Of a DNA stretch of 33,162 nucleotides, positions 1 to 33,162 are shown piece by piece. The DNA lies in the NCBI RefSeq assembly GCF_008042045.1, contig NZ_RDBP01000012.1, forward strand, positions 1,505,444-1,538,605, in the 5' to 3' direction. This DNA is from Streptomyces sp. T39. Lineage in GTDB: Bacteria > Actinomycetota > Actinomycetes > Streptomycetales > Streptomycetaceae. Position numbers and translations under genes: made by a program. The notes under the pieces were generated by a model, which saw only the letters and a list, made by a program, of their open reading frames with translations, ran no database searches and was not told where the DNA came from. How positions within the stretch are numbered: position 1 is the stretch's first letter; every line of letters begins with the position of its first letter.

Positions 1-575
1 GTGCCGACGACCATGCCGGTCTGCGTCATCGAGGTGACGCCGGACTGCATGGCACGGGCGATGCCGAAGTCCATGACCTTGACGACGCCGCGCTTGGTCA
101 TCATCACGTTGCCGGGCTTGATGTCGCGGTGGACCAGGCCCATCTCGTGGCTGGTCTCCAGGGCGGCCAGCACGTCGGCCGTCACCTTCAGGGCCTTGTC
201 CGCGGGCATCGCGCCGTAGTGCTGGATGTCCTCGGCGAGGACGGAGCCGAGCGGCCGGCCCTCCACGTACTCCATGACGATGTACGGCATCAGCGCGCCG
301 TCGAGCTCGTCCTCGCCGGTGTCGAAGACCGAGACGATGTTGGTGTGCGACAGCTTGGCGACGGCCTGAGCCTCGCGGCGGAAACGCTCCCGGAAGGACT
401 GCTCGCGGCCCAGCTCCGTGTGGAGGGTCTTGATGGCGACCTGGCGGTCCAGCGCACTGTCGTACGCCAGGTAGACCGAGGCCATACCGCCTTCGCCGAG
501 CAGATCGCGAAGCTGGTACCGGCCGCCTGCGACGGAACCGCCGGCATAGCGGCCCTGTGCGCCGTCGTGGCTCAT
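1..575 (-). CDS. Serine/threonine protein kinase, N-terminal part (cut by left edge)
   Basis: Seen: 191 codons of a Hanks-type kinase reading leftward off the window. The glycine-rich loop LGEGGMASVY lies at residues 26-35, the ATP-anchoring lysine is K49 in VAIK, the catalytic loop is HRDIKPGN at 149-156 and DFG is at 169-171. The reading stops in MTQTGMVVGT, just before the APE motif, so the C-lobe and any membrane or sensor part are outside. All catalytic residues visible so far are intact. Start: ATG at 575 is preceded by AGGGGG nine bases upstream; an in-frame ATG at 584 sits directly on that AGGGGG and is less likely. Family role: phosphorylates Ser/Thr of cytoplasmic targets. It is divergent from a second, broken kinase gene at 884, separated by about 300 bp; such adjacent kinase pairs are common in Streptomyces. 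Substrate cannot be told. Confidence 0.93.
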   Translation of the reverse strand, partial: MSHDGAQGRYAGGSVAGGRYQLRDLLGEGGMASVYLAYDSALDRQVAIKTLHTELGREQSFRERFRREAQAVAKLSHTNIVSVFDTGEDELDGALMPYIVMEYVEGRPLGSVLAEDIQHYGAMPADKALKVTADVLAALETSHEMGLVHRDIKPGNVMMTKRGVVKVMDFGIARAMQSGVTSMTQTGMVVG

Positions 576-883
576 GTCGTGCATCCCCCTGTGCGCGCGT
601 TGACCGCGGCCGATCCGGATTTACGGCCCAAGTCTGCCCGAGGGCACCGACACGTCAAGCCGGGTGCCCGTTCCGTGACCGTACGCACAGCAACCGTCCC
701 AGAAGCGTTACAGGAACAGCATGGAATTTGCGCGGGGTGCGCGTCTGCGGGTTTGATGGCCGGTCTCCTTCGAATCCGGCATGCCGCGTGAAGGCTGTAG
801 CGTGACGTGACACAGGACCCCGAGGGCATGGCTCACCCCGCGACGCGCAGTACGCACGCGGACAGATACGACGGCGAGGACTG
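576..883. other. Intergenic region between divergent kinase genes
   Basis: About 308 bp with no plausible gene. It must hold the promoters of both kinase genes, but I could not find a convincing -35/-10 pair with proper spacing on either strand. TAGCGT at about 797-802 resembles a -10, but no matching -35 lies 16-18 bases upstream. The base composition is lower in GC around 700-790 than in the genes. Nothing else recognised. Confidence 0.5.
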
Positions 884-2153
884 ATGGCACCCGAATCCGA
901 AGCAGGCGGCGGAGTGCCGGAGTCGTCGGAGAACTGGGGAATCGGCGGGCTCGTCGGAGACGGCCGCTACCGGCTCACCCACCGCCTCGGCCGCGGTGGC
1001 ATGGCCGAGGTGTTCGCGGCGGAGGACGTACGTCTCGGCCGTACGGTCGCGGTCAAGCTGCTGCGCGCGGATCTCGCCGAGGACCCCGTGTCCAAGGCCC
1101 GGTTCACGCGTGAGGCGCAGTCGGTCGCCGGCCTCAACCACCACGCGGTGGTCGCGGTCTACGACTCCGGCGAGGACGTCGTCGGCAGCCAGACCGTCCC
1201 CTCCGCAGTACCTCTCCCCCGAACAGGCGCTCGGCAAGGCGGTCGACCACCGGTCCGACCTGTACGCCACGGGCTGCCTGCTCTACGAACTGCTCGCCCT
1301 GCGCCCCCCGTTCACCGGGGAGACGCCGCTGTCGGTCGTCTACCAGCACGTGCAGGACATCCCCGTCCCGCCGTCCGAGGTCTCCCACTCGGTGCCCCCG
1401 GAACTCGACGGTCTGGCGATGCGCTCGCTCGCGAAGGACCCCGACGACCGCTTCCAGAGCGCCGAGGAGATGCGCGGGCTCGTCCAGTACGCGCTCCAGA
1501 TGCTCCAGCAGCAGGGCGGCCACACCGGTGTCTGGAACACCGGTCCGGTGGACGTCTACGACACCGGCGGGACGCCGCCTGCGGGGATGGCCGGCGCGAC
1601 CGCCGTCCACCCCGTCCACGGCGAGACCTCCCAGGGCCCGATCCTGCCCCCGGTCAACCCGCACGACGGCGCCTACGACGGCAACCACCACGGCGGCGGC
1701 CGGCGGGGCAGGGGCAAGGTGTGGCTGATGGCCGCGCTCGCGGTGATCGCGGTCGTCGCGGGCATCGCCTTCGCGCTGGACCGGGCAGGCGACCCGGGCG
1801 GCACACCCTCGGACAAGCCGTCCGTCTCCCCGACGCCGACGCAGAGCGAGGACGCGCCGCAGCCGACGGACGACGGCAGCGAGCCGACCGACGACCCGGG
1901 CAGCGGCACGGGCGGCGACCAGCAGCCCTCGTACACCCCCTCCTACACGCCGTCGTTCACGCCCAGCATCACCCCGTCGCCCTCGGACAAGCCCACGGCC
2001 ACCAAGCCCACCGAGCCGACCGAGCCGACCGAGTCCACCGACCCCGTGGAGCCCTCCGACCCGCCCACGCAGACGGGCGGGCCCACGGGCGGCGCCACCG
2101 TGGGCGGACCCGGCGGCTCGGCCGGGGACCCGGGGGACCCGGACCTGGGCTGA
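884..2153 (+). pseudogene. Serine/threonine protein kinase with catalytic core deleted and frameshifted
   Basis: Seen: ATG 884 (GAGGA just upstream) opens an N-lobe with glycine loop GRGGMAEVF (residues 37-45) and lysine K58 in VAVK, reading to VGSQTVP at about 1201. The following bases continue kinase sequence only in another frame: PQYLSPEQALG (APE-equivalent region) from 1203, then the C-lobe, a membrane helix at about 1720-1785, and a Pro/Ser/Thr/Glu-rich tail ending at 2153. Aligning by eye with the neighbouring kinase (P97 to P193 there), about 95 codons are missing, including hinge, HRDxKPxN loop and DFG, and the loss is not a multiple of three. A product from 884 would go out of frame and be inactive. 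The parent was a PASTA-less, membrane-anchored Hanks kinase with an extracytoplasmic tail. The missing part is the stretch most alike between kinase paralogues, so assembly collapse is a real alternative. Confidence 0.85.
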
Positions 2154-2177
2154 CCCGGCCGGCCGCGGGGCCGCCGC

Positions 2178-3191
2178 TCAGCCCGCGAAGGCGTCGCGCA
2201 CCGCGTCGTACTCGCGGGTCCACCAGACCACCAGGGCCGACACCGCGGGGAACTGCGGGTCGGCCCTTCGGTCGTCGAGCTCGTAGCGCCAGCGCAGTAT
2301 CCAGAAGTCGTTGAGGCGTTCCCACCACACCCGGTGGGCCGCGGCGGCCATCTCCTGCGCGTCCGCCCCGGCCGCCCGGCGGTAGGCCCGCGCATAGGCC
2401 CGCACCTTCGGCAGATCCAGCTGCCCCGCGGGCTGGACGAAGAAGATGGCCGCGGCCCGGACGGCCTCCTCCGCCGGCGGCTGCACTCCGAGCCGGTCCC
2501 AGTCGACGATCGCCGCCGGTTCCGCGCCCCGGTAGAGCAGGTTCAGCGGATGGAAGTCGCCGTGCACCCAGCAGCCCGCCCGGCCGGGCGGAGGACGCCG
2601 GTCGGCATGTTCCTCCAGCAGGGCGCGGCGTTGCAGCAGGCGGTGTTCGGCGAGGGTGTCGAAGGAGTCGCGGGGTCTCGCGGCGCGGGTCAGCCGCAGC
2701 AGGGACTCGATCAGGGTGAAGGTCTCCTCCGGGTCCGCGCTGGCGTACGGGGCCGGCCCGCCGGGCCGGTCCGCGGGGTCCATGACCTGGGCGAGGAGGG
2801 TGTGCACCATGCCGAGCAGCGAGCCGAGGCGCTCGGACTGGCCGGCGGTGAGCTGTGCGCCGTCGCGGTGCCGTCCGTCGATCCACGGATGGAGGGCGAA
2901 GCAGCGGCCGCCGATGACGGCGACGGTCGATCCGCCGGAGTCCTCCACGGGCGGGGCGACGGGAACGCCGACGGCCTGGAGGCGGCGGGTGGCCCGGTGC
3001 TGGCGGGTGATGGCGTCGTGGTCGCCGTCGAGATGGTGCTTGAGGAAGTACGCCCCGCGGGTGGTGGCGAGGCGGTAACCGCGGTTCAGGAGCCCCAGGG
3101 TGACCGGACGGCAGGAGAGCGGTTCGCCGATGTCCGTGTAGCGACGCAGCAGCGGAACGAGGGGCGGATCATTAACAGATGAGCGCGGCAC
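2178..3191 (-). CDS. Aminoglycoside phosphotransferase-like (APH family) protein
   Basis: Seen: 337 aa with the APH/choline-kinase fold signature. There is an N-terminal lysine K51 in YFLKHHL, the Brenner motif HGDFHPLN with catalytic D212 (residues 210-217), and the metal-binding IVDWDRLG at 228-235. Family role: ATP-dependent O-phosphorylation of a small hydroxylated molecule, in the cytoplasm. Members of this broad family include homoserine kinases, fructosamine kinases and antibiotic kinases, and nothing here identifies the substrate. GTG 3191 is the start of the open frame; no clear ribosome binding site precedes it, so the first few residues are uncertain. It lies 15 bp after the stop of the upstream PNPOx-like gene on the same strand, so the two probably form an operon. 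It converges on the broken kinase gene with a 24-bp gap. Confidence 0.85.
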   Translation of the reverse strand: MPRSSVNDPPLVPLLRRYTDIGEPLSCRPVTLGLLNRGYRLATTRGAYFLKHHLDGDHDAITRQHRATRRLQAVGVPVAPPVEDSGGSTVAVIGGRCFALHPWIDGRHRDGAQLTAGQSERLGSLLGMVHTLLAQVMDPADRPGGPAPYASADPEETFTLIESLLRLTRAARPRDSFDTLAEHRLLQRRALLEEHADRRPPPGRAGCWVHGDFHPLNLLYRGAEPAAIVDWDRLGVQPPAEEAVRAAAIFFVQPAGQLDLPKVRAYARAYRRAAGADAQEMAAAAHRVWWERLNDFWILRWRYELDDRRADPQFPAVSALVVWWTREYDAVRDAFAG

Positions 3192-3206
3192 CTGTCAGAT
3201 GATAGA

Positions 3207-3623
3207 TCACTCAGCGTGTCGCGAGGGATGCTCTTCGAGATGGTCCACGGTGTGCACGGTCACGAAGTGCGGGTCGATGCGGAGATGGACCGGTCGGAAG
3301 TCCTGACCGTCGATCCGGTGCGGACGGGCGCCGAACCGCAGCACCTGCTCCTCGGACGGCTCCACGATCCGGGCGGTGCCGGTGAACTGCACCGACCACA
3401 GGGCCGCCGCGCCGGTGTTCAGATTGTCCGCCCCGTAGGCCACCACGCTGCCGTTGCAGGCGTGGTGGTAGTCGAAACCGCCGTGCATGCGCAGCAGTAC
3501 GGTGCCGTCCGCCACGATGTGGCGGGCCGGCGCGACGAACGGCATCGCCCGCATGCTGGTGGCCAGCCGGCCGTAGCGGACGCGGGTGAGCAGCTCGATG
3601 GCACGGCGTTCGTCGGTGGACAT
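3207..3623 (-). CDS. Pyridoxamine 5'-phosphate oxidase family protein
   Basis: Seen: 138 aa typical of single-domain FMN-binding split-barrel proteins. It starts with STDERRAIELLTRVRYGRLAT, the usual opening helix and first strand of this family. It goes on through PFVAPARHIVADGTVLLRMH, with the WSVQFTGTARIVE strand near residues 76-88. Family members bind FMN, F420 or heme and act as small redox or sequestration proteins; the ligand cannot be chosen from sequence alone. ATG 3623 has AGTGGA about six bases upstream; an in-frame GTG at 3632 is the alternative start. First gene of a likely two-gene operon with the APH-like gene downstream. The stretch upstream contains the 30-bp tandem repeats. 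Confidence 0.82.
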   Translation of the reverse strand: MSTDERRAIELLTRVRYGRLATSMRAMPFVAPARHIVADGTVLLRMHGGFDYHHACNGSVVAYGADNLNTGAAALWSVQFTGTARIVEPSEEQVLRFGARPHRIDGQDFRPVHLRIDPHFVTVHTVDHLEEHPSRHAE

Positions 3624-3760
3624 GACGTCCACTGTCCGTCACCGGAAGGGGCCGCAGAAGGGCACCCCGACCCGACCTGTCCCGGGCCGAAGGTCCCGGG
3701 ACGGCGTCCCGGCGGCGTGCGCCGGGAGATCCGCGCGCCGCCCGAACGGGTGATAGTGCC

Positions 3761-3850
3761 CGTGGTGCCTCCGCTGACGCGCCCCGGTGCCGTGGTGCCT
3801 CCGCTGACGCGCCTCGGTGCGGTGGTGCCTGGGCCGATGCGCCCGGGGCC
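3761..3850. repeat. Three tandem 30-bp repeats
   Basis: Units begin at 3761, 3791 and 3821, each starting with c/gGTGGTGCCT. Units 1 and 2 differ by a single base (GCGCCCC versus GCGCCTC); unit 3 is more diverged after the first ten bases. They lie between the PNPOx-like gene and the end of the response regulator gene, and do not encode a convincing protein. Each unit contains CCGCTGACGCGCC or a variant. Confidence 0.85.
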
Positions 3851-3876
3851 CCGGCCGACGGCGGCCCGTTGCCGCT

Positions 3877-4566
3877 TCAGGCCCCGTCGCGCTCGCGCTC
3901 CGCCTGGAGCCGCGCCACATAGGCCGCCGCCTGCGAGCGGCGCTCCATGCCCAGCTTGGACAGCAGGCTGGACACGTAGTTCTTGATCGTCTTCTCGGCG
4001 AGATGCAGCCGCTCGCCGATGGCCCGGTTCGTCAGACCCTCGCCGATCAGGTCAAGGATCCGCCGCTCCTGGTCGGTCAGACCGGCCAGGCGGTCCTCGC
4101 CGCGGGGCTTGTTGCCGTCCCGCAGGCGCTCCAGGACCCGGGCGGTGGCCACCGGGTCCAGCAGGGACCTGCCGGCGGCCACGTCGCGCACCGCGGTGAG
4201 CAGCTCGTTGCCCCGGATCGCCTTGAGCACGTAGCCCGAGGCCCCCGCCATGATCGCGTCGAAGAGCGCCTCGTCGTCGGCGAACGAGGTGAGCATCAGG
4301 CACGCGATGTTCTCGTTCTGCGAACGGATCTCGCGGCACACCTCCACACCGCTCCCGTCGGGCAGCCGGACGTCGAGCACCGCCACGTCCGGAGCGGTCG
4401 CGGGGATCCTGACCAGGGCGTCTGTCGCCGTACCCGCCTCGCCGACGACCTCGATGTCGGCTTCTCCGGAGAGCAGCTCATGGACTCCGCGACGCACGAC
4501 CTCGTGGTCGTCGACCAGAAATACCGTGATTTTTCCTTCTACAGGCACGCGGGCAGTCTCACACAT
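3877..4566 (-). CDS. NarL/FixJ-family response regulator (orphan)
   Basis: Seen: 229 aa. Receiver domain at residues 13-130 with acidic pair D19/D20, phospho-acceptor D65 in VLDVRLPDG, switch T93 and lysine K115 in YVLKAI. A LuxR-type helix-turn-helix follows near 155-215 (LTDQERRILDLIGEGLTNRAI, then LHLAEKTIKNYVSSLLSKLGM). ATG 4566 is chosen because GGGAAGAG lies six bases upstream; GTG 4548 has none. Family role: DNA-binding transcription regulator switched by phosphorylation. No histidine kinase gene is adjacent, so the partner is unknown. It is divergent from bkdABC across a 310-bp region, so regulation of that operon, itself or both is possible but only inferred from position. Confidence 0.93.
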   Translation of the reverse strand: MCETARVPVEGKITVFLVDDHEVVRRGVHELLSGEADIEVVGEAGTATDALVRIPATAPDVAVLDVRLPDGSGVEVCREIRSQNENIACLMLTSFADDEALFDAIMAGASGYVLKAIRGNELLTAVRDVAAGRSLLDPVATARVLERLRDGNKPRGEDRLAGLTDQERRILDLIGEGLTNRAIGERLHLAEKTIKNYVSSLLSKLGMERRSQAAAYVARLQAERERDGA

Positions 4567-4569
4567 CGA

Positions 4570-4577
4570 CTCTTCCC
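4570..4577 (-). promoter_or_regulatory. Ribosome binding site deciding the response regulator start
   Basis: On the minus strand this reads GGGAAGAG, with the next bases TCG leading to ATG at 4566. It favours ATG 4566 over the downstream GTG 4548. Confidence 0.7.
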
Positions 4578-4657
4578 GTGCCCGGGGTGCGCCATATAAC
4601 GTGCCCCCTGTTCCGGCGGCCCGCAGGGCTGTGACCAGTGGTTGTTCCCCTTTCTCT

Positions 4658-4678
4658 GGATTTACTTGGAAATCCAAG
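4658..4678. promoter_or_regulatory. Overlapping inverted repeats, possible operator
   Basis: Two nested symmetric elements: GGATTT-N6-AAATCC (4658-4675) and CTTGG-AAAT-CCAAG (4665-4678). They lie in the AT-rich centre of the region between the response regulator and bkdA. Symmetry of this kind fits a dimeric regulator such as the divergent response regulator or an Lrp/AsnC-type BkdR protein. The assignment is inference; the repeats themselves are exact. Confidence 0.4.
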
Positions 4679-4862
4679 CAAAATCGCAGGTCAAATGGGG
4701 TTTCGCAGTAATGCTCCCCACTGGGTAACGTGCCTATGACAGGGTGTTCGCCGGGGCACCTGTCACGCCCGACATCCGGCCTGCCGCACACACCCCGTGC
4801 GCGGACCGGACATCGGGCGAGCCGCACTGGCCTCACCGGCGGACCCCGGGGGCCGGACCGAC

Positions 4863-4869
4863 GGAGGAG
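4863..4869 (+). promoter_or_regulatory. Ribosome binding site of bkdA
   Basis: GGAGGAG, seven bases before GTG 4877. It fixes that start in preference to the longer open frame reaching back to 4730 or the nearby GTG 4883. Confidence 0.75.
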
Positions 4870-4876
4870 CACGCAC

Positions 4877-6025
4877 GTGACCGTGGAGAGCACTGCCGCG
4901 CGCAAACCGCGACGCAGCAGCAAGCGCGCAAGCGCAGCCGGAAAGCCACAGAGTTCCGAGCCCCAGCTCGTACAGCTGCTGACGCCCGAGGGCGTCCGCG
5001 TCGAGCACCCGGAATACGACATCGACCTGAGCGCGGACGAGCTGCGCGGCCTGTACCGGGACATGGTCCTGACCCGCCGCTTCGACGGCGAGGCCACCGC
5101 ACTCCAGCGCCAGGGCGAACTCGGCCTGTGGGCCTCGCTGCTCGGCCAGGAGGCCGCCCAGATCGGCTCGGGACGCGCCCTGCGCGACGACGACTACGTC
5201 TTCCCGACCTATCGCGAGCACGGCGTGGCCTGGTGCCGCGGGGTGGACCCGACGAACCTGCTCGGCATGTTCCGCGGCGTGAACCACGGCGGCTGGGACC
5301 CGAACACCAACAACTTCCACCTGTACACGATCGTCATCGGCTCGCAGACGCTGCACGCCACCGGCTACGCGATGGGCGTGGCCAAGGACGGTGCGGACTC
5401 CGCCGTGATCGCGTACTTCGGGGACGGCGCCTCCAGCCAGGGCGACGTGGCCGAGTCCTTCACCTTCTCCGCGGTCTACAACGCCCCGGTCGTGTTCTTC
5501 TGCCAGAACAACCAGTGGGCGATCTCGGAGCCCACCGAGAAGCAGACCCGGGTGCCGCTCTACCAGCGCGCGCAGGGCTTCGGCTTCCCCGGTGTCCGGG
5601 TCGACGGCAACGACGTGCTCGCCTGCCTGGCCGTGACCCGGTCGGCGCTGGAGCGCGCCCGCCGCGGCGAGGGCCCGACCCTGGTCGAGGCGTTCACCTA
5701 CCGCATGGGCGCCCACACCACCTCGGACGACCCCACCAAGTACCGCCACGACGACGAGCGGCAGGCGTGGGAGGCCAAGGACCCGATCCAGCGCCTGCGG
5801 ACCTACCTCGAGAACGAGGGGCACGCCGACGCCGCGTACTTCACCGCACTGGACGAGGAGAGCGACGCCCTCGCCAAGCGGGTGCGCGAGGCCGTGCGGG
5901 CCATGCCCGATCCCGAGGACATGGCGATGTTCGACCACATCTACGCCGACGGCCACGCGCTCGTCGACGAGGAGCGCGCCGAGTTCGCCGCCTACCAGGC
6001 GTCGTTCGCCGAGGAGGGCAAGTAA
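4877..6025 (+). CDS. bkdA: Branched-chain 2-oxoacid dehydrogenase E1 alpha subunit
   Basis: Seen: 382 aa thiamine-diphosphate-dependent dehydrogenase. The ThDP/Mg motif opens with GDGASSQGD at 182-190 and closes with QNNQW at 210-214. The substrate-side segment VFPTYREHG and the regulatory-loop region MGAHTTSDDPTKYR are both present. The first 30 residues are basic and poorly conserved. With E1 beta it decarboxylates the 2-oxoacids from Val, Leu and Ile and passes the acyl group to E2 lipoate. In streptomycetes the resulting isobutyryl-, isovaleryl- and 2-methylbutyryl-CoA start branched fatty acids and polyketides. First gene of a three-gene operon; the next gene begins 4 bp after its stop codon. 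A pyruvate dehydrogenase of the same fold is the main alternative, but gene order with the divergent NarL regulator matches the known Streptomyces bkd locus. Confidence 0.93.
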   Translation: MTVESTAARKPRRSSKRASAAGKPQSSEPQLVQLLTPEGVRVEHPEYDIDLSADELRGLYRDMVLTRRFDGEATALQRQGELGLWASLLGQEAAQIGSGRALRDDDYVFPTYREHGVAWCRGVDPTNLLGMFRGVNHGGWDPNTNNFHLYTIVIGSQTLHATGYAMGVAKDGADSAVIAYFGDGASSQGDVAESFTFSAVYNAPVVFFCQNNQWAISEPTEKQTRVPLYQRAQGFGFPGVRVDGNDVLACLAVTRSALERARRGEGPTLVEAFTYRMGAHTTSDDPTKYRHDDERQAWEAKDPIQRLRTYLENEGHADAAYFTALDEESDALAKRVREAVRAMPDPEDMAMFDHIYADGHALVDEERAEFAAYQASFAEEGK

Positions 6026-6028
6026 GCG

Positions 6029-7009
6029 ATGGCCGTACAGAAGCTTCCTCTCGCCAAGGCGCTCAACGAGTCGCTGCGCAAGGCCCTGGAGACGGACCCC
6101 AAGGTCCTGATCATGGGTGAGGACGTCGGCAAGCTCGGCGGCGTCTTCCGTATCACCGACGGGCTCCAGAAGGACTTCGGCGAGGACCGGGTCATCGACA
6201 CCCCGCTCGCCGAGTCCGGCATCGTCGGCACCGCCATCGGTCTGGCGCTGCGCGGCTACCGGCCCGTGGTGGAGATCCAGTTCGACGGGTTCGTCTTCCC
6301 GGCGTACGACCAGATCGTCACCCAGCTCGCCAAGATGCACGCCAGGGCGCTCGGCAAGATCAAGCTGCCCGTCGTCGTGCGTATCCCCTACGGCGGCGGC
6401 ATCGGCGCGGTCGAGCACCACTCCGAGTCCCCCGAGGCGCTCTTCGCGCACGTCGCGGGCCTCAAGGTGGTCTCCCCCTCCAACGCCGCCGACGGCTACT
6501 GGATGCTCCAGCAGGCCATCCAGAGCGACGACCCGGTGATCTTCTTCGAGCCGAAGCGTCGCTACTGGGACAAGGGCGACGTGGACACCGAGGCCATCCC
6601 CGGACCGCTCCACAAGGCCCGGGTCGCCCGCGAGGGCGCCGACCTCACGCTGGCCGCCTACGGCCCCATGGTGAAGGTCTGCCTGGAGGCCGCGGCAGCG
6701 GCCCAGGAGGAGGGCAAGTCCCTGGAGGTCGTCGACCTCCGGTCGATGTCCCCGATCGACTTCGACACCATCCAGACCTCGGTCGAGAAGACCCGGCGGC
6801 TGGTCGTGGTGCACGAGGCCCCAGTCTTCTACGGCTCCGGTGCGGAGATCGCGGCGCGCATCACCGAGCGCTGCTTCTACCACCTGGAGGCCCCGGTGCT
6901 CAGGGTCGGCGGATTCCACGCCCCGTACCCGCCGGCCCGCCTGGAGGAGGAGTACCTTCCGGGACTGGACCGGGTGCTGGACGCCGTCGACCGCTCGCTC
7001 GCGTACTGA
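6029..7009 (+). CDS. bkdB: Branched-chain 2-oxoacid dehydrogenase E1 beta subunit
   Basis: Seen: 326 aa transketolase-like subunit. It has the conserved opening ALNESLRKALETDPKVLIMGEDVG, the segment DTPLAESGIVGTAIGLALRG at about 57-76, and the HHSESPEALFAHVAGLKVV region that helps bind ThDP at the alpha/beta interface. The C-terminal transketolase domain ends with VGGFHAPYPPARLEEEYLP, normal for this family in length and form. ATG 6029 follows the bkdA stop by 3 bp and uses GGAGGGC inside the end of bkdA, so translation is probably coupled. It forms the alpha2beta2 E1 enzyme of the complex, in the cytoplasm. Confidence 0.94.
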   Translation: MAVQKLPLAKALNESLRKALETDPKVLIMGEDVGKLGGVFRITDGLQKDFGEDRVIDTPLAESGIVGTAIGLALRGYRPVVEIQFDGFVFPAYDQIVTQLAKMHARALGKIKLPVVVRIPYGGGIGAVEHHSESPEALFAHVAGLKVVSPSNAADGYWMLQQAIQSDDPVIFFEPKRRYWDKGDVDTEAIPGPLHKARVAREGADLTLAAYGPMVKVCLEAAAAAQEEGKSLEVVDLRSMSPIDFDTIQTSVEKTRRLVVVHEAPVFYGSGAEIAARITERCFYHLEAPVLRVGGFHAPYPPARLEEEYLPGLDRVLDAVDRSLAY

Positions 7010-7017
7010 GGGGTGCC

Positions 7018-8424
7018 GTGACCATGACCGCAGACACTTCCCTGCGTTTCCGCGAGTTCAAGATGCCCGACGTGGGCGAGGGACTCACCGAGGCCGAGAT
7101 CCTCAAGTGGTACGTCCAGCCCGGTGACACCGTCACCGACGGGCAGGTCGTGTGCGAGGTCGAGACGGCGAAGGCGGCCGTCGAACTGCCGATCCCGTAC
7201 GACGGCGTCGTGCACGAACTCCGCTTCGAGGAGGGGACCACCGTCGACGTCGGCACGTCGATCATCACGATCGACGTGGCGCCCGGGTCGGGCCCCGCCG
7301 CACAGGCCCCGGCCCCCGAGCCCGCCGCCGCGGCCGCGGAGCCCGCGCCCGTCGCCGAGGAGGAGGAGAAGCCGAAGGGCCGCCAGCCGGTGCTCGTCGG
7401 CTACGGCGTCGCCGAGTCCTCCACCAAGCGCCGGCCGCGCAAGCAGACCGCCGCCGTGCCGGAGCAGGCGGCCGTCGCCATCCAGGCCGAGATGAACGGC
7501 CACGCCACCACCGCGCCGGACACCCGTCCGCTGGCCAAGCCGCCGGTCCGCAAGCTCGCCAAGGACCTGGGCATCGACCTTGCCACGGTGACGCCGACCG
7601 GCCCCGACGGGATCATCACCCGCGAGGACGTCCACGCGGCGGCCGCCCCGGCGCCCGCGCCGGCCGCCCCCGCGTCGACTCCCGCCCCGGTGTCGGTGGC
7701 GGCCGAGCCCGGCGTCCCCGGTGCCCGCGAGACCCGTGTGCCGATCAAGGGCGTGCGCAAGGCGACCGCGGCCGCGATGGTCGGCAGCGCGTTCACCGCG
7801 CCGCACGTCACCGAGTTCGTCACCCTCGACGTGACCCGCACGATGAAGCTCGTCGAGGAGCTGAAGGGCGACAAGGACATGGCGGGGCTGCGGGTGAACC
7901 CGCTGCTGCTGATCGCCAAGGCCCTGCTGGTCGCCATCAAGCGCAACCCGGGGATCAACGCCTCCTGGGATGAAGCGGCCCAGGAGATCGTCCAGAAGCA
8001 CTACGTCAACCTGGGCATCGCCGCGGCCACCCCGCGCGGTCTGATCGTGCCGAACATCAAGGACGCGCACGACAAGACCCTGCCCGAACTGGCCGCCGCG
8101 CTGGGCGAGCTGGTCTCCACCGCGCGCGAGGGCAGGACCACGCCGGCGGCGATGCAGGGCGGCACGGTGACCATCACCAACGTCGGCGTCTTCGGCGTCG
8201 ACACGGGGACGCCCATCCTCAACCCCGGCGAGTCCGCCATCCTCGCGGTCGGCGCGATCAAGCTCCAGCCGTGGGTGCACAAGGGCAAGGTCAAGCCGCG
8301 TCAGGTCACCACGCTCGCGCTCTCCTTCGACCACCGGCTGGTCGACGGCGAGCTCGGCTCCAAGGTCCTCGCCGATGTGGCGGCGATCCTGGAGCAGCCG
8401 AAGCGGCTGATCACCTGGGCGTGA
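7018..8424 (+). CDS. bkdC: Dihydrolipoamide acyltransferase (E2) of the branched-chain 2-oxoacid dehydrogenase
   Basis: Seen: 468 aa with the full E2 order. The lipoyl domain is at about 11-85, with lipoyl-lysine K52 in VETAKAAVE. An Ala/Pro/Glu linker follows, then a peripheral subunit-binding domain at about 170-208 (VRKLAKDLGIDL, then GIITREDV), then another Ala/Pro linker. The catalytic acyltransferase domain runs from about 240 and ends with H439 and D443 in DHRLVDG. Role: accepts the branched acyl group on lipoate and transfers it to CoA, forming the core of the complex. No E3 gene is in the window, so E3 must come from elsewhere. GTG 7018 has GAGGGG four bases upstream; ATG 7024 is an alternative at spacing ten. 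Last gene of the operon. Confidence 0.94.
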   Translation: MTMTADTSLRFREFKMPDVGEGLTEAEILKWYVQPGDTVTDGQVVCEVETAKAAVELPIPYDGVVHELRFEEGTTVDVGTSIITIDVAPGSGPAAQAPAPEPAAAAAEPAPVAEEEEKPKGRQPVLVGYGVAESSTKRRPRKQTAAVPEQAAVAIQAEMNGHATTAPDTRPLAKPPVRKLAKDLGIDLATVTPTGPDGIITREDVHAAAAPAPAPAAPASTPAPVSVAAEPGVPGARETRVPIKGVRKATAAAMVGSAFTAPHVTEFVTLDVTRTMKLVEELKGDKDMAGLRVNPLLLIAKALLVAIKRNPGINASWDEAAQEIVQKHYVNLGIAAATPRGLIVPNIKDAHDKTLPELAAALGELVSTAREGRTTPAAMQGGTVTITNVGVFGVDTGTPILNPGESAILAVGAIKLQPWVHKGKVKPRQVTTLALSFDHRLVDGELGSKVLADVAAILEQPKRLITWA

Positions 8425-8439
8425 CGTCCGCCATGCCCT

Positions 8440-8453
8440 GTTTCACGTGAAAC
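8440..8453. promoter_or_regulatory. parS site (ParB binding)
   Basis: GTTTCACGTGAAAC, a perfect 14-bp palindrome identical to the Streptomyces parS consensus as I know it. It lies 15 bp after the bkdC stop codon, in the short gap before the terminators. ParB dimers load at such sites, which cluster around oriC, and organise the origin region for segregation during sporulation. I saw no second copy in this window. Confidence 0.88.
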
Positions 8454-8482
8454 GCCGGGAGGCTCGCGCCTCTTGACCGTCC

Positions 8483-8512
8483 GGCGGCCTTCCGTCTCGG
8501 CGGGAGGCCGCC
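8483..8512 (+). terminator. GC-rich hairpin after bkdC
   Basis: GGCGGCCT (8483-8490) pairs perfectly with AGGCCGCC (8505-8512) over a 14-base loop. No U-tract, as is usual in Streptomyces. First of two hairpins ending the bkd operon. Confidence 0.6.
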
Positions 8513-8520
8513 CGCACCGC

Positions 8521-8551
8521 AAAGCCCCGTCCGCATCCCGGACGGGGCTTT
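8521..8551. terminator. Strong terminator hairpin
   Basis: AAAGCCCCGTCC (8521-8532) pairs perfectly with GGACGGGGCTTT (8540-8551), 7-base loop. A 12-bp stem with A-rich and T-rich ends; main terminator of bkdABC, shielding the GntR gene just downstream. Confidence 0.85.
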
Positions 8552-8572
8552 CTGGTTGAAGTCTGTTGTATC

Positions 8573-8578
8573 TATGCT
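8573..8578 (+). promoter_or_regulatory. Possible -10 element of a leaderless GntR transcript
   Basis: TATGCT lies six bases before ATG 8585, the usual place for a -10 box when transcription starts at the A of the start codon. No ribosome binding site is visible upstream of that ATG or of GTG 8581. No good -35 was found, so confidence is low. Confidence 0.3.
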
Positions 8579-8580
8579 GT

Positions 8581-9276
8581 GTGCATGCCTGCTCCAGCCC
8601 CCGCCCCGGCCGCCGCCCCCGCCGAGACGGAAGGCCCGCCAAGCAGCCACCCGCCGCCGAGCGCGTCTACGCCCACATCAAGCAGGCCGTGCTCGACCGC
8701 GAGTACGAGGGCGGCACCCTCCTCACCGAGGGCGAACTGGCCGACGCGGTGGGCGTCTCGCGCACCCCCGTGCGGGAGGCGCTGCTCAAGCTCGAGGTCG
8801 AGGGGCTGATCAAGCTCTACCCCAAGAAGGGCGCCCTGGTGCTCGCCGTCTCCGCGCAGGAGATCGCGGACGTGGTCGAGACCCGGCTGCTGGTCGAGGA
8901 GTTCGCCGTCCGCAAGGCGGTGCCCGCCCCCGCTCGCCTGATCGCCCGGCTCGAGGAACTCCTCGACGAGCAGCGCCGCCACCTCGACGCGGGCGATCTG
9001 GCCGCCTTCGCCGTCAGCGACCGCTGCTTCCACGCCGAGATAGTCCGCCACGCCGGGAACGAGATCCTCTCCAAGCTCTACGACCAGCTGCGCGACCGTC
9101 AGCTGCGCATGGGCGTCGCCATCATGCAGGCCCTCCCCGACCGGGTGACCCGCAACTACGCGGAGCACGGCGAGATCCTCGACCGCATCAGGGCCGGCGA
9201 CGCCGACGGCGCGGCCGCCTGTGTGCGGCAGCACCTCGGCCGGGTCAAGGGCCTGGTCCGGGGTGAGGACCGGTGA
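8581..9276 (+). CDS. GntR-family (FCD) transcriptional regulator, possible N-terminal frameshift
   Basis: Seen: 231 aa from GTG 8581. A winged helix lies at about 25-90 (ERVYAHIKQAVLDREYEGG, then VSRTPVREALLKLEVEGLI, then KKGALV), followed by an FCD ligand-binding domain with metal-type residues in SDRCFHAEIVRHAGN and NYAEHGEIL. Family role: repressor of nearby genes, released by a carboxylate-like ligand. It overlaps the MFS gene by four bases (GTGA), so they are co-translated and the ligand may be that transporter's substrate. Odd: ATG 8585 opens another frame (MPAPAPAPAAAPAETEGPP) that looks like a normal streptomycete N-terminus. One extra C in the run at about 8637-8641 would join it to AKQPPAAERVY. 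Either a one-base error or deletion lies there, or the protein starts at 8581 with an Arg-rich leader. Confidence 0.88.
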   Translation: MHACSSPRPGRRPRRDGRPAKQPPAAERVYAHIKQAVLDREYEGGTLLTEGELADAVGVSRTPVREALLKLEVEGLIKLYPKKGALVLAVSAQEIADVVETRLLVEEFAVRKAVPAPARLIARLEELLDEQRRHLDAGDLAAFAVSDRCFHAEIVRHAGNEILSKLYDQLRDRQLRMGVAIMQALPDRVTRNYAEHGEILDRIRAGDADGAAACVRQHLGRVKGLVRGEDR

Positions 9277-10580
9277 GCGCCTCCTCCTCCGAGGTGTCGC
9301 TGCCCGGCGACCCTCCCGGCGGCCGCCGCGCCGCCGCGATCTGGGGCATCGGCGTCGCCGTCTACTTCGTCGCCGTCATCTTCCGGACCTCGCTCGGGGT
9401 CGCCGGACTCGACGCCGCCGACCGCTTCGACGTCAACGCCTCGGCCCTGTCCACCTTCTCCATCCTCCAGCTCCTCGTCTACGCGGGCATGCAGATACCC
9501 GTCGGCCTGATGGTCGACCGGCTCGGCACCAAGAAGGTCCTCACCCTCGGCGTCGTGCTCTTCACCATCGGCCAGCTGGGCTTCGCGCTGTCGCCGTCCT
9601 ACGGCACGGCGCTCGCCTCCCGCGCCCTGCTCGGCTGCGGCGACGCCATGACCTTCATCAGCGTGCTGCGACTCGGCGCACGCTGGTTCCCGGTGCGCAA
9701 GGGCCCGCTGGTGGCCCAGGTCGCCGCCCTGTTCGGCATGGCGGGCAACCTCGTCTCCACGCTGCTGATCGCACGCATGCTGCACGGGCTGGGATGGACC
9801 GCGACCTTCGCCGGAAGCTCCGCGGCCGGACTGGTGGTCCTCGTCCTGCTGGTGCTCTTCCTCAAGGACCACCCCGAGGGCCACGAACCGCCGCCCGTGC
9901 ACCACGCCGGCACCGCCTTCGTGCGGCGCCAGATCGCCGCGTCCTGGCGCGAACCCGGCACCCGGCTGGGGATGTGGGTGCACTTCACCACCCAGTTCCC
10001 CGCGATGGTGTTCCTGCTGCTGTGGGGGATGCCGTTCCTCGTCGAGGCGCAGCACCTCACCCGGGAGACCGCCGGTGCGCTGCTGACGCTCGTGGTCGCC
10101 TCCAACATGGTCGTCGGCCTCGTCTACGGCCAGGTCATCGCCCGGCACCACGCGGCCCGCGCCCCGCTGGCCCTCGGCACGATCGGCGCGAGCGCGCTGC
10201 TGTGGGCCGCGACGATCACCTACCCGGGCGACGAAGCGCCGATGTGGCTGCTGATCACCCTGTGCACGGTCCTCGGGGCATGCGGCCCCGCGTCGATGAT
10301 CGGCTTCGACTTCGCCCGCCCGGCCAATCCGCCCGAGCGGCAGGGCACCGCGTCCGGCATCGTCAACATGGGCGGCTTCGTCGCCTCGATGACCACGCTG
10401 CTCGCCGTGGGCGTCCTGCTGGACGCGACGGACGACAACTACCGCATCGCCTTCACGTCCGTCTTCGTCCTCCAGGCGATCGGCGTCACCCAGATCCTGC
10501 GGCTGCGCTCCCGCACCGCGCGCCGGGAGCGGGAGCGTCTGGTCGCGAGCCGCGTGGAGGCCGTGCACGTACCGGCGTGA
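9273..10580 (+). CDS. Major facilitator superfamily transporter
   Basis: Seen: 435 aa with about 12 hydrophobic segments in two halves. The first helix is at about 20-40 (AAAIWGIGVAVYFVAVIFRTS), and the family loop-2/3 motif GLMVDRLGTKK lies at about 78-88. The central cytoplasmic loop is hydrophilic around 205-225 (KDHPEGHEPPPVHH). The second half has the equivalent GTASGIVNMGGF segment at about 360-371. Family role: proton-coupled uptake or export of a small molecule across the cytoplasmic membrane; the form resembles sugar-phosphate or nitrate/organic-anion type carriers, but the substrate is unknown. GTG 9273 lies in the GTGA overlap with the GntR gene, so the pair is one operon and probably a regulated transport unit. 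Confidence 0.9.
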   Translation: MSASSSEVSLPGDPPGGRRAAAIWGIGVAVYFVAVIFRTSLGVAGLDAADRFDVNASALSTFSILQLLVYAGMQIPVGLMVDRLGTKKVLTLGVVLFTIGQLGFALSPSYGTALASRALLGCGDAMTFISVLRLGARWFPVRKGPLVAQVAALFGMAGNLVSTLLIARMLHGLGWTATFAGSSAAGLVVLVLLVLFLKDHPEGHEPPPVHHAGTAFVRRQIAASWREPGTRLGMWVHFTTQFPAMVFLLLWGMPFLVEAQHLTRETAGALLTLVVASNMVVGLVYGQVIARHHAARAPLALGTIGASALLWAATITYPGDEAPMWLLITLCTVLGACGPASMIGFDFARPANPPERQGTASGIVNMGGFVASMTTLLAVGVLLDATDDNYRIAFTSVFVLQAIGVTQILRLRSRTARRERERLVASRVEAVHVPA

Positions 10581-10590
10581 CCGCCCGGGG

Positions 10591-10609
10591 GCCTCGCGCG
10601 CCGCGAGGT
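10591..10609. terminator. Bidirectional hairpin between convergent genes
   Basis: CCTCGCG (10592-10598) pairs with CGCGAGG (10602-10608), extended by a G-U pair. It lies between the MFS gene and the converging MDMPI-like gene, and could serve both. Confidence 0.55.
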
Positions 10610-10625
10610 CCGGGACGGCGGGGTG

Positions 10626-11450
10626 CTACGGGGTGACCGCCAGCACCCGCAGGATCGCCTCGGCCAGATCCGTGTCCCCGTCCGCCTTCACCCGGTCCGC
10701 CACCGCGGCGGGCCTCACCCGGCCGCACGCGAGCCGGTAGAACGTCTCCCAGTCCGTGGCCAGCGACACCAGCGGACCCAGCGACGGCGACCCGTCCACC
10801 GAGCCCCGGCCGTCCGCGTCCACCCGGACCGTCCGCAGGAACTCGACGGGACCGCTCACGTCGAAGACGACGGCCGACTGCGCGGGGGCGCCCGCGTCCT
10901 TGGCGACCACCTTCGGCAGCGCCTCGATCAGGAAGTCACGGGCGACGTAGGCGCCCGGCGAGTCGAGGTTGCCCGGCGCGTTCAGCGCCACCCGCAGGTC
11001 CTGCTCGTGCACCCAGGTGTCGAACGCCCGCTTGCGGTAGGCGACTTCCAGCGTCTGCTCGGTGCCCAGCGGGGCGCGGACCAGCGTGTCCGGCGTGCGG
11101 CTCTCGTTCCGGAGCTGGCGCGCCCGGCGGATCAGCACGTACTCCAGCTCGGAGGTCATCTCGGGCGCGGTGTGGTGCCGGCGCACGTCGACCTGCATCT
11201 CCATGTAGCGGGCGAACTCGCTCTGCACGTGGTAGAGATCCCGCGGCAGGGAGTGGATGGGGCGCGGGTCGCCGAGCATCTCGCATTCCATGCCGATGAC
11301 GTGCGACACGATGTCCCGGACCGACCAGCCCGGGCAGGGTGTCGCGCGGTTCCACTCGCCCTCGACGAGTGGCTGCACCAGCTCGGCTATCGCTTCGACC
11401 GAGTGGGTCCAGGCATCGGCGTAGTTCTGGAGGCTGGGATGGACGGTCAC
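10626..11450 (-). CDS. Maleylpyruvate isomerase family mycothiol-dependent (DinB-like) protein
   Basis: Seen: 274 aa. The N-terminal four-helix-bundle domain has the family motif TPCPGWSVRDIVSHVIG near residues 35-51, with the metal-site histidine. The conserved WVHEQDLR helix is near 145-155. A C-terminal domain with VSGPVEFLRTVRVDADGRG follows. Family role: metal-dependent enzymes that use mycothiol, the actinobacterial thiol, for isomerisation or S-transfer; the substrate is not deducible. GTG 11450 has GAGGGG four bases upstream, which fixes the start well inside a much longer open frame. It is divergent from the nitrilase-family gene at 11619, with 168 bp of shared promoter region. Confidence 0.87.
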   Translation of the reverse strand: MTVHPSLQNYADAWTHSVEAIAELVQPLVEGEWNRATPCPGWSVRDIVSHVIGMECEMLGDPRPIHSLPRDLYHVQSEFARYMEMQVDVRRHHTAPEMTSELEYVLIRRARQLRNESRTPDTLVRAPLGTEQTLEVAYRKRAFDTWVHEQDLRVALNAPGNLDSPGAYVARDFLIEALPKVVAKDAGAPAQSAVVFDVSGPVEFLRTVRVDADGRGSVDGSPSLGPLVSLATDWETFYRLACGRVRPAAVADRVKADGDTDLAEAILRVLAVTP

Positions 11451-11618
11451 GGGACCCCTCGGCGGTCGTACGCGGGCAAACTGGACTGGCAGCGCTGTGT
11501 GGGGTCCGGGGGTGGCCCCCGGATAGGCACAGTACGCTGCCGGAAGGCACCCCGGCAGTGCTTTCGTGTGACGATCGTAGGCCCGTGTTGACGACTTGAA
11601 TGCCAGGACGGTGGTAGT

Positions 11619-12425
11619 GTGCGCGCCTCCCTCGTGCAGATCTCGGTGGAACCGGATGAAACGGTGGAATCCCGCAGACGTCGTGTCGCCTCCCTGGTGC
11701 GCGGACAGAGCGGCGCCGACCTGGTGGTCCTTCCCGAGCTGTGGCCCGTCGGGGCCTTCGCGTACCAGGCGTTCGAGGCCGAGGCCGAGTCGCCGGACGG
11801 ACCGACCTACGAGGCCATGGCCGAGGCGGCGCGCGACGCCGGGGTGTGGCTGCACGCCGGGTCGGTCGTCGAGAAGACGGCCGACGGCACCCTCTACAAC
11901 ACGGCCCTCGTGATCTCCCCCACGGGCGAACTCGCCGCCACCTACCGCAAGATCCACCGCTTCGGTTTCGACAAGGGCGAGGCGGTCATGATGGGCGCAG
12001 GCCGCGACCTCGTCACCGTTCCCGTCCCGGGCCACCTCACCCTCGGCCTCGCCACCTGCTACGACCTGCGCTTCCCCGAGCTCTTCCGGGGCCTGACCGA
12101 CGCCGGGGCAAAGGCCCTCGTGATCCCGGCGGGCTGGCCGGCCCGCCGCCGCGACCACTGGACCCTGCTCGCCCGTGCCCGCGCCGTCGAGAACCAGGCG
12201 TACGTCCTCGCCTGCGGCACCGCCGGGACCCACGCCGGCGTCGAGCAGGCCGGGCACAGCATCGTCGTCGACCCCTGGGGCGAGACCCTCGCGGAGGCCG
12301 GCCCCGGCGAGGAGATCCTCACCGTGGACCTCGACCCCGCCAAGGTGGAGTCCACCCGCGACGTCTTCCCGGCGCTGAAGGACCGGCGGCTGGGGCTGCC
12401 CGTCCCGCAGCGCCTGCGGGACTGA
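11619..12425 (+). CDS. Carbon-nitrogen hydrolase (nitrilase superfamily)
   Basis: Seen: 268 aa with the complete Glu-Lys-Cys triad: E40 in VVLPEL, K111 in YRKIHRF and C147 in LATCYDLRFPE. The C-terminal segment VVDPWGETLAEAG and the DLDPAKVESTRDVFP end are typical. By shape it is closest to the omega-amidase/Nit branch, which repairs deaminated glutathione or hydrolyses 2-oxo-amides; other amidases are possible. Soluble cytoplasmic enzyme. GTG 11619 begins the conserved RASLVQISV strand; AGGA and GGTGG lie upstream. It converges on the LURP-one-like gene with a 10-bp gap. Confidence 0.9.
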   Translation: MRASLVQISVEPDETVESRRRRVASLVRGQSGADLVVLPELWPVGAFAYQAFEAEAESPDGPTYEAMAEAARDAGVWLHAGSVVEKTADGTLYNTALVISPTGELAATYRKIHRFGFDKGEAVMMGAGRDLVTVPVPGHLTLGLATCYDLRFPELFRGLTDAGAKALVIPAGWPARRRDHWTLLARARAVENQAYVLACGTAGTHAGVEQAGHSIVVDPWGETLAEAGPGEEILTVDLDPAKVESTRDVFPALKDRRLGLPVPQRLRD

Positions 12426-12435
12426 GGCCGGGGGC

Positions 12436-12933
12436 TCAGTCCTCCTCGTCGCGCTCCCGCTCCGCCATCCTGATCACGCAGACCGCGATCGCGATGAGCA
12501 GCGCGGCGTCGGCGTCCTCCCGGACCACGTCCACCCCGTAGGTGTCCCGGAGCGTCAGCCACCGCCGCGAGACGTGGGCCAGGAGTTCGCCGTCGTACTC
12601 CACGACGAACTCCCGGTCCAGGATCCGCCCGCTCACATCGAGCTCGGTTCCCTCGGCGAGCGTGACCCGGAAGTGGTTCCGCAGCAGGGACAGCCGCTTG
12701 CGCCGGATGGTCGCCAGCGCCTTCCCCTCCTGCTCGACGGTCATCGCCCCGCGCAGGCTGAACAATTTCTGCCGCAGCGTCACCAGCACGTACCCGCTGG
12801 GGTCCTTCAGCTCCAGCGTGTCCCGCAGCCGCAGCGCCTTCCCGTCGACGAGAAACGCGTGCCGGCCGTGCTCGTCCTCGATCCAGTAGTCGTCACCGAT
12901 GGCGAAGATCTTGTCGCGTACCAGGTATTTCAT
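12436..12933 (-). CDS. LURP-one-related family protein
   Basis: Seen: 165 aa rich in beta strands. YLVRDKIFAIGDDYWIEDEHG opens the fold, then repeated strand pairs (LRDTLELKDPSGYVLVTLRQK, LSLLRNHFRVTLAEG) and a hydrophobic C-terminal helix near 144-156 (AALLIAIAVCVIRM), as in Tubby/LURP-one fold proteins. Proposed family roles are lipid or membrane association; the bacterial function is not known. ATG 12933 has no clear ribosome binding site, being preceded directly by CCCCC, so a leaderless transcript is possible. It is the last core-type gene before the accessory-looking module at 13202. Confidence 0.8.
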   Translation of the reverse strand: MKYLVRDKIFAIGDDYWIEDEHGRHAFLVDGKALRLRDTLELKDPSGYVLVTLRQKLFSLRGAMTVEQEGKALATIRRKRLSLLRNHFRVTLAEGTELDVSGRILDREFVVEYDGELLAHVSRRWLTLRDTYGVDVVREDADAALLIAIAVCVIRMAERERDEED

Positions 12934-13201
12934 GGGGGTCGCATACCCGGTCGGGGGTGGGGGAGCGTGCGTGTTACCCGAAGAGGTGAAGATGGGTGGG
13001 GGTGGGGTGTGTGATCGAGGAACGTTTCCCGAGGGTGCGCAGCCCGTGCTGCGACCTGGATGTATCGATCATGCGCCGCGGGGACTCGCGGGCGTGAAGG
13101 AACGTTGCGGCGATATCTAGTCGTATCAGCTTCCCCGAGCTGTGGGTTTGCGCCGCCGCTACAGTCTGCTCCCGACCGCAACTCTTTCCGTCGGGGTGGA
13201 A
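12934..13201. other. Intergenic region upstream of the secreted-protein operon
   Basis: 268 bp holding the start region of the LURP-one gene and the promoter of the operon beginning at 13202. GGAAC occurs twice (about 13020 and 13099-13103). The second is followed 18 bases later by CGTAT, which faintly resembles an ECF-sigma promoter. TACAGT at about 13160 could be a -10. GGGGTGGA (13193-13200) is the likely ribosome binding site for ATG 13202. None of the promoter readings is secure. Confidence 0.35.
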
Positions 13202-13678
13202 ATGAAGAAGTTCAGCGTTTCTCTGGGAGCAGCAGCGCTTTTCCTGTTCTCGGTGGGTGCAGGGCCGGCTGACGCCATCAGTGACAGTTCGAAGCGCTCC
13301 ATCGGCCGTGGAATCAGCCTGCAGGCGAACGCCTGGGAGTGCAATCTCTGGGCGAAGGCATGTGACTGGAAGACGTCGGCCAAGGTCTACAAGGGTTCGA
13401 AGCGCCAGAAGATGACCTGGGTCAAGAACGTCGCCCAGATCACGGGCCGGGGCGGATCCGTATCCATCGGCGGCAGTGGCACCGGTGTTACCGGCAGTGG
13501 GAGTGCCGGCACTCACTCGTTCGAGTGGACAAACAAGAACGCTTGGATGGCAGACCTCGCGGGGCAGGCGCGCTCCGGCTACCTGTCCATGGTCTGGGGC
13601 ATCGAGACCTGCTCCCATGCCTCGACCCATCACGAGTACCTGGGCGTCAAGGGGACCGCGTCCGCCTGCGCCGGCTGA
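13202..13678 (+). CDS. Small secreted protein with four cysteines, unknown function
   Basis: I do not recognise the family. Seen: 158 aa with a clear Sec signal peptide (MKKFSVSLGAAALFLFSVGAGPADA, likely cut after A25), leaving a mature domain of about 133 residues. Cysteines at 47, 54, 137 and 156 suggest two disulfides. The mature part is rich in Trp, Gly, Ser and Lys, with a Gly/Ser stretch at 82-103 (GRGGSVSIGGSGTGVTGSGS) and aromatic segments before and after it. Net basic character near the N-terminus. ATG 13202 has GGGGTGGA just upstream. It is the first gene of a tight same-strand run followed by a membrane-anchored protein, an ABC ATPase and a permease fragment. This order recalls bacteriocin loci of the lactococcin-972 type, but I see no sequence likeness to lactococcin 972 itself. 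Codon third positions are less GC-biased than in the flanking genes. Confidence 0.85.
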   Translation: MKKFSVSLGAAALFLFSVGAGPADAISDSSKRSIGRGISLQANAWECNLWAKACDWKTSAKVYKGSKRQKMTWVKNVAQITGRGGSVSIGGSGTGVTGSGSAGTHSFEWTNKNAWMADLAGQARSGYLSMVWGIETCSHASTHHEYLGVKGTASACAG

Positions 13679-13693
13679 GCGAACGGAACTGAC

Positions 13694-15412
13694 ATGAGCA
13701 GAGGTTCGAGGCCCCGTTCACGACTGATCGCGGTGGCCGTTGCGGGCGGGTTGGCCGCCTCCCTTTTCGGGCTGCGTCTCTTCGGGAACGTTCTCGACCT
13801 CTCGGGTGGCGACGACCACGAAGTTCCGCTTTCCGCGCAGCAGCGCAATCTCGTGCTTCAGATCGAAGATCTCCGGTCCGATGACGGTCTGTACACCGTT
13901 TCCATGGGTTCTGCCGCGAAACCGGGATTGTACGAATCGGCGCACGGGCTGACTGCATTGAAGGCCGCTGACGGAGAGGCGCCCTCTATCTCTCTGACCG
14001 TCGAATCCCTGCACAGAGCGTTCGCCGATGAAATGAGCGAGGAGCCATTCAGCTCGGCTGTATGGATTTCGCAGATTGAGGCGGCGACAGGCAAGAGGCT
14101 GCACAGGGAAGAAGACCGTCAAGCGCTGTTGCAGCGATTCTCCCCCCAGGGGTTCTTCCGCGATCCTGCGTCCGAATCCGACAGTTTGTCGACGCGGCTG
14201 AACGACACGTCCAGCGCTTTGGCCGGCCTGGCGCAGTTCGGTGTCGAATTGACGGCGCACCAACGCGCCGCCATCAGGCAGTGGCTGGCACAGGTCGGCA
14301 ACACTGCGCCACGGCGACCCGTCCAGCTCTACCACTTGGAGTACATCGCCGAGGCGATCGGTGTGGCCCCGCCGACGAATGTCGCCGAGGGGGCCAGGCA
14401 ATGGTGGCGCGCCGAGGGCCGGTTGTTGGACGCGTCCGCCGATGAGGAGGACACCATCGAAGCGGCGTACTACATCCTGCTCGCGAACCGCCTGGGCTGG
14501 GATCTGACTGAGCAAAGGCGCCATTGGGAGGCCGTTCTCTCTCCCGACGAGCCGGTGTCCACCGATACCCAGGTCAGTGCGCTCACCGCGAGGGCCTGGA
14601 CATCCCTGAAGGGGTCCGCCGAACGTCTTGATCCGCTGGTTCAGCGAATCAGTAAGCGTCGGCTCCCCACCGGCGTGGTGTCGTCGGTACAGGTACGTCA
14701 TGGCTCGCTGACATCCGCGTACGAGGTGGTCAGACTTCGCATGGTCGTCGGGCTGCCCATTGACGATCCCGAACTGCGGGCCGCACTCACCAAGATGAAA
14801 CCCACCGTCCTCGGTACGTACGATCCGCTGCTCCGCGGGGCATGGCTTTCGCTCATGGACAGTGTGGGTGGTCCGGTGTCGGCCCGGGAGCGTCGAAGGA
14901 TCGTTGCCGACGTCACGGCGGGTGCTCCACGAACCGTCGATGTGCGCAACGTCGACGTCTGGAACAGGTTCACCGACATCCTCGTCGGCCTGGACGAGGC
15001 GGTGCCGCACGCGGACGTGCGGAGTTGGGAACCTGACCGCCCCGAGTACCGCTATGCCCGAAGCCTTCTGATCAACAGCTTGCACCGCACCGGGCGCCTC
15101 GACGATTTCCCGGCCGTACGGCCTCGTCCGGCGGAGTTGGTCGCGGAGGCCGAGGAACGCCTGCAGGCAGGCACCGTGCGGGAAGGTGCCGAGGCACTGA
15201 GCGCAGCCAGCGCCCTCGGATGGACCCCCACGCACGAGGACGCTGAGCGCATCACCGCGCTGTTGGAGAAGCGGCGGGACTGTCCCGGGGCTTCGGCGTT
15301 CTACCGGGACAGTGCGAAGGACGACGAGTGCGGGGTACCGGGCACGCGGGCGGCCTACCGGATCAGCGCGTTGCTCGAAGGTGCCATGCCCGCGATCACC
15401 CGGACCCCGTGA
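13694..15412 (+). CDS. Membrane-anchored extracytoplasmic protein of 572 aa, unknown function
   Basis: I do not recognise the family. Seen: a basic N-terminus (RGSRPRSR) followed by one hydrophobic segment at about 11-31 (LIAVAVAGGLAASLFGLRLFG), then a long helical, soluble part predicted outside the membrane. Only two cysteines (C530, C546) occur, close together near the C-terminus, fitting one disulfide. Several stretches look like alpha-alpha toroid repeats, for example GLYTVSMGS..ESAHGLTALKA near 66-91, GFFRDPASESD..DTSSALAGLAQFG near 153-183 and QLYHLEYIAEAIG near 212-224. This is an eye judgement only. It starts 15 bp after the secreted protein and ends by overlapping the ABC region. 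Codon use includes many A/T-ending codons, unlike flanking genes, which suggests transfer. Plausible role: partner or immunity/processing factor for the secreted protein; this is inference. Confidence 0.85.
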   Translation: MSRGSRPRSRLIAVAVAGGLAASLFGLRLFGNVLDLSGGDDHEVPLSAQQRNLVLQIEDLRSDDGLYTVSMGSAAKPGLYESAHGLTALKAADGEAPSISLTVESLHRAFADEMSEEPFSSAVWISQIEAATGKRLHREEDRQALLQRFSPQGFFRDPASESDSLSTRLNDTSSALAGLAQFGVELTAHQRAAIRQWLAQVGNTAPRRPVQLYHLEYIAEAIGVAPPTNVAEGARQWWRAEGRLLDASADEEDTIEAAYYILLANRLGWDLTEQRRHWEAVLSPDEPVSTDTQVSALTARAWTSLKGSAERLDPLVQRISKRRLPTGVVSSVQVRHGSLTSAYEVVRLRMVVGLPIDDPELRAALTKMKPTVLGTYDPLLRGAWLSLMDSVGGPVSARERRRIVADVTAGAPRTVDVRNVDVWNRFTDILVGLDEAVPHADVRSWEPDRPEYRYARSLLINSLHRTGRLDDFPAVRPRPAELVAEAEERLQAGTVREGAEALSAASALGWTPTHEDAERITALLEKRRDCPGASAFYRDSAKDDECGVPGTRAAYRISALLEGAMPAITRTP

Positions 15413-15415
15413 GGA
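15411..15415 (+). promoter_or_regulatory. Ribosome binding site deciding the ABC ATPase start
   Basis: GAGGA, five bases before GTG 15421 and overlapping the stop of the preceding gene. The in-frame GTG 15409 has no such signal, so 15421 is preferred. Confidence 0.65.
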
Positions 15416-15420
15416 CGAGC

Positions 15421-16122
15421 GTGGAAGCCGTACTGAGAGCCCATCGGCTCTGCCTGACCCATCACGGCCCGAACGGGCCCGTCGCCGCCGTACGGGACGT
15501 GTCGCTCGGGGTCGCGGCCGGCGAGACGGTCGCGCTGGTCGGGCGGTCGGGCAGCGGGAAGACGAGTCTGCTCATGGCACTGGGCCTGCTGGCGACACCC
15601 GACGCGGGCACGGTGCTGGTCGAGGGCCGGGACACGGCAGGGCTGGGGGACGCCGAGCTGTCCGCGCTGCGCCGCGACCGGATCGGCTTCGTGTTCCAGG
15701 CGTTCAACCTGCTGCCCCAGTTCACCGCCGAGGAGAACGTCGCCATGGCCCATCGCTCCGGGCTGCGGGGCGGCGCCGAGCGGGCGGCGCGGCTGCTGGG
15801 CGACGTCGGGCTCGGACACCGGCTGCGGCACCGGCCGCACCAGCTGTCCGCCGGTGAGCAGCAGCGTGTCGCCATCGCGCGGGCGCTGGTCAACGAGCCC
15901 GCCGTCGTGCTCGCCGACGAACCGACCGGCAACCTGGACGCCGAGACCGAGTCGGACGTGCTCGACGTACTCACCCGGGGCGCGGCCGGCAGCGGCTGCG
16001 CCGTGCTGCTGGTGACCCACAGCGGCGACGTGGCCGCCCGCGCCGGCCGGGTGCTGCGCATGGCGGACGGAGTGTGCGCCGAGGACGCGGAGCGCACCGA
16101 GCCCCGGAGGGCCGCCACATGA
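15421..16122 (+). CDS. ABC transporter ATP-binding protein (LolD/MacB-type)
   Basis: Seen: 233 aa with every catalytic motif. Walker A is GRSGSGKTS at about 41-49, the Q-loop is in FVFQAFNLLPQF, and the signature is LSAGEQQRVAIARAL. Walker B with catalytic Glu is VVLADEPTGNLD, and the H-loop is LLVTHSGDVA. LPQFTAEENVAMA and the DEPTGNLD ending are typical of the FtsE/LolD/MacB class, which energises permeases moving peptides or lipoproteins rather than importing nutrients. The stop codon overlaps the permease start as ATGA, so the two are translationally coupled. Upstream are the secreted and anchored proteins, suggesting this pump exports or extracts one of them. Intact as seen; its partner permease is not. 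Confidence 0.93.
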   Translation: MEAVLRAHRLCLTHHGPNGPVAAVRDVSLGVAAGETVALVGRSGSGKTSLLMALGLLATPDAGTVLVEGRDTAGLGDAELSALRRDRIGFVFQAFNLLPQFTAEENVAMAHRSGLRGGAERAARLLGDVGLGHRLRHRPHQLSAGEQQRVAIARALVNEPAVVLADEPTGNLDAETESDVLDVLTRGAAGSGCAVLLVTHSGDVAARAGRVLRMADGVCAEDAERTEPRRAAT

Positions 16123-16804
16123 AACCGCTGCACCACGGACTGCTGAACGCACGCCGCTTCGCCCGGCGTTCGTCCGCCTCGGTACTGGCCCTCGCGCTGT
16201 GCGGCACGCTCTCGCTGGCCGCCGCCACCGTCGTCCGCGGTGCCGAGCGGGCTGCCGAGGCGACACTGTCCTCCGGGACGAGCCTCCAGCAGATCGATCT
16301 GGAGCCGCGCACCGACGACTCGGCGACCAAGCGGCTGACGCCGGCCACCCTCACCGCGGTGGCGGCTCTGTCCGGTGTCCGGTCCGTGGAACCGGTCGTG
16401 CAGGCGTCCTTCGACAGCGGGCCCGACGAGAGCCTGCCGCCGTTCCTGCTCCATGCGACCTCGGCACGTGTATCCGTGCCACCGCCGCTGCTGGAGCGGG
16501 TGCGGCCCGAGGTCTTCCCGCTGGAGGGCGACGAGGTCGTCCTCCCGGCCGTCGGCGACGGGCAGGACCTGTCCGGCCTGCTCGGCCGGACCGTGTCCGT
16601 CGGCTACGTCCAGCGCATCGGCGAGAACCGCGGCACCGGCGTCACCGATCGCATCACCGTCGTCGGGCTGTACGACCCGGCCTGGCAGATCGACGGGCCG
16701 AACGCCGCCTACGCGGCCACCCCGCTGGTGGCGAAGTGGGCCGCGGCGCGGGAAGGGGTGGGGGCCGAGCGGTTTCTGCAGACGCGGGGGTTCTCCAAGG
16801 CGAC
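16119..16804 (+). pseudogene. MacB/FtsX-type ABC permease, 5' part only
   Basis: Seen: about 229 codons from ATG 16119. A cytoplasmic start (KPLHHGLLNARRFARRSS) precedes transmembrane helix 1 at about 19-36 (ASVLALALCGTLSLAAAT), then a MacB-like extracytoplasmic domain to FLQTRGFSKATV near 16804. The usual C-terminal FtsX domain with three membrane helices is absent. The sequence that should follow is present in reverse orientation (next feature), and then the reading enters an unrelated thioredoxin-NHL gene. Its product could not form a working permease by itself. The ATGA overlap shows that it was the partner of the ABC ATPase. Confidence 0.8.
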
Positions 16805-18722
16805 GGTCGTGACGGCGGCCGCGACGACCAGCAGACCGAGCATGAGCAGCGCCCCCCACCGGAAGAGCTCCAGCAGCACCGGCAGCTCCCGCACCCGGTC
16901 GGCCACCGCGTACGCGTGGAAGCGCTGCTCGTGCAGGCGCTCCAGCACCTCGTCGACCGCCTCCGGCCCCGAGCTGATCGGCAAGGGCGGCTGGCTGAAC
17001 ACAGGGGGCAAGGAACTCACCCTCGCCGACCTGCGAGGACGGATCACGATCCTCGATTTCTGGACGTTCTGCTGCATCAACTGCCTGCACGTCCTCGACG
17101 AGCTCAGGGAGCTGGAGGAGAAGCACCGGGACACCGTCGTGATCATCGGTGTGCACTCGCCGAAGTTCGTGCACGAGGCGGAGCACGAGGCCGTCGTCGA
17201 CGCGGTCGAGCGCTACCAGGTGCACCACCCGGTGCTGGACGACCCCGAGCTCGCCACCTGGAAGCAGTACGCCGTGCGCGCCTGGCCGACGCTGGTCGTC
17301 ATCGACCCCGAGGGGTACGTCGTCGCCCAGCACGCGGGCGAGGGCCATGCGCACGCGATCGAGCGGCTCGTCGAGGAGCTGGAGGCCGAGCACGAGGCCA
17401 AGGGCACCCTGCGGCGCGGGGACGGCCCGTACGTGGCTCCGGAGCCGGCGGCGACCGATCTCCGTTTCCCCGGCAAGGCGCTCCGGCTGCCGACCGGGAA
17501 CTTCCTGGTGTCCGACTCGACCCGGCACGAGCTGGTCGAGCTGGCGGCGGACGGGGAGAGCGTGGTGCGGCGCATCGGCGGCGACGGCCGGTTCAACGAG
17601 CCGCAGGGCCTGGCGCTGCTGCCCGACGGCCGGGTGGCGGTCGCGGACACCGTGCACCACCAGCTGAAGGCGTACGACCCGCGGACCGGTGCGATCGAGC
17701 TGCTCGCGGGCACGGGCGAGCAGTGGTGGCAGGGTTCGCCGACGTCGGGCCCGGCCACCGAGGTCTCGCTGTCGTCGCCCTGGGACGTGGCCTGGTGGAA
17801 CGACCGGCTGTGGATCGCGATGGCGGGTGTGCACCAGCTGTGGACGTACGACCCCGAGGAGGGGACCGTCCAGGTCGCGGCCGGTACGACGAACGAGGGG
17901 CTGGTCGACGGACCGGCGGCCGAGGCGTGGTTCGCGCAGCCGTCCGGGCTCGCCGCGGCCGGTGAGCGGCTGTGGATCGCCGACTCCGAGACCAGCTCGG
18001 TGCGCTGGATCGACACCGAGGGTGTGGTGCGCACCGCTGTCGGCACCGGGCTGTTCGACTTCGGGCACCGCGACGGCGAGGCCGGGCAGGCCCTGCTCCA
18101 GCACCCGCTGGGCGTGACGGCGCTGCCCGACGGGTCGGTGGCGATCAGCGACACCTACAACCACGCGCTGCGGCGCTTCGATCCGGCGTCCGGGGAGGTC
18201 ACGACGCTCGCCACCGACCTGCGCGAGCCGAGCGGCGCGGTGCTGGACGGTGACGAGATCGTGGTCGTGGAGTCGGCGCGGCACCGGCTGACGCGGCTGA
18301 GGCTTCCGGAGGAGGCGGTGCGTGTGGAGGCGGTGGCGCACCGCACGCGGCGGGCGGCCACCGATGTGGGACCGGGCACGCTGCGGCTGGACGTGGTGTT
18401 CCAGGCGCCCGCCGGACAGAAGCTGGACACCCGGTACGGGCCGTCGACGCGGCTGCTGGTGTCGTCCACGCCGCCCGAGCTGCTGCGGTCGGGCGAGGGG
18501 GCGGGGACGGATCTGTCCCGGGAGCTGGAGATCGACCCGGAGGTGGCCGAGGGCGTGCTGCACGTCTCCGCGATGGCGGCGTCCTGCGACGACGACCCGG
18601 CGAACGAGTACCCGGCCTGCCATGTGCACCAGCAGGACTGGGGCGTCCCGGTCCGTGTGACGCCGGACGGCGCGGCCCGGCTGCCGCTGGTGCTGGCGGG
18701 GATGGACGAGCAGCAGGACTGA
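16119..18722 (+). CDS. Chimeric ORF: permease N-terminus fused to thioredoxin-like NHL-repeat protein
   Basis: Seen: 867 codons open without a stop, made of permease start, inverted permease piece, and from about 16969 a nearly whole NHL-repeat protein beginning PELIGKGGWLNTGGKELTL. The latter has a thioredoxin-like domain with FCCINC at about 17068-17085. It then has NHL/beta-propeller blades to about 18300 (FNEPQGLALLPDGRVAVADT, FAQPSGLAAAGERLWIADS, LLQHPLGVTALPDGSVAISD) and a small C-terminal beta domain. Homologues known to me are separate cytoplasmic proteins whose N-terminus extends only some 10-20 residues before PELIGKGG, so just its start codon and promoter are lost. If translated as one chain, the thioredoxin-NHL part would be placed outside the cell behind the permease helix. 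More likely this is a rearrangement scar or an assembly join. Function of the NHL protein is unknown, perhaps thiol redox. Confidence 0.8.
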   Translation: MKPLHHGLLNARRFARRSSASVLALALCGTLSLAAATVVRGAERAAEATLSSGTSLQQIDLEPRTDDSATKRLTPATLTAVAALSGVRSVEPVVQASFDSGPDESLPPFLLHATSARVSVPPPLLERVRPEVFPLEGDEVVLPAVGDGQDLSGLLGRTVSVGYVQRIGENRGTGVTDRITVVGLYDPAWQIDGPNAAYAATPLVAKWAAAREGVGAERFLQTRGFSKATVVTAAATTSRPSMSSAPHRKSSSSTGSSRTRSATAYAWKRCSCRRSSTSSTASGPELIGKGGWLNTGGKELTLADLRGRITILDFWTFCCINCLHVLDELRELEEKHRDTVVIIGVHSPKFVHEAEHEAVVDAVERYQVHHPVLDDPELATWKQYAVRAWPTLVVIDPEGYVVAQHAGEGHAHAIERLVEELEAEHEAKGTLRRGDGPYVAPEPAATDLRFPGKALRLPTGNFLVSDSTRHELVELAADGESVVRRIGGDGRFNEPQGLALLPDGRVAVADTVHHQLKAYDPRTGAIELLAGTGEQWWQGSPTSGPATEVSLSSPWDVAWWNDRLWIAMAGVHQLWTYDPEEGTVQVAAGTTNEGLVDGPAAEAWFAQPSGLAAAGERLWIADSETSSVRWIDTEGVVRTAVGTGLFDFGHRDGEAGQALLQHPLGVTALPDGSVAISDTYNHALRRFDPASGEVTTLATDLREPSGAVLDGDEIVVVESARHRLTRLRLPEEAVRVEAVAHRTRRAATDVGPGTLRLDVVFQAPAGQKLDTRYGPSTRLLVSSTPPELLRSGEGAGTDLSRELEIDPEVAEGVLHVSAMAASCDDDPANEYPACHVHQQDWGVPVRVTPDGAARLPLVLAGMDEQQD
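16805..16968 (-). other. Inverted fragment of the permease gene
   Basis: Seen on the minus strand: GPEAVDEVLERLHEQRFHAY, then AVADRVRELPVLLELFRWG, then ALLMLGLLVVAAAVTT. These codons almost all end in G or C, and the result is exactly the segment plus membrane helix expected after FSKATV in a MacB-type permease. On the plus strand the same bases give a Ser/Arg-rich, AGA-containing shadow. So about 160 bp has been flipped in place. The left junction falls at or near a short inverted repeat, GGTCGT (16805-16810) and ACGACC (16824-16829). The right junction falls within about ten bases of 16968. Boundaries are by eye. Confidence 0.75.
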
Positions 18723-18740
18723 CCCGCCGGACGGCGGGTC
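18721..18740 (+). terminator. Hairpin at the end of the NHL gene
   Basis: GACCCGCCG pairs with CGGCGGGTC over a 2-base turn, overlapping the stop codon. Probably works with the larger hairpin that follows. Confidence 0.5.
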
Positions 18741-18747
18741 GCGCCGG

Positions 18748-18793
18748 CGACACGGCGGCGCCCCCGGAGGGATCCGGGGGCGCCGCCGTGTCG
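18748..18793. terminator. Very long perfect terminator hairpin
   Basis: A 21-bp perfect stem (18748-18768 with 18773-18793) around a GGGA loop, core GGCGGCGCCCCCGGA. It sits between the NHL gene and the convergent small gene ending at 18805, so it can terminate both. Confidence 0.85.
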
Positions 18794-18804
18794 TGCGTGC
18801 GCTG

Positions 18805-19104
18805 TCAGTGGCCGCCGGCCACCTGGGCGAGGCCCTTCATGAGGTCGTCCCTGTCCATGCACGGCGCGATCTCGACGCGGGCGCCGAACTCCTGGAAGAA
18901 CGGCTCCACCAGGACGGGCAGGGTGGTGCTGTCCTGCATGTCGAAGACGATGACGCAGGCGCGGCAGCCGTCGTGCGGGCTGAAGTAGGCGGCCTCGGGC
19001 TTCAGGTGGCCGAGGATCGAGGCCCACAGCTCCTGGGCGCGGCCCGTCCTGATGGTCTCGTTGGTCTTGGCCGTGTCCATGACGGCCCGCAGCATCATCC
19101 TCAT
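18805..19104 (-). CDS. Small conserved alpha/beta protein (DUF3303-like)
   Basis: Seen: 99 aa. The pattern beta (MLRAVMDTAKTNETI), helix, beta (EAAYFSPHDGCRACVIVFDM), helix (LPVLVEPFFQEFGARVEIAP), then MDRDDLMKGLAQV looks like a ferredoxin-like dimeric alpha/beta barrel of the DUF3303/GYD kind. Function is unknown; such proteins often bind small molecules. Cysteines occur in CRAC and in APC. ATG 19104 has GGAGCGGG about ten bases upstream; ATG 19098 is equally possible. No signal peptide. It follows the M18 aminopeptidase on the same strand after about 130 bp and may be cotranscribed. Confidence 0.72.
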   Translation of the reverse strand: MRMMLRAVMDTAKTNETIRTGRAQELWASILGHLKPEAAYFSPHDGCRACVIVFDMQDSTTLPVLVEPFFQEFGARVEIAPCMDRDDLMKGLAQVAGGH

Positions 19105-19232
19105 CGCACCCGCTCCGCATCCGTTGGCGTCGTCGCCGTCGTCCCCCTGCCGCTCAGGGTCGGGCGGCAGGGGCACGGCGGCAACATCTCGTGCGCCGGT
19201 CGGATGCCCGGTGGCACGGGGCGGGCGCGGGC

Positions 19233-20552
19233 TCAGCCCTCCAGGAAGGCGACCAGGGCGTTCGCCAGCAGGAAGGGGTCGTCGGCGCCGCAGAGTTCGC
19301 GGGCGCTGTGCATGGACAGGATGGGCACGCCGATGTCCACGGTGTGGATGCCGTGCCGGGCCGCCGTGATGGGGCCGATGGTGGTGCCGCAGGGCATGGC
19401 GTTGTTGGAGACGAACGTCTGCCACGGCACGCCGGCCTTCTCGCAGGCGGCCGCGAACACGGCCCGGCCGGAGCCGTCGGTGGCGTAGCGCTGGTTGACG
19501 TTGACCTTGAGGATCGGGCCGCCGTTGGCGCGCGGGTGGTGGGTCGGGTCGTGGCGCTCGGCGTAGTTGGGGTGCACGGCGTGGCCGGTGTCGGAGGAGA
19601 GGCAGACCGTGCCGGCGTAGGCGCGGGCGCGGTCCTCCAGGCTGCCGCCGCGGCTGTGGACCGAGCGTTCGAGCACCGAGCCGAGCAGCGGCCCGTCGGC
19701 GCCGGTGTCCGACTGGGAGCCGTTCTCCTCGTGGTCGAAGGCGGCGAGCACCGGGATGTACGGCAGGTCCGTCCAGCCGGCGACGGCGGCGAGGGCCGCG
19801 GTGCCGGCGTGCACGGAGAGCAGGTTGTCCATCCGCGGCCCGGCCAGCAGTTCGCGGTCGCGGCCGAGGTAGGCGGGCGGCTCGACGGGGTGGACCATCA
19901 GGTCCCAGCCGGTGACCTCGCCCTCGGCGATGCCCGCCTCCTCCTCCAGGAAGGCGATCAGGTCGCCCTCCTGCACATCGCCGAGGCCCCAGATCGGCTG
20001 CATGTGGCGCTGGCGGTCGAGCTTGAGCCCGTCGGTGTTGACGGAGCGGTCGAGGTGGACGGCGAGCTGCGGGACGCGCAGCAGCGGACGGTCGACGTTC
20101 ACCAGCCGGTGGGTGCCGTCGCGCAGGGTCAGCCGCCCGGCGAGGCCGAGGTCGCGGTCGAGCCACGTGTTGAGGAGCGTGCCGCCGTAGATCTCGACGG
20201 CGATCTGGCGCCAGCCGTGGGAGCCGGTGTCGGGCAGCGGCTTGACGTGCAGGTTGGGGGAGTCGGTGTGGGCTCCGACGATACGGAACGGGGTGTGCGC
20301 AGCGGCTCCCTCGGGCACGTACCAGGCGATCAGGGCCCCGCCGCGCACCACGTAGCGGCCGCCTGCGGTGCCGTCCCAGGCATCCGTCTCCAGCACCTGG
20401 CGGAAGCCCGCCTTCTCCAGTCGCCCGGCGGCCTCGGCGACCGCGTGGTAGGGCGTCGGCGATGCGGCGAGGAACGACATCAGGTCGTCGGTGTGGCCGC
20501 GGTCGAACGGGGTGGTGCTCGCCGGCGGGGTGGGGGCGGGTTCGCTGCTCAT
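19233..20552 (-). CDS. M18-family aminopeptidase
   Basis: Seen: 439 aa, the usual length for bacterial M18 enzymes. The zinc ligands and catalytic acids of the family are visible: H95 in GAHTDSP, D242 in PRMDNL, E275/E276 in HEENGS, D321 in SSDTGHAVHP and H415 in SMHSARE. Family role: cytoplasmic, dizinc, usually dodecameric aminopeptidase preferring acidic or neutral N-terminal residues, used in peptide turnover. ATG 20552 has AAGG eight bases upstream; the in-frame GTG 20561 lies on top of that signal. The gene is preceded by the terminator of the acyl-CoA dehydrogenase gene, so it has its own promoter. Confidence 0.93.
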   Translation of the reverse strand: MSSEPAPTPPASTTPFDRGHTDDLMSFLAASPTPYHAVAEAAGRLEKAGFRQVLETDAWDGTAGGRYVVRGGALIAWYVPEGAAAHTPFRIVGAHTDSPNLHVKPLPDTGSHGWRQIAVEIYGGTLLNTWLDRDLGLAGRLTLRDGTHRLVNVDRPLLRVPQLAVHLDRSVNTDGLKLDRQRHMQPIWGLGDVQEGDLIAFLEEEAGIAEGEVTGWDLMVHPVEPPAYLGRDRELLAGPRMDNLLSVHAGTAALAAVAGWTDLPYIPVLAAFDHEENGSQSDTGADGPLLGSVLERSVHSRGGSLEDRARAYAGTVCLSSDTGHAVHPNYAERHDPTHHPRANGGPILKVNVNQRYATDGSGRAVFAAACEKAGVPWQTFVSNNAMPCGTTIGPITAARHGIHTVDIGVPILSMHSARELCGADDPFLLANALVAFLEG

Positions 20553-20649
20553 GATGTTCACCTTAACGAGGGGCCGCGCGCACGGCGGTTGCCGCTGCGC
20601 CGCACCTGGTCGGCGGCCGGTGGGCCGCGGCGGGCGGTTGACATGACAG

Positions 20650-20679
20650 GGCCGCCGCCCGAGGGTTCGGGCGGCGGCC
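20650..20679 (-). terminator. Terminator of the acyl-CoA dehydrogenase gene
   Basis: Perfect 13-bp stem, 20650-20662 with 20667-20679, core GCCGCCGCCCGA, 4-base loop. It lies 23 bp beyond the stop codon on the minus strand. Confidence 0.8.
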
Positions 20680-20701
20680 TGGTGCCTGTGTACCGCAGAG
20701 C

Positions 20702-22528
20702 CTAGAACGCGGCCTCGTCGAGGTCCATGAGCGAGCCGTCGACCGTCTCGGCGAGCGCGCGCTCGACGGAGACGCCGGGCAGGACGTTGGCGGCGAAGAA
20801 CTTCGCGGCCGCGATCTTGCCCTGGTAGAACGGCACGTCCTTGGCGGCGGCCGTCTCCAGCTTCTCGGCGGCCACGGCGGCGCCGCGCAGCAGCAGGTAG
20901 CCGACGACGACGTCGCCGGAGGCCATCAGCAGGCGGGTGGTGTTGAGGCCGACCTTGTAGATGCTCTTGACGTCCTCGCCGGTGGCGATGAGGTCGTTCG
21001 TCATCGTGCCGACGATCGCCTCCAGGTCGACGGCGGCCTTCGCCAGGGCGTCGCGGGCGCCGGAGAGCTCCTCGCCGCCGGTGCCGACGGCCAGGAACTT
21101 CTTGATCTCCTCGGAGAGCGTGTTCAGGGCCTGGCCCTGGTCGCGCACGATCTTGCGGAAGAAGTAGTCCTGGCCCTGGATGGCCGTGGTGCCCTCGTAG
21201 AGGGTGTCGATCTTGGCGTCGCGGATGTACTGCTCGATCGGGTACTCCTGCAGGTAGCCGGAGCCGCCGAAGGTCTGCAGGGACTGGGCGAGCTGCTCGT
21301 ACGACCGCTCGGAGCCGTAGCCCTTGACGATGGGCAGGAGCAGGTCGTTGAGGGCGACGAGGGACTTGGCGTCCTCGCCGGACGCCTCCTTGACGGCGAT
21401 CTCGTCCTGGACGGCGGCCGTGTAGAGCACCAGGGCGCGCATGCCCTCGGCGTAGGCCTTCTGCGTCATCAGGGAGCGGCGCACGTCGGGGTGGTGGGTG
21501 ATGGTGACCTTGGGGGCGGACTTGTCGGCGAAGTTCACCAGGTCCTGGCCCTGGACGCGCTCCTTGGCGTACTCCAGCGCGTTCAGGTAGCCGGTGGACA
21601 GGGTGGCGATGGCCTTCGTGCCGACCATCATCCGGGCGAACTCGATGATCATGAACATCTGGCGGATGCCGTCGTGCTTGTCGCCGATCAGCCAGCCCTT
21701 GGCGGGGTGCTGGTCGCCGAAGGTCATCTCGCAGGTGTTGGAGGCCTTGAGGCCCATCTTGTGCTCGACGTTGGTCGCGTAGACGCCGTTGCGCTCGCCC
21801 AGCTCGCCGGTCTCCCAGTCGAAGTGGTACTTCGGCACGAGGAAGAGGGACAGGCCCTTGGTGCCCGGACCGGCGCCCTCGGGACGGGCGAGGACGTAGT
21901 GGAGGATGTTCTCCTCCATGTCGTGCTCACCGGAGGTGATGAAGCGCTTGACGCCCTCGATGTGCCAGGAGCCGTCCTCCTGCTGCACGGCCTTGGTACG
22001 GCCGGCGCCCACGTCCGAGCCGGCGTCCGGCTCGGTGAGGACCATGGTGGAGCCCCAGCGCTTGTCGACCGCGATCTGCGCGACCTTCTTCTGCGCCTCG
22101 TTGCCCTCCTCGAAGAGGATGCCGGCGAACGCGGGGCCGGAGGAGTACATCCAGATGGCCGGGTTCGAGCCGAGCAGCAGCTCCGCGTAGGCCCAGATCA
22201 GGGAGCGCGGCGAGGTGGTGCCGCCGATCTCCTCGGGCAGGCCGAGGCGCCAGTACTCGGAGTCCATGAAGGCTTCGTAGCTCTTCTTGAAGCTCGCGGG
22301 GACGGGCGCGGTGTTGGTGGCGGGGTCGAAGACCGGAGGGTTGCGGTCGGCGTCGGCGAAGGACTCGGCCAGCTCGTTCTCCGCGAGCCGGGCGATCTCC
22401 TCCAGGATCGACTTGGCGGTGTCGACGTCCATCTCCGCGAACGGGCCGGTGCCGTACAGCTTGTCGCGCCCGAGGACCTCGAAGAGGTTGAACTCGATGT
22501 CGCGGAGATTCGACTTGTAGTGCCCCAT
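20702..22528 (-). CDS. Acyl-CoA dehydrogenase, long FadE type
   Basis: Seen: 608 aa, longer than the 380-aa classical enzymes. Domains: a short extra N-terminal segment ([20 protein letters not shown]); the helical N-domain; the beta-domain with FAD contacts [11 protein letters not shown] at about 162-172 and [10 protein letters not shown] at about 194-203; and the C-domain with catalytic base E445 in [14 protein letters not shown]-terminal extension of about 140 residues, typical of the FadE5/AcdA group, follows. Role: FAD-dependent alpha,beta-dehydrogenation of fatty acyl-CoA in beta-oxidation, passing electrons to ETF; members of this group take broad chain lengths. ATG 22528 has GGAG eight bases upstream. 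The promoter region holds two symmetric 12-bp boxes that could bind a TetR-type regulator. Single-gene unit with its own terminator. Confidence 0.94.
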
Positions 22529-22572
22529 GGCGACGGCTCCGTAAGACTCGGAAGTGGGACTGATCGTCCACG

Positions 22573-22609
22573 TACCAGTAAGTAGCTACGATGATGCTAC
22601 CCGTCGGTA
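22573..22609. promoter_or_regulatory. Two-box palindromic operator upstream of the acyl-CoA dehydrogenase gene
   Basis: Box 1 TACCAGTAAGTA (22573-22584) and box 2 TACCCGTCGGTA (22598-22609) lie 25 bp apart centre to centre. They are also arranged as an imperfect larger inverted repeat around GTAGC..GCTAC (22582-22586 and 22596-22600). The region is between the divergent acyl-CoA dehydrogenase and SseB-like genes. TACC..GGTA symmetry is usual for TetR-type fatty-acid regulators; which regulator binds is unknown and none is encoded nearby. Confidence 0.5.
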
Positions 22610-22659
22610 ATAAGATGCAACCCCGATCGGGACAACTGTGACTCGTTACTCTTGCGGGC

Positions 22660-23112
22660 ATGTACGGCTACGACCAGACCCCGGGCGCCCAGCAGCAGCA
22701 GTACGTGCCGCAGCAGCCCTCCTACGGGCAGCAGCCGCTGTATCCGGAACCGTCGCCGCCGTCCCTCGCGGACGCGGTGCGCGCCTTCACCACCGGGGCG
22801 ATGTCGGCCGAGGACTTCCAGCAGATCTTCGCCACGTCGAAGGTCTACTGCCCTCGCGGGGACAACCCCGGCTTCCTGGCGCTGCACAACACCCAGCAGC
22901 CGGTGATCCCGATGTTCACCTCGCTCAAGGAGCTGCGCAGGTACGCGGGCAAGGAGTCGAAGTACTTCGTCATCACCGGCGCCGAGGTGATCGACCTGCT
23001 GCCGACGGGGTACGGCTTCGTGCTCGACATGGAGGGCGATCACCGCATGGTCTTCGACGCGAAGGCCGTGGAGCAGATGGTCGACTTCGCCATGCGCCGG
23101 ATGTACGGCTAG
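22660..23112 (+). CDS. SseB-family protein
   Basis: Seen: 150 aa. An N-terminal low-complexity Gln/Pro/Tyr tail (residues 1-34) is followed by a compact domain. That domain has the family features SLADAVRAFTTGAMSAEDFQQIFATSKVY, then IPMFTSLKELRRYAG, then FVITGAEVIDLLPTGYGFVLD, close to the SseB N-terminal fold seen in many actinobacterial proteins. Function in streptomycetes is not known; the name comes from an enterobacterial homology and does not imply secretion or virulence here. ATG 22660 has no strong ribosome binding site. Divergent from the acyl-CoA dehydrogenase gene and ended by a perfect palindrome 44 bp downstream. Confidence 0.82.
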   Translation: MYGYDQTPGAQQQQYVPQQPSYGQQPLYPEPSPPSLADAVRAFTTGAMSAEDFQQIFATSKVYCPRGDNPGFLALHNTQQPVIPMFTSLKELRRYAGKESKYFVITGAEVIDLLPTGYGFVLDMEGDHRMVFDAKAVEQMVDFAMRRMYG

Positions 23113-23156
23113 GCCGTGCTCCGCGAGGCCGCGGAGTGGTCGGGAGCGCGACGGGG

Positions 23157-23182
23157 CGCCCGGGAGGAATTCCTCCCGGGCG
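23157..23182 (+). terminator. Perfect 26-bp palindrome terminator
   Basis: A fully symmetric sequence centred on GAATTC, arms CGCCCGGGAGGAA and its complement, followed by TTCTTCGTTT. It fits a rho-independent terminator of the SseB-like gene. Confidence 0.75.
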
Positions 23183-23204
23183 TTCTTCGTTTGCGGTGGC
23201 AAGA

Positions 23205-23220
23205 AGTTCATTCTTCAACT
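23205..23220. promoter_or_regulatory. Inverted repeat upstream of the pirin gene
   Basis: AGTTCATTCTTCAACT: AGTT.A-N4-T.AACT symmetry in a short AT-rich stretch 28 bp before the pirin start, with a second symmetry AAGAA..TTCTT overlapping it. It resembles a MarR-type operator, but no regulator gene is adjacent. Confidence 0.35.
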
Positions 23221-23233
23221 AAAGTGGTCGCAC

Positions 23234-23241
23234 AAGGAGGT
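23234..23241 (+). promoter_or_regulatory. Consensus ribosome binding site of the pirin gene
   Basis: AAGGAGGT, seven bases before ATG 23249. A full anti-16S match, rare among the genes of this window, suggesting high translation. Confidence 0.85.
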
Positions 23242-23248
23242 CCCCGCC

Positions 23249-24232
23249 ATGCCTGCAGTGACTGTCGAGAACCCGCTCACCCTGCCCCGCGTCGCCGCGC
23301 CCGCCGATGCCGTCTCCCGGCCGGTGCGCACCGTGACCACCGCGCCCAGCGGTTTCGAAGGGGAGGGCTTCCCGGTGCGGCGCGCGTTCGCCGGCATCAA
23401 CTACCAGCACCTCGACCCGTTCATCATGATGGACCAGATGGGTGAGGTGGACTACGCGCCCGGAGAGCCGAAGGGCACCCCCTGGCACCCCCACCGCGGC
23501 TTCGAGACCGTCACCTACCTGATCGACGGCACCTTCGTCCACCAGGACAGCAACGGCGGCGGCGGGACCATCCGGAACGGCGACACCCAGTGGATGACGG
23601 CCGGCAGCGGCCTGTTGCACATCGAGGCGCCCCCGGAGCAGCTCGTCATGTCCGGCGGTCTCTTCCACGGCCTCCAGCTCTGGGTGAACCTCCCCGCGCG
23701 GGACAAGATGATGGACCCGCGCTACCAGGACATCCGCGGCGGCCAGGTCCAGCTGCTCACCTCCCCCGACGGCGGCGCGCTGCTCCGGGTCATCGCGGGC
23801 GACCTGGACGGCCACCGGGGACCGGGCATCACCCACACCCCGATCACGATGATCCATGCGACCCTGCGCCCCGGTGCGCAGATCAGGATCCCGTGGCGCG
23901 AGGACTTCAACGGCCTGGCCTACGTGCTCGCCGGGCGCGGAGCGGTCGGCGAGGAGCGGCGGCCCGTGCACATGGGGCAGACCGCGGTCTTCGGTGACGG
24001 CGGCGCGCTCACCGTGTGGGCCGACGACGCCCAGAACGGCTCGCACACCGGGGATCTGGAGATCGTCCTGCTCGGCGGCCGGCCGATCCGGGAGCCGATG
24101 GCGCACTACGGGCCGTTCGTCATGAACACCCGCGCCGAACTGCAGCAGGCCTTCGAGGACTTCCAGAAGGGCCGCCTCGGCACCGTCCCCGCCGTCCACG
24201 GCATGAAGCCCTCCGGTCCGGACGGGGACTAG
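23249..24232 (+). CDS. Pirin-family protein
   Basis: Seen: 327 aa bicupin. The N-terminal cupin carries the metal motif HPHRGFETVTY at about 79-89 (H79, H81) and the later histidine in GLLHIEAPPE near 121-130 with its glutamate. PFIMMDQMG precedes it, as in all pirins. The C-terminal cupin runs from about 195 to 290. Bacterial pirins bind iron; some act as quercetin dioxygenases and others alter pyruvate or fatty-acid metabolism by protein contact. The role here is not deducible. The perfect ribosome binding site and an operator-like repeat upstream suggest strong, controlled expression. The downstream region is a long three-armed repeat that can act as terminator. Confidence 0.92.
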   Translation: MPAVTVENPLTLPRVAAPADAVSRPVRTVTTAPSGFEGEGFPVRRAFAGINYQHLDPFIMMDQMGEVDYAPGEPKGTPWHPHRGFETVTYLIDGTFVHQDSNGGGGTIRNGDTQWMTAGSGLLHIEAPPEQLVMSGGLFHGLQLWVNLPARDKMMDPRYQDIRGGQVQLLTSPDGGALLRVIAGDLDGHRGPGITHTPITMIHATLRPGAQIRIPWREDFNGLAYVLAGRGAVGEERRPVHMGQTAVFGDGGALTVWADDAQNGSHTGDLEIVLLGGRPIREPMAHYGPFVMNTRAELQQAFEDFQKGRLGTVPAVHGMKPSGPDGD

Positions 24233-24255
24233 TCACCCCGCCACCGCCCGCCCCC

Positions 24256-24333
24256 GCGGCGGGCCCGGCGCCCCCTCACCCCCGTGGCCCGCTCCGGCGG
24301 GCCACGGGGGTGAGGGGGCGCCGGGCCCGCCGC
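24256..24333 (+). terminator. Perfect 37-bp hairpin after the pirin gene
   Basis: 24256-24292 pairs base for base with 24297-24333 around a TCCG loop. Core of the arm is GGCGCCCCCTCACCCCCGTG. Very stable; likely ends pirin transcription. It is part of a larger repeat structure. Confidence 0.85.
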
Positions 24334-24384
24334 CCCGCGGCGGGCCCGGCGCCCCCTCACCCCCGTGGCCCGCTCCGGCGGGCC
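24256..24384. repeat. Direct plus inverted repeat with three 37-bp arms
   Basis: Arm A (24256-24292), its exact reverse complement (24297-24333), then arm A again (24337-24373). The direct copy extends to 48 identical bases (24256-24303 equals 24337-24384, period 81). The middle arm can pair with either neighbour. It fills the whole gap between the pirin gene and the AI-2E-family gene. Confidence 0.9.
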
Positions 24385-24415
24385 GCGGGGCGGGGTGCGT
24401 GATCGGGTGGGCAGG

Positions 24416-25504
24416 GTGACCGGTCCGCAGCCGCAGCCCCTGCTCCCCGAGCCCGTCCGCAGGCTCGCCGCCTGGTGCGCGGTCGCCCTGCTGGTGGCCG
24501 GCGTCGCGGGAGTCGGCGTCTGGCTGGTGATCGTCCTCAAGACCGCCGTCACCCCGGTGCTGCTGGCCCTGCTCGGCACCGCGCTGCTCGGACCGCTCCA
24601 CCGCCGGCTGCTGAAGATGAAGGTGCAGCGCTCGCTCGCCGCCGGGCTGACCTGCGCCGCCGTGCTCGCCGTCGTCGGCGGGGCGGTCTACATCGTGGTG
24701 CACGCCCTGCTGGAGACCGGCGACCAGATCGTCGCCTCCGTCCGCCGGGCCGCCCAGGACCTCGCGGACCACTTCGGGGCCGCCGGCACCTCGCTGGACG
24801 ACATCGCCCGGAACGCCAGGGAACTCCTCGGCACGTTCGGCGGCACCGCCGCGTCCGGGGTGATCACCGGCCTGAGCGTCGTCGGCGAGATGATCGCCCT
24901 CGCCGTCCTGGCCCTGCTGCTCGTCTTCTTCTTCCTGCGCGACTCCGACCGGGCCGTCTCCACCCTGCGCTCCGTCGTGCCCCACTCCACCGGCGACGTC
25001 GCCGAGGCCATGTCGCGCCGTGCCTTCGGGGCCGTCGAGGGGTTCATGCGCGGGACCACCTTCATCGCCCTGATCGACGCCGTCTGCATCACCGCCGGCC
25101 TGCTGATCCTGCGGGTGCCCGGAGCGGCCGGTCTCGGCGCGCTGGTCTTCGTGGGCGCCTACATCCCCTACCTCGGCGCGTTCCTCTCCGGCGCCGTCGC
25201 CGTCCTCGTCGCACTAGCCGACCGCGGCTTCGTCATCGCGCTCTGGGTGCTCGGGGTGGTGCTCGCCGTGCAGGTGCTGGAGGGCCATGTGCTCCAGCCG
25301 ATGATCCAGAGCCGCACGGTCCAGATGCACCCGGCCGTCGTGATGCTGACGATCACCGCCGGTGCCGGTCTCGCGGGGATCCTCGGAATGCTGCTGGCCG
25401 TCCCGGTGACGGCCGCGGCCTTCGGCGTCGTCGGCGAGCTGCGGGAACGCTACGGGACGCCGTCGCCGCCGTCCGCGGAGTCCGGCCCGGCGGGCGGCTC
25501 GTAG
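24416..25504 (+). CDS. AI-2E family permease-like membrane protein
   Basis: Seen: 362 aa with about eight hydrophobic segments. Helices occur near 22-45 and 47-65, and again near 80-95. A soluble stretch with amphipathic helices follows (about 100-150). Then come helices near 155-185 (EMIALAVLALLLVFFFLRDSD), 215-235, 240-275 (GAYIPYLGAFLSGAVAVLVALADRG region), 278-300 and 320-350, the usual pattern. Conserved GHVLQPMIQSRTVQMHPAVV is the family signature region. Family members export autoinducer-2, sodium/protons or lipid-like substrates; the substrate is open. Start uncertain: GTG 24416 is preferred since earlier GTGs (24395, 24407) lie in repeat-derived sequence. The last 55 bp overlap convergently with the phosphatase gene. 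Confidence 0.87.
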   Translation: MTGPQPQPLLPEPVRRLAAWCAVALLVAGVAGVGVWLVIVLKTAVTPVLLALLGTALLGPLHRRLLKMKVQRSLAAGLTCAAVLAVVGGAVYIVVHALLETGDQIVASVRRAAQDLADHFGAAGTSLDDIARNARELLGTFGGTAASGVITGLSVVGEMIALAVLALLLVFFFLRDSDRAVSTLRSVVPHSTGDVAEAMSRRAFGAVEGFMRGTTFIALIDAVCITAGLLILRVPGAAGLGALVFVGAYIPYLGAFLSGAVAVLVALADRGFVIALWVLGVVLAVQVLEGHVLQPMIQSRTVQMHPAVVMLTITAGAGLAGILGMLLAVPVTAAAFGVVGELRERYGTPSPPSAESGPAGGS

Positions 25505-27582
25505 AGCTCGAACCAGATCGACTTGCCCTCGCCCCGCGGGTCCACCCCCCACGCGTCGGCGAGCATCTCCATCAGCACCAGGCCGCGCCCCGACGACGCC
25601 ATCTCGCCCGGCGTGCGCCGGTGGGGCAGCTCGTCGCTGGTGTCCGAGACCTCCACCCGGAGTCGCCTGGCCGTGTCCGTGTGATGGACCTCCGCCGCCA
25701 GCAGCGCCGTGCCGTCGGTGTGGACGAGCACATTGGTGGCCATCTCCGAGACCATCAGCACCGCCGAGTCGACCTGTTCCGGGTCCGCCCAGTCGTGCAG
25801 CAGCTCCCGCACCTGCCGGCGGGCGGCCGCGATCCGCTCCGGCTGCGCCTGGCCGACGCTCATGGCCGTGCGCCGGGTGGGACGGCGGGACGGCGCGCCC
25901 TCGCGGGTGAGCAGCAGCAGCGCGATGTCGTCCTCGCGCCGGTCCGCGAGCGGCCCGGTCGTGTAGTGCGAGGTGGGGCCGTGCACCGCCCGCACCAGAT
26001 CGTCGGCCAGCTCCTCCAGCGAGCCGTCCGTACGGCGTTCCAGCACGCCGCGCAGCCGGGCCCAGCCGGTGTCGAGGTCGTGCCCGCCGGTCTCCAGCAG
26101 GCCGTCGGTGCAGATCAGCAGCGTCTCCCCGGCCTCCAGCACGAACCGGGTCGTCGGATAGTCGGTGTCCGGGTCGATGCCCAGCGGCAGCCCGCCCTCG
26201 GTGGTGCGCAGCATCACCGTCCCGTCCGCCGTGAGCACCGACGGCTCGGGATGGCCGGCCCGGGCGATCTCGACCGTCCCGGTCGCCGGATCGAACTCCA
26301 GGTAGAGACAGGTCGCGAACCGCGGGCCCTCGTGGCCGTCGTCGTCGGACGTGTCCGTGATGCCGTGCAGGAAACGCGAGGCCCGCGAGAGCACCGCGTC
26401 GGGGCGGTGCCCCTCGGACGCGTAGGCGCGCAACGCGATCCGCAATTGGCCCATCAGCCCCGCGGCACGCACATCGTGGCCCTGGACGTCCCCGATGACC
26501 AGGGCGATGCTCCCGCGCGCCCGTCCGGCACGTGAGGTGCCGCCGCCCGGCAGCGGGATCATGTCGTACCAGTCGCCGCCCACCTGGAGGCCCCCGCCGG
26601 TGGGCACGTACCGGGCGGCCACGGTGACCCCGGGGATCCCCGGGGTCACCGTCGGCAGCATGGTGCGCTGGAGCCCGAGCGAGAGCTCCCGCTCGGACTC
26701 GGCGGCCCCGGCGCGGGTGAGGGCCTGGGCGAGCATCCGGGCCACGGTGGTGAGCACCGACCGTTCGTCGGGCGTGAACGCCACCGGATGCCGGAAGGCG
26801 GCCATCCAGGCACCGATCGTGCGGCCGGCGACGACCAGCGGCAGGAAGGCCCACGACTCGCGGCCGAAGCGCCGCGCCAGCGGCCAGGTCACGGGGAAGC
26901 GGCTCCGGTACCCCTCCGGGCTCGGCAGGTAGACGGCCCGCCCGGTCCGCACCACCTCGGCCGCCGGGTAGTCGGTGTCCAGGGGCATGTCGGCGAAGGG
27001 TTCGTCGTCACCGGCGCCGTGCCCGTGGTGGCCCACGATGGTCAGCCGGTCCCCGGCGATGCCGAACACCGCGAGCCCGTCGGGCGAGAAGCCGGGCATG
27101 GAGAGCGACGCCGAGACCCGCAGCACCTCCTCCGTGGAACGGGCCTCCGCCAGCGCCCGGCCCGCGTCGAGCAGGAACGCCTCGCGCGAACGCCGCCAGT
27201 CGCCGGTGACCGGCGCGCCGGCGGCCGCGGCGCCGGACGGGTCGGTGACCTCCTGGACCGTGCCCACCAGCGTGGGTCCGTCGTCCCCGGCGGACGACCT
27301 GCCGCGGCTGCGCACGATCCGCAGCACCCGGCCGGCCGGGTCGACCACCCGCAGCCGTGCCTCGGCGACGGCGTCCTCGGCGGACGCCCGCGTGATGACG
27401 GCGTTCAGCTCGCCCCAGTCCACCGGGTGGATCCGTGCGCGGACGGCGGACACCGGGACCCGGCCCGGATCGCCGGGCAGCTCCAGGAGCCGGGCGGCCA
27501 CGGTGTCGAGAGCGATCGTCCCGGAGCGGTCCCAGCGCCACACGCCGGTCGCCACGGCGACCAGCACGTCCTCGATGCGCAT
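25450..27582 (-). CDS. PAS-GAF-SpoIIE phosphatase with HATPase anti-sigma-like domain
   Basis: Seen: 710 aa. PAS-like sensor at about 1-110 and a GAF domain at about 145-285. A PP2C/SpoIIE phosphatase at about 305-560 has metal-site motifs VGGDWYDM, IGDVQGHD and EDDIALLL. A C-terminal GHKL domain at about 585-700 has N-box SEMATNVLVHT, G1 box DTSDELP and G2 box GRGLVLMEML. Streptomycetes have many such proteins; they dephosphorylate anti-sigma-factor antagonists, while the GHKL part can phosphorylate or bind them, so the protein likely tunes an alternative sigma factor under redox, light or metabolite control. ATG 27582 has GAGG close upstream. No sigma factor or antagonist gene lies nearby. 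The 3' end overlaps the AI-2E gene. Confidence 0.93.
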   Translation of the reverse strand: MRIEDVLVAVATGVWRWDRSGTIALDTVAARLLELPGDPGRVPVSAVRARIHPVDWGELNAVITRASAEDAVAEARLRVVDPAGRVLRIVRSRGRSSAGDDGPTLVGTVQEVTDPSGAAAAGAPVTGDWRRSREAFLLDAGRALAEARSTEEVLRVSASLSMPGFSPDGLAVFGIAGDRLTIVGHHGHGAGDDEPFADMPLDTDYPAAEVVRTGRAVYLPSPEGYRSRFPVTWPLARRFGRESWAFLPLVVAGRTIGAWMAAFRHPVAFTPDERSVLTTVARMLAQALTRAGAAESERELSLGLQRTMLPTVTPGIPGVTVAARYVPTGGGLQVGGDWYDMIPLPGGGTSRAGRARGSIALVIGDVQGHDVRAAGLMGQLRIALRAYASEGHRPDAVLSRASRFLHGITDTSDDDGHEGPRFATCLYLEFDPATGTVEIARAGHPEPSVLTADGTVMLRTTEGGLPLGIDPDTDYPTTRFVLEAGETLLICTDGLLETGGHDLDTGWARLRGVLERRTDGSLEELADDLVRAVHGPTSHYTTGPLADRREDDIALLLLTREGAPSRRPTRRTAMSVGQAQPERIAAARRQVRELLHDWADPEQVDSAVLMVSEMATNVLVHTDGTALLAAEVHHTDTARRLRVEVSDTSDELPHRRTPGEMASSGRGLVLMEMLADAWGVDPRGEGKSIWFELYEPPAGPDSADGGDGVP

Positions 27583-27598
27583 TGCCTCACTTTAGGCA
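27583..27598. promoter_or_regulatory. Inverted repeat over the phosphatase ribosome binding site
   Basis: TGCCT-N6-AGGCA directly before ATG 27582; one arm contains the GAGG of the ribosome binding site. It could be an operator or a small mRNA hairpin lowering translation. Confidence 0.3.
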
Positions 27599-27695
27599 GA
27601 TCCGTGCCACGGCCACCTGCCGGGCCCCCGGCGGCCCGGGACGCCCGCCCGCGGTGTTGCGTATATGTCAAAGAGAGCGACGGGGGCCGGGCGGT

Positions 27696-27710
27696 AACCT
27701 TGCAAAGGTT
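27696..27710. promoter_or_regulatory. Inverted repeat in the aspS leader
   Basis: AACCTT-GCA-AAGGTT, exact, 35 bp before the aspS start and between the divergent aspS and phosphatase genes. Could be an operator for either; no known regulator is suggested. Confidence 0.35.
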
Positions 27711-27745
27711 GCCCACCCCCGAATCCCAAGACTGGATGAACGACG

Positions 27746-29518
27746 ATGCATCGGTACAGGTCCCACACCTGCGGTGAGCTCCGCGCCTCTGACGTCGGCA
27801 CCGACGTCCGGCTGAGCGGCTGGCTGCACAATCGCCGAGACCTGGGCGGCATCCTCTTCATCGATCTGCGCGACCACTACGGCATCACGCAGCTCGTCGC
27901 CCGCCCCGGCACCGCGGCCTACGAGGCCCTCGACAAGGTGAACAAGGAGTCGGTCGTCCGCGTCGACGGCCAGGTCGTCTCCCGGGGCGCCGAGAACGTC
28001 AACGCCGAGCTCCCCACGGGTGAGGTCGAGGTCGAGGTCTCGTCGGTCGAGCTGCTGGGCGCGGCGCAGCAGCTGCCGTTCCAGATCAACACCGACGACG
28101 GGGTGGGTGAGGAGCGCCGCCTGGAGTACCGCTTCCTCGACCTGCGCCGCGAGCGGATGCACCGCAACATCATGCTGCGCTCCGCGGTCATCGCCGCCAT
28201 CCGCTCGAAGATGGTGGCCCTCGGCTTCAACGAGATGGCGACCCCGATCCTCACCGCGACCTCGCCCGAGGGCGCCCGTGACTTCGTCGTCCCGTCCCGG
28301 CTCAACCCGGGCAAGTTCTACGCCCTGCCGCAGGCCCCGCAGCAGTTCAAGCAGCTGTTCATGATCTCCGGCTTCGACCGGTACTTCCAGATCGCGCCCT
28401 GCTTCCGCGACGAGGACGCCCGCGCGGACCGCTCGCCCGGCGAGTTCTACCAGCTCGACGTCGAGATGAGCTTCGTCGAGCAGGAGGACGTCTTCCAGCC
28501 GATCGAGAAGCTGATGACCGAGCTCTTCGAGGAGTTCGGCGGGGGCCGCCACGTCACCTCGCCGTTCCCGCGGATCCCGTTCCGCGAGTCGATGCTGAAG
28601 TACGGCAACGACAAGCCGGACCTGCGCGCCAAGCTGGAGCTCGTCGACATCACCGACGTCTTCGAGGGCTCGGAGTTCAAGGCGTTCGCCGGCAAGCACG
28701 TCCGCGCGCTGCCGGTGCCGGACGTCCATGCCCAGCCCCGCAAGTTCTTCGACGGCCTCGGCGACTACGCCGTCGAGCAGGGCGCCAAGGGCCTGGCCTG
28801 GGTGCGCGTCGGCGAGGACGGCACGCTGACCGGCCCGATCGCCAAGTTCCTCACCGAGGAGAACGTCAAGGTCCTCACCGAGCGTCTCGGCCTCGCCGCG
28901 GGCCACGCCGTGTTCTTCGGCGCGGGTGAGTTCGACGAGGTCTCCAAGATCATGGGCGCGGTCCGCGTCGAGGCCGCCAAGCGCGCCGGCCACTTCGAGG
29001 ACGGCGTCTTCCGCTTCTGCTGGATCGTCGACTTCCCGATGTACGAGAAGGACGAGGAGACCGGGAAGATCGACTTCTCGCACAACCCGTTCTCGATGCC
29101 GCAGGGCGGGCTCGAGGCCCTGGAGACGAAGGACCCGCTGGACGTCCTCGGCTGGCAGTACGACATCGTCTGCAACGGCGTGGAGCTCTCCTCCGGCGCG
29201 ATCCGGAACCACGAGCCCGAGATCATGTTCAAGGCCTTCGAGATCGCCGGCTACGACAAGGAGACCGTGGAGCGCGAGTTCGCCGGCATGCTGCGTGCCT
29301 TCCAGTTCGGCGCCCCGCCGCACGGCGGCATCGCCCCGGGCGTGGACCGGATCGTCATGCTCCTCGCCGACGAGCCGAACATCCGCGAGACCATCGCCTT
29401 CCCGCTCAACGGCAACGCCCAGGACCTCATGATGGGCGCCCCGACCGAGCTGGAGGAGGCCCGGCTGCGCGAGCTCAACATCGCCCTGCGCAAGCCGGTG
29501 GCCAAGCCGGGCGAGTAG
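27746..29518 (+). CDS. aspS: Aspartyl-tRNA synthetase
   Basis: Seen: 590 aa, the normal bacterial length. The N-terminal anticodon-binding OB domain is at about 1-105 ([14 protein letters not shown], then [26 protein letters not shown]). The class II catalytic core has motif 2 in [21 protein letters not shown] at about 217-237 and motif 3 in [14 protein letters not shown] near 526-539. The bacterial GAD insertion runs from about 285 to 420. Role: charges tRNA-Asp with aspartate; in actinobacteria with GatCAB it usually also makes Asp-tRNA-Asn (non-discriminating form), an inference from the family. ATG 27746 begins [10 protein letters not shown], typical for actinobacteria. Terminated by a 25-bp perfect hairpin. 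Confidence 0.97.
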
Positions 29519-29523
29519 CGGCG

Positions 29524-29574
29524 AGGACGCGAAGGGCCCCGGGACCGTCACGGTCCCGGGGCCCTTCGCGTCCT
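29524..29574. terminator. 25-bp perfect palindromic hairpin after aspS
   Basis: 29524-29548 is the exact reverse complement of 29550-29574 around a single central C at 29549; core GGGCCCCGGGACCGT. One of the strongest possible terminator hairpins; begins 6 bp after the stop codon. Confidence 0.88.
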
Positions 29575-29736
29575 GCGCGCGGGAATGGTCGGGAACGGAA
29601 CGGGAAGGCGGCCTCCATCAGCCGTTCTGTCCGAAGATCGCCGTGTCCTGTCGTGCGTGAGCTGCGAAATGCCCGGGGCCTGCCACTCTGGAGACGCAAG
29701 CAGTAGGACGCTCCCCGTACCGGAAGGCCGCCCCGC

Positions 29737-30513
29737 ATGTCCTCGCGCATCCGCACCCTCTCCGCCGTCGTGCTCCTGTGCGCCGGAGCACTGCTCACCG
29801 GCTGCGGGGACACCGGCTCCGGCCCGGCTCCGGGTGCCGACGCCAAGGCGGTGACCGGCGCGCGCGGCGAGGGACGCCCCGCTGCCGCGCCCGCCGCGGC
29901 CGCGCCGCAGACGCTCGCGGTCGCGCGGATCCCCGGCATCGGACCGCGGACGCATGCGCGGATCCCCGCCGACGCCCGCCAGGTCTTCGTCGTCACCGGC
30001 CAGGGGGCCGACGCGGCGGAGTCCTCCGCCGCCCTGTACCGGCACGACGCGGAGAAGGGGTGGCAGCGCACGGCCGGCCCCTGGCCCGCCCACAACGCGC
30101 TGCGCGGCTGGACCGACGAGCACCGCCAGGGCGACCTGCGCTCACCGATCGGCGTCTTCGGGCTCACCGACGCGGGCGGCCTGCTCCCCGACCCCGGCAC
30201 GGAGCTCCCGTACGACCGGCAGTCCCTGTTCAGCATCAGCGGGCGCGGATTCGAGGGGGAGCCGCTCGAAGGGTCCTTCGACCACGTCGTGGCCGTGAAC
30301 TACAACCGCGAGGCCGGCACCACGCCGCTCGACCCGACGCGTCCGCTGGGCGACGACCGGGGCGGCGGCATCTGGATCCACGTCGACCACGGCGGGCCCA
30401 CGCAGGGATGCGTGTCGCTGGGACGCGACAGGATGAGGGAGCTGCTGCGGGCGCTCGACCCCGACCTGCACCCGGTGGTCGTGATGGGCCCGGCCGGGAC
30501 ACTGGCGCGCTGA
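29737..30513 (+). CDS. L,D-transpeptidase (YkuD) lipoprotein
   Basis: Seen: 258 aa. Lipoprotein signal peptide with lipobox LLTGC, cysteine C23 to be lipidated. A low-complexity Ala/Gly/Pro linker follows to about 60, then the catalytic domain. The domain has GDLRSPIGVFGLTDA near 132-146 and the active-site motif IHVDHGGPTQGCVSLG at 214-229 (H215, H218, nucleophile C225). Role: acts on peptidoglycan outside the membrane, forming 3-3 cross-links or a related acyl transfer; YkuD proteins with this short form may also attach proteins or cut bonds. ATG 29737 has GGAAGG about ten bases upstream. Alone between aspS and metG, so probably a single-gene unit. Confidence 0.9.
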   Translation: MSSRIRTLSAVVLLCAGALLTGCGDTGSGPAPGADAKAVTGARGEGRPAAAPAAAAPQTLAVARIPGIGPRTHARIPADARQVFVVTGQGADAAESSAALYRHDAEKGWQRTAGPWPAHNALRGWTDEHRQGDLRSPIGVFGLTDAGGLLPDPGTELPYDRQSLFSISGRGFEGEPLEGSFDHVVAVNYNREAGTTPLDPTRPLGDDRGGGIWIHVDHGGPTQGCVSLGRDRMRELLRALDPDLHPVVVMGPAGTLAR

Positions 30514-30588
30514 CGGCGGCGCGCCCGGCGCCAGGGCCCGGCGCGGCGCGCTTGTCCGCTCGCCGGCACGGAATCGCAGGGGTGACGC

Positions 30589-30628
30589 ACGGGCGGCCCG
30601 GCACCGTCACCGGTGCCGGGCCGCCCGT
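30589..30628. terminator. Bidirectional terminator, L,D-transpeptidase / metG
   Basis: An 18-bp perfect stem, 30589-30606 with 30611-30628, core GGGCGGCCCGGCACCG, loop TCAC. It lies between convergent genes and can stop both. Confidence 0.85.
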
Positions 30629-30629
30629 A

Positions 30630-30661
30630 CGGCCGGGCCCGACCTGCTCGGGCCCGGGCCG
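30630..30661 (-). terminator. Bulged hairpin at the metG end
   Basis: CGGCCGGGCCCGA (30630-30642) pairs with TCGGGCCCGGGCCG (30648-30661) with one bulged base; directly after the metG stop codon on the minus strand. Confidence 0.6.
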
Positions 30662-32281
30662 TCAGTCCTTCTTCGGGTCCTCCAGGCGGGGGAACAGCAC
30701 CGCGCCCTTCGTCACCGTCGCACCGGCGGGCAGCTGACCCCAGGTGCCCGCGTCCTGCACGCGCTGGCCGGCGAGCGCGCCGAGAGCCGCCTCGGCGCCC
30801 AGCGAGTCCCACAGCTTCTGGGACGTCTCGGGCATGATCGCGTTCAGCAGCACCGCGACCGCGCGCAGCGACTCGGCCGCCGTGTAGAGGATCGTCGCCA
30901 GACGCGCCCTGCCCTCGGGCGACTCGTCCTTCGCGACCTTCCACGGCTCCTGCTCCGTGATGTAGCCGTTGACCTGCTTCACGAAGTCGAAGACCGCCAG
31001 GATGCCGCCCTGGAAGTCCAGCTCCTCGCCGATCTTCCGGTCGGCCTCGGCGACGGCCCTCGCCAGACCGTCCTGCACCGCCTTCTCGGCATCGCCGGAG
31101 GCCGTGGCCTCGGGCAGGGCACCGCCGAAGTACTTGCCGACCATGGCGGCGACGCGCGAGGCGAGGTTGCCGTAGTCGTTGGCGAGCTCGGAGGTGTAGC
31201 GGGCGGTGAAGTCCTCCCAGGAGAACGACCCGTCGCTGCCGAAGGCGATCGCGCGCAGGAAGTACCAGCGGTACGCGTCGACGCCGAAGTGCGAGGTCAG
31301 GTCCTGCGGCTTGATGCCGGTCAGGTTCGACTTCGACATCTTCTCGCCACCGACCATCAGCCAGCCGTTGGCCGCGACCCGGCCCGGCACGGGGAGCCCC
31401 TGCGCCATCAGCATCGCGGGCCAGATCACCGCGTGGAAGCGGAGGATGTCCTTGCCGACCAGGTGCACGTTCGCGGGGAACGTCTCCTCGAACTTCGCGG
31501 GGTTCTCGTTGTAGCCGACCGCCGTCGCGTAGTTGAGCAGCGCGTCGACCCACACGTAGATGACGTGCTTGTCGTCCCACGGCACGGGGACGCCCCAGTC
31601 GAAGGTGGAACGCGAGATCGACAGGTCCTGCAGCCCCTGCTTGACGAAGTTCACGACCTCGTTGCGGGCGGACTCGGGCTGGATGAAGCCCGGGTCGGCC
31701 GCGTACAGGTCGAGCAGCTTCGGGCCGTACTCGGAGAGCTTGAAGAAGTAGTTCTCCTCCTTGAGGATCTCCACCGGCTTCTTGTGGATCGGGCACAGCT
31801 TGGTGCCGTCCTCGGCCTCGATGAGGTCGCCGGGGAGCTTGTACTCCTCGCAGCCGACGCAGTACGGGCCCTCGTATCCGCCCTTGTAGATCTCGCCCTT
31901 GTCGTACAGGTCCTGCACGAACTCCTGCACACGGTCCGTGTGCCGCTTCTCCGTGGTGCGGATGAAGTCGTCGTTCGCGATGTTCAGGTGCTCCCAGAGG
32001 GGCTTCCAGGCCTCCTCGACGAGCTTGTCGCACCAGGCCTGGGGCGTGACGTCGTGCGCCTCGGCCGTGCGCATGATCTTCTGACCGTGCTCGTCCGTGC
32101 CGGTGAGGTACCACACCTTCTCACCGCGCTGGCGGTGCCAGCGGGTGAGCACGTCGCCTGCGACGGTCGTATAGGCGTGGCCCAGGTGAGGAGCGTCGTT
32201 GACGTAGTAGATGGGGGTCGACACGTAGAACGCCTTCGCGTCTGCGCTCGTCCCCTGCTTCTCGGATCCAGTGGCCGCCAT
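30662..32281 (-). CDS. metG: Methionyl-tRNA synthetase
   Basis: Seen: 539 aa class I synthetase. ATP-binding HLGH is at 32-35 (a HIGH variant) in YYVNDAPHLGHAYT, and KMSKS is at 314-318. There is a single zinc knuckle in the connective domain: C141, C144, C163 and H166 in CVGC and CPIH. The alpha-helical anticodon-binding domain covers about 375-520. There is no C-terminal Arc1p-like tRNA-binding extension, so it is the short form, as usual in actinobacteria. Role: charges both initiator and elongator tRNA-Met. ATG 32281 has AGGA eight bases upstream. Its own terminators follow; upstream lies the terminator of the VWA gene, so it is a separate transcription unit. No T-box or riboswitch was seen in the short leader. 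Confidence 0.96.
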   Translation of the reverse strand: MAATGSEKQGTSADAKAFYVSTPIYYVNDAPHLGHAYTTVAGDVLTRWHRQRGEKVWYLTGTDEHGQKIMRTAEAHDVTPQAWCDKLVEEAWKPLWEHLNIANDDFIRTTEKRHTDRVQEFVQDLYDKGEIYKGGYEGPYCVGCEEYKLPGDLIEAEDGTKLCPIHKKPVEILKEENYFFKLSEYGPKLLDLYAADPGFIQPESARNEVVNFVKQGLQDLSISRSTFDWGVPVPWDDKHVIYVWVDALLNYATAVGYNENPAKFEETFPANVHLVGKDILRFHAVIWPAMLMAQGLPVPGRVAANGWLMVGGEKMSKSNLTGIKPQDLTSHFGVDAYRWYFLRAIAFGSDGSFSWEDFTARYTSELANDYGNLASRVAAMVGKYFGGALPEATASGDAEKAVQDGLARAVAEADRKIGEELDFQGGILAVFDFVKQVNGYITEQEPWKVAKDESPEGRARLATILYTAAESLRAVAVLLNAIMPETSQKLWDSLGAEAALGALAGQRVQDAGTWGQLPAGATVTKGAVLFPRLEDPKKD

Positions 32282-32349
32282 GGACGAAATCCTATCGGCC
32301 CCGGCGAGCGCCCTTCACCGCGCTGTGCCCCCGTCCCGGCCGTGGAACG

Positions 32350-32395
32350 CGCCCGGCCCCGCACCGCCGGTTTCGGGCGGGTGCGGGGCCGGGCG
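32350..32395 (-). terminator. Terminator of the VWA gene
   Basis: A 16-bp perfect outer stem (32350-32365 with 32380-32395), core CCCGGCCCCGCACC, plus a short inner pairing. It starts 20 bp after the VWA stop on the minus strand. Confidence 0.75.
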
Positions 32396-32414
32396 GGCCG
32401 GTTGCGGGGGCGGC

Positions 32415-33162
32415 TCAGGCGCCGCGCGCCGCCAGCCAGGGCGCGAGACCCTCCAGCAGGCCCGCGTACAGCTCGGCGTCGGTCAGCTCACGGGGAGCCG
32501 GGCCGGCGGGGAAGAAGCCGGCGTTCGGGACGGAGAGCTTGCGCAGGTAGTCGAACGCCTTGGCGTCGTGCTCGCCCCATGCCACGAACTGCCAGAAGAC
32601 CGGCCGGTCCGCGGCCTCCGCGAGCGCCGCGGTGGCGGCGGTCTTCGACTCCGGGGCGCCGTCGGTCTGGAAGATCACGAACGCGGGGTCGTCCGTGTCC
32701 GCCTCGGCGTGCAGCGCGAGCACCCGCTCGACGGCGAGGTGGTAGTTGGTGCGGCCCATCCGGCCGAGGCCGGCGTGCAGCTCGTCGATGCGGCCGTCGT
32801 GGGCGTCGAGCGTCAGCTCGCCGGTGCCGTCGACCTCGGTGGAGAAGAACACGACGTCGACGGTGGCGCGCTCGTCGAGGTGCGCGGCGAGGGCGAGCGC
32901 CTGCTCGCCGAGGCCCTGGGCGCTGCCGTCCTTGAAGTACGGCCGCATCGACCCGGACCGGTCCAGCACCAGGTACACCCGCGCCCGCGCCCCGGTGAGC
33001 TGCGCCTTCTTGAGCGCGGCACCCGCGGTCCGGTACGCGTCCACCACGAGCGGCGCCCGCGACTTCACCCGCGCGAGCCCGACGGCGGCCTTGCCGGCGG
33101 TGGCAGCGTCGCCTTCCGGCTCGGGGGTGGCTTCCGGCTCCGGGGTGGTGTCGGCCTCCGGG
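32415..33162 (-). CDS. TerF-like VWA-domain protein (cut by right edge)
   Basis: Seen: 249 codons open to the window end. The N-terminal visible part is a Pro/Glu/Ala-rich linker ([18 protein letters not shown]) followed by a VWA domain. That domain has the metal-ion adhesion motif [28 protein letters not shown] and [13 protein letters not shown], ending [24 protein letters not shown]. This is the VWA form found in TerF and other tellurite-resistance or stress-related ter proteins of actinobacteria. Function is poorly known; the family often works with TerD-like calcium-binding proteins. GTG 33068 could be a start but has a weak ribosome site, and the upstream linker is in frame, so the true start lies outside. 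Partial. Confidence 0.88.

Follow-up and report, generated by a model that had tools for sequence, protein, structure and literature searches.

A probable repair scar joins an inverted segment of an ABC permease and a thioredoxin-NHL gene in a single frame of a Streptomyces genome

Results

Gene content and layout of the locus

The window, that is, the whole stretch of DNA analysed, comprises 33,162 nt of the forward strand of Streptomyces sp. T39 (assembly GCF_008042045.1, contig NZ_RDBP01000012.1, positions 1,505,444 to 1,538,605). It holds a pump cassette whose permease gene runs into a gene for a thioredoxin-NHL protein. The features of the locus are as follows.

13202..13678, plus strand: small, likely secreted cassette protein, 158 residues from this start, at the same position in genome G377
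13694..15412, plus strand: 572-residue cassette protein of no known family
15421..16122, plus strand: intact ABC transporter ATPase of the LolD/MacB/FtsE type (Pfam ABC_tran; NCBIfam LolD and others below their cut-offs)
16106..16111, plus strand: GGAGGG, 7 bases upstream of the ATG at 16119 and likely the ribosome-binding site for the fusion frame (from the sequence)
16119..16814, plus strand: permease codons 1-232, upright, 204 of 232 residues as in the homologue P0003 (tblastn)
16808..16814: left junction CGTGACG, fitting both the upright and the inverted permease pieces (codon comparison; ancestral DNA not seen)
16808..16972, minus strand: permease codons 233-287, inverted, 52 of 55 residues as in P0003
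16967..16972: right junction CCCCGA, compatible with the inverted permease piece as well as with the NHL gene (codon comparison with the NHL DNA of relatives)
16968..18722, plus strand: thioredoxin-NHL gene from codon 22 to the stop, 96% identity to residues 22-603 of P0016

The stop codon of the ATPase gene overlaps the start of the fusion frame. A search with the small cassette protein gave 10 relatives at E<=0.001, among them P0134, which is the entry of the window itself, and a Pfam domain was found in none of them. A lactococcin-972-like role for the cassette found no support: the small protein has no family match and the ATPase scores below the TIGR03608 cut-off. A scan for sigma-70 promoters found none, and a terminator scan returned one terminator-like site, scoring below the shuffle mean.

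Three gene pieces in one open frame

Translation confirms that positions 16119-18722 of the plus strand form a single open frame of 867 codons, as the first-pass annotation had described. Its parts follow in the order of upright permease codons 1-232, inverted codons 233-287 and the thioredoxin-NHL sequence from about codon 22. In tblastn searches, residues 1-233 of the intact, 406-residue P0003 matched plus 16119-16817 (88% identity, E 6e-129), and residues 231-287 matched minus 16978-16808 (91%, E 7e-27). The 605-residue thioredoxin-NHL protein P0016 matched from residue 22 onwards at 16968-18713 (96%). By sequence comparison, then, the flipped piece is the very next segment of the permease, far beyond chance, which bears out the earlier reading of some 160 bp of minus-strand permease coding; the reversed segment agrees with the permease homologue at the 52 of 55 residues given above. 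The two-part layout of the permease thus stands, with its boundaries refined: the upright piece extends to about 16814 rather than about 16804, and the flipped piece spans 16808-16972. The NHL protein is, as proposed, nearly whole and without its start, the first 21 codons being absent from the locus.

The near end of the flipped piece meets the left breakpoint to within about one codon. Codon reasoning gives each junction an overlap of 6-7 bp that fits both partners. When CCCCGA was compared with the NHL DNA of four relatives, two fitted (G377 and G159) and two were one base off (G309 and G106); CGTGACG is less frequent in the window than expected (7 occurrences against 16.5). Two loci, L009 and L012, were set aside from the breakpoint codon comparison, their matches lying apparently on the minus strand. 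Nothing could be learned from the DNA of more distant relatives at the breakpoints.

Loss of the FtsX core

In the upright permease piece lie a single hydrophobic segment, at residues 21-39, and the greater part of the domain that follows it; the inverted piece contains the beginning of the second hydrophobic segment of the permease. By simple hydropathy the fusion has that one segment, whereas P0003 has further ones from residue 273 on. The FtsX domain (PF02687), found by Pfam at residues 275-399 of P0003, is absent from the fusion. Permease codons 288-406, which make up most of this domain, are missing at the locus, and a search of the strain's own assembly with them returned paralogues only (best 34%, E 8.6e-8). 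Relocation of the permease 3' part elsewhere in the genome was accordingly rejected. With codons 233-287 flipped beside the left breakpoint and codons 288-406 not found elsewhere in the assembly, the in-place inversion plus deletion put forward by the first-pass annotation is supported. Since the FtsX core is lost, the ABC exporter would be dead, and the pump has likely been lost. The hprt gene follows the cassette in G377 and was considered as part of the deleted DNA, yet it lies intact about 45 kb away in this strain.

Relatives on either side of the fusion

Among the 11 permease-side matches listed, nine relatives have 406 residues and one has 407. In a sample of 392 genomes of the genus, the permease relatives are upright, stop-free and reach residue 401 or beyond in 21 of the 21 other genomes with a match. 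The NHL relatives have 590-621 residues among the 120 of 7997 matches listed. The 867-codon architecture appears in none of these 120 NHL-side matches and in none of the 11 permease-side ones. An ancient, inherited fusion family that never underwent inversion would agree with a frame that is open throughout, but the relatives are upright and, among those listed, unfused, and the minus strand of the flipped piece still codes for the permease, with 52 of 55 residues kept. We therefore consider this origin next to impossible and rejected it.

The same four-gene cassette is present in G377, where it comes after a LURP-one-related gene, and in G279 the NHL gene adjoins the LURP-one-related gene. 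This synteny suggests that the cassette once lay beside the NHL gene and, hence, that the event was local. An intact cassette directly adjoining the NHL gene was found in none of the genomes examined, and overlapping draws of 392 genus, 394 family, 362 genus and 391 order genomes yielded no close sister with DNA. Direct adjacency of cassette and NHL gene, the ancestral spacing and the microhomology are thus what we infer. A scan of genome contigs for relatives gave one, at 37% identity, and a search of viral contigs did not find the junction 30-mer.

Junction repeat, open frame and absence of decay

Two observations of the first-pass annotation proved unremarkable. The inverted repeat GGTCGT..ACGACC at the left junction folds no better than shuffled sequence (z 0.39; in 128 of 200 shuffles the fold is as good or better), and a special role for it was discarded. 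Likewise, when inversion-plus-deletion events between the G377 permease and NHL genes were simulated, 24% of 19687 stayed open to the NHL stop, so the open frame was rejected as a sign of function.

The first of these results also bears on whether the permease segment is a programmed phase switch caught in its off orientation. An exact in-place inversion inside the gene of a surface-exposed pump would suit such a switch, but the junction repeat is not significant and of 629 inverted pairs, the 25 longest include none that flanks the segment. Moreover, flipping the segment back could not restore the permease, because the sequence beyond it is also deleted. A phase switch is, in our view, extremely improbable.

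None of 107 invariant permease positions deviates, and neither retained gene part shows decay. The event is therefore either recent or an assembly artefact. In the latter case, a chimeric molecule from the library or assembly, with a fold-back inversion and a deletion, would have entered the consensus, and the strain would have an intact permease and a separate NHL gene. A misjoin would indeed leave both retained parts undecayed, and the sequence is a draft assembly of 292 contigs. Furthermore, of the 475 chimeras in one amplification study, 406 were inverted joins, most of which had an intervening deletion (PMC1855051, in the part available). Those chimeras, however, arise from phi29 amplification, and there is no sign of phi29 use here. 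The window also lies within a contig of about 3.6 Mb and contains zero N, the missing part of the permease is on no other contig, and the chimera would have had to win the consensus at each of two junctions some 160 bp from one another. On balance, an artefact is rather unlikely.

Discussion

The data partly support the rearrangement first proposed for this locus. We consider that the frame is probably the scar of a recent DNA-break repair, in which permease codons 233-287 were flipped in place, permease codons 288-406 and NHL codons 1-21 went missing, and the leftovers came to form one frame. The pump cassette and the NHL gene would have been neighbours before the event. End joining at short stretches of shared sequence may then have repaired a break at about permease codon 232/233. 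The 55-codon fragment could have been rejoined backwards; alternatively, the broken left end could have paired with sequence near codon 287 and been extended by copying back as far as the break, where the template stopped. In the copy-back option, the flipped piece would end at the breakpoint because the copied template ended there. The new end would then have been attached to NHL codon 22.

Ku is encoded in the strain's own genome, with three matches above the cut-off, of which one is partial. In Streptomyces ambofaciens, half of the break-repair scars show 1-6 nt of microhomology; the scars have deletions of 191-23591 bp and short inserts of local origin, 30-83 bp long (PMC5869714, as far as available). 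The scar described here resembles them in its local deletion, locally derived short insert and the presence of Ku in the genome, and probably in short shared letters at the junctions, as codon reasoning suggests. It differs in being natural and inferred, in its longer insert (about 160 bp) and in the in-frame fusion of two genes. Our insert is inverted, and the orientation of the published ones is not stated in the available part of that article. An inverted piece beside the break also recalls the fold-back inversions of yeast (PMC7467729, in the part available); unlike those, this one is in a bacterium, and codons 233-287 are present only inverted, with no duplicated upright copy.

If the repair took place as we propose, the genome's only full-length thioredoxin-NHL gene would now depend on the pump operon. 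Unless translation begins at an internal start, for example the ATG at 16842, its product would be anchored in the membrane and would have its thioredoxin-NHL part on the outside. Export of this part on a permease helix is possible, as judged from the one predicted hydrophobic segment and the retained ribosome-binding site. Within a real event, we give only a slim chance to a working gene, kept by selection, that displays the thioredoxin-NHL part outside on the permease's first helix. The open frame with its retained ribosome-binding site, the single hydrophobic segment at 21-39 (hydropathy), the conserved NHL block beginning right at the junction and the status of sole full-length copy all fit such a gene, and SOQ1 offers a precedent for a membrane-anchored thioredoxin-NHL protein (PMC6107167, in the part available). 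Against it, 24% of random events stay open, an event this recent is uninformative about selection, the permease part is a truncated domain, and bacterial relatives such as P0016 have no hydrophobic segment.

In domain order the fusion resembles NHLRC2 and SOQ1 (PDB 6gc1 and 7djj). A thioredoxin-like domain and NHL repeats lie in one chain, both above the Pfam cut-off and with matches to these two structures. The CCINC motif, as named in the available part of PMC6107167, stands at frame residues 318-322, ahead of the NHL propeller, and SOQ1 too has a membrane helix in front. In contrast to SOQ1, the predicted helix derives from an ABC permease and is separated from the thioredoxin-NHL part by about 190 more residues of the permease and about 50 antisense-coded ones, and Pfam gave no match to an N-terminal HAD phosphatase domain. 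Two structure models of the fusion show a confident NHL propeller, with low confidence over residues 1-445, the thioredoxin part included. Any resemblance to the SOQ1 topology would be due to chance and not to descent. Relative to P0003, an FtsX-like ABC permease of 406 residues, the frame keeps residues 1-232 at 88% identity, and the FtsX region 275-399 is lost or inverted. Relative to P0016, annotated as an NHL domain-containing thioredoxin family protein of Streptomyces, residues 22-603 are 96% identical. Unlike P0016, the gene has lost its own start, its first 21 codons and its upstream region, and has gained 283 foreign residues in front.

Whether or not the product works, the locus is a clean case of a small complex rearrangement that combines inversion with deletion in a Streptomyces and has not yet decayed. 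Its inverted insert is of local origin and comparable to the inserts that follow induced breaks. For high-GC genomes it carries the warning that a long open frame is no sign of a functional fusion gene. If real, the event is a knock-out, arisen in nature, of a conserved four-gene pump cassette; it may also have relocated, again naturally, a thioredoxin-NHL protein that is widespread in bacteria and, to our knowledge, without a settled function. It is improbable that one repair event produced a working, outward-facing anchored protein and so re-invented, in a bacterium, the layout of plant SOQ1; if it did, the only full-length thioredoxin-NHL protein of this strain would have moved from the cytoplasm to the cell surface and come under the control of a transporter operon.

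Results

The plus strand from 16119 to 18722 runs through 867 codons without a stop, open throughout as the first-pass annotation had stated, and homology divides it into three pieces:

16119 on, plus strand: permease front, residues 1-232 of an FtsX-like ABC permease (204/232 identical to P0003)
16808-16972, minus strand: flipped permease piece, residues 233-287 in codon terms (52/55 identical to P0003)
16968 on, plus strand: thioredoxin-NHL protein from residue 22 (96% to P0016)

P0003 is an intact 406-residue homologue (database name: ABC transporter permease, Streptomyces zhihengii). In tblastn, its residues 1-233 matched plus strand 16119-16817 (88% identity) and its residues 231-287 matched minus strand 16978-16808 (91%, E 7e-27), which bears out the proposal that the minus strand encodes the next permease segment. 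Residues 22 to 603 of P0016, a 605-residue thioredoxin-NHL homologue, matched from 16968 onward (96%); this protein was rightly described as nearly whole without its start. The original observation is confirmed and was largely read correctly, and the event is of a known kind.

The FtsX domain of P0003 spans residues 275-399, and none was detected in the fusion frame. When permease residues 288-406 were searched against the whole T39 assembly (8.27 Mb, 292 contigs), this 119-residue query gave 11 matches at E<=10, all of them distant (the best at 34%, E 8.6e-8), in line with the proposed deletion of the permease 3' part. NHL codons 1-21 are also missing. The deletion covers at least ~420 bp (119 permease codons, the stop and 21 NHL codons), plus a spacer. 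Among the 120 listed NHL relatives, 112 carry 9-23 residues before the PELIG motif, the other 8 lacking the exact motif, and fully invariant columns begin at the junction, P284, in an alignment of 26 sequences. Hence, the folded portion of the NHL protein has probably been retained in full.

The permease-side protein search returned 11 matches: nine of 406 residues, one of 407 and one 205-residue fragment. The latter (P0010, S. zhihengii) joins a frame-shifted ATPase end to a permease front with an early stop, and appears to reflect a sequencing indel, not a second fusion. On the NHL side, the best 120 of 7997 matches are all of 590-621 residues; no fusion is among them, nor is the window's own 867-residue protein. 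P0134, the small cassette protein of the window, is present in the same database, so the public gene call at 16119-18722 may differ from the fusion frame. A permease relative at E<=1e-20 occurs in 22 of 392 genus genomes, a sample, since the draws take one genome per species and overlap. In all 21 besides T39, the match is unbroken, stop-free and extends to residue 401 or further, that of G311 beginning only at residue 143. Draws from the family, from the genus a second time and from the order, run with stricter cut-offs, brought in no permease relative closer than these. A fusion architecture shared by homologues, the alternative raised at first pass, was seen neither among the listed protein matches nor in these 21 genomes. 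An in-frame TGA lies inside the NHL match of another genome, G309 (L039, G309:C10:198275-200098).

The window reads nitrilase-like gene, LURP-one-related gene (minus), small likely secreted protein, 572-residue protein, ABC ATPase, broken permease, NHL, DUF3303-like gene (assigned on a match below cut-off) and M18 aminopeptidase. The four-gene cassette at 13202-16122 (the small protein, the 572-residue protein, a LolD/MacB-type ATPase and, where intact, a 406-residue FtsX-like permease) recurs in the other Streptomyces genomes G377, G106 and G159, and more weakly in G119; its first two proteins match neither a Pfam nor an NCBIfam family. In G377, the cassette includes an intact permease and accompanies nitrilase-like and LURP genes; the NHL gene of that genome adjoins M18 ~193 kb away. 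In G279, NHL adjoins LURP without the cassette. The 18-kb regions retrieved from G106 and G159 contain the cassette but neither a nitrilase-like nor a LURP gene. Most simply, the cassette would once have stood between LURP and NHL in T39, and one local event would have broken its end; we infer this order, as no genome examined shows it intact. In the G377 lineage, a separate event seems to have disrupted the cassette/NHL boundary. In the two G377 loci compared (L032, G377:C2:114500-132500; L043, G377:C2:312000-328000), hprt and dcd-like genes come after the cassette and NHL lies at the ~193 kb distance given above; in T39, hprt is found ~45 kb further on from NHL. The NHL stop and the convergent gene that follows it are separated by an inverted repeat (18748-18793) whose two perfectly matched 21-bp arms enclose a loop of 4 bases, probably a two-way terminator.

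Discussion

At its near end, the flipped piece lies no more than about one codon from the upright permease part, which is what a single break producing both ends would give. By codon comparison, the letters of CGTGACG (16808-16814) and CCCCGA (16967-16972) fit both their neighbours, pointing to possible microhomology of at most 7 (left) and 6 (right) bases. In the DNA of four relatives, the NHL side reads GCCCCCGAG in G377 and G159, fitting the overlap, and differs from it by one base each in G309 (GCTCCCGAG) and G106 (GCCCCTGAG). After a single break, the flipped fragment would either have been religated in reverse orientation or have arisen by back-copying from a primed fold-back. The T39 assembly holds three Ku matches over cut-off, one partial. 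In the induced-break repair described for S. ambofaciens, deletions span 191-23591 bp, half of the scars show microhomologies of 1-6 nt, and three clones carry short inserts, of which two, 42 and 83 bp long, derive from nearby sequence (PMC5869714). By analogy, the scar in the window would be of the same kind, with an insert that is longer, and inverted.

Neither retained gene part shows decay: none of 107 positions invariant in seven permease homologues deviates in the upright part, and the letters at the 4 of 376 deviating NHL positions correspond to the replaced stretch just before P284, which leaves 0 in the retained part. Judged by these alignments, the event is either recent or not real. 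An assembly or amplification artefact would leave both parts equally intact; the analysis covered the consensus sequence of a draft assembly, and inverted joins are described as the main kind of amplification chimera (406/475; PMC1855051). However, the missing permease part was not found elsewhere in the assembly, and the window has no N and sits inside a ~3.6 Mb contig. We regard an artefact as unlikely, and a genuine rearrangement as the better reading.

With the FtsX core gone, we infer that the pump cannot work. GGAGGG is kept seven bases upstream of the fusion start codon, which overlaps the ATPase stop; translation of the fusion is therefore probable, provided that the operon itself is translated. 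An internal in-frame ATG (16842) has no good ribosome-binding site by eye. Simulated events were in frame in 33% of cases and open to the end in 24%; the open frame is thus no evidence of function. Structure models were uninformative for the permease and thioredoxin parts. A single hydrophobic segment (21-39) is present in the fusion, against none in P0016. If the fusion inserts like its parent permease, with the N-terminus inside as in FtsX-like permeases, the thioredoxin-NHL part would lie outside. As T39 yields a single NHL match at E<=1e-100, the fusion holds the only full-length NHL copy in the assembly. The finding is of modest interest unless the relocated NHL protein proves to work.
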